This document shows positions 1 through 64,000 of a stretch of DNA of 64,000 nt, one piece after another. Origin of the DNA: an alpha proteobacterium U9-1i (GTDB lineage: Bacteria > Pseudomonadota > Alphaproteobacteria > Caulobacterales > Aquidulcibacteraceae). The stretch covers positions 62,001-126,000 of the forward strand of contig BBSY01000001.1 of the NCBI GenBank assembly GCA_000974665.1. The letters are read 5' to 3'. A model generated the notes under the pieces. That model was not told the DNA's origin. It ran no database searches and was given only the letters and a program-made list of their open reading frames with translations. Both the position numbers and the translations under genes were made by a program. Within the stretch, counting starts at the first letter, position 1, and each line of letters begins with the position of its first letter.

Positions 1-454
1 CCGGCGTCGTCGCGTATTGGAAGCCGGCGAGAGATTGCTCGGCGAACACGTCCCAGAGGCGGAACTCGATGCGCACGCGCCCATCCGGCAGCGGCGTCAC
101 CTGGCCGACAACCAACGCTTGCGCGTCGATGATTTTCCAATCGGCGAAACGCGGCGGCACGTTGAGATCACCGATGCGCTCGATGAAGGCTTGCTGATCG
201 ATCGGACGAAACAACGCCGAGCGCTCAAGGTCGGCACGAATGACGCTGGCGACATCGCGGCCGATTTGCTGCGCGGCGGGGCTCGCAGCAAGGAAATCCG
301 GCGCAGCGACCGGCATCGGATTGAGGTGGCCCTCTTCGATGTCGACGTGGAGACGACCGCCACCCGTCGTCTGTTGCGCGAAGGCGGGCGCAGCAGCAAA
401 CAGCGCGCAAAACGCGACAAAAGCGGCGAACAGGGTTCTGAACTGATGCATCAT
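1..454 (-). CDS. tolB: Tol-Pal system protein TolB (N-terminal part, cut by window edge)
   Basis: The reverse strand from an ATG at 454 encodes a signal peptide (MMHQFRTLFAAFVAFCALF..., Ala-rich cleavage region AAPAFAQ) followed by a TolB N-terminal domain. Segments such as RADLERSALFRPI and VVGQVTPLPDGRVRIEFRLW are typical of TolB. The reading frame is still open at base 1, so the beta-propeller lies outside the window. It follows the tolA-like gene by 14 nt, as expected for tolQRAB. TolB is periplasmic and links Pal to TolA during envelope constriction. A second ATG three bases downstream is an equally possible start. Confidence 0.9.
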   Translation of the reverse strand, partial: MMHQFRTLFAAFVAFCALFAAAPAFAQQTTGGGRLHVDIEEGHLNPMPVAAPDFLAASPAAQQIGRDVASVIRADLERSALFRPIDQQAFIERIGDLNVPPRFADWKIIDAQALVVGQVTPLPDGRVRIEFRLWDVFAEQSLAGFQYATTP

Positions 455-468
455 CAGACTTCCTTGGC

Positions 469-1185
469 TCAGATACGAGGCCGGAATGTGAACTCCAGTC
501 TCGCCCAGGTATCGAAGTGCTCACCTACCGCCGGATCGTCCGGGAACGGATAGGGATCGCACTGGCGCACGGCGCGCACAGCAGCTTCCACCGCCGTGCG
601 CATAGAAGGATCGAAGGTGTAATTGCGCGGATTTGTGACGCGCGGTTGGCCATTCAGAGTGCCGTTGCGGTTTAAATCGAACTCGAGCGTCACCACCAGC
701 CGCTCCGGCTCCGGCAAATCCACCGGCATGCGCCAGCAGCGCATCAGATGGGCGCGCGTCAGAGAGCGCACGCGATCTTCCATCGAGGCGCGTTCGGCAG
801 TGCCAAGGCCAGCACTGCGTTGATTGCGATCAGACGGCGCGCCCTCTTGGCGCTGACGTCCCGGCGTCTTCTGTTTGTCAATCAGGCCAGACACAGCCGC
901 GAGATCAAACTCGTCGGCAGCGGTCGCGCGACGTTGCGGCGCGGGCGTTGGCGCGGGCGCGGGCTCTTCCTCGGCGGGCGGCGCTTCCTCGGGCGCCGGC
1001 GTCTCCTCTTCCGGCACTTGCTCGGCAAGCGCCTGAACGTTGGATTCCTCCGCGACGTCCACGATCTCAACCGGCACGACGTTGCCGATTTCCGCCGGCA
1101 TCTCGCTGCGCGCTTCCCAGGCGAGCATCGTCATCATCACGGCCCCGATATGGCCAACGATGGAAACGATCACGCCCGCGCGCAT
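469..1185 (-). CDS. tolA: TolA-like/TonB-C-terminal energy-transducing protein
   Basis: This 238-residue protein has one N-terminal membrane anchor (about residues 4-22), a long Pro/Glu/Ala-rich periplasm-spanning segment (about 40-85) and a C-terminal TolA/TonB-like domain. The latter contains LMRCWRMP and LVVTLEFDLNRNGTL, a pattern typical of alphaproteobacterial TolA. The linker is far shorter than in enterobacterial TolA and is proline-rich rather than a long alanine/lysine helix. It starts 2 nt after tolR and precedes tolB, so operon context fixes the role: transmitting TolQR proton-motive energy to TolB/Pal. Confidence 0.85.
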   Translation of the reverse strand: MRAGVIVSIVGHIGAVMMTMLAWEARSEMPAEIGNVVPVEIVDVAEESNVQALAEQVPEEETPAPEEAPPAEEEPAPAPTPAPQRRATAADEFDLAAVSGLIDKQKTPGRQRQEGAPSDRNQRSAGLGTAERASMEDRVRSLTRAHLMRCWRMPVDLPEPERLVVTLEFDLNRNGTLNGQPRVTNPRNYTFDPSMRTAVEAAVRAVRQCDPYPFPDDPAVGEHFDTWARLEFTFRPRI

Positions 1186-1187
1186 CG

Positions 1188-1667
1188 TTATTCCTCCTCG
1201 CGCGCGGGCTCCGCGCGCGGCGCTGCATCCGCGGTATCGGTGACAAGGCCGAGATTACGGAAGCCGGAGCTTGAGAGCCGCGCCATCACGTCAGCGACGA
1301 GGCCGTAATCGGCGGTCGCGTCAGCGCGGATGAACACGCGCCGGTCATAGCCCTCGCGCGAAATCGCCCGCATCTGCGCCACGAGCTCTTCGCGCGTGAC
1401 CACGGTTTCCTGCACGTACACGGTGCCATCGGCCTTGATCGAAATGGAAAGCGGATCGGTTTCGCTTTCGAGCTGCTTGGCTTCGGTGCGCGGCAATTCC
1501 ACCGGCACGCCGACCGTGAGCAACGGCGCCGTCACCATGAACACGATGAGCAGCACCAGCATCACGTCCACGAAAGGCGTGACGTTGATCTCGGACAGCC
1601 GCCCGCGGCGCGCTGACCTGCGCCCGCGCCGTCCGCCCTTGGAGGATGCGAGGCTTGCGCCCATCAA
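1188..1667 (-). CDS. tolR: Tol-Pal system protein TolR (ExbD family)
   Basis: This 159-residue ExbD/TolR protein has a basic cytoplasmic N terminus (GGRRGRRSARRGR), then LSEINVTPFVDVMLVLLIVFMV. That segment contains the transmembrane aspartate (about residue 33) required for proton flow. A periplasmic domain follows, and the C terminus is acidic (EPAREEE). Its ATG overlaps the tolQ stop by 4 nt, indicating translational coupling. Confidence 0.95.
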   Translation of the reverse strand: MMGASLASSKGGRRGRRSARRGRLSEINVTPFVDVMLVLLIVFMVTAPLLTVGVPVELPRTEAKQLESETDPLSISIKADGTVYVQETVVTREELVAQMRAISREGYDRRVFIRADATADYGLVADVMARLSSSGFRNLGLVTDTADAAPRAEPAREEE

Positions 1668-2359
1668 CCGCGCTCACTGAGGCGGCGCGAGAGACGCGCG
1701 TTCACTTCATCACTGAACGTATCGAGACGATCGCCGAAGCGATCGAGATCGCCGGTGAACTTGTTGTAGAAAATCACCGCCGGGATCGCCGCGACCAAGC
1801 CGAGCGCGGTCGCGAACAAAGCTTCGGCGATGCCGGGCGCGACGACGGCGAGATTGGTTTGTTGCTGCGCGGCGATGTTGGTGAAGGCGTTCATGATGCC
1901 CCACACGGTGCCGAACAAGCCGATGAACGGCGCTGACGCACCGACCGTCGCCAGCACGCCCATGTTGCGCGAGGCGCGGCCCATCTCGCGTGAGATCTGC
2001 GCCGACATCAGCCGGTCGACGCGTTCGATCAGCATGCCCGCAGCTTCGGCGCTCAAGCCCCCTGCGCGGCGCGCTTCGCGCCACTCGCGCGCAGCGGCCG
2101 CGAACACACGCGACAGCGCATCGCGGGCTTTGTCATCGCCGCCGCCCTCGAAGTCCTCAAACGAACGGCCTGACCAGAACGCCCGCTCAAACTTGCGCGC
2201 ATTGCTTTCAAGCTCGCCGAATTGCAGCCATTTATCGACGGCGATGGCCCAGGACCACACCGAGGCCACCGCCAACACCAACATAACGCCCTTCACGACA
2301 GGATCGGCCTGAAGAAAAAGGCTCAATACTGTCATCTGGTTCTCGACGCCGGATTCCAT
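1664..2359 (-). CDS. tolQ: Tol-Pal system proton channel subunit TolQ
   Basis: A 231-residue MotA/TolQ/ExbB protein with three predicted membrane segments, including GASAPFIGLFGTVWGIMNAF (shared by the family) and LFATALGLVAAIPAVIFYNKF. The ATG at 2359 is preferred over an upstream in-frame TTG at 2401 because GGGAG lies 6 nt ahead of it. It forms the inner-membrane proton channel with TolR. The gene overlaps tolR by 4 nt and follows ybgC by about 84 nt. Confidence 0.95.
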   Translation of the reverse strand: MESGVENQMTVLSLFLQADPVVKGVMLVLAVASVWSWAIAVDKWLQFGELESNARKFERAFWSGRSFEDFEGGGDDKARDALSRVFAAAAREWREARRAGGLSAEAAGMLIERVDRLMSAQISREMGRASRNMGVLATVGASAPFIGLFGTVWGIMNAFTNIAAQQQTNLAVVAPGIAEALFATALGLVAAIPAVIFYNKFTGDLDRFGDRLDTFSDEVNARLSRRLSERG

Positions 2360-2443
2360 GCTTGCTCCCGCATCCGCGGCCGTTTCGTCAGCCGCGCCCA
2401 ACCCCTGGTGTAGAGCCAGGGGAGTTTGTCAAAAGGTGGACGC

Positions 2444-2893
2444 TCAAGGCCCAAGAAATGGTTTAAGCCGCTCTAAAAGCAGGGTTGGCGGCTTCCGGGG
2501 GCGGCCTGTGAGGCTGATGCAACAGACTTCGACCTTGGCGGACACCAAGGCCTCCCCCGCCCGCTCCAGCGTCTGGGTGATGAAAATGCGCGGTCCGCGC
2601 ATCGTTTCGAACACGGTTCGCACCAAAAGCGCGTCATCGATTCGCGCCGGCTTCAGGAAGTCGAGCTCCATACGGTTGACCGCGAAAGCGATGGGAGAAT
2701 CGCCCTCAAGCAGCGCTGTGTGATGGATCCCCGCGACGCGCAGAAAGTCGCTCCTCCCGCGCTCGAAAAACCGCAGATAATTGGCGTGATAGACGATGCC
2801 CGAGAAGTCGGTGTCTTCATAATAGACCCGCACCGGCAAACGATGCTCGCGCCCCGCGAAGGCGCCCGCGTTTGGAAGGTCGTTCTGACTCAT
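2444..2893 (-). CDS. ybgC: Tol-Pal-associated acyl-CoA thioesterase YbgC (hotdog fold)
   Basis: A 149-residue single-hotdog thioesterase. The motif YYEDTDFSGIVYHANYLRFFERGR near residues 24-47 carries the catalytic Asp and the family signature D-x-x-G-I-V-Y-H. YbgC opens tol-pal operons in many proteobacteria, and here it sits upstream of tolQ on the same strand. The open frame extends another 165 codons upstream, but the ATG at 2893 gives normal family length and the extension overlaps the divergent gene. Confidence 0.93.
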   Translation of the reverse strand: MSQNDLPNAGAFAGREHRLPVRVYYEDTDFSGIVYHANYLRFFERGRSDFLRVAGIHHTALLEGDSPIAFAVNRMELDFLKPARIDDALLVRTVFETMRGPRIFITQTLERAGEALVSAKVEVCCISLTGRPRKPPTLLLERLKPFLGP

Positions 2894-2945
2894 AACGCCA
2901 TGATGGCGATGGCAGCGGCGGCAGCAAGCGGATAGACACCGACAA

Positions 2946-3590
2946 ATGGACGCCGCGCTCGCAATATTGTCGCTGATCGGCACCGCCGTCTTCGCTGCCT
3001 CCGGCGCCCTGGTGGCCGACGAAGACCGGCTTGACCTGGTCGGCGCGCTCTTCCTGGCGGTCGCCACGGCCATTGGCGGCGGCACTATCGTTGATCTGCT
3101 GATCGGCCACACGCCGGTGCGCTGGATCGAAACACCGACCACCCTGTGGCTCGCCGCCGCCGCGGGCACGGCAACGTTCCTGCTGACGCGCGTGCTACGC
3201 GGCGGCAAACACGCCTCGATCACGCACGCGGCGTTGTTGTGGGCCGACGCCGCAGGGCTCGCCGTGTTCACCGCTACAGGCATGGAGCGCCTCAGTGCGC
3301 TCGACATCGATCCGGTGGTTTGCGTCTTCCTCGCGGCGATCGGCGCGTCCGGCGGCGGCATCCTGCGCGATGTGCTCGCCAACCGCACGCCAATCGTGTT
3401 CTCGCCGGAAACCGAACTCTACGTCACCGCGGCGTTCGCAGGGGGCGCGGCCTATTACGCTGCCGAAGCATTCACAAACGCGCCCCAAGCGCCGCTGATC
3501 GTTGCGCTAGTCGTCACCGGCGCCGTGCGCGCGGCGGGCATCTTGTTTCACATCAAGCTGGGAACCATGCGGCGCGCGACCGACGCTTAG
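2946..3590 (+). CDS. TRIC/UPF0126-family membrane protein (YadS/YicG-like)
   Basis: A 214-residue hydrophobic protein with about seven membrane helices and two internally related halves. Each half carries a Gly-rich motif (AVATAIGGGTIVDLLIG near residue 38 and AIGASGGGILRDVLANRTPIVF near 130). This is the pattern of the UPF0126 family, whose members resemble trimeric intracellular cation channels. It is divergent from ybgC with a 52-nt gap, and its stop overlaps the stop of the convergent acyltransferase by 4 nt. The transported ion is not evident. Confidence 0.85.
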   Translation: MDAALAILSLIGTAVFAASGALVADEDRLDLVGALFLAVATAIGGGTIVDLLIGHTPVRWIETPTTLWLAAAAGTATFLLTRVLRGGKHASITHAALLWADAAGLAVFTATGMERLSALDIDPVVCVFLAAIGASGGGILRDVLANRTPIVFSPETELYVTAAFAGGAAYYAAEAFTNAPQAPLIVALVVTGAVRAAGILFHIKLGTMRRATDA

Positions 3591-4795
3591 TGCGCCGCCG
3601 GCGCCGCCGGAGGAAACGTCGCCCCGCCATTGCGCAACAGGCTCACCAAGCTCTGCGCCACATCGCGCGACACCAACCGCAAGCGCGTCAATGCAGGTCG
3701 CAGCAGGCCTGCCGCAATGATGTTGGCCAACATTGCGACAGCGAACAAAGCCGCGAAGAACAGCGGTCCTGAGGCGTCAATGTTTGGGGCGATGTCGCGC
3801 CAAACAAGCGGATTCACAAGTTCCAGCAAGGCGGCGTTGACGATCAGCAAGTTCAAGGAATTGCGCCCCAAACGCTTTAGCAGTCCCGCGACGAACGCGC
3901 CGTGACGAACGATCACCAACGATGCAGCCGTCGCCATGAGAGACCCAGCGGCGGCGGTGAATACAAACAGGGGCAAGAAGCCGAACGCGCTCGCAAACAT
4001 GGAAACGCCGAAATGGCCGCTTAGAAAATCAAACGTGCAATAACGCAGCGCGTCGAACTCGCAGCCGCGATTGAAGCCGGCCGTGGCCGCCGTCAACGCG
4101 AAGCCGGCGATGGCAATCGCCCACGTCAGTTTCGACCGCTGTGCGAGCGTGTCGAAACCGTCACGCAGCCAATGCCCAGCCATGAAGGCGATGAACCCGG
4201 CCCAGAGAACCTTTGACTGATAAACGTTGGCCCAACCCTCGTCGCGGCTGACCAAGTACAGCGCGAACAACGCGACGCCCATCGCAACAGACGCCCAGGC
4301 GCCGACACGTGAGCACAACGCCGCCAGCACGCGCGTGAGCGCCAACGCCGGCAAGAACCAGAGTGCGCTGAGCGAATAGACGTCGCCGAGAGCGATCATG
4401 CGCCAAGCATTCGCGAAGAACACCTGCCAGGTCATCGGCGCTTGCGCCGCGATTGGCGCAACACCGCCGGCGCTCAACGCCAGCACAACGAGGTCGTGCG
4501 CCAAGCTCGCACCGATCGCCACGAAAATAAGCGTCAACGCCTCGCGAACGGCCGCCCACAACGTCTTCTCAGCACGCCAGGCAAGACCCGAAACGAAGAA
4601 GAAGAACGGCATCATGAAAGACGCGCCGAACTTCCATTGCAGATAAGCGAGTTCGTTGAAGCGCGCGCCGGTTTCCACGAACCAGGGCGCAAGCGCGTGG
4701 CCGTAGATCACCGCCACGATCGCCAGCCCGCGGCCGACGTCCAAAGCGGCGCCCGACATTTGCGCCCTGCCCAAGGTCTGAGCCGTTCCGGCCAT
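3587..4795 (-). CDS. Acyltransferase 3 family integral membrane protein
   Basis: A roughly 402-residue protein with about ten membrane segments. The N terminus has the acyltransferase-3 features DVGRGLAIVAVIYGHALAPWF (catalytic-type His) and MMPFFFFVSGLAWR. Such enzymes acylate cell-surface glycans or small molecules with acetyl or succinyl groups. The ATG at 4795 places DVGRG near the N terminus as usual; an upstream GTG at 4879 would add 28 residues. No glycan genes are adjacent, so the substrate is unknown. Confidence 0.8.
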   Translation of the reverse strand: MAGTAQTLGRAQMSGAALDVGRGLAIVAVIYGHALAPWFVETGARFNELAYLQWKFGASFMMPFFFFVSGLAWRAEKTLWAAVREALTLIFVAIGASLAHDLVVLALSAGGVAPIAAQAPMTWQVFFANAWRMIALGDVYSLSALWFLPALALTRVLAALCSRVGAWASVAMGVALFALYLVSRDEGWANVYQSKVLWAGFIAFMAGHWLRDGFDTLAQRSKLTWAIAIAGFALTAATAGFNRGCEFDALRYCTFDFLSGHFGVSMFASAFGFLPLFVFTAAAGSLMATAASLVIVRHGAFVAGLLKRLGRNSLNLLIVNAALLELVNPLVWRDIAPNIDASGPLFFAALFAVAMLANIIAAGLLRPALTRLRLVSRDVAQSLVSLLRNGGATFPPAAPAAH

Positions 4796-5093
4796 CACCG
4801 CCCTACTTTCCTTGCAACCAGCACGATCCGTGCCCGCTGGGGAAGCGGCTTCAGCAAGAATTCTTTGCCGGATTGTCACACTTGCGCAGTTGGGCGCGAG
4901 CCAATTCCAGACCCTTCAGAAGTCGCCGCTTCATAAGAAACGGGCTCGGCCCATTCCGACACAGGTGAAATCACGTCCATTTCCACGACGAAACGGATTT
5001 GGAGGCGCAATGTGGCGCCTCGCTCCTCGATCAGCCACATCATCCCCTCATTCGGCCTGACGTTTAGGTTGCGGGGAGCGAATGGAGTCAGCC
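4796..5093. other. Intergenic region between acyltransferase and sodB
   Basis: About 300 nt between two divergent genes. I see no convincing ORF, repeat or hairpin. The region presumably carries both promoters, but no strong sigma-70 hexamer pair stands out. Confidence 0.5.
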
Positions 5094-5702
5094 ATGTCGC
5101 ATATCCAGTTACCACGCCTGCCATGGGCGCCAAGTTCGCTCGAGCCGGCCATATCCGCGCGCACGATCGAGGCGCACTACGGAAAGCACCACAAGGGCTA
5201 CGTCGATAAGCTCAATAAGCTCATCATCGGCACTGACTATGATGCTCTGACCCTGGAGCAGATTATTCTGGAAACTGCGGGCGATCGCTCGAAAGCGGGC
5301 CGCGCAATTTTCAACAACGCCGCGCAAATCTGGAATCACACGCGCTACTGGGACAGCCTTTCGCCGGAGGGCGGAGCGCCCGACGATGCGCTTGCCGCTC
5401 AGATCGAAACCGATCTCGGCGGCCTCGACAAGCTCAAGGATGAGCTGGTCAGGAAGGGCGTCGATCATTTCGCCAGCGGTTGGGTGTGGCTCGCCTGGTC
5501 GAGCGACAAGCTGCAGGTGATCGACACGCACGACGCGGACAACGCCCTCGTTCACGGCTACGACGCGCTGCTTGTGCTCGATCTCTGGGAGCACGCTTAT
5601 TATCTCGACTACCAGCAAGAGCGTGAGCGGCACCTCCGCGCGCTGGTAGAGGACATGCTCAACTGGAAGGGCGCCAATGCGCGCTTCGCAAAGGCGCGCT
5701 AG
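5094..5702 (+). CDS. sodB: Superoxide dismutase, Fe type
   Basis: A 202-residue Fe/Mn superoxide dismutase. Metal ligands are visible as the His in EAHYGKHHKGYV (near residue 25), the His in FNNAAQIWNHTRYWDSL (near 73), and the Asp and His in DLWEHAYYLDY (near 157-161). The Gln in NNAAQ is the position that favours iron over manganese. No signal peptide is present, so it is cytoplasmic. The ATG at 5094 has GGAG 6 nt upstream; an in-frame ATG at 5082 has GGGGAG only 3 nt away and is the alternative start. Confidence 0.95.
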   Translation: MSHIQLPRLPWAPSSLEPAISARTIEAHYGKHHKGYVDKLNKLIIGTDYDALTLEQIILETAGDRSKAGRAIFNNAAQIWNHTRYWDSLSPEGGAPDDALAAQIETDLGGLDKLKDELVRKGVDHFASGWVWLAWSSDKLQVIDTHDADNALVHGYDALLVLDLWEHAYYLDYQQERERHLRALVEDMLNWKGANARFAKAR

Positions 5703-5785
5703 CCGAACGGCCTAGCGCCGAAACGTCTGCAAAACGATGCGAACAGCACTGGACGAAGCCAACCGGTCTGCGCATTTTGCGCGCG

Positions 5786-6475
5786 ATGTCCTTCCTCAAC
5801 CTGTCCAAAACGTTAAGTTCGCGCATTGCGCCCCTGATCGCCGCGCTCGCGCTGTTCGGCTGCGATGCGCCGGCCTCGCAAGGCCCCACGGCCACCGCCG
5901 CGACGCCGCCCCCGCCCGCGCCCGTGCGCCAAGCGCCCCCGCACGCGCCTTACGCCTCGTTTGAGCAGATCAGTGTCGTCGACAATCTCAATCTCTACAG
6001 TTTGCAGATGGGATCGCTCACGGTGATCCTCGGCCGCACAACATTGCAGGACGTGCGCGACGCGGTCGGCGTCGGCGAGCTGCAAAGTAGCGGCAGCGAC
6101 GAAAGCTGGCTCTGCTACACGATCGCCGGCGCGCAGCGCGTATGGCTCACCTCAAACGCCATGAGCAATGGCGAGTTCGTCACCGGCGTGCGCGCCGCAT
6201 CCAACGCCGCCGCCGCCGCCACGGGCGATTGCCCGACATTGCCCGCCGCGTACGCACGCATCGCGTTGGATCCGGGCTTGTGGCTGGGTGCGCCATTGTC
6301 GCAAGTCGAGCATCGCCTTGGTGACGCTGCGCCGATTTCCGACTGGCGCTATTACAACCACACCATCTCCGGCCGTCGTGACCGCCTGGACCGTACCGAA
6401 ACCCACAACATTGCGGTGCGCGTGGTGGGCGACAGTGTCGTGGCGTTGGACGCTGAGCGACTGGTTACCAACTAA
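5786..6475 (+). CDS. Hypothetical lipoprotein
   Basis: A 229-residue protein of unknown function. The N terminus ends in LIAALALFGCDAPA, a lipobox, and is followed by a Pro/Ala-rich linker (PPPPAPVRQAPP). The rest is soluble and contains two cysteines (SWLCYT, GDCPTLP) that could pair in the periplasm. I recognise no family. The ATG at 5786 is preferred over a TTG at 5777. It stands alone between sodB and the hydrolase gene. Confidence 0.7.
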   Translation: MSFLNLSKTLSSRIAPLIAALALFGCDAPASQGPTATAATPPPPAPVRQAPPHAPYASFEQISVVDNLNLYSLQMGSLTVILGRTTLQDVRDAVGVGELQSSGSDESWLCYTIAGAQRVWLTSNAMSNGEFVTGVRAASNAAAAATGDCPTLPAAYARIALDPGLWLGAPLSQVEHRLGDAAPISDWRYYNHTISGRRDRLDRTETHNIAVRVVGDSVVALDAERLVTN

Positions 6476-6529
6476 GCGCATTCAGCGCCCGGCCTTGCGC
6501 CCCTCGCGAAAACTCGGCATTCGCCGCCG

Positions 6530-7264
6530 ATGAGCACGCCTGCACCTCAGCCGAACCTGCAAGTCCGCGTCATCCCGGTGACGCCGCTCCAGCAGAATTG
6601 TTCGTTGATCTGGAACACCGAGACCAAACGCGCGGCCTTCGTCGACCCAGGCGGCGACATCGAAAGTCTCTGCCGCGCGCTTGTCGAATTTGGCCTGACC
6701 CTCACCCGCATCTGGCTCACCCACGGGCACTTCGATCACGCTGGCCCCGCAGCCGAACTGCGCGAGCGCACCGGTGTCGCCGTTGAGGGCCCGCATCGCG
6801 ACGATCAGTTCTGGCTCGATCAGATTGAAGACGGCGCTGAGCGTTACAGCATAAGCGGCCTACGCAACGTGACGCCCGACCGCTACTTCGAAGACGGCGA
6901 TGTGCTCGATTTCGAAGGCGTCCGCTTCGGCGTGTCGCACACGCCTGGCCACACACCAGGACATGTCGTGATCCACAACGCGGATCTAAAGATCGCATTC
7001 GTCGGAGATGTTCTGTTCGCCGGCTCTATCGGCCGCACCGATTTTCCACGCGGCGATCATGCACAGCTGATCAATTCGATCACGATGAAACTCTGGCCGC
7101 TCGGCGCGGACGTCGCCTTTGTGCCGGGGCATGGTCCGACATCGACCTTCGGACGCGAAAGACAAAGCAACCCCTTCGTGGCGGATCGGCTCACAGGTTA
7201 CGCAGGCACCCAAACACAAGCGCCAAACATCGGCGAACAGCGGACCTCGAAGCGCTATACCTGA
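6530..7264 (+). CDS. Metallo-beta-lactamase-fold hydrolase (glyoxalase II-like, YcbL group)
   Basis: A 244-residue MBL-fold protein. Metal-binding motifs are THGHFDHAG (about residues 65-73), SHTPGHTPGHVV (about 138-149), GDVLFAGSIGRTDFPRGD and the final His in PGHGPTSTFGRE. The short length without the glyoxalase II C-terminal domain matches YcbL-type thioesterases. About 30 C-terminal residues beyond the fold are low-complexity and not conserved in my experience of the family. Cytoplasmic; substrate probably a glutathione or other thioester, which is inference. Confidence 0.88.
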   Translation: MSTPAPQPNLQVRVIPVTPLQQNCSLIWNTETKRAAFVDPGGDIESLCRALVEFGLTLTRIWLTHGHFDHAGPAAELRERTGVAVEGPHRDDQFWLDQIEDGAERYSISGLRNVTPDRYFEDGDVLDFEGVRFGVSHTPGHTPGHVVIHNADLKIAFVGDVLFAGSIGRTDFPRGDHAQLINSITMKLWPLGADVAFVPGHGPTSTFGRERQSNPFVADRLTGYAGTQTQAPNIGEQRTSKRYT

Positions 7265-7268
7265 GCCG

Positions 7269-8291
7269 CTAGGCGGCGATGCGACCGCCCACCTGCGCCG
7301 CTTCCACGGCAACCAGAGGCAGGCGCAGCGTGAAGCACGAGCCCTTGCTCGGCGTGCTGCGCACGGAAACGTCCCCGCCCATCAACCGCGCGAGTTGGCG
7401 TGTGATCGCAAGGCCCAAGCCTGTCCCTTGCGCGCTGCTTGAGGCATCGGCCTGCATGAACGGCTCGAACAGAACAACTTGCCGCTCCTGCGCGATTCCA
7501 ATTCCAGTATCGGCAACCTCGATCGAGAGCCAATCCACGCCCTCGATCGCCGCGCGCGTGGCGCGCACGGCAATTTCGCCGTCGGATGTAAACTTCGCCG
7601 CATTGGACACAAGGTTCAGCACGCATTGACCAAGACGGAACGGATCGGCGCGTCCGGCGACTAACTCGGCGTCAATGTGCAGGCTCACGCGATTGCGATT
7701 ACGCTCGATCTCCGGGCGCACGCCGTCGATGGCGTCCTCGATCAATTTGCGCACGTCGTAGCTCGCCGGCGACATCAAGATCTGATTGGCTTCGACCTTC
7801 GCCAGATCCAAGAGATCGTTCATCAGATGCAGCAGGCGCTGCGCGAGGGAGATCACGCGTTGGTGGTCCGCCGCGTCCTTGGCGCGTCCCTCCTCCTGCG
7901 CCGTTTCCTGCATCAATTCGGTGTACCCGATAATGCCGTTCAGCGGTGTGCGCAGCTCGTGGCTGGTGTTGGCAAGAAACGTGTTGCGGGCCGCGTGCGC
8001 AGCTTCAAGCGCCGCGCGGCTTGCCTGCTCGGCCGCCAAGCGCGCCTGCGCCTCGCGGACCTTCTCCGTCTGGCGCAACAACGTGAACACAAACGGCGGC
8101 GCGATCAGCAGCACAATCACCAATGTGCCGATCGGCGTGTACGGGGTAACGCCCGGCATCAGCACCACGTTGACGAGATAATCCGCCAACAGCGCGATGC
8201 ACGTGATCGCCGCTGAAATCCAAAGCGTCGAGAGCCAAACGCGGTGACGGCCCGCGAAACGATCGATCCGGATCCAGAACGTGCCAAGCAT
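7269..8291 (-). CDS. Membrane sensor histidine kinase
   Basis: A 340-residue kinase with two membrane helices (about 22-42 and 53-72) and a very short periplasmic loop. A coiled linker follows, then the H box SHELRTPLNGIIGY (His near residue 112), N box VSNAAKF, G1 DTGIGI and G2 GTGLGLAITRQL. There is no receiver domain and no response regulator beside it, so it is an orphan kinase. The near absence of a periplasmic domain suggests it senses the membrane or an internal signal. Confidence 0.9.
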   Translation of the reverse strand: MLGTFWIRIDRFAGRHRVWLSTLWISAAITCIALLADYLVNVVLMPGVTPYTPIGTLVIVLLIAPPFVFTLLRQTEKVREAQARLAAEQASRAALEAAHAARNTFLANTSHELRTPLNGIIGYTELMQETAQEEGRAKDAADHQRVISLAQRLLHLMNDLLDLAKVEANQILMSPASYDVRKLIEDAIDGVRPEIERNRNRVSLHIDAELVAGRADPFRLGQCVLNLVSNAAKFTSDGEIAVRATRAAIEGVDWLSIEVADTGIGIAQERQVVLFEPFMQADASSSAQGTGLGLAITRQLARLMGGDVSVRSTPSKGSCFTLRLPLVAVEAAQVGGRIAA

Positions 8292-8413
8292 GGGCGCGAT
8301 TCTGGCGGCTTCGGCTTAACGCTTTGTTTGCTCAGGCCAGCGCGGGACCTTGGAACGTGCGCAATGAAGAACGCGCCATTCCAGCCGCGCCCGGGAGCAA
8401 AAAACGTCGGGCG

Positions 8414-9067
8414 TCAGGTTTCTGGCGGCCTATGGCTTGCGCGCGCGACGAGAAACGGACGCACATCCTGGCCGCGCGAGGCATGGCGCGCGCGCTCGAT
8501 GATTTCAAAGCCTGCCGCCTCAACTTCGCGCTCCAGCTGCTCGGCCGAGAATATGCCGACATAAGGCGCTTGGCCGATCGCCTGCATCAGCGGCACGGCC
8601 AGTCGGATCAGGGGATTCATTTCCTGAATGCTTGGCGTCTTCGATATGAACAAGGCGCCTGGCTTCAGCAGCCGATGTATGGCGCCAAGCACAGCCGGGC
8701 GATCTCTCACCAAGTGCAGCAGGTTAAACGCCATCGCTGCGTCAAAGGATGCGTTCGGCCAAGGCGAAGCGTCTGCGGGCGCGCACACAAACTCGACATT
8801 CGCGAGCCCCTGCGCTTGCGCCTTCTCGCGCGCGATCGCGAGCATCTCGTTGGAGATATCCGTAGCCGCAAGGCGTGCAACGGACGGCGCAAGACGAAGC
8901 GCCGTCGTGCCGGTGCCACACCCTACCTCCAAAGCCACGTCGGCCGGTTTGAGATAGTAGCGTGCGCGCTCAAGCGTTCGTTCGTAGCCGGCAGGATCGC
9001 TGATCGTGCTGGCGGCATATTTCCGCGCGGCGCGATCCCAGAAACGTGCATCATTGTTGGTTTGCAT
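8414..9067 (-). CDS. Class I SAM-dependent methyltransferase
   Basis: A 217-residue Rossmann-type methyltransferase. Motif I is VALEVGCGTGTTALRL (about residues 43-58), the acidic residue of motif II lies in AATDISNEML, and motif IV is FDAAMAFNLLHLV. The post-motif helix LKPGALFISKTPS fits the UbiE/Methyltransf_11 group. The substrate cannot be read from the sequence. It is monocistronic and divergent from the YjbR-family gene. Confidence 0.85.
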   Translation of the reverse strand: MQTNNDARFWDRAARKYAASTISDPAGYERTLERARYYLKPADVALEVGCGTGTTALRLAPSVARLAATDISNEMLAIAREKAQAQGLANVEFVCAPADASPWPNASFDAAMAFNLLHLVRDRPAVLGAIHRLLKPGALFISKTPSIQEMNPLIRLAVPLMQAIGQAPYVGIFSAEQLEREVEAAGFEIIERARHASRGQDVRPFLVARASHRPPET

Positions 9068-9114
9068 GATGTCCTCGCAGGCCTTCGCCTACCACACAAC
9101 CACGGGCGTTGTGC

Positions 9115-9120
9115 TATAAT
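9115..9120 (+). promoter_or_regulatory. Perfect TATAAT -10 element 6 nt before a start codon
   Basis: TATAAT occupies 9115-9120 and the ATG of the YjbR-family gene is at 9127. A sigma-70 transcript would start at or within a base or two of the ATG, giving a leaderless mRNA; there is no Shine-Dalgarno sequence. The 6-bp inverted repeat CACAAC-N7-GTTGTG (9095-9113) lies just upstream. No good -35 hexamer is evident. Confidence 0.55.
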
Positions 9121-9126
9121 CGTTGG

Positions 9127-9501
9127 ATGACAATTACGCCGCACCAGCGGGCGGAAGCTGAGCTAACGGCCTACGGGCTCTCGTTTCCGGAAACGGTGGC
9201 CGGTCAAGGCTGGCAAACGACGCGCGCCCTCTATGTACGCAAAAAAATGTTTGCTGTGTTCGGCGCCAAGGGTGAAGCGCTCGACGCGCTCACTCTGATC
9301 ATGAAGCTGCCGATCTCGGCGGAGATGGCCGAAGAGCTCTATTTCGTGCGGCCGGCGCGCGGCTGGTACAAGCAGCATAGTTGGATCATCGCGCACTTCG
9401 CCGCCGATGACGATGTGCTGGCGGAAATGGATACGCTGAGGGGCTGGCTGAAGCAAAGCTACGTCGCGGTGGCGCCGAAAACGCTGGGGCGCACGGTTTA
9501 A
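9127..9501 (+). CDS. MmcQ/YjbR family DNA-binding-like protein
   Basis: A 124-residue small alpha/beta protein of the MmcQ/YjbR (CyaY-like fold) family. It shows the early glutamate/proline turn (LSFPETVAGQGW), VRKKMFAVFG and the late WYKQHSWIIAHF. The molecular function of the family is not established. The ATG at 9127 is favoured over a TTG at 9109 because of the promoter geometry. Confidence 0.75.
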   Translation: MTITPHQRAEAELTAYGLSFPETVAGQGWQTTRALYVRKKMFAVFGAKGEALDALTLIMKLPISAEMAEELYFVRPARGWYKQHSWIIAHFAADDDVLAEMDTLRGWLKQSYVAVAPKTLGRTV

Positions 9502-9609
9502 GACCGCCCTTGATCGCAAACTTGCGAACATTGGTCTTGTCGGGGAGGATGAGCGCCACAGATGGGCTACGTTTCCGGCGGCGCACGCTCCGGGCGCAGG
9601 GGGTAAGAC

Positions 9610-11514
9610 ATGAAGGTTCGCGCGCTTCTCACCGCCGCTTCGGCGGCCACATTGGCATTCGCGCTGGCCGGGTGCGCCACCTCCGCGCCAAGCGCCGCGA
9701 CACCTGTGGCAGAGGCCGCCCCCGCCCCGGCGCACACGCCCATCGTATGGGATTTGACGGACCTCTATCCCGACGCCGCGGCGTGGCAGAGCGAGCATGA
9801 CGCCGTCGTCGCCGACATGGAGCGTATCTCCGCCTATCGCGGCCGGCTTGGCCGCAACGCCGCGACACTCGCCGAAGCGATGGAGCTTACCTCTGGGCTG
9901 AGCAAACGCGCCGTGCGTCTCTTCGTTTACGCCACGTTGCGTGGCGACGAGGATACCCGCATCCAGGAAAACCTTGCGCGCCGTCAGCTCGGCAACCAAT
10001 TGCTCTCGCGCCTCGGCGAAGCGACGTCGTGGATGAACCCGGAAATCCTCACGATTGGCGAGCGCCGAGTCGAGACATTCATTCGCCAGGAGCCACGCCT
10101 TGGCGTCCACGCGGTGAATCTCCGCGAAACGTTGCGCTTTGCCGAACACACGCTCACGCCGCAAAGCGAAGCCGTGCTTGCCGCCGCCGGCCTGCCGCTT
10201 GGCGGTCCGCAGCGCATCTATACGCAGATGGCAGGATCCGACATTCCCTGGCCAACCATCGAGATCGACGGCGAGCAAGTGCGGCTCGATGCCCAGGCCT
10301 ATACGCGCCATCGGCAGAATCCCGATCGCGACACACGCAAGCGCGTGTTTGACGCGTTCTTCGGAACATGGCGCCAATACGAATCGACGCTCGGCGAAGC
10401 TTTGGCCTCCAACACCCAAGGCCAAGTGATGAACGCGCAGGTGCGCAATTACGGCTCAGCGCGGGAAGCGGCTTTGTTTGCAAATGCCCTGCCCGTGTCG
10501 ATCTACGATCAATTGGTAAGCCAGGCGCACGCCGGCCTGCCCACGTTGCATCGCTATTTCCGCCTGCGCGGGCGCATGCTCGGCATCAACGATCTCGCTT
10601 ATTACGACATCTATCCAGATTTGTTGTCGTATGACGCAACCTACTCGGTCGACGATTCCGAGCGCATCACGCTCGAAGCGCTGCAGCCGTTCGGCGAGGA
10701 TTATCTCAACATCTTGCGCCAAGGCTTTGCGGCGGACTGGACGCACCTCTATCCGCAGGAGGGCAAACAATCGGGCGCCTATGTGTTCGGCGCGGCCTAT
10801 GACGTGCATCCGTACGTGCTGTTGAACCATCAGGACGATTTCGACAGCCTCTCAACGTTCGCGCACGAATGGGGACATGCCGTCCATTCCTCGCTCTCGA
10901 ATTCAACGCAGCCTTGGGAAACCTCCAATTATGCGACGTTCGTCGCGGAGATGGCGTCCACCATCAACGAAGTGCTGCTGCTGCGAAATGTGCAAGCGCG
11001 CGCGACCAGCGACGATGAGCGGCTATTCCTGTTGAGCCAGGAGCTCGAACTCTATCGCGGCACCTTCTTCCGCCAGACCATGTTCGCCGAATTCGAAGCC
11101 CAGATTCACGCCGCCGCCGAACGCGGCGAACCGCTGACGGGCGAACGCATGTCGGAGATTTATCTGGCGCTGCTGCGCAGCTATCACGGCGCCGATTCCG
11201 GCGTGATGGCGATCGATCCCGCCTACGCGCTCGAATGGGCCTACATCCCGCACTTCTACACGAACTTCTACGTCTTCCAGTACGCCACGTCGGTCGCCGC
11301 TTCGACGCTGTTCGCCGAACGCCTCATGTCCAACCAACCGGGCGCGCAGGCGGCGGTGATCAACATGCTGCGCAGCGGCGGCTCGCAACACCCGCACGAG
11401 ATGTTCGTCGCCGCTGGCGTCGATCTCTCAACCCCCGCGCCCTACCGCGCCGTGGTGACGCGGATGGATGCAATCATGGATGAGATGGAAGCGATCTTGG
11501 CGCGGCGGGGGTGA
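9610..11514 (+). CDS. M3-family oligoendopeptidase F, exported lipoprotein
   Basis: A 634-residue zinc metallopeptidase. The HExxH motif lies in TFAHEWGHAVHSSLS (about residue 418), and the third ligand probably in the ETSNYATFVAEMAS helix. The N terminus is a signal peptide with lipobox LALAGCAT, so unlike classical cytosolic PepF it should be lipidated and act in the periplasm. Length and the PepF pattern (TGERMSEIYLALLRSYHG; ALEWAYIPHFYTNFYVFQYATS) support the assignment. It is preceded by GGGGG about 7 nt before the ATG. Likely role: degrading exported oligopeptides. Confidence 0.9.
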   Translation: MKVRALLTAASAATLAFALAGCATSAPSAATPVAEAAPAPAHTPIVWDLTDLYPDAAAWQSEHDAVVADMERISAYRGRLGRNAATLAEAMELTSGLSKRAVRLFVYATLRGDEDTRIQENLARRQLGNQLLSRLGEATSWMNPEILTIGERRVETFIRQEPRLGVHAVNLRETLRFAEHTLTPQSEAVLAAAGLPLGGPQRIYTQMAGSDIPWPTIEIDGEQVRLDAQAYTRHRQNPDRDTRKRVFDAFFGTWRQYESTLGEALASNTQGQVMNAQVRNYGSAREAALFANALPVSIYDQLVSQAHAGLPTLHRYFRLRGRMLGINDLAYYDIYPDLLSYDATYSVDDSERITLEALQPFGEDYLNILRQGFAADWTHLYPQEGKQSGAYVFGAAYDVHPYVLLNHQDDFDSLSTFAHEWGHAVHSSLSNSTQPWETSNYATFVAEMASTINEVLLLRNVQARATSDDERLFLLSQELELYRGTFFRQTMFAEFEAQIHAAAERGEPLTGERMSEIYLALLRSYHGADSGVMAIDPAYALEWAYIPHFYTNFYVFQYATSVAASTLFAERLMSNQPGAQAAVINMLRSGGSQHPHEMFVAAGVDLSTPAPYRAVVTRMDAIMDEMEAILARRG

Positions 11515-11556
11515 GATTTCCCAGCGGGAAGCATGAAGTTGAACAGCGCGACGATT

Positions 11557-12360
11557 CTAGCCGTCCGGATCGAAGCTCAGTGCCGAAGGTTGAAACACTT
11601 GCGCTAGCCCGAAGCGGTCGCACAGATGTTTAATGAGCAATCGCTCTCTGCTTGGAATGTTCGGCGACGGTGTTATTCGCGTGATGTACGAGTGCGTGGG
11701 TGTCTTTAGCCTAATGAATTTCCGGGGATCGACTTTACCAATTTCGTGCCCCACCTCCTTCTCACCCGTTGTGGAGAAAACCAACCGGAACTCGCGCTCG
11801 AACTCAAATGCTTTGTGCTTTCTGAAAACGAGGTTGTAGACGTTGCCAACTTCTGCGGCGACCGCTCCAGGATTTATGTACTTGACCGCGCCACCAATAA
11901 GCTTGCGATGGCATGCTTCTATGGCGTCGCAAAGAGCGCCGGCGGTCGACGAAACGGCAACGCCTGCACCGCGTCCGGAATAGGAGTTCCACATTGCCAT
12001 GCTTTCATCGGCACCCGCATGCCAACAATGAACATACATTTGCCCTGCGATCCCTTCCATCGTGTCGAACAAGACGGTCGCGCTGTCCTTCAGCGCGCGG
12101 GCGTCGGTTTCTTTTGACGGGAATCGCGGATCCGACTGAACCTCTGCAAGAGACATTCGGCAAAGATCCTTCATATCGTTGCGCACGACATCAGGAAGTC
12201 GCCCCTCTCGGGGGTCTAGCGCACGAAGCAAATCGAGGCGCGCGAAGTGGATTTCTTGAGTTGAAAGCAGGTCATAAAACTTGCCGATGTCCATGTACCG
12301 CATGAGCGGCGCGCCGCGCTGAATGGGCACGGGAGACGGGTGCGAAAGATCAACTGTCAT
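11557..12360 (-). CDS. DUF2971-like protein of unknown function
   Basis: A 267-residue soluble protein. Early RYMDIGKFYDLLSTQEIHFARLD, central ESMAMWNSYSGRGAGVAVSS and late KAFEFEREFRLVFS match the layout of DUF2971 proteins, whose function is unknown. GC content sampled by eye is about 52-57 %, visibly below the neighbouring ruvB, suggesting acquisition. It lies downstream of ruvB on the same strand. The ATG at 12360 lacks a Shine-Dalgarno sequence and follows a -10-like TATTCT by 6 nt. An in-frame TTG at 12378 is the alternative start. Confidence 0.7.
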   Translation of the reverse strand: MTVDLSHPSPVPIQRGAPLMRYMDIGKFYDLLSTQEIHFARLDLLRALDPREGRLPDVVRNDMKDLCRMSLAEVQSDPRFPSKETDARALKDSATVLFDTMEGIAGQMYVHCWHAGADESMAMWNSYSGRGAGVAVSSTAGALCDAIEACHRKLIGGAVKYINPGAVAAEVGNVYNLVFRKHKAFEFEREFRLVFSTTGEKEVGHEIGKVDPRKFIRLKTPTHSYITRITPSPNIPSRERLLIKHLCDRFGLAQVFQPSALSFDPDG

Positions 12361-12362
12361 CC

Positions 12363-12393
12363 AGCGAGAATACAACAACAGTGTAATCTCGCT
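12363..12393. promoter_or_regulatory. 12-bp inverted repeat at the DUF2971 start
   Basis: The arms are AGCGAGAATACA (12363-12374) and TGTAATCTCGCT (12382-12393). They pair at 11 of 12 positions around a 7-nt spacer. The element sits between the ruvB stop and the DUF2971 ATG and overlaps that gene's putative -10. No T-run follows it on either strand, so an operator is more likely than an intrinsic terminator. Confidence 0.55.
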
Positions 12394-12397
12394 ACTA

Positions 12398-13432
12398 TCA
12401 CTCCTCCCCGAACAACGCCCCCGTCTGCGCGTTCACCGGCGGTGGCTTCTTCCCCAGCCGCTCATACGCTTTCGGCGCGGCCATGCGGCCTCGTGGCGTA
12501 CGCATGACGAAGCCTTGCTGCATCAAGTACGGCTCGATCATGTCTTCGATGGCGTCGCGCGCTTCGGAGAGCGCGGCGGCGAGCGTGTCGACGCCGACTG
12601 GGCCGCCGCCATACGTGGTGACGATGGCGTTGAGGTAGCGGCGATCTAAAAGATCGAGCCCATCGCTATCGACATCGAGGCGCTTCAAAGCGGCGTCCGC
12701 GGCCTTTGCGTCGATCGCGCCGCCGCTCGCATCCGCGAAATCGCGCACACGGCGCAGCAAACGCACGGCCACACGTGGCGTGCCGCGCGCGCGTTTGGCG
12801 ATTTCCAACGCGCCATCCGGCGTCAAGGGCGCGCCCAGCTTTTCGCCGGCGCGCTGGACGATGCCGAGCAATTCCTCGGCGCTGTAAAATTCGAGCCGCA
12901 CCGGAATGCCGAAGCGATCCCTGAGCGGCGTGCCGAGCATACCAGCGCGCGTTGTGGCGCCGACGAGCGTGAACGGCGCCAGATCGATGCGTACGCTGCG
13001 CGCCGACGGGCCTTCGCCGATGATGATGTCGAGGTGATAATCCTCCATCGCCGGATAGAGGATTTCCTCCACCGCCGGCGCGAGGCGATGGATCTCGTCG
13101 ATGAACAGCACATCGCGCGGTTCGAGATTGGTGAGCAACGCCGCAAGATCCCCCGCACGCGCGATCACAGGGCCGGAGGTTGCGCGAAAGCCCACGCCCA
13201 ATTCGCGCGCGACGATCTGCGAGAGCGTCGTCTTGCCCAAGCCCGGCGGGCCGAACAGCAGCACGTGGTCCATCGCCTCGTTGCGCTTGCGCGCGGCGTC
13301 CACGAACACGCGAAGGTTTGCCTTGGCGGCGGGCTGGCCGACGAATTCGTCAAAGCCGGTGGGGCGGAGCGCGCGGTCGGCTCCTTCTCCGGGCATGCGG
13401 GCGGCGGTCACGAGGCGTTCTGCTTCAGACAT
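12398..13432 (-). CDS. ruvB: Holliday junction branch migration ATPase RuvB
   Basis: A 344-residue AAA+ helicase. Walker A is [15 protein letters not shown] (about residue 60), Walker [10 protein letters not shown], sensor 1 [10 protein letters not shown], and the C-terminal winged helix contains [17 protein letters not shown]. It drives branch migration with RuvA. It is unlinked from ruvA by two small genes and has its own LexA-type site upstream, so it is probably transcribed independently in the SOS response. Confidence 0.98.
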
Positions 13433-13454
13433 GCCTCGGTCTTAGCCGATTCGG

Positions 13455-13469
13455 GTTCGCAATTCGTTC
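13455..13469 (-). promoter_or_regulatory. LexA (SOS) box GTTC-N7-GTTC upstream of ruvB
   Basis: The direct repeat GTTC (13455-13458), a 7-nt spacer and GTTC (13466-13469) exactly match the alphaproteobacterial LexA operator. It ends 23 nt before the ruvB ATG, between ruvB and the preceding DUF4287 gene. Known biology: ruv genes are SOS-regulated. Confidence 0.8.
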
Positions 13470-13474
13470 AGGCC

Positions 13475-13702
13475 TCAGTCGCCAGGCTTCTTCTTACCGC
13501 TCAACAGCGCATAAATCGCCATGGCGTGCCCGTGGCCGAGGTCAAAATCGGCTTTGAGCCACGCGACAATCTCCCCTGCCTTTACGCCGGGTTTAAGTTT
13601 GCCCTTCTCAGCGAAGCCCTTCTTCGCCGCGAGCTTCTTGAAGTCCTCTCCGCTCTTGCCGGTCTTGGCTTGGATATTGTCGAGATAGGCTTGAAACGAC
13701 AT
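13475..13702 (-). CDS. Small DUF4287 protein
   Basis: A 75-residue basic protein beginning SFQAYLDNIQAKTGKSGEDF and including KPGVKAGEIVAWLKADFDLGHGHAMAIY, typical of DUF4287. The ATG at 13702 has a strong AGGAGG ribosome site. The protein is Lys-rich and cytoplasmic; function unknown. It lies between ruvA and ruvB on the same strand. Confidence 0.8.
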   Translation of the reverse strand: MSFQAYLDNIQAKTGKSGEDFKKLAAKKGFAEKGKLKPGVKAGEIVAWLKADFDLGHGHAMAIYALLSGKKKPGD

Positions 13703-13872
13703 GGCGTCCTCCTGTGCCATAGGACGTTGACGAAGCGCGGGCCCCGACAATGGCCGCGCTCCGTGTGCGCGGCTTTGGCATTCTTGTCGAAAATAAAAAT
13801 GTCGGGGTGCGCGATGGCGCGCCGTCCTAGGATCGCGCACCTTGGCGCAAAGCTGTGAATGGGACCAAAATC

Positions 13873-14256
13873 ATGATGCAATACATGTTTCTAGTATCGA
13901 GCGCCGAAGAGAATGACGGACCGCCGCCGATGCGGCTGATGGAAGAAATGGCAAAGCTCTCTGAGCGCGCCATCGCCAACGGCACCATGGTGCTGAACGC
14001 CGGCCTTATGCCGACATCGCAAGCCGTCCGGCTTCACCTGAAGAGCGGCAAGACCATCGTCACCGACGGGCCGTTCGCTGAGACCAAAGAAGTGATTGGC
14101 GGCTTCGCCATCATGCAATTTCCCACTCGCGAAGCGGCCGTCGCGTCGATGCACGAGTTCATGGACCTGCACCGTCTCTACGCCGAAGGGTGGGAAGGCA
14201 CATGCGAGATGCGCCAAATCGCGGCGATGAGCGAAATCGCCAGCTGCGCTGCGTGA
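13873..14256 (+). CDS. YCII/DGPF-domain protein
   Basis: A 127-residue protein with the DGPF signature (VTDGPFAETKEVIGGFAIMQF, about residues 63-83). The family is YCII-related and often linked with ECF sigma factors, but no sigma factor is adjacent here. Start choice is between ATGs at 13873 and 13876. It is convergent with ruvA, one base from its stop. Confidence 0.85.
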   Translation: MMQYMFLVSSAEENDGPPPMRLMEEMAKLSERAIANGTMVLNAGLMPTSQAVRLHLKSGKTIVTDGPFAETKEVIGGFAIMQFPTREAAVASMHEFMDLHRLYAEGWEGTCEMRQIAAMSEIASCAA

Positions 14257-14257
14257 G

Positions 14258-14863
14258 CTAGCGGCTCACTTCTTTCAAAGCGGCGCGGATCAGTTCTGGC
14301 GCGGGTGCGGCGGCATCGAATTGCTTAGCCGCACTCGCCACGGCGCGCGCCGCGCTCGATTGATCGATGCCCAGATTGACGAGCGCCGACACCGCTTCCG
14401 CGCGGGCGCCGCTAATAGAAGGCGCTCCCCGCGGCGCGAGCGCTGCGGCCGTCAGCGAGCCCTTTGGTCCCGCTTTGCCCGCAAGCTCCTGCACGATGCG
14501 CGCAGCCAGCTTTGGGCCGACGCCATTGGCGCGTGAGACCGAGGCTTTGTCCTGCAACGCAATCGCGTCAGCCAACTGCTCGGGCGGAAGCACATCGAGG
14601 ATCGCCAGCGCAACTTTCGCGCCCACACCGGGGATCGATTGCAGATGCACGAACCAGGCACGCTCATCTTCGCTGGCGAAGCCGAACAGCTTGATCGCGT
14701 CCTCGCGCACGTGGGTTTCGATCATCACCCGCGCCGGCGCACCGGTTTCCAGTTTCGACAGGGTGCGCGCGCTCGCCTGCACCAAATACCCGACGCCACC
14801 GACTTCAATCAGCGCGCTATCTTCGCCAATGGCCGCAACTATGCCGTTCAAGGACCCGATCAT
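14258..14863 (-). CDS. ruvA: Holliday junction DNA helicase subunit RuvA
   Basis: A 201-residue RuvA. It has an N-terminal OB-fold domain (MIGSLNGIVAAIGEDSALIEVGGVGY), helix-hairpin-helix motifs (IPGVGAKVALAILD and ANGVGPKLAARIVQEL) and a flexible linker. The C-terminal domain III (VSALVNLGIDQSSAARAV) contacts RuvB. The ATG at 14863 has GGAGA upstream. An in-frame extension of 23 codons is rejected because MIGSLNG is the canonical N terminus. Confidence 0.97.
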   Translation of the reverse strand: MIGSLNGIVAAIGEDSALIEVGGVGYLVQASARTLSKLETGAPARVMIETHVREDAIKLFGFASEDERAWFVHLQSIPGVGAKVALAILDVLPPEQLADAIALQDKASVSRANGVGPKLAARIVQELAGKAGPKGSLTAAALAPRGAPSISGARAEAVSALVNLGIDQSSAARAVASAAKQFDAAAPAPELIRAALKEVSR

Positions 14864-15036
14864 TCTGATGTCTCCGCGTCCAGGCTTGGCTGGATTCGCC
14901 CGCCGGCGAAACGACTTGCGAGACGTTCGCACGAGTCAAACGCAACGGGCCGTGTTATCGATTCCCTTGCAGGGGCAATGGTTTTGCGAACCGCTCGCAG
15001 GAGTGGCGATCGCAAGCATGTGCGGGGATGTGACCC

Positions 15037-15738
15037 ATGGCCGATAAGAAAGACGAGAAGAAGCCGCTGAACCGGCGCTCGTTCATGAGCCGCGTCGCAG
15101 GCGCGGCGGTGATCGCGGGCGGCGCGACAGCAATCGTCACCGGCGAGGCTTCAGCGCAAAATTATACCGGCCGCACCGATAGCGACACGGGCAGCGGCGC
15201 AGACCGCTCCGGCTACGGCCGCACTGGCGTGACAGATGGCGATAGTGGCGGCGGCTCGGACCGCGCCGGCTACGGCCGCGGCGGCCAACGCGGCGTTTCC
15301 GATAGCGATAGCGGCGCCTATGCCGACCCGGCCGGGCGCGGACGTGGCTCATCCGGCGTCACAGATTCCGATTCCGGCGCTTACGCTGACCCCGCTGGCC
15401 GCGGACGCGGCGGCCGCACTGGCGTCACTGATGGCGACAGCGGCCAGTATGCGGACCCAGCCGGTCGCGGACGCGGCGGCGGCGGTCGTGGCCAATCAGG
15501 TCTCACCGACAGCGACACCGGTTCAGGCGCAGACCGCGCCGGCAACGGGCGCGGCGGCGGCCGTCAAGGCGTCTATGGCGGCGGCAACACCGGCTATACC
15601 GATAGCGATTCCGGTTCGATGTCCGATCCCGGCGGCAACGGACGCGGGCCGCGTCGCGGCCAGCGTACCGGCATCACCGATGGCGATTCCGGCTCAACGT
15701 CGGACGCGTCGGGTTACGGCCGCGGCTCGGATCGCTAA
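15037..15738 (+). CDS. Tat-exported protein with eight Asp/Gly-rich repeats
   Basis: A 233-residue protein. Residues 10-40 form a twin-arginine signal (NRRSFM, hydrophobic AGAAVIAGG, cleavage after EASA). The mature part is almost entirely eight repeats of 21-30 residues with the core [TS]-D-[SG]-D-[ST]-G-x2-[AS]-D-x-[ASG]-G-x-G-R. They start near residues 47, 65, 88, 109, 131, 157, 187 and 213. The DxDxG...D spacing resembles calcium loops and the GRG tails resemble RNA- or sugar-binding low-complexity tails. There is no Cys. It precedes the cupin oxygenase gene by 6 nt and probably shares its mRNA. I do not recognise a named family. Confidence 0.75.
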   Translation: MADKKDEKKPLNRRSFMSRVAGAAVIAGGATAIVTGEASAQNYTGRTDSDTGSGADRSGYGRTGVTDGDSGGGSDRAGYGRGGQRGVSDSDSGAYADPAGRGRGSSGVTDSDSGAYADPAGRGRGGRTGVTDGDSGQYADPAGRGRGGGGRGQSGLTDSDTGSGADRAGNGRGGGRQGVYGGGNTGYTDSDSGSMSDPGGNGRGPRRGQRTGITDGDSGSTSDASGYGRGSDR

Positions 15739-15744
15739 GCGCAC

Positions 15745-16923
15745 ATGCGCGTCAGCGAGCCGTGGCTCGACGATCCGCTTGGCTATCTGATCGGCGCCGA
15801 ACGGGTCGTCGAATTTCTGGCGCGCGGTTACGAGCGTGATCCGCTCGTGGTGCATCACAACGCGCCAAAACGCTTCGAAGGCCTGCTCTCAATCGACGCC
15901 GTGGACCGCATCGTCACTGGTACGGATCTGCGCGAAGGTCAGCTCGATATGGCCAACGCCTCGCGCCAAATGATGCGCTCGGACTATCTCGACGGCGCGG
16001 GCTATGTCGATCGCGGCGCGGTCGCCGAGCTGTATCGCGCCGGCTCCACCATCATCCTGAACCAGGCGCATCAACTCGATCCGACCCTCGGGCGACTGTG
16101 CCGCGGTCTGGAGCACACCTTTTCCGCCCATGTGCAAACCAATCTCTACCTCACGCCGCCAAACGCCCAAGGCTTCCGCACGCATTACGACAATCACGAC
16201 GTGCTCGTGATTCAGATCGAGGGCGAGAAGACGTGGCGCCTCTACGACAAACCGATCGACACACCCTATCGCGGCGAGGGCTTCGAGCTCGGCAAGTTCG
16301 AAGCCGGCGAACTGAAGCAGGAATTCACGCTGAAGGCCGGCGACTGCGCTTACGTGCCGCGCGGGCTGATGCACGACGCGCTGACACCCGGCGACGCTGC
16401 CTCGTTGCACATCACCATTGGCCTCATCACGCGCACCTGGGCCGATCTGATGTTGGAAGCCGTGTCCGAGGTCGCACTGCGCCGGGCCGAGTTCCGCAAG
16501 AGCTTGCCGGCGGGCTATGCGCGCACCGGCCACAACCGAGCGTCGGCACGCGCCTACATGGCGCAGCTGCTCAATATCGCTGCCCAGGAAGCGCTACTCG
16601 ATCCCGCGCTCGATCTCATAGCTGATGAATTCATCCGCTCCCGCCCCGCTGACAATCGCTTCGCTTTGCGCGATGCAATCAAGCCTGTTAGCGCGGACGA
16701 GAAATTCCAACTGAAGCGCCACGCACATTTCCGCCTGGCTGAGGACGGCGACAAGCTCGTGCTCATCTGTCCAGGCGGCGAACTAGACTTTGCGCCCACC
16801 GCGCGCGCCGCCATCGAACGCGCCCTCAACGGCAAGCCGTTCGCACCGAGCGAGCTTGGCGCCGACGACGCAACCACAATCGCGGCGCGCCTGCTGGCTT
16901 ATGGGTTGGTGGAGCGGTTCTAG
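15745..16923 (+). CDS. Cupin/JmjC-type Fe(II)/2-oxoglutarate oxygenase (ROXA/YcfD-like)
   Basis: A 392-residue cupin-4 protein. The metal triad is visible as His147 and Asp149 in FRTHYDNHDVLVIQIEGEK and His210 in YVPRGLMHDA. Residues 132-230 form the double-stranded helix, and a winged-helix-like C terminus (about 290-392) follows, as in ribosomal oxygenases. Relatives hydroxylate Arg or His side chains of ribosomal proteins. Here the gene is 6 nt downstream of the repeat protein, so I infer that the repeats are the substrate. No signal peptide, so it acts in the cytoplasm before Tat export. Confidence 0.8.
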   Translation: MRVSEPWLDDPLGYLIGAERVVEFLARGYERDPLVVHHNAPKRFEGLLSIDAVDRIVTGTDLREGQLDMANASRQMMRSDYLDGAGYVDRGAVAELYRAGSTIILNQAHQLDPTLGRLCRGLEHTFSAHVQTNLYLTPPNAQGFRTHYDNHDVLVIQIEGEKTWRLYDKPIDTPYRGEGFELGKFEAGELKQEFTLKAGDCAYVPRGLMHDALTPGDAASLHITIGLITRTWADLMLEAVSEVALRRAEFRKSLPAGYARTGHNRASARAYMAQLLNIAAQEALLDPALDLIADEFIRSRPADNRFALRDAIKPVSADEKFQLKRHAHFRLAEDGDKLVLICPGGELDFAPTARAAIERALNGKPFAPSELGADDATTIAARLLAYGLVERF

Positions 16924-17417
16924 CCGCCGGCCCGTCGACGGAAGCCGCCGTGCGCGGCGTGGCATAGCGCAACGCCTAACGCATCGGCGGCGTCAGCGGT
17001 GACATCACCGGCCGTCGGCAACAAGCGCCGCACCATGAAGGCGATCTGGGTTTTGTCAGCCGCGCCTGAACCAACGACGGCTTTTTTGATTGTCGCCGGC
17101 GAGTATTCCGCGACCACGACGCCGCTGCGCGCCGCCGCCGCCAGTGCAACGCCGCGCGCTTGGCCGAGCGCAAGAGCGGCGCGCGCGTTCGAGTTTACGA
17201 ACGTTTCTTCCACCGCCACCTCGTGCGGACGATGCTCTTCCATCACCCGCAAGAGGCCTTCGAACACGTCGTGCAAACGGCTGGCGAGTTGCTGCTGCAC
17301 GACCGGCTTGATCACGCCATGGGCGATGTACGTGAGACGCGAGCCTTCGCTCGCGACCAATCCCCAACCGCAACGATTGAGGCCCGGATCGATGCCAAGG
17401 ATCAACATGGCGCTCAT
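16920..17417 (-). CDS. ruvC: Crossover junction endodeoxyribonuclease RuvC
   Basis: A 165-residue RNase H-fold resolvase. Acidic catalytic residues lie in ILGIDPGLNRCGWG, VEETFVNSNARAALALGQARG and TADAADALGVALCHA. The ATG at 17417 overlaps the upstream membrane gene's stop by 4 nt, suggesting coupling; a second ATG at 17408 is possible. Its 3' end overlaps the convergent cupin gene by 4 nt. Separated from ruvA by the repeat protein/cupin pair. Confidence 0.97.
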   Translation of the reverse strand: MSAMLILGIDPGLNRCGWGLVASEGSRLTYIAHGVIKPVVQQQLASRLHDVFEGLLRVMEEHRPHEVAVEETFVNSNARAALALGQARGVALAAAARSGVVVAEYSPATIKKAVVGSGAADKTQIAFMVRRLLPTAGDVTADAADALGVALCHAAHGGFRRRAGG

Positions 17418-18676
17418 TGCTTTCGCTCCCGCGCATCCAGCGCGAGTCGCACCGCGACCGCCACATAGATCGTCCAGAATAAATTGTTGGCCTGCAGCGC
17501 ATGGCTTTCGCTCAACGTGTACAGCGCAAACGCCGCCAGAAACGCCGGCGCCCACAGCCCCGCATCAGCATTGAAGATAGCGCCCGCGCCGCGCCGCAAT
17601 GTCGCGAACAATTGGAGCGCAAACAAAACGACGCCCACGCGGCCAAGACCGAGCGCCAACTCAAGCCAACCCGAATGCGCCGACGCCACTTGCCAACGCA
17701 CGGCTTCGCGCACCCAATAGGCCGGCCCATTCTCTGGCAGCCAGAACGCGGAATAGCCGTAGCCGAGCCACGGCCGCGCTTCGACGAAACGTTGTGCGGC
17801 GTCCCAAATGTCGGTGCGGCCCGTCAGGGTAAGATCGCGGCCAATCATCGTGACGACCAGTTCGGGCGCCAAAAACACGATGCCGCCGCCAACGATAACC
17901 GCGCCAAGCGCGGAGGATACCACCACGATGGTCGCGATCGGCCCGCGCCGCATCAGCGCGCAGGCGACCATCACCATCAAACCAAGCGCACTGGCGATCA
18001 ACGCCGTCTTTGAGGTTGAGAGCAACACCAGCACGAACGCCGCAATCGCCGCGCCGATCCAAAAGCTCCGCCGCGCCGGCGCAACAATCGAGCATGCCGC
18101 GCAAATGGCGACGCCAAGCGCCATGATGCCGCCAAGCGTGTTCTTGTGCGTCCAAAGACCGGACCAGGCGCCCGGATGCTCGAACGTCATTGTGCCGACG
18201 TGCGGCGCAAGCAACGCGGTCGCGAACGAACCTGCGATCAGGGCAATGAACCCAAGCCCCAGCACTTCAACCAACTGCGGCCAACGATATCGCCACGCGA
18301 GATACAGTCCGAACGCCATGTTCAGCGCCAGCCAAACCGAACGCCGCAGCGTCGCGCCGGAATCGATGGACCAGAGCGTCGATACACCGGCGAGAAGCAG
18401 CAAGCCGACAAGCAGCGGTGCGGCTCCAGCCGCGCGCACCGCAGACGCACGGTCGCGCCAGATCGCCCAACCGAGAAAAGCATAGACCGGAACGAAGAAT
18501 ATCCGCGTCCAGCCTGGCGTCTCGGTCAGGCCCTGTGACTGCGCGATAGCGGCGAACAAGGGCTCAGAAAATTGGGCGAGGCAAAGTCCAGCCGCGATCG
18601 TTTCCAAGCGGTGCGGCACTGCTGGCGCGCGCGCGTGGGTTTCCTTCAGGTCGAGGGCCGATGTCGCCAGTGACAT
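17414..18676 (-). CDS. O-antigen ligase/polymerase-like membrane protein (Wzy/WaaL superfamily)
   Basis: A 420-residue protein with about eleven membrane helices and the Wzy_C-like region. That region includes GLWTHKNTLGGIMALG, STSKTALIASALGL and LTLTGRTDIWDAA, followed by WLGYGYSAFW. These are characteristic of the O-antigen ligase family, which joins or polymerises lipid-linked glycans in the periplasm. It is coupled to ruvC by a 4-nt overlap, an unusual partner. No other polysaccharide genes are adjacent, so the glycan is unknown. Confidence 0.83.
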   Translation of the reverse strand: MSLATSALDLKETHARAPAVPHRLETIAAGLCLAQFSEPLFAAIAQSQGLTETPGWTRIFFVPVYAFLGWAIWRDRASAVRAAGAAPLLVGLLLLAGVSTLWSIDSGATLRRSVWLALNMAFGLYLAWRYRWPQLVEVLGLGFIALIAGSFATALLAPHVGTMTFEHPGAWSGLWTHKNTLGGIMALGVAICAACSIVAPARRSFWIGAAIAAFVLVLLSTSKTALIASALGLMVMVACALMRRGPIATIVVVSSALGAVIVGGGIVFLAPELVVTMIGRDLTLTGRTDIWDAAQRFVEARPWLGYGYSAFWLPENGPAYWVREAVRWQVASAHSGWLELALGLGRVGVVLFALQLFATLRRGAGAIFNADAGLWAPAFLAAFALYTLSESHALQANNLFWTIYVAVAVRLALDARERKQ

Positions 18677-18759
18677 AGAGTCAACCGATGCGCCGCAACC
18701 CTTGCCAAAGCCCTAATCGGCGCGGCAAGAAACGTCAAAGTTCAATGTGTGGGGCCATA

Positions 18760-20154
18760 ATGAAATCGACCATCGCTGCGCTCGCCGCCCTGCTGACGTT
18801 CGCAAGCGTCGCCTACGCCCAACCCACGGACGACGCGACCCGCGCTCAGGCGCGGGAAATCCTCCAGCGCTCGATCGCGTTCAATTCCTCGCCTGAAGGC
18901 GGCCAAACACCCCAGCTTGCGGCTTATCTTGCTGAGCTTTACCGCGATGGGGGCTTTCCCGCCGCCGACGTCCTTATTCTTCCGCTTGAGAACACAGCAT
19001 CTTTGATTGTCCGCTATCGTGGCGATGGCTCTGGCGGGCGCCCGATCCTCTTGCTTGCCCACATGGACGTTGTGCCTGCGCTGCGCGCGGATTGGGAGCG
19101 CGACCCCTTCACCATGGTCGAAGAGAACGGCTATTTCTTCGGCCGTGGTAGCTTGGACAACAAAACCGGCATCGCACACATCACCGCAACGTTGCTGCGC
19201 CTCAAGGCTGAAGGCTTTACCCCGTCACGCGACCTGATCGTCGTGTTCAGCGGCGATGAGGAAACTTTAGGGCACACCGTACAAAATCTGCTCAGCGATC
19301 ACCGCGCACTGTTGGGTGAGGCGGAATTCGCGCTGAACTCCGATGCTGGCGGCGGCGGTTTAAACGACGCTGGGGCGCCGATGGGCTACGAGATGCAAAC
19401 GGCGGAGAAAACGTACGTTTCGTATCGTCTCACCGCGCGCAATCCGGGCGGCCACTCATCTCTGCCGCGCGCCGACAATGCGATTTTCGACCTCGCTGAC
19501 GCCATTAACCGCGTCCGTACGCATCAGTTCGCGGCAATGTGGAACGATACAACCCTGCGCAGTTTTGGGGCGGCAAGCGAAACCATAGAAGGCGAGCTTG
19601 GCGCGGCGCTGCGTCGTTTCTCGCAACGACCAGGCGATCGCCGCGCGGCAGCGATCATTTCGCGCGACCCTTCCTGGGTCGGGCAAGTGCGCACGACATG
19701 TGTGCCAACGTTGCTCGCCGGCGGGCACGCGGAGAACGCGCTGCCGCAATCGGCGACGGTTACGGTGAACTGCCGCGTATTCCCCGGCGTGCAAGTTGAG
19801 GACGTGCAAGCCGAATTGCAGCGCGTTGTGGGCGCGAACATCGAAATCCAACAAACCGATCCCGCTTTCGCCAGCGACGCTTCGCCGTTGCGAGAAGATG
19901 TGTTAGCCGCCGTCAATGCGGCCGTGCGCGCGGTTTACCCGAACGCCGGCGTTTCCCCTGGCATGTCGGCGGGCGCAACCGACGGCGTGTACTTTCGCGG
20001 CGCCGGCATTCCTACCTATGGCGTCGGCGGCGTGTTTATGAAGTTCGGCGACGATTTCGCGCATGGCCTCAACGAACGTGTGCCGGTCGATGGCTTCTAT
20101 AACGGCCTCACCCATTGGCGCGTGCTGATCATGACAATCGCCGGCCCGCGCTGA
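18760..20154 (+). CDS. Exported M20-family peptidase (copy 1)
   Basis: A 464-residue zinc peptidase with a signal peptide (MKSTIAALAALLTFASVAYAQ). Metal residues lie in LLLAHMDVVPALRADWERDPF, GRGSLDNKTG, FSGDEET (Glu pair), LNSDAGGGG and the late FAHGLNERVPVDGFYNG. The dimerisation domain includes RNPGGHSSLPRADNA. It is a close paralogue of the gene at 23057-24466, with long identical stretches. Likely a periplasmic dipeptidase or aminoacylase. The ATG at 18760 removes 24 non-signal-like residues. Confidence 0.9.
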   Translation: MKSTIAALAALLTFASVAYAQPTDDATRAQAREILQRSIAFNSSPEGGQTPQLAAYLAELYRDGGFPAADVLILPLENTASLIVRYRGDGSGGRPILLLAHMDVVPALRADWERDPFTMVEENGYFFGRGSLDNKTGIAHITATLLRLKAEGFTPSRDLIVVFSGDEETLGHTVQNLLSDHRALLGEAEFALNSDAGGGGLNDAGAPMGYEMQTAEKTYVSYRLTARNPGGHSSLPRADNAIFDLADAINRVRTHQFAAMWNDTTLRSFGAASETIEGELGAALRRFSQRPGDRRAAAIISRDPSWVGQVRTTCVPTLLAGGHAENALPQSATVTVNCRVFPGVQVEDVQAELQRVVGANIEIQQTDPAFASDASPLREDVLAAVNAAVRAVYPNAGVSPGMSAGATDGVYFRGAGIPTYGVGGVFMKFGDDFAHGLNERVPVDGFYNGLTHWRVLIMTIAGPR

Positions 20155-20302
20155 CACACTTTCCGCACTGGCGGTTGCAAACAATTGCTGTGTTGCGGCC
20201 AGGGGCCCGAACTTCGTCGAAAATCTCTCCCGAAAGGCGTGCAAGCCCTTGTCGAGCGGCGTGTGAGCCGTTCTCATGTCGGCTTCTCGTGAGGGAGAGA
20301 GC

Positions 20303-21708
<1,406 letters not shown>

Positions 21709-21712
<4 letters not shown>

Positions 21713-22953
21713 AGTGGCTTTCTCCCGCTTTGGTCGCGCTCGCGCTCGCAGCGCCCGCGGCCGCCGAAACCGTGCTCATCCGAGATGGGCGCGTGATCAC
21801 CAACACCCAAGCCGGCGTGCTTGAAGGCGACGATGTTCTCATCGTCGACAATCAAGTCCGCGCCGTCGGCGCCAACATCGCCGCCCCGCAAGGGGCGCGC
21901 GTGATCGACGCCACCGGCAAATGGGTTACGCCCGGCGTGTTCGCCGCATTGAGCCAGATCGGCTTGTCCGAAATCTCAGGCTCCGGCGCGCCAAACGACG
22001 CAAGCGTCGAAGGCGAACTGGTCTCGGCCGCCGCCGATGCCGGCGCCGCGTTCGATCACACCGTCACCGCCATTCCGGTAACGCGCATCGAGGGCGTGAC
22101 GCGCGCGGCCATCGCACCTGGCGGCGCCAACACGATGTTCTCCGGCATTGGCGCACTCGTTTCGATGAGCGGCCGCCCCGACAGCGTCTTCCGCGACGAC
22201 GCGTTTCTGGTGCTGCAAATGGGCGAAGCCGGCGCAAACCGCACCGGCGGTTCACGCGCTGCCTATTGGCCAGCGCTTGAAGCGGCCTTGCGAGACGCGC
22301 GCGAATATCCAGGCCGCTATCGCAGCGGCCAAGGCGGCGCGGTATTGAACGAAATCGACGCCCAAGCGGTGCAACCCTTCGCACAGGGACGAGGCCTCAT
22401 CCTCGTTAACGTCGAGAGCGCCACCGATATCCGTCGCTTGATCGAGTTCAAGCGCCGCAATGCGCAGCTGCGGTTCGTCATCAATGGTGGCTCCGAGGCG
22501 TGGGAAATTGCTGACGAAGTCGCCGCTTCCGGCATCCCGGTGATCATCGACACGATGCAGAACCTACCTGGCAACTTTGAGCAAATCGGCTCACGTCTCG
22601 ACAATGCCGCGATCCTCTCGCGTGCTGGCGTTCGGGTGATCATAGCCAGCCCAGCTGACGGACACCAACCGCGCCTCACATTGCAGCAAGCCGGCAACGC
22701 TGTCGCCAACGGCATGGAATGGGGCGCGGCGTTTGAATCGATCACACGCGTGCCTGCAGAAGTGTTCGGCGCAACAAACCTCGGCGTCTTGCGCGCCGGC
22801 GCAACAGCCGACGTCGTGGTGTGGGACGGCGATCCGCTCGAGGTGAAGTCCGCTCCGACCGCTGTGTTCATCGAAGGCGCCGAGCAGCCCTTGACGTCGC
22901 GCCAGACGATGCTGCGCGATCGCTACCGCCCGGGCAGCGACGCCGTTCGGTAA
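21709..22953 (+). CDS. Exported amidohydrolase-fold protein lacking the HxH motif
   Basis: A 414-residue protein with signal peptide MKWLSPALVALALAAPAAAE and full amidohydrolase architecture, ending GVLRAGATADVVVWDGDPLEVKS. Where its partner has DAHSH this protein has AALSQ (VTPGVFAALSQIGLSEISG), so the first two metal ligands are absent. The only later candidate ligand is DGHQPRLTLQQ. It may be a non-catalytic partner or use a different chemistry. Its ATG overlaps the preceding stop (ATGA), implying stoichiometric synthesis. Confidence 0.85.
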
Positions 22954-22975
22954 CAAAAGTTTGCACCCAACTGTA

Positions 22976-23006
22976 AGGCCGCCGGTTTCGCCGGCGGCCT
23001 TTTTGT
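22976..23006 (+). terminator. Rho-independent terminator
   Basis: AGGCCGCCGG (22976-22985) and CCGGCGGCCT (22991-23000) form a perfect 10-bp GC-rich stem with a 5-nt loop. A T-run follows at 23000-23004. It ends transcription of the M20/amidohydrolase operon 22 nt after the amidohydrolase stop and separates it from the next M20 gene. Confidence 0.9.
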
Positions 23007-23056
23007 TTGCCAAACGCGCGATGGCAAATCATCGTCCGACCAAGCGGGAGAGTTTC

Positions 23057-24466
23057 ATGCTGACTTGGATTGCGCGCTTTATTGGCGCGGCGCTGTTCGC
23101 GATCGTCGCCGGCGCGAGCGCGCAAGCGCAGACCGATAATCCCGCCGCGCGCGCCATGGCGCGCGACATCTTCCAGCGTGTGATCGGCATGGATACGTCG
23201 GTCGCGGGCGGGCAGACGCCAGCAATGGCCGCCTATCTCGCTGAGCGCTTCCGCGGCGCTGGCTTTCCAGCCGAGGACGTTCACGTTCTGCCGATGGACA
23301 GCACGGCCCTCCTTGTCGTGCGCTATCGGGGCGATGGTTCCGGTGGGCGCCCTATCCTATTGCTGGCGCATATGGATGTCGTCGCGGCTTTGCGCTCGGA
23401 TTGGGAACGCGACCCGTTCACCCTGGTGGAAGAGAACGGCTATTTCTTCGGGCGCGGCACGTCGGACAATAAGGCCGGCATCGCCATGCTTGCGACCACA
23501 TTTCTGACGCTGCGCGCCGAAGGCTTTACGCCGACGCGCGATCTCATTTTGGTGTTCAGCGGCGACGAAGAAACCAACCCGACCACGACACGCATTCTGC
23601 TTCGCGACCATCGCGCATTGCTGGGCGACGCCGAGTTTGCGCTGAATTCCGATGGTGGCGGTGGCGGCCTACGCGAGGCCGACGGCGCCCCATCCGCCTA
23701 CTCAATCCAGACCGCCGAAAAGACCTTCGCGACCTTCACGCTTACCGCGCGCAACCCTGGCGGCCACTCCTCCGCGCCACGCGCCGATAACGCAATCTTC
23801 GATCTCACCGACGCCATCGCGCGTCTGCGCGCCTACGAATTTCCGGTGATGTGGAACGACACCACGCTCGCATCCTTCCGTGCGCGCGCAGCGGGCGCCG
23901 AAGGCGAGTTCGGTGCGGCTTTGCGACGCTTTGTACAACGCCCCGGCGACCGCCGCGCGGCGGCGCGGCTTTCGCGCGAGCCGGGCTTCGTCGGCCAATT
24001 GCGCACCACCTGCATTCCAACGCGGCTCACCGCCGGCCACGCGGACAATGCGCTGCCGCAATCAGCCGTCGCCACGGTCAATTGCCGCATCTTCCCCGGT
24101 GTGGCCGTCAGCGAAGTGCAAGCGCAACTGCAAACTTTGTCCGGCGAAGGCGTTGAGGTGGCGTTGCGCAGCGATCTGCCCGCGACCGACCCCTCGCCGT
24201 TACGAGACGACGTGCTCGCCGCTGTCACCGCCGCCGTGCATCGCCATCATCCGGGCGTGCCAATTATCCCGAACATGGCGCCCTATTACACCGACGGCAT
24301 GTTCTATCGCGCCGCCGGCATCCCGACCTACGGCGTGGGCGAGATTTTCATGAAGGACAGCGATGCCTTCGCTCACGGCCTCAACGAACGCGTACCGGTC
24401 GAAGCGTTCTACAACGGCCTCGACCATTGGCGCATTCTGCTGACAGAGCTCGCCGGGCGCGACTGA
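23057..24466 (+). CDS. Exported M20-family peptidase (copy 2)
   Basis: A 469-residue paralogue of the first M20 gene. It has a signal peptide (LTWIARFIGAALFAIVAGASAQAQ) and the same metal motifs: LLLAHMDVVAALRSDWERDPF, GRGTSDNKAG, FSGDEETN, LNSDGGGGG and FAHGLNERVPVEAFYNG. The ATG at 23057 follows GGGAGAG. It has its own transcription unit beyond the terminator. Its stop nearly meets the convergent secA stop; a 15-bp perfect inverted repeat (24465-24479) overlaps both ends. Confidence 0.9.
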   Translation: MLTWIARFIGAALFAIVAGASAQAQTDNPAARAMARDIFQRVIGMDTSVAGGQTPAMAAYLAERFRGAGFPAEDVHVLPMDSTALLVVRYRGDGSGGRPILLLAHMDVVAALRSDWERDPFTLVEENGYFFGRGTSDNKAGIAMLATTFLTLRAEGFTPTRDLILVFSGDEETNPTTTRILLRDHRALLGDAEFALNSDGGGGGLREADGAPSAYSIQTAEKTFATFTLTARNPGGHSSAPRADNAIFDLTDAIARLRAYEFPVMWNDTTLASFRARAAGAEGEFGAALRRFVQRPGDRRAAARLSREPGFVGQLRTTCIPTRLTAGHADNALPQSAVATVNCRIFPGVAVSEVQAQLQTLSGEGVEVALRSDLPATDPSPLRDDVLAAVTAAVHRHHPGVPIIPNMAPYYTDGMFYRAAGIPTYGVGEIFMKDSDAFAHGLNERVPVEAFYNGLDHWRILLTELAGRD

Positions 24467-24469
24467 CGG

Positions 24470-27166
<2,697 letters not shown>

Positions 27167-27185
27167 GGAGCGATCAAGACCTTGA

Positions 27186-27207
27186 AACGTCTTGTGCACA
27201 AGACGTT
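27186..27207. promoter_or_regulatory. Perfect 22-bp palindrome upstream of secA
   Basis: The half-site AACGTCTTGTG (27186-27196) is followed directly by its exact reverse complement (27197-27207). It begins 20 nt upstream of the secA ATG, in the leader or promoter. There is no loop, so it reads as a dimeric-protein operator rather than a hairpin. No match to a regulator I can name. Confidence 0.7.
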
Positions 27208-27396
27208 GGATGTTTCGGCGATTGCATTAATTTTATTGTCTTTTTTGGGCCCACCGGCGCGTGTTCGCGTGCTGAAACACTCTCGACTTGTGCGCTCGCG
27301 AGACTTAAGAGCGGGCGCCGGCGGTGTCAATGCGACGGCCTTGCCCGCCCTGCCCTTAAAGGCATTGTTCCAGCGCAGAAAACGAGAGCAGAACGC

Positions 27397-28467
27397 ATGG
27401 TCCGCGCACCCTTCCGAGCCGCCCTGATCGCCTTGGCTGTCGCCCTCTCGGGCTGCGGGCTTGGTCGAGATTCTGGCAGCGATGGCAGCGGCATTTCTGA
27501 TCCGATCGTCGCCGCTACTGTGAACGGGCGGCCGATCTACACAGAGGATGTGCGTTCGCACGCGGTGGCGCTTGGCCTTCTGCAAGAAGGACAGGACCTC
27601 GACGCCAATTCGGATTCTTTCTATTTCGCGCTCGATGAGCTGATTCAGATGCGTCTGTTCGCGATGGAGGCGGAAGCGCGCGGGCTTGATCGCGAAGCGC
27701 ATGTGCGCCGGCAATTGGAGATCGCGCGCGAGCGCGTGCTTGCGGGCGCGATCTACGAAGAACTGAACGCCCGCGCGACCGACCCGGAGGCGATCGAACG
27801 GCTCTACCGCGAAAACGCATCGCGGCTTGGCCAAGGTCAGGAAATCCATCTGCGCCACATTCAGTTCGAGACACGTGAGGCCGCCGAGGCGGCCAAAAGA
27901 AGGCTCGACCAAGGCGAAAGATTTGAAGCGCTCGCTTTCGAGCTTTCGACCGACCGCGCCACCGCGCCCGATGGCGGCGACTTAGGCTTCCGCGCCGTAT
28001 CCGATCTGGCGCCGCCGATCCGCGAAGCCGCCGACACCGCGAACGTCGGAGACGTTGCCGGTCCCATCGAATACAATGGCGCTTGGCATGTCGTCCGCGT
28101 TGAAGATCGCCGCGAGCGTGGCGTGCCAAGCCTGGAAACGTTGCGCCCCCGGATCATTGACTGGCTGCGCTTCCAGGAAATCAGCCAGTTGCATGAACGT
28201 CTCGCGCGCGACGCGCGCATCGAACGCTTGCGCGAACCCGAAGTGGCGATGGAGCCCGGCGGCGAAGTGGACGCGCCGGCCGACGCAACGCCCGAGCCCG
28301 TGCGGCCCGAAACGCCGGCGCCAGGCCAAGAAGCCCCGCCCTTCCCCTTCCCCATGGGCCCAGGCGGCGTCTACACCGCGCCACAGCCCAACGCGCCGGC
28401 GCCAGCGCCGGCAGAAGCGCCTGCGGCAAATGTTGGCCAACCGCCAGCCGAAGCGCCGCAACAATGA
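27397..28467 (+). CDS. Parvulin-type peptidylprolyl isomerase lipoprotein
   Basis: A 356-residue protein with lipobox ALSGCGLG. A SurA-like N-terminal helical domain (residues about 35-135) and one parvulin domain follow (about 145-240: IHLRHIQFETREAAEAAKRRLDQG, DGGDLGFRAVSDLAPPIREA, YNGAWHVVRVEDRR). The last about 85 residues are a Pro/Ala/Glu-rich tail. Likely folds periplasmic or outer-membrane proteins. Its placement head-to-head with secA suits an export role. It overlaps argJ by 4 nt. Confidence 0.88.
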   Translation: MVRAPFRAALIALAVALSGCGLGRDSGSDGSGISDPIVAATVNGRPIYTEDVRSHAVALGLLQEGQDLDANSDSFYFALDELIQMRLFAMEAEARGLDREAHVRRQLEIARERVLAGAIYEELNARATDPEAIERLYRENASRLGQGQEIHLRHIQFETREAAEAAKRRLDQGERFEALAFELSTDRATAPDGGDLGFRAVSDLAPPIREAADTANVGDVAGPIEYNGAWHVVRVEDRRERGVPSLETLRPRIIDWLRFQEISQLHERLARDARIERLREPEVAMEPGGEVDAPADATPEPVRPETPAPGQEAPPFPFPMGPGGVYTAPQPNAPAPAPAEAPAANVGQPPAEAPQQ

Positions 28468-29696
28468 GCGAGAAGGTGTCGCCGCTCGCGCCAGCGACGT
28501 TTCCAGAGCTTCCAGCCATCGCGGGTCTAAGCGCTGCGATTGGCCGGGCGGGTTTCTACAAACACGAGCGCCCGGATCTTTTGTTGGCTCTGTGCGCACC
28601 GGGCACGAAAGCCGCCGGCGTGTTCACCACCAACGCCGTCGGCTCTGCGCCGACAGATTGGTGCAAAGCCGCCCTCGCGGCTGGCCGAGGCGGCGCGCGC
28701 GGCGTTCTCGTGAACGCGGGCTGCGCCAATTCGTTCACCGGGCCAATCGGCGATGCGGCCTGCAAGCACGCGCTCGAAGCGGCCGCCGCAAAGGTAGGTG
28801 TTGAAGCACGCGAATTGCTAGCCGCGTCCACGGGCGTGATCGGCGTGCCGCTCGACGCCACCAAGATCGAAGCGGCAGTGCCGAAGATGGAACTGAAGCC
28901 CGTCGACTGGCACGAGGCGGCGAAAGCCATTGGCACCACCGACACCTTTCCCAAAGGCGCCGGCGCACGCTGCCTAATCGACGGCGCGGAGGTGGCCATC
29001 AGCGGCATCGCCAAGGGTTCCGGCATGATCGCCCCGAACATGGCGACGATGCTGGCGTTCGTGTTCACCGACGCGGCGCTCTCCGCGCCGATCCTGAAAA
29101 CACTGCTGCGCCAGGAAACCGAAACGAGCTTTAACTCGATCACGGTCGACGGTGATCGCAGCACCAATGATTGCGTGCTGCTGTTCGCGACTGGCCAAGC
29201 CAAAGTCCCGCCGATCGCCGACGCAAAGGACCCGCGCCTCGACGGCTTCCGCGCGGCGTTGCGCGAGGTGCTTGTCGACCTTGCGATCCAGATCGTGCGC
29301 GACGGCGAGGGCGCGACGAAGCTCGTGAAGGTCAACGTCAGCGGCGCGGTGAGCGATGGCTCAGCCAAGGCGATCGCTCGCACCATTTGCGAAAGCCCCC
29401 TGGTGAAAACCGCCATCGCGGGCGAGGACGCGAACTGGGGTCGCATCGTCATGGCCATCGGCCGCGCCGATCAGCCGGTGCAAAGGCACATGATCTCCGT
29501 CGGCTTCGGCGATCTCTGGGCCGCCAAGGACGGCATGGTCTCACCCGATTACGACGAGGCCAAAATGAGCGCCTACATGAAGCGCGAAAGTCTGGAAATC
29601 AAAGTCATCGTCGGCCCCGGCGCGGGCGCCGCAAGCATGTACACGTGCGATCTCACCAAACGCTACGTAGAGATCAATGGCGACTATCGCAGCTAA
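28464..29696 (+). CDS. argJ: Bifunctional ornithine acetyltransferase/N-acetylglutamate synthase ArgJ
   Basis: A 410-residue ArgJ. The self-cleavage/catalytic Thr lies in KGSGMIAPNMATMLAFVFTDA (about residue 194), and the oxyanion-type segment ASTGVIGVPLD is near 122. NSITVDGDRSTNDCVLLFATG and the C-terminal TCDLTKRYVEINGDYRS are family-typical. It recycles the acetyl group in cyclic arginine synthesis. Translationally coupled to the parvulin gene by an ATGA overlap. Confidence 0.96.
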   Translation: MSEKVSPLAPATFPELPAIAGLSAAIGRAGFYKHERPDLLLALCAPGTKAAGVFTTNAVGSAPTDWCKAALAAGRGGARGVLVNAGCANSFTGPIGDAACKHALEAAAAKVGVEARELLAASTGVIGVPLDATKIEAAVPKMELKPVDWHEAAKAIGTTDTFPKGAGARCLIDGAEVAISGIAKGSGMIAPNMATMLAFVFTDAALSAPILKTLLRQETETSFNSITVDGDRSTNDCVLLFATGQAKVPPIADAKDPRLDGFRAALREVLVDLAIQIVRDGEGATKLVKVNVSGAVSDGSAKAIARTICESPLVKTAIAGEDANWGRIVMAIGRADQPVQRHMISVGFGDLWAAKDGMVSPDYDEAKMSAYMKRESLEIKVIVGPGAGAASMYTCDLTKRYVEINGDYRS

Positions 29697-32231
29697 CTAA
29701 TTTGCGGCTTTGGCCAATGCGTCCCGCAACGCAGCGATCAATGCGTCGCCATCGTACGGTTTCCGCACAACGCCAGCATCGCTCATCGCGCGCGGGATAT
29801 TGGCGGTGTCGCCATAGCCAGTCGCGAAGACGAACGGGATGCCGGTCGCGCGCAAGTTTTCAGCGACAGCGATCGACGTCTCCGAGCCGAGATTGACATC
29901 CAGCACCGCGAAATCCGGCCGCGCGGCGCTCAACAGCCGCAATGCCTCCCCCACCGTCGCGGCTGTGTCGATCGAGCGCGCGCCCGCGGCCAGCAGAATG
30001 GCTTCCACGTCCATGGCGATAATGAGTTGGTCTTCAACGACAAGAGCGTTCAAGCCGTCAAGGGCGCGCGCGCCCACGTTGGAAACCGCTTCACGCTCAG
30101 GGACGGCGCCAGCGTGTTGATCGATGGTCACGAATGCTTGGGGCACAACGAACTGAGCTTCCACACCTTTGGGCTCGTAGGAGATCTCGCTCTTGCCGCC
30201 CAGATCGAACGGAATGCTGCGCTTCAGCAGCACGAGGCCAAAACCCTGCCTGTTCGGCGGGACCACAAGCGGACCGCCGGACTCTCGCCAATTCAGGTGA
30301 AGCTCGCCTCCCTCGCCAACGCTCCATGATACGTCGAGGCGGCCTGACGAACTCGACAACGCGCCGTATTTCGCGGCGTTCGTCGCCATCTCGTGAAAAA
30401 CCAACGCCAGTACCGAATAGGCGCGCGAATCCAGCAAAACGGGCGGTCCGTCCATACCAATGGCGCTCGCGCGATACGGCGTCAGTTCCGCGTTCAGCAA
30501 TTGCTGCAAAGCGCCGCCGCCGTCGTTGCGCACGACTTGATCGTGCGCGTGCGCGAGCGCCATGATCCGCCCTTTCAGCGCGTCCACATACTCACCGAGT
30601 GCGCGCCCGGGCTCCGGCGGTTGCGAAACAAGCGATTTGATCAACGCCAAGATGTTCTTGACGCGGTGATTGAGTTCCTCGTTGAGAAGTTTCTGGCGGA
30701 CATCGGCCGTGCGCCGCTCGCCTTCGAGAATCTCGATGTGCCGCATGATGACTTCGAGCAGAGCCGTGCGCGTCGCTTCGGCGATCTCACGATCATCCTC
30801 GCTCCACGGCACGGAAACGCCGTCGACGGTTTCCTTCCAGATTGCGAAGCTCTTGCGTGGCGTAAGCCGGTCGCCAAGGGGCCCGGTCTCATAGGTCTTG
30901 TTCGGATCGCCCGCCCACTCGATGGTCTGCACCACCTCCTTCCGGAAGAATAAGAGGTAGTCTTTCGGTATCTGCGAAAGCGGGATAGCCAGCACACCGG
31001 CGACGCTGTGATCGTCAGCAGCGTCCCCGCGCACGTGCGACGACAATTCGTGAGTCGCCCAAACTTTGCCCTGCGAGAGTGACGGCAGCAGCTTCAACAA
31101 TGCGGCGTTGGTTCGTTGCGGCGGCGTCACGCCCTGACTCGACCAAACGCCTCCGATAAACAAACCCACGCCATCACACGGCAGGAAGCCGACAAAATCG
31201 TCGAGTTTCTCACGCAAGGATTCGGCGATATCGCCACGATAGGCCACGCCACGCATCACCCGATCCAGCAACCGCCGCGCTCGCGACGCGGATTCCAGAC
31301 GCTCCTTCTGCAACAGCGCCTCGAGCTGTAGCGAAAAAAAGCCTCCGAACAGCTCCGCCGCCGTACGCTGCGACATACTCAGCACACGCGGATTGTAGTG
31401 GTGGCACGCAATCAACCCCCACAATTTGCCACCGACGACGATCGAAATCGACATTGATGCGGTGACGCCCATGTTGCGCAAATATTCGAGATGGATTGGC
31501 GACACACTGCGCAAATGCGCGAACGAAAGGTCAAGCGGCTCACCCGATGCGTCGAGCGCCGGCTCGATCGGCACGACCTTGCCGCCAGCGTCGGAGATAA
31601 CGCGGATCGTATTCTGCAAGTAGAGAGCGCGCGCTTGCTGCGGGATATCGCTCGCGGGAAAATACTGGCCTTGAAAACTCTCAAGATCGCCGCGTTTGGA
31701 TTCGCCAATCACTTGCCCGGCGCCGTCGTGCGCAAAGCGGTAGATCATCACCCGGTCATAACCGAGCGCGGCGCGCACCAAACGTGGCGCACGCGTCAGC
31801 AATTGCGCGCTATCGGCGAACTGCGAAGCCGACGATACGAGCGTGCGGGCAATCTCCAGGGGGCCATGGCGGTCCGATGAAGCAGGCTCAAACTCGACAA
31901 TCCCCGCCCCTTTGAAGCTATGTAGGGCGATGTCGAACACGCGCGCGCCGACGGTTTGCCCCAGCAACAAGAGTGGCCGTCCCTGCGCGCCCGAAGCGGC
32001 ATTGCGAAGCTCATGCGCAGTTTGAGCGCCGACAATTTCGTCTAGCGGCTTGCCAAGCATCGGCGCTTGCGAAAAGCCAAGCAATTCCACGGCGTTCGCC
32101 GAGGCCCGGCGCACGTGCGCCAGCCCGTCATCGCAGGCCAACAAGCAGCCGTGCGGCTGGATGCTGCCCGGAATGTGGATCGGCTCGCGGTCGCAATTGG
32201 TGAGATCGACGGCCGGCGTCCGGTTAGGCAT
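29697..32231 (-). CDS. bphP: Bacteriophytochrome HWE histidine kinase with C-terminal receiver
   Basis: An 844-residue photoreceptor. Cys13 (TNCDREPIHIPG) is the biliverdin-binding site in the N-terminal extension. PAS, GAF (with PASDIP) and PHY domains follow; the PHY tongue carries PRKSF. The kinase is of the HWE type (ELNHRVKNILALIKSL, FHEMATNAAKYG, WRESGG). It ends in a receiver (ALVVEDQLII, VLDVNLGSE; phospho-Asp near residue 775). The gene overlaps bphO by 8 nt, matching a chromophore-plus-apoprotein operon. A second ATG at 32240 is possible. Confidence 0.93.
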   Translation of the reverse strand: MPNRTPAVDLTNCDREPIHIPGSIQPHGCLLACDDGLAHVRRASANAVELLGFSQAPMLGKPLDEIVGAQTAHELRNAASGAQGRPLLLLGQTVGARVFDIALHSFKGAGIVEFEPASSDRHGPLEIARTLVSSASQFADSAQLLTRAPRLVRAALGYDRVMIYRFAHDGAGQVIGESKRGDLESFQGQYFPASDIPQQARALYLQNTIRVISDAGGKVVPIEPALDASGEPLDLSFAHLRSVSPIHLEYLRNMGVTASMSISIVVGGKLWGLIACHHYNPRVLSMSQRTAAELFGGFFSLQLEALLQKERLESASRARRLLDRVMRGVAYRGDIAESLREKLDDFVGFLPCDGVGLFIGGVWSSQGVTPPQRTNAALLKLLPSLSQGKVWATHELSSHVRGDAADDHSVAGVLAIPLSQIPKDYLLFFRKEVVQTIEWAGDPNKTYETGPLGDRLTPRKSFAIWKETVDGVSVPWSEDDREIAEATRTALLEVIMRHIEILEGERRTADVRQKLLNEELNHRVKNILALIKSLVSQPPEPGRALGEYVDALKGRIMALAHAHDQVVRNDGGGALQQLLNAELTPYRASAIGMDGPPVLLDSRAYSVLALVFHEMATNAAKYGALSSSSGRLDVSWSVGEGGELHLNWRESGGPLVVPPNRQGFGLVLLKRSIPFDLGGKSEISYEPKGVEAQFVVPQAFVTIDQHAGAVPEREAVSNVGARALDGLNALVVEDQLIIAMDVEAILLAAGARSIDTAATVGEALRLLSAARPDFAVLDVNLGSETSIAVAENLRATGIPFVFATGYGDTANIPRAMSDAGVVRKPYDGDALIAALRDALAKAAN

Positions 32232-32811
32232 GGCGCGCATCCGACATTGCGGAGGCGACAAACTCAAACGCCCAGCGCGCACCGTCAACACACCGGTCGG
32301 TGTCCACCAGTTCGCGCTCAAGCAAGTCTAGAAACGCCGTCCAGCTTCGCCCCTGCGTCTGGCGCCATAAATGGCTCGCACCGAACGCCGGACCAAGCCC
32401 CAATTCCGCGACCTGCTTGAGCAAGACGCGCGCGCCAAGCGCGGAGCCTTCAAGCACGTAGTGAACGCCGAGGCGCCAAGAAGAGTCGGCGCTGGGCGTA
32501 GGGTCTTTCAACGGCGCGGCCTTTTGCGAAAGATCGTCCATGTCTTGCACAAGAGCGCTCAGGAGCAGCGTCGGTCGCCATCCGCGACCACTCGCAACGT
32601 GAGGCTCGATTGCCCCGCGAAATCCGTACATGCCACGCAGGTAGCGCTGATACGCAGGCAAGCTATCGAGATTGCCGATCTCGCGTTCCAGTTGCGCGTG
32701 GACATCTGCCGTTGCCGCGCGCAGGACGAAGCGAATTTCCTGGCTGGTGTAGTTCGTGTCGAGCAGAGTTCGCCCCTTCGTCGTCGGCAGCCCGCTGAAC
32801 CACCCAAACAC
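32224..32811 (-). CDS. bphO: Heme oxygenase (biliverdin-producing, BphO type)
   Basis: A 195-residue heme oxygenase-like protein. The proximal His lies in LRAATADVHAQLE (near residue 37), and the distal helix glycine-rich segment is HYVLEGSALGARVLLKQV. It makes biliverdin for the phytochrome encoded immediately downstream. The only reasonable start is GTG at 32811, which leaves an 18-residue tail before the fold. It follows glmM by 35 nt. Confidence 0.88.
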   Translation of the reverse strand: MFGWFSGLPTTKGRTLLDTNYTSQEIRFVLRAATADVHAQLEREIGNLDSLPAYQRYLRGMYGFRGAIEPHVASGRGWRPTLLLSALVQDMDDLSQKAAPLKDPTPSADSSWRLGVHYVLEGSALGARVLLKQVAELGLGPAFGASHLWRQTQGRSWTAFLDLLERELVDTDRCVDGARWAFEFVASAMSDARHA

Positions 32812-32846
32812 CGGCCAACGCGCCGACCCGGCGTCCGGTTCCTCGA

Positions 32847-34208
32847 CTAGGCAGCCTTGCCCGCATTGCGCACAGCGGCGCTGACGCCCGCCACGGCCTC
32901 GCGCACCAGTGCTTCATCGTCTCCTTCCGCCATGATGCGCACCAAGGGCTCAGTACCGCTCTTGCGCACCAGCAGCCGGCCCTTGCCGTTCAGGCTCGCC
33001 TCTGCCGCCTTGATCGCGTCTTTCACGCTTGCGGCGTTCAGTGGATCAGGCGCGGACTTTTCGTAGCGCACATTTTCCAGCACTTGCGGCGCCGGTTCGA
33101 ACAAGCGGCACACTTCGCTGGCCGGCTTGCCGCTTTCCACGATCACCGCCAGCACCTGCAGCGCCGCCAGCAGGCCGTCGCCCGTGGTGGAAAAATCCGA
33201 AAGAATGATGTGGCCGGATTGTTCGCCGCCGACATTGTAGCCCTTCTCACGCATTGCTTCCGTCACATAACGGTCGCCCACCTTGGTGCGTTCGAGCTTC
33301 AGCGAAAGCCCTTTCAGGAATTTTTCCAGAGCTAGATTCGACATTACGGTTGCGACGATGCCGGGCTTCTTTAGCGCGCCTTGTTCCTTCCAGAACTTGG
33401 CGATCAGCGCCATCAGCTGATCGCCATCGATGGAATGGCCCTTCTCGTCCACGAGCGCCACACGGTCGGCGTCGCCATCGAGCGCGATGCCGATGTCGGC
33501 GCGATATTTCAGCACCGCGTCCTTCAGCGCGCGCGTATCGGTGGAGCCGACCTCATGGTTGATGTTGAAGCCGTTTGGTTCGACGCCGATCGAAATCACT
33601 TCGGCGCCCAGTTCATAGAGCGCGACAGGCGCCACCTTGTATCCGGCGCCATTGGCGGCATCGATGACGATGCGCATGCCTTTGAGCGTTAGCCGCTTCG
33701 GGAACGTCGCTTTGACGATCTCCACGTAACGCGCCTGCGCATCATCAATACGGCGCGCGCGGCCAAGCTTGTCCGGCTCAGTCAATGCCGCGTCGAGCGG
33801 CATGTCCATCAATTGTTCGATCTCAAGCTCGGCGTCGTCTGACAGCTTGTAGCCATCGGGGCCGAACAATTTGATGCCATTGTCCACGTACTTGTTGTGC
33901 GAGGCCGAGAGCATGACACCGAGGTCCGCGCGCAGCGACCGGGTGAGCATCGCCACCGCCGGCGTCGGCACCGGACCGAACAGCACCACGTCCATTCCGG
34001 CGGCGGTAAAGCCCGCCGTCAGCGCCGGTTCGAGCATGTAGCCGGAGAGACGCGTGTCCTTCCCGATGACCACCAAATGCCGACGGTCGTCGGCGGACAT
34101 GAAGCGTTTGCCTGCCGCGAGGCCCACCCGTAGGGCGACCTCGGGGGTCATCGGGAAGCGATTGGCCGTTCCCCGGATCCCGTCCGTGCCGAAATACGCC
34201 CTACTCAT
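32847..34208 (-). CDS. glmM: Phosphoglucosamine mutase GlmM
   Basis: A 453-residue alpha-D-phosphohexomutase. The N terminus is YFGTDGIRG, the phosphoserine loop [20 protein letters not shown] (Ser near residue 103), the metal loop [14 protein letters not shown], the sugar loop GEQSGHIIL and the phosphate loop [16 protein letters not shown]. It converts GlcN-6-P to GlcN-1-P for UDP-GlcNAc. It is divergent from glmS, the preceding step of the pathway, across about 115 nt. Confidence 0.98.
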
Positions 34209-34323
34209 CTAGCTTTAGCTCCGTACCCGCCCGCAATGAGTTGAAAGACTAATTGAGGTGCAAATCAATGCCGGCTAACGCATGACCACGCGGGGCCAGC
34301 AAGTTAGGGACGCGAGCTACACC

Positions 34324-36147
34324 ATGTGCGGGATTATTGGAATCCTGGGCGGCGAAGCGGCCGCACCCAGGCTGGTCGAAGCTTTGAAGCGGCTGGAGTA
34401 TCGCGGCTACGATTCCGCAGGCGTGGCCACCCTTGAGGGCGGAGAAATCGACCGCCGCCGCGCGCCGGGCAAGATTAAGAACCTCGAAGCCGAGCTGCTG
34501 AAATCGCCGTTGGCGGGTTTCACAGGCATCGGCCACACGCGCTGGGCCACGCACGGCGCGCCGACCGAAGCCAACGCCCACCCACACGCGACGCCGAAGG
34601 TCGCCATTGTCCACAACGGCATCATCGAAAACTTTCGCACCTTGCGCGAAGAACTGATCAAGGCTGGCCGCAAGTTCGAATCCGAGACCGATTCCGAGGT
34701 CATTGCCCACCTGATCAGCTCCGGGCTGGATAAGGGCCTCTCCCCGCACGCCGCCGCTGCCGAAGCCGTGAACCGGCTCGACGGCGCATTCGCGATCGCT
34801 TGCTTGTTCTCCGGCCACGAGGACGTGCTGATCGGCGCCCGCAAAGGCAGCCCGCTTGTGGTTGGCCTCGGTGACGGCGAAAACTTCCTCGGCTCCGACG
34901 CCATCGCTGTCGCGCCGTTTACGACGCGCGTGATCTATCTCGACGAGGGCGACATGGCGGTGCTCTCGCGCAAGAGCGTGCAAGTGTATGACGCCAAAGG
35001 CCAGCGCGCCGAACGTCCGACGCATGTGTTCTCCGGCGGCGCCGCCGCCGTGGAGAAAGGCAATCACCGCCATTTCATGCAGAAGGAAATCTACGAACAG
35101 CCGGAAACCACCGGCCGCACGATCGGCCGCTACGTGAATGCGTTCGACGAAAAGGTGGAGATGCCCGATCTCGACGGCGTCGATCTCGCCGCCGACAGCG
35201 CGCTGGTGATCGCTTGCGGCACGGCGCACTATGCCGGCCGCGTCGCCGAATATTGGCTCGAGCAAAACGCCGGCCTCGCCGTCGAGTGCGACATCGCTTC
35301 GGAGTTCCGCTATCGCAAGCCGGCGTTCGCGAAGAAAAGCTTCGCGGTGTTCGTCTCGCAATCGGGCGAAACCGCCGACACGCTTGCAGCACTCCGTTAT
35401 TGCAAAGAGCAAGGCCTGAAGACGCTGGCCGTCGTCAACGTGCCCGAAAGTTCGATCTGGCGCGAAGCCGATGCGCGTCTGCCGACATTGGCGGGCCCCG
35501 AAATTGGCGTCGCCTCCACAAAAGCCTTCACCGCCCAACTTTCCGCGCTCGCCGCGCTCACCATCGCCGTCGGTCGCGCCAAGGGCGCGCTGTCGAGCCA
35601 AGAAGAGGCGCGCCTCGCACATGCGTTGATGGAAACGCCCCGCCTGATCGCCGAAGCGCTCAAGTCCGAGCCGGCGATTGAAGAGATTGCTTATGACATC
35701 TCCCACGCGCGCGACGTGCTCTATCTTGGCCGCGGCGTGCACTACCCGCTGGCGCTCGAAGGTGCGCTGAAGCTCAAGGAAATTTCGTACATTCACGCCG
35801 AAGGCTACGCCGCCGGCGAGTTGAAGCACGGCCCCATCGCGCTCATCGACGAGGACACGCCTGTCGTCGTCGTCGCCCCGCACGATTCATTGTTTGAGAA
35901 AACCTTGTCGAACATGCAAGAAGTCGCCGCGCGCGGGGCCAAGCTAATCCTGATTTCCGACGCCGCTGGCCACGCCGCCGCGGGCGACATCGTCACCCAT
36001 CGCATCATGGCGCCGGCCTGCGATCCGTTCGTGGCGCCAATCGTTTACTCCGTGCCCATACAATTGCTGGCCTATCTGACGGCTGTGCAAAAAGGCACGG
36101 ACGTCGATCAGCCACGTAATCTGGCGAAGTCGGTGACGGTGGAATGA
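34324..36147 (+). CDS. glmS: Glutamine-fructose-6-phosphate aminotransferase GlmS
   Basis: A 607-residue enzyme whose ATG at 34324 gives the catalytic Cys at position 2 (MCGIIGILGG). The glutaminase domain (residues 1-about 230) contains RWATHGAPTEANAHPH. Two SIS domains follow (VSQSGETADTL, and VHYPLALEGALKLKEISYIHAEGYAAGELKHGPIALID split across the second). The C terminus DQPRNLAKSVTVE is canonical. There is no glmS ribozyme upstream, as expected outside Firmicutes. It overlaps the next gene by 4 nt. Confidence 0.98.
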   Translation: MCGIIGILGGEAAAPRLVEALKRLEYRGYDSAGVATLEGGEIDRRRAPGKIKNLEAELLKSPLAGFTGIGHTRWATHGAPTEANAHPHATPKVAIVHNGIIENFRTLREELIKAGRKFESETDSEVIAHLISSGLDKGLSPHAAAAEAVNRLDGAFAIACLFSGHEDVLIGARKGSPLVVGLGDGENFLGSDAIAVAPFTTRVIYLDEGDMAVLSRKSVQVYDAKGQRAERPTHVFSGGAAAVEKGNHRHFMQKEIYEQPETTGRTIGRYVNAFDEKVEMPDLDGVDLAADSALVIACGTAHYAGRVAEYWLEQNAGLAVECDIASEFRYRKPAFAKKSFAVFVSQSGETADTLAALRYCKEQGLKTLAVVNVPESSIWREADARLPTLAGPEIGVASTKAFTAQLSALAALTIAVGRAKGALSSQEEARLAHALMETPRLIAEALKSEPAIEEIAYDISHARDVLYLGRGVHYPLALEGALKLKEISYIHAEGYAAGELKHGPIALIDEDTPVVVVAPHDSLFEKTLSNMQEVAARGAKLILISDAAGHAAAGDIVTHRIMAPACDPFVAPIVYSVPIQLLAYLTAVQKGTDVDQPRNLAKSVTVE

Positions 36148-37067
36148 CGAAGCTCAAAGCGGGCGTGATCGGCGCGGGCGTGTTCGGCGCCCATCACGCC
36201 AGCAAATATCGCGCCGACCCCCGCGTCGAATTGGTCGGCGTCTATGATCTCGACGCCGAGCGCACCGAGGCGCTCGCGGACGCGCTCCAGGTGCGCAAGT
36301 TCAACAACATGGACGACATGCTCGACTTGCTCGACATCGTCACCGTGGCAAGCCCGGCGCTCACGCACGCAAGCGCCGCCGCTGCAGCGCTCGAGTATTC
36401 CAAGCACGTGCTGATCGAAAAACCGATCGCCACCTCCGTGCTCGAAGCCGATCTGCTGATCGCCGTAGCGCAGGCCAACAAACGCGTGCTCGCCTGCGGG
36501 CATCAGGAACGCTTGGTGTTCAACGCCATGGGCCTGTTCAGCACACCAGAGAAACCGATCCGCATCGAAAGCGTGCGCGAGGGCCCATGGACGGGACGCA
36601 GCGCCGATGTGTCAGTGACGCTCGATCTGATGGTTCACGATCTCGACCTAGCACTGCAGCTGATGGGCGAAGCGCCAAGCCAGGTGCGCGCCAAAGCCCT
36701 CCACGAGAAAGGCGCCACTGCCGACTGGATCGAAGCGACGCTCGCGTTCGGCGACACCGAGGCGGTGTTTACGGCAAGCCGCGTCGCTGATGGCCGCACG
36801 CGCACGATGCGCGCGGTGTATCCATCCGGCGAAGTGCAGATCGACTTCCTCGCGCGCACATTCGAGAACACCACGTCGTTCCCACTCAACGCCGATTTCT
36901 CCCAAACGCCTGACGGCGCAGACCCGCTCGGCGCCAATGTTCGGCGCTTCGTAGACGCTGTGCTCGGTCAAGCGCCACGCCCTGTTGTCACCGGCGAGGA
37001 AGCCAAGGCGGTGCTGGAACTGGCGCTCGCCGTGGACGAAGCAGCGGGCTTGCCGTCGCTCAGCTAG
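36144..37067 (+). CDS. Gfo/Idh/MocA family oxidoreductase
   Basis: A 307-residue NAD(P)-dependent sugar-type dehydrogenase. It has an N-terminal Rossmann motif (AGVIGAGVFGAHHASKY), the EKPIATS signature (about residue 92) and a C-terminal substrate domain with MVHDLDLALQLMG. It is translationally coupled to glmS (ATGA). A role on an amino sugar, for instance an oxidation of UDP-GlcNAc as in GnnA-type enzymes, is suggested by that coupling but not proven. Confidence 0.87.
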   Translation: MTKLKAGVIGAGVFGAHHASKYRADPRVELVGVYDLDAERTEALADALQVRKFNNMDDMLDLLDIVTVASPALTHASAAAAALEYSKHVLIEKPIATSVLEADLLIAVAQANKRVLACGHQERLVFNAMGLFSTPEKPIRIESVREGPWTGRSADVSVTLDLMVHDLDLALQLMGEAPSQVRAKALHEKGATADWIEATLAFGDTEAVFTASRVADGRTRTMRAVYPSGEVQIDFLARTFENTTSFPLNADFSQTPDGADPLGANVRRFVDAVLGQAPRPVVTGEEAKAVLELALAVDEAAGLPSLS

Positions 37068-37097
37068 TCGGGAACGCCGCTTGCAGGAGCAGCGCAC

Positions 37098-38222
37098 ATG
37101 AGCGGCGACGTTTACGAAATCGACTGCCTGGTGATCGGCGCCGGCGCTGTCGGCTTGGCCTGCGGCGCCGAATTGGCGCGTCGCGGGCGCGAGGTTTTGG
37201 TTACCGAGGCCACCGGCGCAATCGGCAAAGGCGTTTCGGCGCGCAACAGCGAAGTGATTCATGCCGGCCTTTACTATCCCACCGGCAGCTTGAAGCATCG
37301 TCTCTGCGTGCGCGGCCGCCGCGCGCTTTACCAATATCTGGGCGAACGCAACGTTGCGCATCGCCGCTTCGGCAAGCTCGTCGTCGCCACCAGCGAAGCG
37401 GAGGAAAAGCAGATCGCGGCGCTCTATGAGCGCGCGCAGGCCAACGAGGTTGAAAGCGTGTCGCTGCTCACCGGCGCTGAAGCGCGCACTCTGGAGCCGA
37501 ACCTCAATTGCGTCAGCGCTCTCCTCTCCGCTGAAACCGGCATCATCGACGCGCACGGCTACATGCTAGCGCTGCAAGGTGAGATCGAGTCCGCGGGCGG
37601 CGCTGTCGTGCTCAACGCGCCGGCGTTGCGAGGGCGCGTGCTGCAAGGCGGCGGTTTTGAGGTAGAGATCGGCGGCGAGACGCCGACGCTCGTGCGCTGC
37701 CGCGTGCTCGTGAACTCAGCCGCGCTTGCGGCGCAGGCTGTGGCATCTTCAATCGAAGGCGCGCCGCCGCCGCCGCCTTTGGTGCTGGCGAAGGGTTCGT
37801 ACTTTAGCTGCGCCGGCAAGCCCGCGTTCACGCGCTTGATCTATCCCGCGCCGGTGGAAGGCGGGCTTGGCGTACACCTCACGCTCGATCTCGGCGGGCG
37901 GATGAAGTTCGGCCCCGACGTTGAATGGCTCGACCATGCCGATCCGGCGCGTGTGGATTACACGGTCGATCCCAAACGCGGCGACAGCTTCTACGCCGCG
38001 ATCCGCCGCTATTGGCCCGCCCTCCCCGACGGCGCGCTCACGCCGGACTATTCCGGCTGCCGTCCGAAGCTCACCGGTCCCGGCCAGCCTGCCGCCGATT
38101 TCCGCATCGACGGCCCGCCTTCGCATCAAATCGAGGGCCTGGTGCAACTCTTCGGCATCGAAAGCCCGGGCCTCACGTCGTCGCCGGCCATCGCGTTGGA
38201 GGTTGCCGACCTGCTGCGCTAG
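37098..38222 (+). CDS. FAD-dependent oxidoreductase, L-2-hydroxyglutarate oxidase-like (DAO family)
   Basis: A 374-residue flavoprotein. Its FAD-binding motif is CLVIGAGAVGLACGAELARRG, and a conserved ARNSEVIHAGLYYPTGSLKHRLCVRG patch follows (substrate/FAD region) as in LhgO-like enzymes. The late GVHLTLDLGGRMKFGPDVEWL and FGIESPGLTSSPAIALEVADLL are also typical. No signal peptide. It lies 30 nt after the Gfo/Idh gene and 28 nt before mtnP on the same strand. Confidence 0.88.
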   Translation: MSGDVYEIDCLVIGAGAVGLACGAELARRGREVLVTEATGAIGKGVSARNSEVIHAGLYYPTGSLKHRLCVRGRRALYQYLGERNVAHRRFGKLVVATSEAEEKQIAALYERAQANEVESVSLLTGAEARTLEPNLNCVSALLSAETGIIDAHGYMLALQGEIESAGGAVVLNAPALRGRVLQGGGFEVEIGGETPTLVRCRVLVNSAALAAQAVASSIEGAPPPPPLVLAKGSYFSCAGKPAFTRLIYPAPVEGGLGVHLTLDLGGRMKFGPDVEWLDHADPARVDYTVDPKRGDSFYAAIRRYWPALPDGALTPDYSGCRPKLTGPGQPAADFRIDGPPSHQIEGLVQLFGIESPGLTSSPAIALEVADLLR

Positions 38223-38250
38223 GCTCGCGCCGATTCATCGGAGCGAGCAC

Positions 38251-39129
38251 ATGGCCAGGACCGTGCTGGGCGTCATCGGCGGCAGCGGCCTTTACAGCCT
38301 GCCTTTGCAGAACGTGCGCGAGGAACGCGTCGCCACGCCGTGGGGCGAGCCAAGCGATGCGCTGCGCATGGGCACGCTGGAGGGCGTCGATCTTGTGTTT
38401 CTGGCGCGGCACGGACGTGGCCATTTGCATTCGCCGAGCGCGATCAATTACCGCGCCAATATCGACGCGCTGAAGCGCGTCGGCTGCACCGATCTCATCA
38501 CCTTTTCCGCCTGCGGTTCGCTGCGCGAAGATTTGCCGCCCGGCCATTTCATGATCATCGATCAATTGATCGATCGCACCATCGCGCGTGAAACCAGCTT
38601 CTTCGGCACAGGGCTCGTGACGCATGTCTCGATGGCCGATCCGGTGTGCCCAAAGCTCGCGGATGCGCTGGACGCCGCAGCGAAAGCCGAAAAGCTCAAC
38701 TACAAACGTGGCGGCACGCTGCTGGTGATCGAAGGCCCGCAATTCAGTTCCTACGCGGAATCGCAACTCTATCGACAATGGAAATGCGACGTCATCGGCA
38801 TGACGGCCATGCCCGAAGCCAAGCTCGCGCGCGAGGCGGAGCTGCCTTACGCCAGCGTGGCGATGGTGACGGATTTCGATTGCTGGCATCCCGACCACGC
38901 GCACGTCGATGTGGCCGACGTCGTGAAGGTCATGCACGAGAATGCTGACAAAGCGGCGAATTTGCTGAAGCGCGTCGCGCCGATGCTGGGCCCGGAGCGC
39001 AAGCCATCGCCTACTTTCATCGAGCAAGCGCTCGAAACCGCGATCATGACCGCGCCCGCGCAGCGCGATCCGCACCTCATGGCCAAACTCGACGCCGTCG
39101 CCGGGCGCGTCCTCAGGAAAACCAAATGA
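38251..39129 (+). CDS. mtnP: S-methyl-5'-thioadenosine phosphorylase
   Basis: A 292-residue PNP/MTAP family enzyme. It shows [10 protein letters not shown] (phosphate loop), [60 protein letters not shown] and [10 protein letters not shown], the adenine-pocket pattern of MTA phosphorylase rather than guanosine PNP. It releases adenine from methylthioadenosine. The ATG at 38251 has GGAG 8 nt upstream. It overlaps apt by 4 nt, so the adenine product is passed to the next enzyme in the operon. Confidence 0.95.
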
Positions 39130-39653
39130 ACGTCAAAGACGCGATCCGCACCATTCCGGACTATCCCAAGCCCGGGATCATGTTCCGCGACATCACCACG
39201 TTGCTCGGCAATGCGCGCGCGTTCCGCACCGTGGTCGATCAGCTCGTGCAGCCTTACGCCGGTGTGCGCATCGATAAGGTCGCCGGCATCGAGGCGCGCG
39301 GCTTCATCCTCGGCGGCGCCGTCGCGCACCAATTGTCGTGCGGCTTCGTGCCAGTGCGCAAGAAGGGCAAGCTGCCGTGGAACACGATCGCGCAAGAATA
39401 CGCACTCGAATACGGCACGGACGTCGTTGAAATTCACTCCGACGCCGTGAAGCCCGGCGAACACGTGCTCATCGTCGACGACCTCATCGCCACCGGCGGC
39501 ACCGCCGAAGCCGCGGTGAAATTGGTAAAGCGCTTAGACGCGAGCGTGATTGGCGCGAGCTTCGTGGTCGATCTTCCTGAACTCGGCGGCGCGGATAAGC
39601 TCCGCGGCATGGGCATCAACGTGCAGGCGCTGTGCGCGTTTGAGGGGCACTGA
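39126..39653 (+). CDS. apt: Adenine phosphoribosyltransferase
   Basis: A 175-residue PRTase. It has the N-terminal [18 protein letters not shown], the flexible loop region [13 protein letters not shown] and the PRPP motif [16 protein letters not shown] (about residues 116-131). It converts adenine and PRPP to AMP. Its ATG overlaps the mtnP stop. Confidence 0.97.
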
Positions 39654-39656
39654 GCA

Positions 39657-39760
39657 CACCCATCCCCGGATTCGCGTAGCGAAGTCCGGGGTCCATAACC
39701 CCAACTGCCTTAGTATATGGGCCCCGGACTCGCCGCTCTGCGGCGCTCCGGGGATGGGTG
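39657..39760. repeat. Intergenic palindromic repeat (about 104 bp, branched)
   Basis: Outer arms CACCCATCCCCGGA (39657-39670) and TCCGGGGATGGGTG (39747-39760) are perfect complements. Inside, TCCGGGGTCCATA (39684-39696) pairs with TATGGGCCCCGGA (39715-39727) with one mismatch. Two small hairpins, TTCGC-gta-GCGAA and CGCCGC-tct-GCGGCG, branch from the sides. The element lies between the convergent apt and lyase genes and looks like a dispersed REP-type element that may also terminate transcription. Confidence 0.75.
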
Positions 39761-39764
39761 GAGA

Positions 39765-40805
39765 TCACATCCCATAAGCCGCCTTCATTTCCGGCTCTTT
39801 TTCCGCGACTTGCTTGGCCAAATCCACGATCACCTTCGCCTGCTTCCAAGTCGCGTCGTCTTGCATCTTGCCGTCGAGCATGGCGACGCCGCTGCCGTCT
39901 GGCATCGCCGCCAAAATCCGCAGCGCGAATTTCACTTCGTCGATGTCGGGCGTGAAGACGCGTTTGGCGATGGCGATCTGCGAGGGGTGCAGGCTCCAGG
40001 CGCCGACGCAACCCATCAGGAACGCGCTCTTGAATTGCTGCTCGCAGGCGTCGGGATCGTCGATGGCGCCGAACGGGCCATAGAACGGCTTGATGCCGTG
40101 CATGCCGCAGGCGTCCACCATTTTCGCGAACGTGTAGTGCCACAAATCCTGCTGCGCGCTTTCGCGCGCGCCGTCGGTTGGATCGCCCAACACCCGATAG
40201 CCGGGATGGCCGCCGCCGACGCGTGTTGTCTTCATCTTGCGCGACGCCGCGAGATCGGCCGGCCCGAGTGAAATGCCTTGCATGCGCGGGCTAGCGCCGG
40301 CGATGGCTTCGACGTTCGCCACGCCCTGCGCGGTTTCCAAAATCGCGTGCAGCAGGATCGGCTTCGTCAGGCCGTGCTTGCCTTCGAGCAGAGCCAGGAA
40401 CTGATCCATGTAGTGGATGTCCCACGGCCCTTCGACCTTCGGCACCATGATCACGTCGAGCTTGTCGCCCACGCCGGCGACGAGCTGCGTCACGTCCTCC
40501 AAATGCCAGGGTGAGTTGAGCGCGTTGATGCGGCACCAAAAGCCCGCGCCCTTCAGATCCATTTTGCCCACCTCGATGGCGCCGGCGCGGGCGGCCTCCT
40601 TGGCGTCGGCGGGAATGGCGTCCTCAAGATTGGCCAAGATCACATCGACTTGCGCGGCCATCTCCGACGCTTTCGCCCGAACCTTCTCCAGATGTGGCGG
40701 CACGAAATGGATCATCCGTTCCAATCGTACCGGCAGCTCCCTGAACGGCGCGGGCGCGCCGGTGGCGAGCGGGGCGAAGAATTGGCGGGGTGGTTTGGTG
40801 GTCAT
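39765..40805 (-). CDS. HpcH/HpaI-family aldolase, malyl-CoA/citramalyl-CoA lyase-like
   Basis: A 346-residue CitE-like TIM barrel. [20 protein letters not shown] (metal-binding/Arg region), [29 protein letters not shown] (metal Glu), [10 protein letters not shown] and the C-terminal [17 protein letters not shown] are shared with malyl-CoA lyases. It probably cleaves a beta-hydroxyacyl-CoA. No neighbouring ethylmalonyl-CoA or glyoxylate genes help to name the substrate. The ATG at 40805 avoids the GC-rich repeat upstream. Confidence 0.82.
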
Positions 40806-40819
40806 GACGCCTACCGATT

Positions 40820-40941
40820 CCCCTCCCCGCGAGGGGAGGGGTAGGGGTGGGGTGAAACGCGACACTCTGGGTTACAGCGGCGCGTAACGAATGAAGGCCG
40901 GGCTCCACCCCACCCCCGGCCCCTCCCCTCGTGGGGAGGGG
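40820..40941. repeat. Intergenic palindromic repeat (122 bp, two identical hairpins)
   Basis: Two hairpins with arms CCCCTCCCC/GGGGAGGGG (40820-40841, loop GCGA; 40920-40941, loop TCGT) flank an inverted GGGGTGGGGTG/CACCCCACCCC pair. The whole unit is an inverted repeat. It fills most of the 304-nt gap between the lyase gene and accA; the remaining 170 nt shows no ORF or other structure that I can support. Confidence 0.75.
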
Positions 40942-41109
40942 AGCCCGCGCCGTACCCCGAAAAGGCGCGAATTCGCACCCGCAGCATGAAGCGAGCCGGG
41001 GCAGCGTGCAATCGGGGCCCGCCTCCCCGGCGCTTTGCCTTGATGCGGCCCGGGCTCAGGCTATTGTCCGCGCCCATTGGCAGCCAGCTGGCCGGGCGGA
41101 CGACAAGCT

Positions 41110-42096
41110 TTGCGCACCTATCTCGATTTCGAAAAATCCGTCGCCGAGGTCGAAGCCAAGATCGAGGAGCTGTCGGCCCTCGCCGAGGCGTCAGGCTCCG
41201 AGGCGATCTCGATGGGCGCCGAGCTGTCGCGGCTCAAAGCCAAGTCGGAAAAGCAATTGGCCGAGCTCTATCAGCGGCTCGACCCTTGGCAGAAAACGCA
41301 GGTCGCGCGTCATCCGGAGCGCCCGCGCTTTCGCGATTACGTAGCAGCACTCGTCACCGATTTCATCGAACTCTCCGGCGACCGCAAGTACGGCGAGGAC
41401 GCCGCCATTCTGGGCGGCACAGGCAAATTTCTTGGCCGCCCCGTCATGGTGCTCGGCCACGAAAAGGGCCGCACGACGCAGGACCGCCTGAAGCACAATT
41501 TCGGCATGGCGCGCCCCGAGGGTTATCGCAAAGCCGTGCGGCTGATGGATTTGGCGGATAATTTTGGCCTGCCGGTCGTCACCTTCGTCGACACCGCCGG
41601 CGCCTATCCTGGCATCGGCGCGGAAGAGCGCGGCCAGGCCGAAGCGATCGCGCGATCAACGGAGCGCTGCCTCACACTCGGCGTGCCAATGGTGTCGGTC
41701 ATTGTTGGCGAAGGCGGCTCCGGCGGCGCCATCGCCATCGCGTCGGGCAACAAGGTGCTGATGCTTGAGCACGCGATCTATTCGGTGATCAGCCCCGAAG
41801 GCGCGGCGTCCATCCTCTGGAAGGACAGCGCCCGCGCCAAGGACGCCGCCATCGCCATGAAAATCACCGCGCAGGACCTTCTGGGCCTTGGCGTCATCGA
41901 CGCCATTGTCCGCGAGCCGGTGGGCGGTGCGCACCGCGAGCCGGGCGCAGCCATGGCGATCGTCGGCGCCTCGGTATCGGAAGCTTTGGACGAACTGGGC
42001 GCGTTGTCGCCAGCCGAAATCAAAACTCAACGCCGCGAGCGCTTCCTGGGCATCGGCCGCTTCGAAGCAGAGGCCACCGCCGGACCCGCCGGTTGA
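41110..42096 (+). CDS. accA: Acetyl-CoA carboxylase carboxyltransferase subunit alpha
   Basis: A 328-residue AccA. The N terminus is [20 protein letters not shown], followed by [59 protein letters not shown] and [12 protein letters not shown]. It transfers CO2 from biotin to acetyl-CoA with AccD. No ATG fits; a TTG at 41110 gives the usual N terminus, and another TTG at 41077 would add 11 residues. The start is therefore uncertain. Confidence 0.95.
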
Positions 42097-42176
42097 GGGC
42101 TTCGCCGCCCCTTAAACGTCACGATTGGGCGCCCTACATTGCCGTACGAGCGGGACGCGTTTTCCAAGGGCAAAAG

Positions 42177-42761
42177 ATGTCTGACCAAATTTCCAAACGT
42201 CGCCGAGAATTCGCGTTGGGTCTCGGCGCGGCAGCCGCTGCAAGCCTCATCCCCAACGTGGCGCTCGCGCAGGAAGACACATACTCGGAAGATGAAGTGC
42301 TTCGCGCAGCGCAGCGTTTTTTCGGCGGCGCCGCCGAAGGCTTGGCCGATGTCGTGCATCACGTTTTCGCGCAGAACGGTCGCCCGGTCGGCTACATCCA
42401 GGGTCAGGAAGGTTCCGGCGCAATCGGCGTCGGCCTGCGCTACGGCGACGGGCATTTGCGCATGCGTAGCCGCAGCGGCGCCTCGCGCGTCTACTGGCGC
42501 GGACCGTCCGTTGGTTTCGACACGGGCGGCGACGCGGCGAAGGTGTTCACGCTCGTCTACGGCATGACCAGCCCCGACCAAATCTATCGCCGCTTTCCCG
42601 GCGTTGAGGGCTCTGCGTATTTCGTGGGCGGCGTGGGCGTAAACTATCAGCGCGCTGATGACATCACACTCGCTCCGATGCGCGCCGGCGTTGGCTTCCG
42701 CCTCGGCGCAAATATCGGCTATCTCGCCTACTCGCGCCGGCGCATTTACAATCCCTTCTGA
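42177..42761 (+). CDS. DUF1134-family exported protein
   Basis: A 194-residue protein. A Tat-like signal (SKRRREFALGLGAAAAASL, cleavage near VALAQ) precedes a DUF1134 domain: RFFGGAAEGLADVVHHVF, GRPVGYIQGQEGSGAIGVGLRYGDG, YWRGPSVGFDTGGD, GVGFRLGANIGYLAYS. Function unknown; the family is common in alphaproteobacteria. AAGGG lies ahead of the ATG. It follows accA by 80 nt. Confidence 0.88.
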   Translation: MSDQISKRRREFALGLGAAAAASLIPNVALAQEDTYSEDEVLRAAQRFFGGAAEGLADVVHHVFAQNGRPVGYIQGQEGSGAIGVGLRYGDGHLRMRSRSGASRVYWRGPSVGFDTGGDAAKVFTLVYGMTSPDQIYRRFPGVEGSAYFVGGVGVNYQRADDITLAPMRAGVGFRLGANIGYLAYSRRRIYNPF

Positions 42762-43022
42762 GCGGCGATCTGCTGTTCGTCGCACTTCGTGACAATCACA
42801 CGAACGTGCAGAGACTCTTTTCGCGGCGATGATAGCGTCATTGATGCGGGAGAGCTTGTACGCGCAAAACGCGCCGTCGCCGTCGTTGCAGCCTAATGCG
42901 TTTCGGGCTGCTCCACCCCGGAGGCGATCGGACCCCTTGCCGCTTACGCGCGCCTAAGCCCTCCCGCACAATCACAAGCAAGATCGCCTCAGAATGAGGC
43001 TTTGGCGCTGATGCGGCGCCAA
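42762..43022. other. Intergenic region between convergent genes
   Basis: About 260 nt between two gene 3' ends. The only structure I see is a 6-bp hairpin GCCTCA-gaa-TGAGGC (42987-43001) close to the channel gene's stop, without a T-run. No ORF is supported. Confidence 0.4.
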
Positions 43023-43853
43023 CTAGCGTTGGCTCTTCGCATCCAGTCGCGCGCGCTCCTTGGCCTCGTGTCGCTCACGGAACTCTTCCGCGAACGCCGA
43101 CGCCAAGATACCCGTGGGCATCGCGACAATACCAATGCCCGCGACCGCCACGAGGCCGGCAGCGATGCGCCCGACGACAGTTTCGGGATACACATCGCCG
43201 TAACCGACCGTGGTAAGCGTCACGATCGCCCACCACAGCGCACGGGTGATCGAGCCGAAGGCTTCGGGCTTTTCCTCGCCCTCGATGAAGTAAAGCAACA
43301 GCGCGGCGACATAGACTTGCGCCGCCGCCACGCACAACGCCGCGAACAATGGCGCGCCCGCACGGCGCACCGCCGCGCCGACAATCGCGAAAGCGGGCAC
43401 GTAGCGCGCGAGCTTGAACAAACGAAACAGCCGCAGCGCCCTCAGCGCCGCCAGCCAGCCGCCGTGCAAATCCGGAAACGCGATCACCACGATGAGCTCA
43501 GGCAAGAACGCCAGCACGTCCGCGATCGCCAGCGGCGAACTCAGAAACCGCAACCGGCCTACGAAACCTGCGTGCTTCGGGTTCTCGCCTTCCGACCACA
43601 AACGCAGCCCGAACTCGATCGCGAACAGCACCACAACCAAGTAGTTGATCATCGCGACGATTGGGCCAACGCTTGCCGGCAAGCCGCTATCAGGCCGGAT
43701 CGCTTCGGTTTCCAGCGCCAGCGCGACAAGGCTCATCAACACCAGCACGACAATGAACGCGCTGAACGCGTTGAAGCCGCCGGGCTCGTCGGGCTCCAGC
43801 CAGTCATGGACATAGGCGCGCGCAGTGGCATGCTTGCGCTTGATCAGAGGCAT
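43023..43853 (-). CDS. Voltage-gated potassium channel-like ion transporter
   Basis: A 276-residue six-helix channel. It has an S4-like segment with regularly spaced Arg (LRALRLFRLFKLARY, about residues 135-150), a pore helix and the potassium filter TVGYGD (about 220). The cytoplasmic tail is short and charged. The ATG at 43853 has GGAG upstream and is preferred over a GTG at 43898. No regulator domain such as RCK is fused. Confidence 0.9.
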   Translation of the reverse strand: MPLIKRKHATARAYVHDWLEPDEPGGFNAFSAFIVVLVLMSLVALALETEAIRPDSGLPASVGPIVAMINYLVVVLFAIEFGLRLWSEGENPKHAGFVGRLRFLSSPLAIADVLAFLPELIVVIAFPDLHGGWLAALRALRLFRLFKLARYVPAFAIVGAAVRRAGAPLFAALCVAAAQVYVAALLLYFIEGEEKPEAFGSITRALWWAIVTLTTVGYGDVYPETVVGRIAAGLVAVAGIGIVAMPTGILASAFAEEFRERHEAKERARLDAKSQR

Positions 43854-43914
43854 TGGCGGCTCCGCTTCGGTCGCGCGCCTACTAGACCGCGCCGACACGA
43901 GCCGACAAGGGCGT

Positions 43915-44238
43915 TCAGCCCGGCGTTGCGAGCTTCAGCCCGATCACACCCGCAACGATCAGCCCCACGCACGCCAAGCGTTGAAACGTCGCCGGCTCGG
44001 CAAACAAAAAAAGCCCTAAGATCGCCGCGCCCGCGGCGCCTATGCCGGTCCACACCGCGTAGGCCGTGCCGATCGGCAGCGTTTTCGCCGCCAGCGCGAG
44101 CAGGAACATGCTCGCCGCCATCGCCGCGATGGTGAGCACGCTGGGAACGAGTCTGGTGAAGCCCTCGGTGTATTTGAGGCCGATGGCCCAGCCGACTTCA
44201 AGGATGCCGGCGAGACCGAGAAACAACCAGGCTTGCAT
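43915..44238 (-). CDS. sugE: Guanidinium exporter of the small multidrug resistance family (SugE/Gdx)
   Basis: A 107-residue protein with four membrane helices. The membrane Glu near residue 14 sits in [19 protein letters not shown], and the GLKYT...F...P context separates Gdx/SugE from EmrE-type drug pumps. It exports guanidinium in exchange for protons. GGAG lies 7 nt before the ATG, and a guanidine-II-like riboswitch lies just upstream, which confirms the substrate class. Confidence 0.93.
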
Positions 44239-44273
44239 GGGACTGCTCCGCTAACGCGCACCGCGCGTTCTAC

Positions 44274-44316
44274 GGGGCCGTCCCCAATGTTGGAAGCACG
44301 CGGGCCGTCCGGCGTG
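44274..44316 (-). ncRNA. Guanidine-II (mini-ykkC) riboswitch candidate
   Basis: On the minus strand two hairpins lie in tandem, each with an ACGG loop. The first (44316-44297) has CACGC/GCGTG plus GG/CC around the loop, with one C-C mismatch. The second (44285-44274) is GGGG-ACGG-CCCC. The linker is 11 nt. Paired stem-loops with ACGR loops define the mini-ykkC/guanidine-II class, and the downstream gene is sugE. A further hairpin, AACGCGC-N3-GCGCGTT (44253-44269), lies between it and the ribosome site. Confidence 0.85.
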
Positions 44317-44356
44317 AGGGCTACATAGGACAAGCGGAGCGCGGTTCAACTCTCCT

Positions 44357-44397
44357 GGTCATTCCGGAATCGCGAAGCGATGAACCCGGAAGGACGG
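44357..44397. repeat. Short intergenic palindromic repeat
   Basis: GTCATTCCGG pairs with CCGGAAGGAC with one mismatch and encloses the small hairpin ATCGC-gaa-GCGAT. It lies just past the pheT stop, between pheT and the sugE riboswitch. The inner CGCGAAGCG core resembles the side hairpins of the other intergenic repeats nearby. Confidence 0.6.
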
Positions 44398-44408
44398 AAG
44401 TTGGAGGA

Positions 44409-46799
44409 TTACCCTCTAAGCGTCCCGCCCGTCGCCTTCATCACGGCGGCGACGATCTTGTTGCTCACGGCCTCGATCTCCGCGTCCGTCAGCGTCTTCT
44501 CGCGTGGCTGCAGCGTGACTTCGATGGCGAGGCTCTTCTTGCCCGCGGCCATGCGTTCGCCGCGATAGACGTCGAACAGCGACACGTCGGCGATCAACGC
44601 CTTGTCAGCGCCGAACGCGGCGCGCACGACGTCGGCCGCCGGCTTCGCATCATCGACGATGAACGCGAAATCGCGCGTCAGCGGCATCAGATCGAGCTTC
44701 TCGAGCGCGGGTTTCGATTTCGAACCTTTAGCGCGCGGCGCCGGGATCGCGTCGACGAAAATCTCGAACGCCAATGCCGGCTCTTCAACGTCCAGCGCCT
44801 TCAGCGCGCGCGGATGCACTTCGCCAAAGATCGCGACCGGCTTGTTTCCAAGCTTAAGCACGCCGGTTTTGCCCGGATGCCACCATGCCGGCGCGTCCGT
44901 GCCGGTTTGCAATGATGCTACCGGCGCGCCGAGCGCTTCGAGGATCATCAGCACGTCGCGCTTCACATCGAACACGTCCGGCTGCGGCGCGGCGCGCCAA
45001 TGGCGCGGCGGCCGCGCGCGCCAGGCGGCGGCAATCACGCGCTCTTGGCCAGCTTCGCTGTCGTCGCGGTAGATCGGGCCCGCTTCGAACAAGCGCGCAT
45101 CGTCAAAGCCGCGATTGGCGTTCTGCTGCGCCGCGACCAGCAAGTTCGGCAGAGCCGAGGGCCGCATGCAATCGAGATCGGCGCTGATCGGGTTGGCGAG
45201 CAACATGCGCTCGCCGCCGCCGCCAAACGCTTGGGCGTAAGCGCGCGGGCAAAAGCTCCATGTCACCGCCTCAAGATAGCCAAGAGACGCCGCGGCGCGC
45301 CGGCCAACACGCAAGCGACTCTCGCCGACGCTCGCCGGAGGGGCGCGATGCCCAGCGGCGCGCGGCGGTTCCTTCACCGGCAGCTTATCAAAGCCCTCGA
45401 TCCGGGCGATTTCCTCCACCAAATCGGCCGAGCCTTCGACATCGCGCCGCCAAGTCGGCGGTTCGACAATCAATTTCTTGCCCTGCCCTTCGGCGCTGGT
45501 TTCAAAGCCCAAGGATTTCAGAATCGCACGCGTGCGTGTGGCGCTGACATCGATGCCCGCCAGTGTCCGCACGCGATCGGGATCGAACACCACCGGCTTC
45601 GGCGGCGACGGCTCATCGCCGGCGACCATCACCTCGCTCGGCTCGCCGCCGCAAATTTCCACAATCAGCCGCGTCGCCAGTTCGAGACCGGAAACAACAA
45701 AGCCCGTGTCAACGCCCCGCGCGAAGCGATACTGCGCGTCGGAGACGATGCCGGTGGCGCGGCCTGTCTGGTGCGTAAGCGCTGGATCGAAGTATGCGCT
45801 CTCGACGAGCACATCGACGGTTGTCTCGGTGCAGCCGGTTTCCTCGCCGCCGATAACGCCGCCGAACCCCAACACGCCGCGATCGTCGGCGATCACACAC
45901 TGGTCAGGCGTAACTTCGTAAACTTTGCCATCGAGCGCTTTGAAGTTTTCGCCAACCACGCCCATGCGCGCGCGCACGACGCCCTTCAACTTCGCCGCAT
46001 CATACACGTGCAACGGGCGGGCGCGATCATACGCAACGTAATTGGTGATATCGACCAAGGCGCTGCGCGGACGCAGCCCAATCGCGCGCAAGCGGCGTTG
46101 CAGCCAGTCCGGCGACGGGCCGTTCTTAACGCCGCGGATAAGCCGCGCCGCAAACATCGGGCATGCTTGTGGAGCTTCGGTCGCCACCTTTTGCGGCGAC
46201 GGAAACCGCCCTGGAACCGGCAGCACCGATTTCGTGGTGAGCTTGCCTACGCCCGCCGCCGCGAGATCGCGCGCAATGCCGCCGACGCCCAACCAGTCAG
46301 GCCGGTTCGGTGTGACTTCAATGTCGATCACTGGATCGGCGAGATGCAACGCCTCCGCCAGCGAGGTTCCCACCGCCAGTGACGCATCAAGCTCCATAAT
46401 GCCGTCAGCGTCGGTATCAAGCTCGAGCTCAGCGCCCGAGCACAACATGCCGTTCGACACCACGCCACGCACCGGCCGCGCTTCGAGCGTAATGCCGGAG
46501 CCCGGAATGTAGGTGCCGATCGGCGCAAACACCGTGACGAGCCCCGCGCGCGCGTTTGGCGCGCCGCAGACAATCTCAAGATTTCCAAGCTTGGTTTCGA
46601 CTTGGCAGACCTGCAGCTTATCGGCGTTCGGGTGTTTCGCGGCGCTGATGATGCGTGCGACCGAGAACGCACCAAGCTTGGCGCTCGGATCGGCGACGTC
46701 TTCAACTTCGATACCGATCATCGTCATGCGCTCGACGATCTCGTCGATCGACACATCGGTTTGAAGGTGATCCTTCAGCCAGGAGAGGGTGAATTTCAT
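44409..46799 (-). CDS. pheT: Phenylalanine-tRNA ligase beta subunit
   Basis: A 796-residue PheT. The N-terminal tRNA-binding domain (about 40-150: [21 protein letters not shown]), B3/B4 editing domain (about 210-380), B5 domain, catalytic-like core and C-terminal FDX-ACB anticodon domain ([21 protein letters not shown] to the end) are in normal order. Its ATG overlaps the pheS stop, so the subunits are co-translated. Confidence 0.97.
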
Positions 46800-47905
46800 C
46801 AGCCCACTCCCTGCGCCAAACCAGGCAACAGATACGGGCTGAACCCGTAATGCTTCAGCCAGCGTGTGTCGGCGTCGAAGAACGCACGCAGATCCGGCAT
46901 GCCGTATTTCAACATCGCGAGACGATCGACGCCGAGGCCGAACGCGTAGCCCTGGTACTTCTCAGCATCGAGGCCGCAATTGCGGATCACGTTCGGATGC
47001 ACAACGCCGGAGCCCAGAATCTCTAGCCAATCGCTGCCTTGGCCAATTCTGATCTGCCCCGGCCCATGCTCTCCAGATTTTGGGCGATCGCAACGCACAT
47101 CCATCTCCGCGCTCGGTTCGGTGAACGGAAAATGGTGCGGACGGAAGCGCACTTCGACTTCATCGACCTCGAAGAACGCTTTCATCAGCGCGACCAGCAC
47201 GCTTTTCAGATCCGCGAGCGTTGACGTTTCGTCGATCACCAGACCTTCGATCTGGTGGAACATCGGCGTGTGCGTGGCGTCGCTGTCCTTCCGGAACGTG
47301 CGGCCCATGCAGATCATGCGGATCGGCGGCTTCTGCTTGAGCATCGTGCGCACCTGCACGGGGCTCGTGTGCGTACGCAGCACTTTCCGGGCGCCGGTTT
47401 CATCGGTCGCGTTCAAAAAGAACGTGTCGTGCATCTCGCGCGCCGGATGCTTCGGCGGAAAATTGAGCGCGGTAAAATTGTTGAAATCGGTTTCGATGTC
47501 CGGCCCTTCTTCGAGCGCGAAGCCCATCTCGCCGAAAATCTGCGCCAACTCTTCCATCACCCGCGACACCGGATGGATCGCGCCGATGCGCGGCCGGATC
47601 GGCGGCAGCGTCACGTCGAGCGCATCGGCCTTGAGCTTCGCTTCGAGTGACGCTTCCGCGAGTCCGGCTTTCTTCGCTAGGATCGCTTCAGTGATCGCGT
47701 CTTTGACGACGTTGAGGCGCGCGCCGAATTCGCGGCGCTCGTCTGGCCCCATGGCGCCAAGCGTTTTCATCAACGCGGAGATCGAGCCTTGCTTGCCCAG
47801 CGCGTCCACGCGCACAGCCTCAAGCGCGTTCTCATCGTTCGCCCCCGCGACGCGCGCGAGCACATCAGCTTCAAGCGCTGCGAGGTCTGTGGTGTTTGCG
47901 TTCAT
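46799..47905 (-). CDS. pheS: Phenylalanine-tRNA ligase alpha subunit
   Basis: A 368-residue class II synthetase. It has an N-terminal coiled-coil arm (about 1-95). Motif 2 is [28 protein letters not shown] and the motif 3 region [21 protein letters not shown] carry ATP/Phe-binding residues. Its leader region contains palindromic repeats, not an obvious attenuator. Confidence 0.97.
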
Positions 47906-47920
47906 TGTCGCCGCCCTTTT

Positions 47921-48050
47921 GCTCCCCCGTTCACGGGGGAGCTGTCACGCGAAGCGTGACTGAGGGGGGACGGCGCCCCTTTGTGGAGGACTACCCCCTC
48001 CCCCTCGCTTCGCTCGGGACCTCCCCCGCTTCGCGAGGGAGGAAACACGG
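47921..48050. repeat. Intergenic palindromic repeat cluster between rplT and pheS
   Basis: GCTCCCCCG-ttca-CGGGGGAGC (47921-47942) is a perfect 9-bp hairpin. GTCACGC-gaa-GCGTGAC (47944-47960) follows, and then several CCCTCGCTTCG/CGCGAGGG-type inverted segments to about 48050. The cluster occupies nearly the whole rplT-pheS gap and may influence readthrough into pheST. Confidence 0.7.
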
Positions 48051-48055
48051 CGCTC

Positions 48056-48412
48056 TTACTTCAGCGCCGCTTGAGCCTGACCGATCAGGCCCTTGAAGGC
48101 TTCGGGCTGGTTCATCGCGATGTCGGCCATGACCTTGCGGTCGAGCTCGATCCCCGCCTTCGCCAGCCCGCTGATAAATCGGGAATAGGTGAGGCCCTCT
48201 TCCCGCACGGCGGCGTTGATGCGCTGGATCCAGAGCGAGCGGAACTCGCGCTTCTTCACTTTGCGGTCGCGATAGGCATAGAGCGCGGCCTTCTCGACCG
48301 CCGCGTTCGCGGTGCGGAAGGTGTTCTTCCGGCGGCCCCGATAGCCTTTGGCTTTCTTCAGAACTTTCTTGTGGCGGGCGTGCGCAGTGACGCCCCCTTT
48401 GACACGTGCCAT
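48056..48412 (-). CDS. rplT: 50S ribosomal protein L20
   Basis: A 118-residue basic protein: [24 protein letters not shown] at the start, [11 protein letters not shown]-like core ([19 protein letters not shown]) and [18 protein letters not shown]. It binds 23S rRNA early in assembly. It follows rpmI by 29 nt. Confidence 0.98.
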
Positions 48413-48441
48413 GGGAAATTCTCCGTCAGATCAGATTGAAA

Positions 48442-48645
48442 TCAGTCGAGGCCGTAGGGGGCCCAGGCCTTGACGCGGATAGCGTCCGGCTTGGCCACCG
48501 CATCGGTGCCGCGGTTCTGACGGATGTATTTGGCGTTATGGCTGGAGAGACGGTGACGCTTGCCAACGGCGCCGGCCATGACTTTGCCGGTCGCAGTGAT
48601 TTTAAAGCGTTTTTTGACGCCGCTCTTGGTCTTCAGTTTCGGCAT
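48442..48645 (-). CDS. rpmI: 50S ribosomal protein L35
   Basis: A 67-residue Lys-rich protein beginning [20 protein letters not shown]. The ATG at 48645 has an AGGAGGG site 5 nt upstream; the longer open frame is rejected. First gene of the rpmI-rplT-pheST cluster. Confidence 0.98.
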
Positions 48646-48782
48646 TTTTCCCTCCTGGGATATGCGCTCCGGAGAACGCCAAAAAGGGTCGCCACGGCAT
48701 GCCGTTTTAGCCGGGCCACCCAAAGAAGGCGGGGCGTGTAGCATGGGGCCCGTCGGCCGGCAAGGCTGGCCAGGCCCAGCGC

Positions 48783-49418
48783 TCAGGCCAGCACGACGTC
48801 CCAGTCATACCCCGTCGCGCCCTCGGCCCCAGCCGCGCCCGGCCGCATAATGAGCGCGCGAACGGGGTCGCCCATGGCGCGGATCAGGAAGTCGCTCTCG
48901 TTTTCTGGCTCACCGGGAAAATAGCTCTGCGTCGCCAGAGTCCGGCCCCCCGCCACCACTTTCCAGTGCAGATGGGGCGTCCGGCGCTGACCCATCTCGC
49001 GCACGAGGTAGCCACCAGGCCGGATCGTGACCGCTGAGAAGCCGCCATCGCCCCCGGATTGCAGGGCGGCGTAACCCTGAAAATTCGCGTCGACGGGTTC
49101 AGGATTGCCTGCATCGGCCGGATGGGCGTAACGCCCGGCGGCATTCGCCTGCCATAGCTCCACGCGCGCTCCGGAAATGGGCCGTCCGTCCCTGCCGAGC
49201 ACGCGTCCACGCACCTCGATGACTTGCCCTGCCGCCCGCTCCGTCCGGCCCGCAAGGCGGGTCAAATCGGCGTCCCGCTCCACATTGGTGTCGGTGGGAA
49301 AGAACGGCCCTTCCGTTTCAGCGGGCGTCGCGATTTCGTCTGGATCGGCGCTCGCACACGCCGCCGCCAGCGCCGAAGCGCTCAGATACGCCAGTGCCTG
49401 CCTACGTGACGTGTGCAT
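48783..49418 (-). CDS. Exported intradiol ring-cleavage dioxygenase-like lipoprotein
   Basis: A 211-residue protein. The N terminus has SRRQALAYL followed by ALAAACAS, consistent with a Tat-type lipoprotein signal. The body is like the protocatechuate 3,4-dioxygenase beta chain, with Fe ligands visible as Tyr in NAAGRYAHP, Tyr in IRPGGYLV and the two His in TPHLHWKV. The [25 protein letters not shown] stretch is family-typical. Cytosolic relatives cleave catechols; an envelope location is unusual. The ATG at 49418 follows GGAGGGG. Confidence 0.83.
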
Positions 49419-49496
49419 CGACCCCTCCCGATTGAAGCAAAAGCGCGCCTCGGCCATGATGGCCCTCGCCTGGCAACGCCGCAAGGAATACCGCCG

Positions 49497-49907
49497 ATGG
49501 ACCTCGCAGAAGCGAAAGCCCGCGTGATCGCGGAAAAGAACAAGGTCACCGGCTCGCTGTCCGCCGTGGTTGGGTCGCGCGTCCTGATGGCCGTGCTCGC
49601 GACTTTGGTAATCGCGTTCGCCGCGAACCTGCTCTACTCGCCTGCGGAACTGCCGCGCGTCGGCGGCTTGTCGCTGGCGGCCGCAGGCCTGCCGCCGAGC
49701 GTGGATTTCGGCGTCGTCGGCGAGCAAGCGGGCCAAGCCGCCGCAGCGGCGCAGCGCGAAGGCGCGCGCGGCTTCGTGGAAAATTTCCTGAACGAGCGCC
49801 CTCAGCTCATCCCAATCCTGAACTGGGTCGGCTTAGGCCTCAGCTTTGCCCTGCTCATGGTCAACATGACCGTGATGACTCAGCGCCGTCGAATCTCGCG
49901 GGGTTAG
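49497..49907 (+). CDS. Hypothetical two-helix membrane protein
   Basis: A 136-residue protein with helices near residues 29-47 and 108-127 and an Ala/Gln-rich loop between them. The N terminus MDLAEAKARVIAEKNKVTGS is charged. I recognise no family. Its stop overlaps the convergent phosphatase gene by 4 nt. Confidence 0.65.
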   Translation: MDLAEAKARVIAEKNKVTGSLSAVVGSRVLMAVLATLVIAFAANLLYSPAELPRVGGLSLAAAGLPPSVDFGVVGEQAGQAAAAAQREGARGFVENFLNERPQLIPILNWVGLGLSFALLMVNMTVMTQRRRISRG

Positions 49908-50596
49908 TGCAAGCGATAATAGGGGTTCGGTACAAGGAACGTACGTTCCGCATGACCGCCGTCGAGATCGCTCTGCTGATCCCCAATGTTGGCGATGATC
50001 GTGTAGCCTTGCGCCTCAATGCGTGCGCGTTGCGGCGCCTTGTATTCTGCAGCGGGCGTTGACGGCCCATCCGCCGGGCGCAACACCAATTCGGTCCATT
50101 CGGCGTAGCCGACACGGCGTAAATTCGCCTCCGTGCCAGCGCGGCGCTGTTCGCGCCGCCCGGTGATGAAGAACACCGCAACACCGGCGGCGCGCGCTGC
50201 GTTGTACGTGTCCAGCATTGGCGCAATCGCTTCACCCATCGCGCCGTCTTCGTACGCATGCGCGCCGCAGGGTCCGCGCGGCAGCTGCGTGCAAGGGCCA
50301 TCGGTAAAATAGCCGTAGTCGTTGGCGAGCGTGCGCGTCCAATTGGACAAAGTCGTTTCATCAACGTCGAACACGACCGCCGGACGCGTCACCTGCGGCG
50401 CGCGCGTGACGATCCACGCCCGCGCGCCCTCCGCGACAACGCGAATGTCTCGCTCATACGCGCCGCTGTCGTGATACTCGCGGAGCTGATCCTTCAGCAC
50501 CGTCAAATTCATCACCGACGCCCCGTGTGGCGCGATCGGCGTGGTGGCGCACGCGGCAGCGAAAAGCAGTGCGGCGAGGAACGAGCGTTTGATCAT
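49904..50596 (-). CDS. HAD-family acid phosphatase lipoprotein (class B/C type)
   Basis: A 230-residue exported phosphatase with lipobox LLFAAACATT. The HAD motif 1 is AVVFDVDETTLSNW (Asp pair), motif 2 VFFITGRREQRRAGTEANL, the Lys in AAEYKAPQR and motif 4 IANIGDQQSDLDGG. It hydrolyses phosphomonoesters in the periplasm; the e(P4)-like group is closest. The ATG at 50596 is preferred over a TTG at 50608. Confidence 0.85.
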   Translation of the reverse strand: MIKRSFLAALLFAAACATTPIAPHGASVMNLTVLKDQLREYHDSGAYERDIRVVAEGARAWIVTRAPQVTRPAVVFDVDETTLSNWTRTLANDYGYFTDGPCTQLPRGPCGAHAYEDGAMGEAIAPMLDTYNAARAAGVAVFFITGRREQRRAGTEANLRRVGYAEWTELVLRPADGPSTPAAEYKAPQRARIEAQGYTIIANIGDQQSDLDGGHAERTFLVPNPYYRLH

Positions 50597-50663
50597 GCGG
50601 ACATTCAAGCCGCCCGCGCGCGGCTGTCAACGAAACGTCATCCAACCGTCACGCCGGGCTGGT

Positions 50664-51122
50664 TCAGGCGCGCCTGAACCCAAAGCGATACGGCGTCCGG
50701 TTTTCCGGCGGCCAGTCGGTCCACGGCCCGGGCGACACGGCAACAATCTCAAACGCGCCTTTTGACGTTTGCGCAGCGCCCTCGCCGGCGATCACCTCGT
50801 GTTCGCCCGCGCCCTCGACGGCGACGCGCAACCGCAAGCGGCCAGCCCACACACAACGCGCGTTTTGGGGACAGCGGCTATCTTCAAGCACTTCGAGCGG
50901 ACGCACGCGCAAGCCGCCGCCGAGATCGGCGGTTTCGCCAATGCCGGCAGCGACCACGCCTGGTTCAGCCAAAGCCGCGTCGCGCTGCACGAGATCCTCG
51001 CGGATGTGCAGCGGCAGTCGCGCACGATCGACTTGCAAGCCGCCTGCGGCTGGCGCGGGGGCGTCTGTTTGCGTTTGCGCGCAAGCAGCAAGCAACAACA
51101 TGGCGAACGCAATCGCGCGCAT
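50664..51122 (-). CDS. Hypothetical lipoprotein with CPxxxxCVWAG motif
   Basis: A 152-residue protein with lipobox LLLAACAQ. A conserved-looking LEDSRCPQNARCVWAGRLRLRV segment (about 79-100) occurs in many uncharacterised bacterial lipoproteins; its two Cys could form a disulfide. Function unknown. It sits between the phosphatase and infC. Confidence 0.72.
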   Translation of the reverse strand: MRAIAFAMLLLAACAQTQTDAPAPAAGGLQVDRARLPLHIREDLVQRDAALAEPGVVAAGIGETADLGGGLRVRPLEVLEDSRCPQNARCVWAGRLRLRVAVEGAGEHEVIAGEGAAQTSKGAFEIVAVSPGPWTDWPPENRTPYRFGFRRA

Positions 51123-51207
51123 GAAAACTCCTTATGCGGCGATGTTAGCGCGCACTTCAGCTGAACCGAGGCTGAGCGTCTCCGCCGAAAGGCGCGCCAA
51201 TCCGGCC

Positions 51208-51756
51208 CTATCCGGCCCTAGGCGCCATCACCATGACAACCTGACGGCCCTCAAAGCGCGGCTCGTGCTCGACCTTAGCGATGCTGTCGAGTTCGGTGCG
51301 CATGCGCTCAAGCAATTCCATGCCCAAGTGCGTGTGCGCCAGTTCGCGGCCGCGGAAGCGCAAAGTGACCTTCACCTTGTCGCCTTCCTCGAAGAAGCGA
51401 TGGATCGCTTTCATCTTCACTTCGTAGTCGTGGTCGTCGATGTTGGGGCGAACCTTGATTTCTTTCAGTTCGATCCGCTTGGCCTTTTTGCGCGTTTCGG
51501 CCTTCTTCTTCTGCTCCTCGAAACGGTACTTGCCGTAATCGAGAATTTTGCAGACCGGCGGATCGCTGTTCGGGGACACCTCGACCAAGTCGAGTTGCGC
51601 CTCGCGCGCGGCTTCAAGCGCCGCAGCGATGGGCATTTCCCCCTGCTTTTCACCGTTTTCATCGATCAGGAGGACTCGCGCTACTCCGCGAATATCCTCG
51701 TTCACGCGCGGGCCGTCTTTGGACGGCGGTGGCGCGGCGTATGGACGTCTGGCTAT
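51208..51756 (-). CDS. infC: Translation initiation factor IF-3 (probable AUA start)
   Basis: A 182-residue IF-3: N domain [22 protein letters not shown], linker [17 protein letters not shown] domain [39 protein letters not shown]. The first conventional start is GTG at 51705. However, the frame upstream encodes [16 protein letters not shown], the usual alphaproteobacterial IF-3 N terminus. It begins with ATA (51756-51754), 8 nt after AGGAG. There is no ATG, GTG or TTG between the in-frame TGA 24 nt before it and 51705. Non-AUG starts are known for infC autoregulation. Confidence 0.93.
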
Positions 51757-51863
51757 CGGGCCTTCTCCTGTTGCTGTTCATGCCAAAATCGCCGAAGTCG
51801 CGCCCTCCCTGTGGAGAACGCGCCTACGGCAGAATCCTTATATCGCTTGACGGAGGCGCGGCA

Positions 51864-52946
51864 TCAAGCCGTCGCGGCCTGACGAAATACCCCACAATTG
51901 CGCAATTGCCGCTCAACCTGCTCGACTGGCAGGTCCGCGACCACGGCAGCGGTCAGCGCCACCACCCCGCCCCGGCCGCGCGGGGTCGCTTTGGCCGGAT
52001 CATTGCTCGAGGACAAAAGCGCTAGGCACGGCGCGCCAGAGGCAGCGGCCGCCTGGAGCAAATCCACGTCGTCGCCGAGCACAAACGATGCGCGCTCAAA
52101 CAAGCCGATGCATTGGAACAGCTCCGCACGGGTGACGAGGTTTTTGGCCTGGGGGACCTTGGCGGCGATCGCCGCGCCCAGATTGCGCTCCTCCGAGCCG
52201 CCCAGGATCACGGGCGTTACGCCGTAGCTGGCGATGCGTCGCGCCAAATCCTCGTACTTGTCCGGCGCCCAGCGGCGGGCCGGCGCGGCGTCCGAGCCTC
52301 GCGGCAGCAGCACCACGTAAGGCCCGCGAATGCCGAAATAGTCAGGCTTGAGGCGCGGCGGATCGCGCAGCGCCGCCCGCAGCCACGAAAGATCTGGCGG
52401 CGACAACACGCCATCGCCAATGCCCGCCACGGCCAGCTGTGCCCCCAAACGATCGAGCGTGTGGAGGCTGCGATCTTTCTCGAGATAGGCAAAGGCAGCG
52501 CCCGCCACCGGCCCGGACCAACGCGGCGGCCACGGCCGCAGGGCGCGGAAATAGTTCGCCGTCCGCGCCGAGCCTTCAAGATCGTAGACGATGTCGTACT
52601 TCGCCTGGCGGATGCGGGTGATGAGCTTCACCAAAGCCGGCGGCTCGGCCACCTGCCCTGTCGTCACTGTCGCCACGGCGGCGCCGGCTGTGGCGGCCAT
52701 CGCGCCGGCCACCGTCGCGCCGGGTGGCGCATCGGTTTCCACCGTGTCGAAGTACGGGCACTTCTCCGCCAGCGGGCGCATGCTCTCACGCGTGAGCAGC
52801 GTGATCCGCGCGCCCATGTGATGCTCGCGGATGCGCTTCGCGGCGGCCAGCGCCGGCACGAATTCGTTGAGCTCGCCGAGCTGGATCACCAGCACACGGT
52901 CAGCGGGCTTGGTTTCGTTCTTGTTCGTCTTGCGCCACGGAATCAT
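51864..52946 (-). CDS. Glycosyltransferase family 9 (heptosyltransferase-like)
   Basis: A 360-residue GT-B protein: VLVIQLGELNEFVPALAAAKRI at the N terminus, a central Ala-rich insert (about 75-95), and the C-terminal domain PYVVLLPRGSDAAPARRWAPDKYEDLARRI with ECIGLFERASFVLGDDVDLLQAAAASGAPCLAL-type nucleotide site. It probably adds a heptose or other sugar to LPS core. It overlaps the GT4 gene by 4 nt and acts with it. Confidence 0.85.
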   Translation of the reverse strand: MIPWRKTNKNETKPADRVLVIQLGELNEFVPALAAAKRIREHHMGARITLLTRESMRPLAEKCPYFDTVETDAPPGATVAGAMAATAGAAVATVTTGQVAEPPALVKLITRIRQAKYDIVYDLEGSARTANYFRALRPWPPRWSGPVAGAAFAYLEKDRSLHTLDRLGAQLAVAGIGDGVLSPPDLSWLRAALRDPPRLKPDYFGIRGPYVVLLPRGSDAAPARRWAPDKYEDLARRIASYGVTPVILGGSEERNLGAAIAAKVPQAKNLVTRAELFQCIGLFERASFVLGDDVDLLQAAAASGAPCLALLSSSNDPAKATPRGRGGVVALTAAVVADLPVEQVERQLRNCGVFRQAATA

Positions 52947-54091
52947 GGCCTCTCCCCGAGGAGTCGATCATACACTTTAAGCGTGGAGGACTGGAGTGCG
53001 GTCTTGGCATAAAGAAGGCAGGCTCTGTCCTTACCCTTCTGACCCATCGCCGCACGCGCTGGCGCGCCCGCTTCGATGAGCCGTTCGATTGCAGCGGCCA
53101 ACGCGGATGCATCGTTGTGCGCGACCAGCAGGCCGGTTTCGCCATCGACGACCGTTTCGGTGTAGCCGCCAAGTTTGGACGCTATCACGGGCAGGCCCAT
53201 GACTTGCGCCTCCACCGCGCCGCGCCCAAAGGCCTCCGGTTCGATCACCGGAAACACCGCGAAATCCGCGGCGGCGAACGCAACATTGATGTGCCCGAGA
53301 TGCCCAACCAGCGCCACGCTTTCACGCAGTGAAGCGCGCTCAATTGCGTCGTTTAAATCTTGCACGTACGTCATGCGGCCCTGCGCGTCGCCGGCGAGGA
53401 TGACGCGCAACGCGTTCGGCTTGCGCTTCTGTAATTGCGCCAACGCTTCAATCAGAACCAGCTGGCCCTTCCAGCGCGTCAACCGCGCCGGCGCGATCAG
53501 AACGAGCCGCTTGTCGTCGGCGGTCATACCCCACGACGCCCGCATGGTGGTGATTTCGTCCACGGATATGCGGGAGCGATCGAAGCGCTCCAAATCGACA
53601 CCGCGCGGAATCGCAACGACACGCGCCGGGTCGATCTTGTGTTCCGCGATCACGTGCTGACGCGTGAACTCGGAATTGGCGATAACGATGTCGCCCTTCG
53701 CCATCACCGAATTGTACCAACGCTTCGGCGCCGAGCGCGCATTGTAGATGCCGTGATACGTCGTCACGAAGGGCAGCTTCAGTTCACGCGCGGCCCAATA
53801 CGCACTCCAGCCTGGCATGCGCGAACGCGCGTGAATGAGGTTCACGCGATGCAGTTTTGCTTCGTGTGAAAGCCGGCGTGCATTGAGCGCCACTTCGATC
53901 GGATTTTTGGTGTGCATGGGGAGGCGGATCAATTCGCCGCCGGCCGCCTTGAGGTCTCCCTCCAGGCGGCCGCCGGCGCTAGCGACCAACGCGAGCCCCC
54001 CGGCGCGGCTGATCGCTTCCGCCAATTCAATCGTGGTCCGCTCCACGCCGCCAGCGTTTAGCTCAGGCGTCACTTGCAGAACCCGATACAT
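52943..54091 (-). CDS. Glycosyltransferase family 4
   Basis: A 382-residue GT-B protein. The acceptor side begins VLQVTPELNAGGVERTTIELAEA; the donor side has VLIAPARLTRWKGQLVLIEALA, VALVGHLGHINVAFAAADFAVFP and the E-x7-E region EPEAFGRGAVEAQVMGLPVIASKLGG. It transfers a nucleotide-activated sugar at the inner membrane, probably in LPS core or capsule synthesis. The ATG at 54091 follows AAGG. Confidence 0.9.
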   Translation of the reverse strand: MYRVLQVTPELNAGGVERTTIELAEAISRAGGLALVASAGGRLEGDLKAAGGELIRLPMHTKNPIEVALNARRLSHEAKLHRVNLIHARSRMPGWSAYWAARELKLPFVTTYHGIYNARSAPKRWYNSVMAKGDIVIANSEFTRQHVIAEHKIDPARVVAIPRGVDLERFDRSRISVDEITTMRASWGMTADDKRLVLIAPARLTRWKGQLVLIEALAQLQKRKPNALRVILAGDAQGRMTYVQDLNDAIERASLRESVALVGHLGHINVAFAAADFAVFPVIEPEAFGRGAVEAQVMGLPVIASKLGGYTETVVDGETGLLVAHNDASALAAAIERLIEAGAPARAAMGQKGKDRACLLYAKTALQSSTLKVYDRLLGERP

Positions 54092-54265
54092 GTGACCTTC
54101 TTGCAATGATTTGGTGACACTCCCAAACCTTGCTTCGCGCGCCGCGGTGCGCGAAATCCCGCGCGAGAACAAAACCCTATCGGCCTTGATGGGCGGATTT
54201 GCTTAATAGTGCGCCAAGATTCATGAATCTGGCGTGCCATACTGACGACGAAGGTGGCTATTCCC

Positions 54266-55021
54266 ATGGGCGAGATTGAGACGATCCGGCACGACGGTGT
54301 GGATATCGCCTTCGAGCGTCAGGTCGGCGCAACGCCCACCTTCGTCTGGCTCTCAGGCTTCAAATCGGACATGGCCGGCACGAAGGCCCAACGCCTCGCC
54401 GAATGGGCCGAGGCGCGTGGGCAAGCCTTCGTGCGTCTCGATTATTCCGGACATGGAAAATCTGGCGGGGTTTTTGAGGACGGCACCATATCGCGCTGGC
54501 TTAGCGACGCACTGGCGGTGATCGACGCCAAAACCTGGGGGCCGCTGGTGCTGGTCGGGTCATCGATGGGCGGATGGATTGCGCTATTGGCGGCGCGCGC
54601 GCGGCCGGAGCGGGTGAAAGGGCTGTTGTTGATCGCACCCGCCGCGGATTTCACCGAGAAGCTTATGCGCCCCAACCTCACCGAAGAGGCCCTCGAAGCG
54701 ATTGAAAGCGAAGGGCAATGGTCCATGCCCTCGGCCTATTCCGATGATCCCACCATCATCACCGACGCCATGCTAGAAGACGGGCGCAACCACTTGCTGA
54801 TGGACGAGCCCTATCCGTTTGCCGGCCCGATCCGAATTCTTCAGGGGGAGGAAGATCCAGACGTGCCCGCCAGTCACGCGCTGGCGCTCGCCAACATCCT
54901 CCGCACCGACGACTTGGTGATCGACATGGTCCGCGACGGCGACCACAGGCTCTCGCGTCCTGAGGACCTCGACCGGCTCGTTCAAACCGCTGACAGGCTA
55001 GCCGAACAGCTCGCGCACTGA
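54266..55021 (+). CDS. Alpha/beta hydrolase
   Basis: A 251-residue cytoplasmic hydrolase. The nucleophile elbow is LVGSSMGGWIALLAA (Ser near residue 95), oxyanion region WLSGFKSDMAG, catalytic Asp in ILQGEEDPDVPASHA and catalytic His in DGDHRLSRPEDL. It resembles ABHD10-type thioesterases. The ATG at 54266 lies downstream of AAGGTGG; a GTG at 54254 is an alternative. Confidence 0.88.
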   Translation: MGEIETIRHDGVDIAFERQVGATPTFVWLSGFKSDMAGTKAQRLAEWAEARGQAFVRLDYSGHGKSGGVFEDGTISRWLSDALAVIDAKTWGPLVLVGSSMGGWIALLAARARPERVKGLLLIAPAADFTEKLMRPNLTEEALEAIESEGQWSMPSAYSDDPTIITDAMLEDGRNHLLMDEPYPFAGPIRILQGEEDPDVPASHALALANILRTDDLVIDMVRDGDHRLSRPEDLDRLVQTADRLAEQLAH

Positions 55022-55088
55022 GCGAACGCCTTGGATTCGCCCGGCCGTTCGGGCATCGGATGGCCCTGCCCGGGGAGACGCACCAAAC

Positions 55089-55760
55089 ATGACAATCGCC
55101 GCCCTCTTGCTGCCGTTCGCGCTTCTGCAAGCCGAAGCCGCCCCCGACACGATCATGGGGCCGGCTCGCTTCCAGCAATGCGTCGCCGCCATCGATGCCG
55201 ACGCCACCGCCGCCTACGAGGAAGCGATGGCGTGGGCCGCGGACGGAAACTCCATGTACGCCTATCGTTGCGCCGCCATGGCGATGGTGGGCCAGAGCCG
55301 CTACGCCGAAGGCGCGCGCCGGTTTGAATCGCTGGCCACCGCGCTTGGCTCGCACGGCGATGCGCTGCGCGCTGAGCTATTCTCTCAAGCTGGCAACGCC
55401 TGGCTTTTGGACCGCGATCCAGGCCGCGCCCGCAGCGCCCTCACCCGCGCCATCACCCTGATGCAAGGCGACCGCACCTTCATGCCGGACCTGCTGATCG
55501 ACCGCGCCCGCGCCTACGCGCAAGAAGGCGATTATCGCCACGCAGAGGAAGATCTCTCCACCGCGCTCGACATGCGCGCCAATGATGCATTGGCGCTGCG
55601 CTTGCGCGCTTCCGCACGCATGCACCAGAACTCCTTCGACCTCGCCCTGGCGGACGCTGAAGCCGCCGTCGCCGTTGATCCCACCGACGTCGACTCGCTT
55701 TTGATGCGCGGCCACGCGATCGAGGCGCGTCGCACCGGAACGCCAATCGAGGAACAATAA
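55089..55760 (+). CDS. Exported TPR-repeat protein
   Basis: A 223-residue protein with a short signal (MTIAALLLPFALLQAEAA). About four TPR helix pairs follow (AYRCAAMAMVGQSRYAEGARRFESLA; AYAQEGDYRHAEEDLSTALDMR; RMHQNSFDLALADAEAAVAVDP). The TPR array suggests protein-protein interaction in the periplasm. Starts 67 nt after the hydrolase. Confidence 0.78.
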   Translation: MTIAALLLPFALLQAEAAPDTIMGPARFQQCVAAIDADATAAYEEAMAWAADGNSMYAYRCAAMAMVGQSRYAEGARRFESLATALGSHGDALRAELFSQAGNAWLLDRDPGRARSALTRAITLMQGDRTFMPDLLIDRARAYAQEGDYRHAEEDLSTALDMRANDALALRLRASARMHQNSFDLALADAEAAVAVDPTDVDSLLMRGHAIEARRTGTPIEEQ

Positions 55761-55770
55761 TAGGCAGCTG

Positions 55771-56517
55771 CTAGCGCGCGATGGCGGATGCCGCCGCGGC
55801 TTGCAGGACGGCCGCAGTGTCTTCCGGCACGCGCGCGGCTTGGCCTTCGAAGGTCAAAGTCGTGGGCAAGCCGACTGGCGAGCGTTCGGAAAGCACGCTG
55901 AAAATAACCAGCGCCGCGAGGTATGACCCATAGATGCCTGCGTGCAGATCGTCAGGCGCGTAAAGCTGCACGCTGGCATCGGCCTGCATCGCCGCGCGCC
56001 ACGCCTTGGCGACTGGGCAAAGCAGAGCGCCCGCATCGTCGGCGGCGAGGGCGTAGGATTCACTTGCGCGTTCGAAATCCTCGCGCCGATCGCGCGTGGG
56101 CCATACCGAGTAAAGCGCCGGCCGCGCGCCAATGTCGGTGATTAGCGGCGCAAAACGCACGGCATAGTCGCGCAAGTTCGCGCGGCTGTCGGCGCGCGAG
56201 GATGGCCCTTGCTGCAACACCACAAACGACCAACCGCCGCGATCCAGCTCACGCCGCGCATCGCCATCGCCCCAATGGTCCTCAAGTGAAAAATTCGGCT
56301 TCGCCACCATCGCCGTTTCACACGCGAGGCCAACGCTCGCATACGTCGCCTGCACCAGGGCCGGCACGTTGTTTACGTAGGTTTGGCTATTGCCGATAAA
56401 CAGAATGCGCGTCGGCGCTGCTTGCGCGCCGGCGTATGGCGCCAGCGCCGCCGAAGCGAGCGCCCCGCCCAAAAGAGCACGGCGCGATGCGCGCGCCAAA
56501 GAAATATCACACCCCAT
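55771..56517 (-). CDS. SGNH/GDSL-like hydrolase, Tat-exported
   Basis: A 248-residue protein. A twin-arginine signal (RASRRALLGGALASAALAPY) precedes RILFIGNSQTYVNNVPALV, where Ser is the nucleophile of SGNH hydrolases. The catalytic Asp-x-x-His is LYAPDDLHAGIYGSYLAALV near the C terminus. It may deacylate a surface glycan or lipid. Convergent with the TPR gene. Confidence 0.75.
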   Translation of the reverse strand: MGCDISLARASRRALLGGALASAALAPYAGAQAAPTRILFIGNSQTYVNNVPALVQATYASVGLACETAMVAKPNFSLEDHWGDGDARRELDRGGWSFVVLQQGPSSRADSRANLRDYAVRFAPLITDIGARPALYSVWPTRDRREDFERASESYALAADDAGALLCPVAKAWRAAMQADASVQLYAPDDLHAGIYGSYLAALVIFSVLSERSPVGLPTTLTFEGQAARVPEDTAAVLQAAAASAIAR

Positions 56518-56583
56518 GACCACACGATCCGCGATGCCGCTGGATTGTCAACGCGCCGCACCATTCCACACGCACACGTGAGA

Positions 56584-57072
56584 TCACGGATTGCTCGCCG
56601 CGACCTGGCGCAGATCGAAACCGTCGGCGCGAATGTTGTCCACCCGCCAACCGCCATCCTCCCACACCAGATCGTAAGTCACGTCGCGCGGCGCACCCAT
56701 GTTCACAATGTTGGCGCGCACCACCGCGCTCTCGTTTGCGACCACCGATTCCGTCGCCACAGCAACAGCGGAGATTTGCCAATCCTGGGCCAGCACGAAC
56801 GGATCGGCGTCGAGGATGGGCTCATTGGCGGCCTGCGAGCGCGCCATCATATCGACCAGCGTTTGCCGCATCGAAGCCGACCATGGCGCCTGCTCCTCAA
56901 GCGTCGGGAATGTCGTCACCGCTGGATCGGTCATGTAGCGATCATAGAGCGGGCGGATTGTCTCGGCCGGGTCAGCGACCACCGCGGGAGGGTCGTCCTG
57001 TTTGCCCGCCGGCGGTGAACACGCCGCGAGCACCGCCAATGCAAATCCAAACAATGCGCGTCGCAACATCAT
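56584..57072 (-). CDS. Lipoprotein, DUF3828-like
   Basis: A 162-residue lipoprotein (FALAVLAACSPP). The remainder resembles small NTF2-like/DUF3828 domains: ETIRPLYDRYMTD and ending YDLVWEDGGWRVDNIRADGFDL. Two consecutive ATGs at 57072 and 57069 are possible. Function unknown. Confidence 0.65.
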   Translation of the reverse strand: MMLRRALFGFALAVLAACSPPAGKQDDPPAVVADPAETIRPLYDRYMTDPAVTTFPTLEEQAPWSASMRQTLVDMMARSQAANEPILDADPFVLAQDWQISAVAVATESVVANESAVVRANIVNMGAPRDVTYDLVWEDGGWRVDNIRADGFDLRQVAASNP

Positions 57073-57136
57073 GCGCCCCCTCAGCTTCAGTGCAGCTTTA
57101 GAGCGCAAACGCCGCGGCGTCATCAGCGGAATATGC

Positions 57137-57655
57137 TCATCCGGCGCTCGATACCCAGCGCACCGCGGGATCGTTGAAGTTCACGACATCCGCGAGCTCA
57201 TAGACGTTGCGATAGCCATAACCGTAGAGGTTGATGAACGTCTGGATGTTCAGCGCCAGCTCGACTCGCTTCAGCACGACTGGGGCGCGGTTGTTCTCAA
57301 AATTATTGTTGCAATAAATCAGGATGCGCGTGTTCGGATCGGCAAGTGCGGCGCGCAAGCTCTGATCCGTGAAGTCCGTGAACGGCAGATTGATCGCGCC
57401 CTCGATGTGGCCCATCGCGTATGCGTTCGCAGAGCGAGCATCGAGAATGACTGTGTTCGGCTCGCGCGCCATGCGCTGAAAGATCGGCAGAGAAATCAGA
57501 CGCTGCTGGCGATAATAATCGACTTCGTCAGCCAAGCTGGTGAAGCCAGCATAATCGATCTGCGCGTTGCGTGGCTCCGCCTTGCCTTGCGCCGTCGCCA
57601 AAGGAACCGTTGCGACCCCAATAAGCGCGAGCGCCGCCAACACATTACGCCACAT
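57137..57655 (-). CDS. Exported rhodanese-like protein
   Basis: A 172-residue protein with a signal (MWRNVLAALALIGVATVPLATAQ). The rhodanese domain (about 50-150) has VILDARSANAYAMGHIEGAINLPF and the active-site loop ILIYCNNNFENNRAP with the sulfur-carrying Cys. A periplasmic sulfurtransferase or thiol-disulfide-linked role is likely. Confidence 0.83.
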   Translation of the reverse strand: MWRNVLAALALIGVATVPLATAQGKAEPRNAQIDYAGFTSLADEVDYYRQQRLISLPIFQRMAREPNTVILDARSANAYAMGHIEGAINLPFTDFTDQSLRAALADPNTRILIYCNNNFENNRAPVVLKRVELALNIQTFINLYGYGYRNVYELADVVNFNDPAVRWVSSAG

Positions 57656-57719
57656 GGAACACCTCCCGCGATGCAGGGAGGCTGCGCGTCAGCTGCGGCG
57701 GGATTGCGGCGTTGGCGTG

Positions 57720-58025
57720 TTAGCGCGTGGACTGGATCGCCGCGTCGATCTGCGGCCAGATGTAATGATAGAGCGCGCCGCCCAGAAGGCCGATCGGCAA
57801 TCCCATCAGCGCGCCCGCGTACGCGTTGCCGAGCCGCTCGCTCATGTCGAGCCCGCGCCCTCCCAGGCGCAACACAAAGCCGATCGCGCCGCCAATCAGG
57901 CCGCCAGCGCCGCCCACGTTGAAAAGGATGACGCTCAACGCCACCATGCCGGCGAACGCCGCGAAATTCAGCCCCCACTTCAGCCCTTCGCCGCCCACTA
58001 TGGCCTCGCCTGCTCGACTGTTCAT
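57720..58025 (-). CDS. Hypothetical Gly-rich membrane protein
   Basis: A 101-residue protein with three hydrophobic segments (about 17-35, 37-53, 73-92) rich in Gly, such as NVGGAGGLIGGAIGFVLRLGG and LMGLPIGLLGGALYHYI. GGAAGAG-like site before the ATG at 58025. No family recognised. Confidence 0.65.
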   Translation of the reverse strand: MNSRAGEAIVGGEGLKWGLNFAAFAGMVALSVILFNVGGAGGLIGGAIGFVLRLGGRGLDMSERLGNAYAGALMGLPIGLLGGALYHYIWPQIDAAIQSTR

Positions 58026-58085
58026 GTCTCTTCCATGGCGCAAGAGCCACACGGCTCGCAAGCCGCGCTGGGCAGTTCGCGCCGC

Positions 58086-59078
58086 TTATGCGCCGGGCGC
58101 CGCACCATTTGGCCCAAGCTGGGCGCGGGAGCGGCTCACCGCGTCGCGCTGCGCGGCGGCGCCAAATAGGCCCAATTCCTGCGCCGTGAGCACCACCAGC
58201 TGCCCTGACGCCGCCAAAGCTTCAGCGATGTTCTGGCGCGTCTGCATATCCATGAGCGACAGGATCGCCGCCGTGGACGCCGGATCGCGATCCTTGAACA
58301 CGTCGGCCAGTTGGTCGATTTGCTGTGGCCGTAACGCCAGCACGCCCTGCGCGCGAGCGAAGGCGCGCGCGGCGACCTGCTGCTCAGGTGTCGCGCCAGG
58401 CCCGACGATGGCGCCCGCCATCGCCGGCGCCGCGAACTCATCAGGCTGAGTGTAAGTGAAGGCCGATGTATGGAAGCGCACGCCAAGCGCCATGCCGGGC
58501 TCGCCCGCTTCATCGCCCTCTTCTTCGGCGCGCCGCAATTGCTCGATCACGCCGCGCTCAACGTCGTGCAACGCGCCGCGAAGCTCTTCGTCTTTGCGTT
58601 TGCCAATCTCGGAGCGAAAGGCGCTTTGAATGCGCGTGTCGAGCGCCAAGCTGAATTCCTGAATTTCATAGACGTGCTTCAGCAGATCGCGGTTCAAACT
58701 GAACTGCACTCGCGCTTCAACGATGACTTTGTGGCTATCGGCGGTCACCGCTTCGAACGGCAGCGGCGCGCAGTATTGAGGGCGAAGATTGATGGCACCC
58801 GTTCGCGGATCCATCAGCTTAACCGTGCGCCGACCGCCGGTGGCGGGATCGAGCGCAACGAACTCAATGTGAGGCGCCGTTGGCCCCTTCACCACCGCTT
58901 CTTCGTAATCCCAAAGCACCACCTTGCCCGCGAGCGCGCGCTTAAAGCCACGCTCGTCGTGGGTCATGTACGTGCGGTCGTAGCGCGCCTCGAAATAGCG
59001 CGTGATGATGTAGAACAGCGCCGCCGCAATAATGAGCGCGACGAGCGTGACGCCAACGATAACAAGCACTGCAGTCAT
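58086..59078 (-). CDS. SPFH/Band-7 domain membrane protein
   Basis: A 330-residue protein with one N-terminal membrane helix (TAVLVIVGVTLVALIIAAALFYII). An SPFH domain follows (FEAVTADSHKVIVEARVQFSLNRDLLKHVYEIQ, LALDTRIQSAFRSEIGKRKDEEL), with a helical C terminus. Such proteins scaffold membrane microdomains or modulate FtsH-like proteases; no protease partner is adjacent. ATG at 59078 avoids 28 charged residues of the longer frame. Confidence 0.8.
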   Translation of the reverse strand: MTAVLVIVGVTLVALIIAAALFYIITRYFEARYDRTYMTHDERGFKRALAGKVVLWDYEEAVVKGPTAPHIEFVALDPATGGRRTVKLMDPRTGAINLRPQYCAPLPFEAVTADSHKVIVEARVQFSLNRDLLKHVYEIQEFSLALDTRIQSAFRSEIGKRKDEELRGALHDVERGVIEQLRRAEEEGDEAGEPGMALGVRFHTSAFTYTQPDEFAAPAMAGAIVGPGATPEQQVAARAFARAQGVLALRPQQIDQLADVFKDRDPASTAAILSLMDMQTRQNIAEALAASGQLVVLTAQELGLFGAAAQRDAVSRSRAQLGPNGAAPGA

Positions 59079-59187
59079 GGCCGCATCCCCCGATGACGGG
59101 CCGACCGTACCACGCGCAAAACGATCCCGCACGCGGCGCGCGTGCTTAATGCGCCAAATCAATCGCCCGCCTAGGGAAATTCGCGCT

Positions 59188-60105
59188 CTATTGCGTCTGC
59201 GGCCGGTCGATCAGCAGCACGCAGGCGGCCATCCGCTCGTTGCGGACGACGCGGGCGCGCTCAACGATCCGCGCCGATTGCCGGCGGACGAACGGGCCAG
59301 GGCTGTCGGCGCGGTAGCGGTTCGGCGACGGCAAAACCGCCGCCAAGCGCGCGGCTTGCAGCGGCGTCAATTCCTCGGCCGACACGCCAAACCGGGCCTG
59401 TGCCGCAGCCTCGACGCCGAAGACGCCATCGCCCCACTCGGCGGCGTTGAGATACGCCTCCATGATCCGCCGCTTCGGCCACATGAACTCGATCAGCGCC
59501 GTGAAGTAGGTCTCGAAGCCCTTACGCAGCCAGGAGCGCTCCGGCCATAGGAACAAGTTCTTCGCCGTCTGCTGGCTCACCGTTGAAGCGCCGCGCACAC
59601 GGCCGCCGCGCGCATTCGATCGCACCGCATCTTGAATTGCTTCGACGTCAAAACCGTCATGCGTGCAGAAATTGGAATCCTCAGCCGCGATCACAGCGCG
59701 CACGATATGCGGCGACATGCGCGAGATCGGCACTGGGCGATGGCGGATCGTCTCGCCCTCGGCCGCGCGTTGCATCATCAAAAGCGTACCCGGCGGATCG
59801 ATCACACGATAGATCGCCGCCCACGTCACCGGCGCGAGCACGAACGCCACAAACCCGACGCTGAACAACGTCATCACGATGCCATAGCGCTTGCGCCGCT
59901 TGATGCGCCCAAGGTCGAGATCGAGATTGGCGCGTGCGTCGCGCGCTTTGCGGCGATTGGCGCGATCCTCGCCCGGCCAGGCGATCTCCGGCTCGCCGAA
60001 CAGATCGTCGCGATCTTCGTCACGCACGTCCGGAACCGGGGCCGCGTCATCAAAGCGCGGCGGCTCTTCCGGCGGCGGTTCGTTTGGATCGTCGTCCGGC
60101 CTCAT
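59188..60105 (-). CDS. mtgA: Monofunctional peptidoglycan glycosyltransferase MtgA
   Basis: A 305-residue GT51 enzyme. An acidic cytoplasmic region (about 1-70) precedes one membrane helix (about 75-95). The catalytic Glu lies in AVIAAEDSNFCTHDGFD, and RGASTVSQQTAKNLFLWPERSWLRKGFE plus RIMEAYLNAAEWGDG complete the motif set. It polymerises lipid II. The ATG at 60105 overlaps the queG stop (ATGA); a nearby ATG at 60114 is less well spaced. Confidence 0.95.
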   Translation of the reverse strand: MRPDDDPNEPPPEEPPRFDDAAPVPDVRDEDRDDLFGEPEIAWPGEDRANRRKARDARANLDLDLGRIKRRKRYGIVMTLFSVGFVAFVLAPVTWAAIYRVIDPPGTLLMMQRAAEGETIRHRPVPISRMSPHIVRAVIAAEDSNFCTHDGFDVEAIQDAVRSNARGGRVRGASTVSQQTAKNLFLWPERSWLRKGFETYFTALIEFMWPKRRIMEAYLNAAEWGDGVFGVEAAAQARFGVSAEELTPLQAARLAAVLPSPNRYRADSPGPFVRRQSARIVERARVVRNERMAACVLLIDRPQTQ

Positions 60106-61196
60106 GGCCCCCATTCCTCCCGCACGCTCACGTCCCGCTCTTGGCTCGCGCGCGCCGATTTGAGGCGCTCGAAGGCGGGTCCGTCAAGCAACCGGCTGAG
60201 CGCCCATACCGCCATACCGCGCACCAATGGCGAGGCATCGTCCAACAACGCTTCGGCGGCCGGCGCAAGCGCGGCGTCGCCGGAATTGCCGATGGCGCAC
60301 ACAACATTTCGCACGAAGCGGTCGCGCCCAGTGCGTTTTACCGGCGTTCCGGCGAAACGGAGCCGGAACTGGGCGTCGTCTAAAGCGGCCAGCTCGCTGA
60401 GCGGCGCCAGCCGAAGCTCCTGCTTCATCGCAAGGCGCTGTTCTCGCGACGTCTGCGCGAACTTGTTCCACGGACATGCCGCCAGACAATCGTCGCACCC
60501 GAACACACGATTGCCGAGCGGCTCGCGGAACTCGCGCGCGATTTGGCCCTTATGCTCGATCGTTAGGTAGGCGAGGCACCGCCGCGCATCGAGCTTGTAA
60601 GGCGCCGGGAATGCGTTGGTCGGGCATATGTCCAAACACGCGCGGCATGAGCCGCAATGATCTTCATGCGGCGTATCCGTTTCGATTTCGGCAGCGCTCA
60701 GAATCGCGCCCAGAAACAACCACGACCCATGCTCGCGCGACACGAGGTTGGTGTGTTTACCCTGCCAGCCGAGCCCAGCGCGCGCCGCAAGCGGCTTTTC
60801 CATCAATGGCGCGGTGTCGACGAACACCTTCACGTCTTGCCCGCTCTCACGCGCCAGCCATTGCGCCAACTGCTTCAGCTTGCCTTTGACGACATCGTGA
60901 TAATCGCGCCGCGCGGCGTACGCGGACACCAATCCGCTTTGCGTTTCGCCGAGCAGCGCGAGCGCGTCGTCTTCAGGCGCGTAACTTTGACCAACAAGGA
61001 TGGCGCTTTTTGCTTCAGGCCAAAGCGCATTGGGATGAGCGCGGCGCTCCGAACCCAGCCAATCCATATCGCCCTGCCGGCCCTCGCGCAGGAACTCCTT
61101 TAGCCACGCGTCGGCGGGCCATTCCGCGCGCGCGTCCGCGACGCCAATAGCATCGAACCCAAGAACACGCGCCTGCGCGATCAGACGATCACGCAC
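60102..61196 (-). CDS. queG: Epoxyqueuosine reductase QueG
   Basis: A 364-residue cobalamin-dependent Fe-S enzyme. Two 4Fe-4S motifs are CGSCRACLDICPTNAF and CDDCLAACPWNKF. The catalytic Asp lies in KVFVDTAPLMEKPLAARAGLGWQGKH, and a HEAT-like C-terminal part (about 290-350) follows. It completes queuosine in tRNA. The GTG at 61196 overlaps the cation transporter gene's end. Confidence 0.96.
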   Translation of the reverse strand: MRDRLIAQARVLGFDAIGVADARAEWPADAWLKEFLREGRQGDMDWLGSERRAHPNALWPEAKSAILVGQSYAPEDDALALLGETQSGLVSAYAARRDYHDVVKGKLKQLAQWLARESGQDVKVFVDTAPLMEKPLAARAGLGWQGKHTNLVSREHGSWLFLGAILSAAEIETDTPHEDHCGSCRACLDICPTNAFPAPYKLDARRCLAYLTIEHKGQIAREFREPLGNRVFGCDDCLAACPWNKFAQTSREQRLAMKQELRLAPLSELAALDDAQFRLRFAGTPVKRTGRDRFVRNVVCAIGNSGDAALAPAAEALLDDASPLVRGMAVWALSRLLDGPAFERLKSARASQERDVSVREEWGP

Positions 61197-62136
61197 CTTG
61201 CGTCCGCGGTTCGAAATCCTGGTGGCCGTGCGGTTCGGCCTTGTCCTTCGGATCGGGGTGGATGATCACGTCCGCGGTCGGAAATTCCGCGCGGATGCGA
61301 TTTTCCGCGTCCACGACGATCGCGTGCGCCTCGATCAACGCCAGATATGGATCAAGCTCGGCGTGAAACTGCACGTGAATGTAGGGTCCACTCGCGCGCG
61401 TCCGCAACTCGTGCACCTTGGTGATGCGCGGATCGGCCTCGGCCAGCGCGCGGATGCGCGCGCGGTCGGCGTCCGGCAGTTCGCGGTCGAGCAAATGGTC
61501 TGCCGCATCGCGCGCGATTTTGAGCGCGCCAAAGGCGAGCCACCCGGCCACCAGCAGACCGGCCACCGCGTCGGCCGACGGCCATCCCAAGAACGCACCG
61601 GCAGCGATACCAGCCATAACCACGACGTTCGCCGCAAGATCGCTGGCGTAGTGCAAACGGTCGCCGCGCGTCGCCACCGAACCTGTTTTGGCGATGGTTT
61701 GCGTTTGCGCCGTGATCAAACCGGCCGTGAGCGCAATCGACAGACCCATCACCGCCAAGCCCTCCAAGCCGTGCGAAATCGGCGAAGGATCGATCAGCCG
61801 GCGCACCGCCTCGATCGCGATCAAAGCCGCCGAAACCACCACCAACGCGCCTTGCATCAACCCTGCAAACGCCTCGGCCTTACCGTGGCCAAAGCGATGC
61901 TCGCGGTCGGGCGGCGCGGCCGCGTATCGCACCGCGAAGAGCGTGAACAGCGACGCCGCCAAATCCAAAGTCGAATCCGCCAGCGACGCCAGCATCGCCA
62001 CCGAACTGCTGGTGAACCACGCCCAAGCCTTGAAGCCGATCAGCAGCAACGCGACACCGACCGACAGCATCGCCGCGCGCGAGGTCAATCGCGTGTGCTC
62101 TTGCGAGGAAAAGGCAGGTGCTGGGTCGGCGGTCAC
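61189..62136 (-). CDS. Cation diffusion facilitator family transporter
   Basis: A 315-residue CDF protein with six membrane helices. Zinc/iron-site residues lie in SLADSTLDLAASLF, REHRFGHGKAEAFAGL and HYASDLAANVVV, and a cytoplasmic C-terminal domain with HVQFHAELDP follows. It probably exports Zn(2+), Fe(2+) or Mn(2+). The GTG at 62136 has AAGG ahead and a TATAAG hexamer 6 nt upstream. Confidence 0.92.
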   Translation of the reverse strand: MTADPAPAFSSQEHTRLTSRAAMLSVGVALLLIGFKAWAWFTSSSVAMLASLADSTLDLAASLFTLFAVRYAAAPPDREHRFGHGKAEAFAGLMQGALVVVSAALIAIEAVRRLIDPSPISHGLEGLAVMGLSIALTAGLITAQTQTIAKTGSVATRGDRLHYASDLAANVVVMAGIAAGAFLGWPSADAVAGLLVAGWLAFGALKIARDAADHLLDRELPDADRARIRALAEADPRITKVHELRTRASGPYIHVQFHAELDPYLALIEAHAIVVDAENRIRAEFPTADVIIHPDPKDKAEPHGHQDFEPRTQGA

Positions 62137-62177
62137 GCCCGCCTTATATAGGGGGCGAGCGGGGCGCGTCGACTTCC

Positions 62178-64000
62178 TTACTCCGCCGCCACCGCTTCGG
62201 GCGCATCTGACAGCGGGTGGGTGAGGCGGGTCAGCATTTCCTTCGGGCAGATTTGCCAGAAATGGCCGCGCGCGAGATCCCAATCCTTCAGCAACTCTTC
62301 CGCCAGGAGAGAATCCGTGCGCCGCGCATGCTCGCTGATGAGGCGTTTCAGCACCTCTTCCCAGTGCGCGGAAGCGAGGCGACGCCAAATGATCGTGTCC
62401 GGGTTGGCCATCTTCTCGAAGCGGCTCTGCGCGTCGAACACGAACGCCATGCCACCGGTCATGCCTGCGCCGAAATTGTCGCCGACCGCGCCAAGGATCA
62501 CGACCCGCCCGCCGGTCATGTATTCGCATGCATTGGCCCCCGCGCCTTCGATCACCGCGCGCGCGCCGGAATTGCGCACGGCGAAGCGCTCGCCCGCTTG
62601 CCCGGCCGCAAACAATTTGCCAGCGGTTGCGCCGTAGAGGCAGGTGTTGCCGATGATCGCGTCATGGCGCGCACGAGCGCGGCTCGCCGGCGCCGGCTTC
62701 AAACTGATAAGCCCGCCAGACAAGCCCTTGCCAACATAGTCATTGGAATCGCCAACGACCTCGATGGCGATGCCCTGCACCAAGAACGCGCCCAGGCTTT
62801 GTCCGCACGAGCCGCTGAGCCGTACGCTCAACCGCCCTTCGGGCAACGCGCTCATACCGAATTTGCGTGTCACCAGCGATGCCGCGCGCGTGCCAATGGC
62901 GCGCTGCGTATTGCGCACGGTGAAATCGAGCTGACGCTTGTCTCCCCGCTCAAAAAACGCCGGCGCGTTCTTGATGATCTCGGCGTCAAGCGATTCCGGG
63001 GGTTCGTTGCGACCCTCGCGCGTGCAATAGGCGGGATACGGGCTATCGACCCGCACCAGCAGCGGATTGAGATCGATATCATCCAAATGCTCGGCGCCTC
63101 GGCTGATCTGTTCGATCAGATCGGTGCGGCCGATCACTTCGCTCAGCGAGCGCATACCCAGCAGCGACAGCAATTCACGCACTTCATCGGCGACGAACGT
63201 CATCAGGTTGACGACCTTCTCCGGCGAGCCGCCGAAGCGCTTGCGCAGGCTTTCATCTTGCGTGCAAACGCCCACCGGGCATGTGTTGGAATGGCATTGG
63301 CGCATCATGATGCACCCCAGCGCCACGAGCGACGCTGTACCGATGCCGAACTCCTCAGCGCCGAGGATCGCCGCGACGATGATATCGCGGCCGGTGCGCA
63401 AGCCGCCATCTGTGCGCAAACGCACGCGGTGGCGCAGATTGTTGAGCATCAACACCTGATGCGCTTCGGCGAGCCCCATCTCCCAGGGAATGCCCGCATA
63501 TTTAATGGAGCTCTGCGGGCTCGCGCCGGTGCCGCCGACGTGGCCGGCGATCAAAATCGTGTCCGCGCCCGCCTTCGCAACCCCAGCGGCCACGGCGCCG
63601 ATTCCCGATTGCGCAACCAGCTTCACACACACGGTTGCGTATGGATTGATCTGCTTCAAATCATAGATCAGCTGCGCCAAATCCTCGATCGAATAGATGT
63701 CATGATGAGGCGGCGGCGAGATCAGCATCACGCCAGGCGTCGAATGGCGCAGCCGCGCGATCAGCTCGGTTACCTTGAACCCTGGCAATTGCCCGCCCTC
63801 GCCCGGCTTGGCGCCCTGCGCGACCTTGATTTCGATCTCGCGGCACTGGTTCAAATACTCAGCCGTGACGCCGAAGCGTCCAGATGCGATCTGCTTGATC
63901 GCGGAGTTCTCGTCATCACCGTTCGGGTGCGCCTTGTACCTCGCCGGGTCCTCGCCGCCCTCGCCCGAAACCGAGCGCGCGCCGATGCGGTTCATCGCGA
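62178..64000 (-). CDS. gltB: Glutamate synthase large subunit, C-terminal part (cut by window edge)
   Basis: About 607 codons of GltB. The FMN-binding barrel has PPPHHDIYSIEDLAQLIYDL, KAGADTILIAGHVGGTGASP and LRTDGGLRTGRD. The 3Fe-4S cysteines are in MRQCHSNTCPVGVCTQ. The C-terminal GXGXG beta-helix includes NTCLYGATAGKLFAAGQAGERFAVRNSGA. The frame is still open at base 64000, so the amidotransferase domain lies outside. Confidence 0.96.
   Translation of the reverse strand, partial: AMNRIGARSVSGEGGEDPARYKAHPNGDDENSAIKQIASGRFGVTAEYLNQCREIEIKVAQGAKPGEGGQLPGFKVTELIARLRHSTPGVMLISPPPHHDIYSIEDLAQLIYDLKQINPYATVCVKLVAQSGIGAVAAGVAKAGADTILIAGHVGGTGASPQSSIKYAGIPWEMGLAEAHQVLMLNNLRHRVRLRTDGGLRTGRDIIVAAILGAEEFGIGTASLVALGCIMMRQCHSNTCPVGVCTQDESLRKRFGGSPEKVVNLMTFVADEVRELLSLLGMRSLSEVIGRTDLIEQISRGAEHLDDIDLNPLLVRVDSPYPAYCTREGRNEPPESLDAEIIKNAPAFFERGDKRQLDFTVRNTQRAIGTRAASLVTRKFGMSALPEGRLSVRLSGSCGQSLGAFLVQGIAIEVVGDSNDYVGKGLSGGLISLKPAPASRARARHDAIIGNTCLYGATAGKLFAAGQAGERFAVRNSGARAVIEGAGANACEYMTGGRVVILGAVGDNFGAGMTGGMAFVFDAQSRFEKMANPDTIIWRRLASAHWEEVLKRLISEHARRTDSLLAEELLKDWDLARGHFWQICPKEMLTRLTHPLSDAPEAVAAE

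What the first reader, a model, noticed from the sequence alone, without database searches (positions are those of the whole stretch)
15037..16923. Tat-exported eight-repeat protein paired with a cupin 2-oxoglutarate oxygenase: a possible modified-repeat system
Seen: the first gene encodes a twin-arginine signal followed by eight repeats with a DxDxG-x3-D-x-x-G-x-G-R core. The second gene starts 6 nt later and carries an intact H147-x-D149...H210 Fe triad of the ROXA/YcfD cupin class. Known: that class hydroxylates side chains of proteins. Inference: the oxygenase hydroxylates the invariant Asp (or Arg) of the repeats in the cytoplasm. The Tat route, which exports folded, finished proteins, then carries the modified product out. 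The regular Asp array suggests a metal-binding or adhesive surface product.
Basis: partly seen in the sequence, partly recalled or inferred. Interest (0 to 1): 0.85.

Follow-up and report, generated by a model that had tools for sequence, protein, structure and literature searches.

The report
Oxygenase-modified exported aspartate-repeat proteins
A family of bacterial proteins built from a short aspartate-rich repeat and carrying export signals nearly always occurs in genomes together with its own oxygen-using enzyme, which very probably adds hydroxyl groups to the repeats before export; this looks like an undescribed kind of cell-envelope protein.

Summary
In detail: a Tat-signal protein with eight DxDxGxxxDxxGxGR repeats, then, 6 nt later, a JmjC oxygenase with an intact HxD...H triad. 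In three overlapping genome samples (61, 337, 388) the repeat was found in 26 of 27, 11 of 12 and 8 of 8 genomes with this oxygenase type, and in 0 of 34, 0 of 325 and 0 of 380 others. Of 58 named loci with a close enzyme, 53 have a repeat gene nearby; 0 of 12 remote ones do. Repeats also occur unlinked and fused to M23-peptidase or peptidoglycan-binding domains. The three Asp are nearly invariant. One enzyme has Arg-less DxDPxDP repeats beside it, and a Streptomyces relative sits beside a 48-aa peptide with two DxDPxDP units, so Asp is the likelier target. Best reading: a ROX-type hydroxylase modifies Asp in the repeats before Tat export. Hydroxylation and final function are inferred, not shown.

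The parts
15037..15738 (+). Tat-signal eight-repeat protein (presumed substrate)
   Evidence: ORF with RR signal and eight DxDxGxxxDxxGxGR units; a repeat gene near the oxygenase in 53 of 58 named loci with a close enzyme
15037..15156 (+). twin-arginine signal peptide, residues 1-40, probable cleavage ASA|QN (by eye)
   Evidence: sequence; match to TAT_signal_seq below its threshold, 13.7 bits against 16.7; RR pattern in 124 of 127 family members
15178..15723 (+). repeat array: eight 15-residue units starting at residues 48, 67, 89, 110, 132, 158, 189 and 215
   Evidence: positions counted by hand from the translation; residue conservation
15745..16923 (+). ROX/NO66-like JmjC Fe(II)/2-oxoglutarate oxygenase (presumed repeat hydroxylase), no signal peptide seen by eye
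   Evidence: PF08007 E 9e-27; NO66 best PDB sequence match E 2.5e-28; AlphaFold model with Foldseek best match NO66 E 3.3e-26
16183..16191 (+). HxD metal ligands H147 and D149
   Evidence: invariant
16372..16374 (+). third metal ligand H210
   Evidence: invariant

Best explanation
The two genes are one enzyme-substrate system. The cytoplasmic ROX-type JmjC oxygenase uses Fe(II), O2 and 2-oxoglutarate to oxidise (most simply, beta-hydroxylate) one or more of the three invariant Asp residues in each D-x-D-(x)2 or 5-D repeat. The modified protein is then exported by Tat to the periplasm or envelope, either free, as a lipoprotein, or joined to a peptidoglycan-acting or -binding domain. There each repeat acts as a small Asp-rich loop, in some lineages closed by a disulfide; a metal-binding or wall-associated role is the likeliest. 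Shown: the gene pair, the co-occurrence, the grouping of the enzymes, the conservation pattern, the Tat-type signals and the domain fusions. Inferred: that the enzyme acts on the repeats, that Asp is the target, the hydroxyl product, export, and the function.
For: Co-occurrence: the repeat is found in 26 of 27 enzyme-bearing and 0 of 34 other relatives; 11 of 12 and 0 of 325 in the class sample; 8 of 8 and 0 of 380 in the phylum sample. The enzyme scores fall into two groups in the class sample: hits at or above 307 bits, then 163.5 and below. Adjacency: 53 of 58 named loci with a close enzyme (33-70% identity) against 0 of 12 remote ones; 3 of the 5 misses have the enzyme at a contig edge. 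Phylogeny: the 36 close enzymes put in the tree (34 of them with a repeat gene seen nearby) lie behind one 100/100 branch, together with one long-branch enzyme without repeats, L162. Unlinked substrates: the same genomes carry further repeat proteins away from the enzyme, which argues against mere operon hitchhiking. Fusions: 14 repeats plus Peptidase_M23, and repeats plus PG_binding_1. Target: with one column freed at a time, D1, D3 and D9 of the 15-mer stay Asp in 578 of 579, 578 of 578 and 578 of 578 cases, against 578 of 608 for R. A close enzyme (L149) has an Arg-less neighbour with SDYDPNDPIGGGSDTDPVDPIGEG. A Streptomyces clavuligerus relative, with the window's residue at all 15 positions compared, sits beside a 48-aa peptide with two DxDPxDP units and no Gly or Arg at all. 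Loop: Cys at -2 and +2 of the 15-mer both present 25 times, one only once, neither 548 times; 12-mer 2, 1 and 189. Pocket: NO66 Tyr328 is kept (Y135), but NO66 Ser421, which contacts the substrate His, is Gly226 in 35 of 35 close enzymes (PMC9994133, passages).
Against: No direct chemistry. AlphaFold on the last two repeats joined to the enzyme left the repeats at pLDDT about 31 and gave no sign of binding. A Cys-bracketed repeat protein also modelled poorly (pLDDT 49). Two loci with flanking DNA and a close enzyme (L068, L085) show no repeat gene; G260, which holds the L085 contig, has none at E up to 1 with all candidates scored. L162, inside the tree group, has no repeat in its genome at E up to 0.001 (best 0.029). 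The Dolichospermum relative that pairs weakly with the Streptomyces one has no DxD peptide. Gly226 is also found in 14 of 19 remote enzymes, so it does not mark repeat users. Invariant Asp could equally reflect metal binding with no modification. The conservation figures come from proteins picked for at least 3 motif matches, so proteins whose repeats all lack an Asp or the Arg are not in the set. In the 12-mer a Gly (192 of 205) is less conserved than Arg (192 of 201). Two Gammaproteobacterial relatives, L076 and L078, keep SGR while losing a Gly, so Arg is not irrelevant everywhere.
Confidence: 0.66

Rival explanations
1. The target is the repeat's Arg (C-3 hydroxyarginine, as YcfD does on ribosomal protein L16); the Asp residues serve only for binding.
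For: The fold family includes the arginyl hydroxylase YcfD. Arg is kept in 578 of 608 15-mers and 192 of 201 12-mers with that column freed. Two Gammaproteobacterial proteins keep SGR.
Against: Arg is the least conserved fixed position of the 15-mer, though not of the 12-mer. It is absent from the repeats beside the enzyme L149 and from the Streptomyces peptide. YcfD structures match the model less well (best E 9e-17) than NO66 (best E 3e-26).
Confidence: 0.12
2. The enzyme acts on the repeats' Asp, but the end product is not plain hydroxy-Asp: for example desaturation, further oxidation, or a hydroxyl used for a cross-link.
For: 2OG oxygenases do other chemistry (FIH desaturation, PMC9994133 passages; conversion of hydroxy-Asp to aminomalonate by SmaX, cited in PMC13097080 passages).
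Against: Clustering of neighbouring frames in 55 loci showed no widely shared third gene that could do a second step; the shared ones read as ruv genes and Maricaulis housekeeping genes (names recalled).
Confidence: 0.12
3. The repeats are unmodified Ca-type metal-binding loops; the oxygenase modifies something else (such as a ribosomal protein) or uses the repeat protein as a regulator, and the two merely travel together.
For: The Asp spacing resembles acidic metal-binding loops (recalled); the ROX family is known for ribosomal substrates (PMC9994133 passages).
Against: Enzyme-bearing genomes carry extra repeat genes away from the enzyme, yet no repeat was found in 34, 325 and 380 genomes without this enzyme type. 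In two cases a divergent enzyme comes with a divergent repeat. No Pfam metal-binding repeat matches.
Confidence: 0.08

Closest known systems
Ribosomal oxygenases NO66 (RIOX1), MINA53 (RIOX2) and YcfD (PF08007 JmjC_2)
   Same: Fold, HxD...H triad, conserved lysine K162 (its 2OG role is recalled), NO66 Tyr328 equivalent.
   Different: NO66 Ser421 is replaced by Gly; gene neighbours and co-occurrence point to an exported repeat protein, not a ribosomal protein, as substrate.
JmjC/cupin peptide hydroxylases in RiPP clusters (BipG/BpmG and PbsQ, ornithine hydroxylases; PMC12257519, PMC12707348, passages seen)
   Same: JmjC- or cupin-type oxygenase acting on a genetically encoded precursor.
   Different: Those clusters make small cross-linked peptides with many enzymes; here there is one enzyme, longer repeat proteins and a Tat-type signal.
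SmaO aspartate beta-hydroxylase of a graspetide cluster (cited in PMC13097080, passage seen)
   Same: Asp hydroxylation of a ribosomal precursor.
   Different: Modifies the N-terminus of a linear graspetide precursor; its enzyme family was not compared here.
His-Xaa-Ser repeat proteins HxsA (TIGR03979)
   Same: As an idea (recalled): exported repeat protein with dedicated modifying enzymes. L146 hits the HxsA model, best stretch residues 154-271, which overlaps its peptidoglycan-binding domain, far below the cut-off (34.2 against 121.65 bits).
   Different: Different repeat; no widely shared third gene beside the pair. Radical SAM partners elsewhere in the genomes were not searched for.
Asp/Asn beta-hydroxylation of EGF-like domains by AspH
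   Same: Hydroxylation of acidic residues in secreted proteins.
   Different: Unrelated repeat; AspH is set apart from triad enzymes (start of the abstract of PMC13168262, in the listing).

Membership tests
ROX / JmjC_2 (PF08007) 2OG oxygenase | Significant match to the family model | tested here: met
   93.5 bits, cut-off 22
ROX / JmjC_2 (PF08007) 2OG oxygenase | HxD...H iron triad | tested here: met
   H147, D149 and H210 invariant
ROX / JmjC_2 (PF08007) 2OG oxygenase | Full-length ROX fold beyond the JmjC core | tested here: met
   Model against NO66 4ccn_A: 439 alignment columns, TM 0.67, E 5.2e-26
NO66/MINA53 histidyl hydroxylase | Tyr328 and Ser421 (NO66) that contact the substrate His | tested here: not met
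   Tyr kept (Y135), Ser replaced by Gly226; no conserved His in the repeats
ROX as ribosomal-protein hydroxylase | Ribosomal substrate | not testable with these tools
   Needs proteomics; genomic association points elsewhere
RiPP biosynthetic system | Precursor gene beside a modifying enzyme | tested here: met
   53 of 58 loci; that the enzyme modifies it is inferred
RiPP biosynthetic system | Leader removed by a dedicated protease to release a small core peptide | tested here: inconclusive
   No widely shared third gene beside the alphaproteobacterial pair; repeat frames run from about 90 to 780 aa. The S. clavuligerus locus has an S9 peptidase on the opposite strand and an ABC transporter
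Tat substrate | RR motif in an N-terminal signal | tested here: met
   Loose RR pattern in 124 of 127 repeat proteins; 3 are cut or masked frames; export itself not tested
Known repeat family (Pfam, NCBIfam) | Match of the repeat itself to a curated model | tested here: not met
   Window protein: 0 Pfam families, and NCBIfam matches only at the signal. Six relatives against Pfam and eight against NCBIfam: matches fall on the signal or the fused domains
beta-hydroxy-Asp protein | +16 Da on Asp | not testable with these tools
   needs mass spectrometry

The most novel reading that the evidence does not exclude
An undescribed class of cell-envelope proteins in which a ribosomal-oxygenase-type enzyme hydroxylates Asp in many tandem D-x-D...D loops before Tat export, giving a genetically encoded poly-hydroxyaspartate metal-binding scaffold that is free, lipid-anchored or joined to peptidoglycan enzymes. 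A relative of the same enzyme modifies a short DxDPxDP peptide in Streptomyces, so protein repeats and RiPP-like peptides share one recognition core.
Probability: 0.35. Interest if true: 0.88.

Novelty: new variant of a known kind. Interest (0 to 1): 0.78.

Why it matters
Bacterial protein hydroxylation has few known substrates, and the ROX family is known mainly for ribosomal proteins (recalled, and PMC9994133 passages). Here genomics alone offers hundreds of predicted sites (578 15-mers and 192 12-mers in 127 proteins), their shared core (D-x-D-(x)2 or 5-D) and a clean two-gene test. It also gives a reason for Tat export of a seemingly cofactor-free protein: 2-oxoglutarate-dependent modification has to happen in the cytoplasm first. 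If right, it opens a new class of modified envelope proteins in Alphaproteobacteria and a genetically programmable hydroxy-Asp scaffold.

Tried and rejected
Docking by fold prediction: the last two repeats were read through the natural TAA into the in-frame oxygenase to see whether AlphaFold would order a repeat against the enzyme. It did not; the repeats stayed at pLDDT about 31.

Known-family explanations: the window's repeat protein matches no Pfam family at E up to 1 and no PDB sequence at E up to 0.1; its NCBIfam matches lie at the signal. In relatives, matches fall on the signal or on fused domains.

Recent DNA duplication as the cause of the repeats: rejected, because the DNA is hardly repetitive.

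A third conserved gene (protease, transporter, second enzyme): none found among neighbouring frames of 55 loci clustered by BLAST. Shared neighbours read as ruvA, ruvB and ruvC and Maricaulis housekeeping genes, plus shadow frames (names recalled, not from a family search).

Other ROX-like cupins on plasmids (Dolichospermum, Streptomyces, Streptantibioticus, Paraburkholderia, E. coli): of the eight plasmid loci scanned (L174-L181), only the S. clavuligerus one had a frame of 25-499 aa with two or more D.D..D units. The plasmid searches matched 141 and 134 records; only these eight regions were looked at.

Print search: eight searches of the open-access library found no description of this pair. 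Subscription papers are outside it. Five papers were opened and seen as passages only; others only in listings.

Full report
Observation. Both genes are as described. The repeat protein is 15037-15738 and the oxygenase 15745-16923, 6 nt apart, same strand. The repeat protein has eight 15-residue units, starting at residues 48, 67, 89, 110, 132, 158, 189 and 215 (positions counted by hand). The array is not a recent DNA duplication. The pair lies between genes that read as ruvA (14258-14932, minus strand) and ruvC (16920-17555, minus strand) (names recalled).

The enzyme. It matches JmjC_2. In the PDB its nearest sequences are NO66 (E 2.5e-28) and MINA53, then YxbC (E 9e-10) and YcfD (E 3e-5 and weaker). 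The AlphaFold model is confident over the enzyme (blocks of 83-97 from residue 71 on) and Foldseek ranks NO66 first (E 3.3e-26), then MINA53, then YcfD (best 9.2e-17) and YxbC. Metal ligands are invariant. From the alignment, with NO66 numbering taken from PMC9994133 (passages; the offset of 175 is my own count), NO66 Tyr328 corresponds to Y135 (kept) and Ser421 to G226. G226 is Gly in 35 of 35 close enzymes (L085, also Gly, listed apart) and in 14 of 19 remote relatives. The contact set for histidine is thus only half kept, and the repeats hold no conserved His; but Gly here does not mark repeat users.

I searched three genome samples with the enzyme (protein in the first, alignment A2 in the others) and with an alignment of 28 repeat proteins (A1). 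Relatives: the enzyme matched in 32 of 61 genomes, of which 27 are close (E 1e-95 or better); the repeat in 26 of those 27 and in 0 of the other 34. The miss, G015, has an enzyme gene cut by the end of its contig in a 65%-complete assembly, and no repeat at E up to 1. Class: enzyme at or above 307 bits in 12 of 337 genomes, the next hit being 163.5 bits; repeat in 11 of the 12, none in the other 325. The miss is G260, confirmed with all candidates scored. Phylum: enzyme at or above 356 bits in 8 of 388; repeat in exactly those 8, none in the other 380. The samples overlap; merged by handle, 39 of 41 enzyme-bearing genomes hold the repeat. In the class and phylum searches only the best 7 or 8 (repeat) or 4 or 5 (enzyme) candidates per genome were scored, so weak genes could have been missed. 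The genomes are related, so these are not independent events; repeat-positive genomes carry eight family labels (f1, f3, f4, f8, f17, f20, f27, f132).

Adjacency. Of 70 named loci, 58 have a close enzyme (33-70% identity) and 12 a remote one (27-34%); many are the same assemblies as the G genomes. Of the 58, 51 have at least one repeat gene upstream on the same strand, 1 downstream on the same strand (L072) and 1 downstream on the opposite strand (L074). Of the 5 without, L047, L048 and L087 begin at a contig edge; L068 and L085 are real misses in the DNA held. Of the 12 remote loci, 0 have one. In 25 of the 51 there are two to four repeat-bearing frames upstream (one of these genes is split in L066). 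Two Gammaproteobacterial loci (L076, L078) were counted with a looser motif, DSDxxDxSGR.

Phylogeny. I labelled 36 enzymes 'rep' by closeness, not by a repeat seen: 24 of the 58 named loci, 11 from G genomes and the window. For 34 of them a repeat gene was seen nearby; L068 and L085 are the exceptions. They lie behind one 100/100 branch, with one long-branch enzyme labelled 'norep' (L162) inside. With plasmid relatives added and L162 left out, the same 36 hold together at 99/95, and the S. clavuligerus and Dolichospermum rows pair weakly (80/42) near their base; taking S. clavuligerus with the repeat group needs two changes on that tree.

Substrates elsewhere in the genome. Many enzyme-bearing genomes have further repeat genes on other contigs or far along the same one. 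One, L112, joins 14 repeats to Peptidase_M23 (E 3.9e-13) and another, L146, joins repeats to PG_binding_1 (E 1.7e-18). Among all 127 repeat proteins, linked and unlinked, a lipobox-like pattern follows the signal in 34, of which L009 is plainly a false hit. In L106 and L107 (one genus) the repeat gene lies between ftsA and ftsZ on the opposite strand; in L136 (another family) it lies between ftsZ and lpxC in the same direction. This points to the envelope and perhaps to division, but three loci are few.

The repeat. In the first set of 96 frames the units are 15 (466), 12 (159) or 16 (1) residues long, although the pattern allowed 12 to 17. In 127 non-redundant proteins chosen for at least 3 units, with each fixed column freed in turn, D1, D3 and D9 of the 15-mer stay Asp in 578 of 579, 578 of 578 and 578 of 578 cases; Arg in 578 of 608. 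In the 12-mer D1, D3 and D6 stay in 192 of 193, 192 of 195 and 192 of 192; Arg in 192 of 201, and one Gly in 192 of 205. No Asp is replaced by Glu in that count. Cys flanks the 15-mer on both sides 25 times, on one side once and on neither 548 times (Fisher p 7e-43, rows related), at 19 loci; for the 12-mer the counts are 2, 1 and 189. The ends of such a unit must then lie close together, as in a closed loop.

Which residue. Two cases separate Asp from Arg. The second close enzyme of G384 (L149) has a 90-aa protein with an RR signal next to it whose units read DYDPNDPIGGG and DTDPVDPIGEG, without Arg. A Streptomyces clavuligerus plasmid relative (39% identity over 255 aa, E 1e-46), with the window's residue at all 15 positions compared and 259 bits against the A2 profile (close enzymes 308-612, remote 110-151), sits 91 nt downstream of a 48-aa peptide ending in IADNDPSDPPIAIADPDPFDPVI. 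That peptide has neither Arg nor Gly and no Tat signal; an S9 peptidase (opposite strand) and an ABC transporter follow. Across 18,826 short frames in the held loci, 3 have two or more D.D..D units, so chance is unlikely, though the sample is not random. What these systems share is D-x-D...D. Hence Asp is the better target; Arg and the Gly-rich tail look like a lineage-specific addition.

Why Tat. Iron(II)- and 2-oxoglutarate-dependent modification belongs to the cytoplasm (established knowledge). Tat exports after translation, which leaves time for it. An RR pattern precedes the first repeat in 124 of 127 proteins; the small two-repeat proteins of L167-L173, outside that count, also show RR by eye. 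That the repeats model as disordered removes the usual reason for Tat, folding around a cofactor before export.

Comparison and novelty. The enzyme is a ROX-type oxygenase by the structural features tested; it fails the histidyl-hydroxylase pocket feature. It is placed like a precursor-modifying enzyme, as are JmjC RiPP ornithine hydroxylases (PMC12257519, PMC12707348, passages), but its presumed products are longer exported repeat proteins. No curated family matched over the repeats of the proteins scanned, and eight searches of the open-access library found no report of the pair. I rate it a new variant of a known kind, with a real chance of being a new class of modified envelope protein.

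Noticed in passing
L174 5763-7158 (Streptomyces clavuligerus plasmid pF1D18A): 48-aa peptide with two DxDPxDP units directly before a ROX relative, then an S9 peptidase (opposite strand) and an ABC transporter: a candidate short RiPP-like version of the same system.
   Followed up: partly
L176 2640-5125 (Dolichospermum plasmid): ROX relative with a 71-aa peptide upstream that has a double-glycine site and a repeated RSSAQL core: a possible different RiPP using a ROX-type enzyme.
   Followed up: partly
L181 391-3592 (E. coli plasmid pHUSEC41-3; 25 Escherichia records matched): A 7.9 kb plasmid carries a hypothetical protein, an ABC transporter and a cupin protein in a row; function unclear, could be a peptide-tailoring cluster.
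   Followed up: no
L106 2440-3114, L107 2530-3261 (frame), L136 2071-3093 (frame): Repeat-protein genes sit inside the ftsQ-ftsA-ftsZ-lpxC cluster in two lineages, in different places.
   Followed up: partly
L137 1407-1985 and 2330-3421: A curlin-repeat protein gene lies close to a 364-aa variant repeat protein.
   Followed up: no
L109 1217-2470: Repeat protein with a C-terminal region of about 200 aa; the protein matches no Pfam family at E up to 0.1.
   Followed up: no
L162 (G695): Very divergent ROX relative that falls by a long branch inside the repeat group, with no repeat protein found in its genome at E up to 0.001 (best 0.029).
   Followed up: partly
window 14258-17555: The pair lies between genes reading as ruvA and ruvC; ruv-like neighbours recur in about 30 of the 55 loci compared (30 for the ruvA-like, 26 for the ruvC-like cluster; names recalled).
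   Followed up: partly
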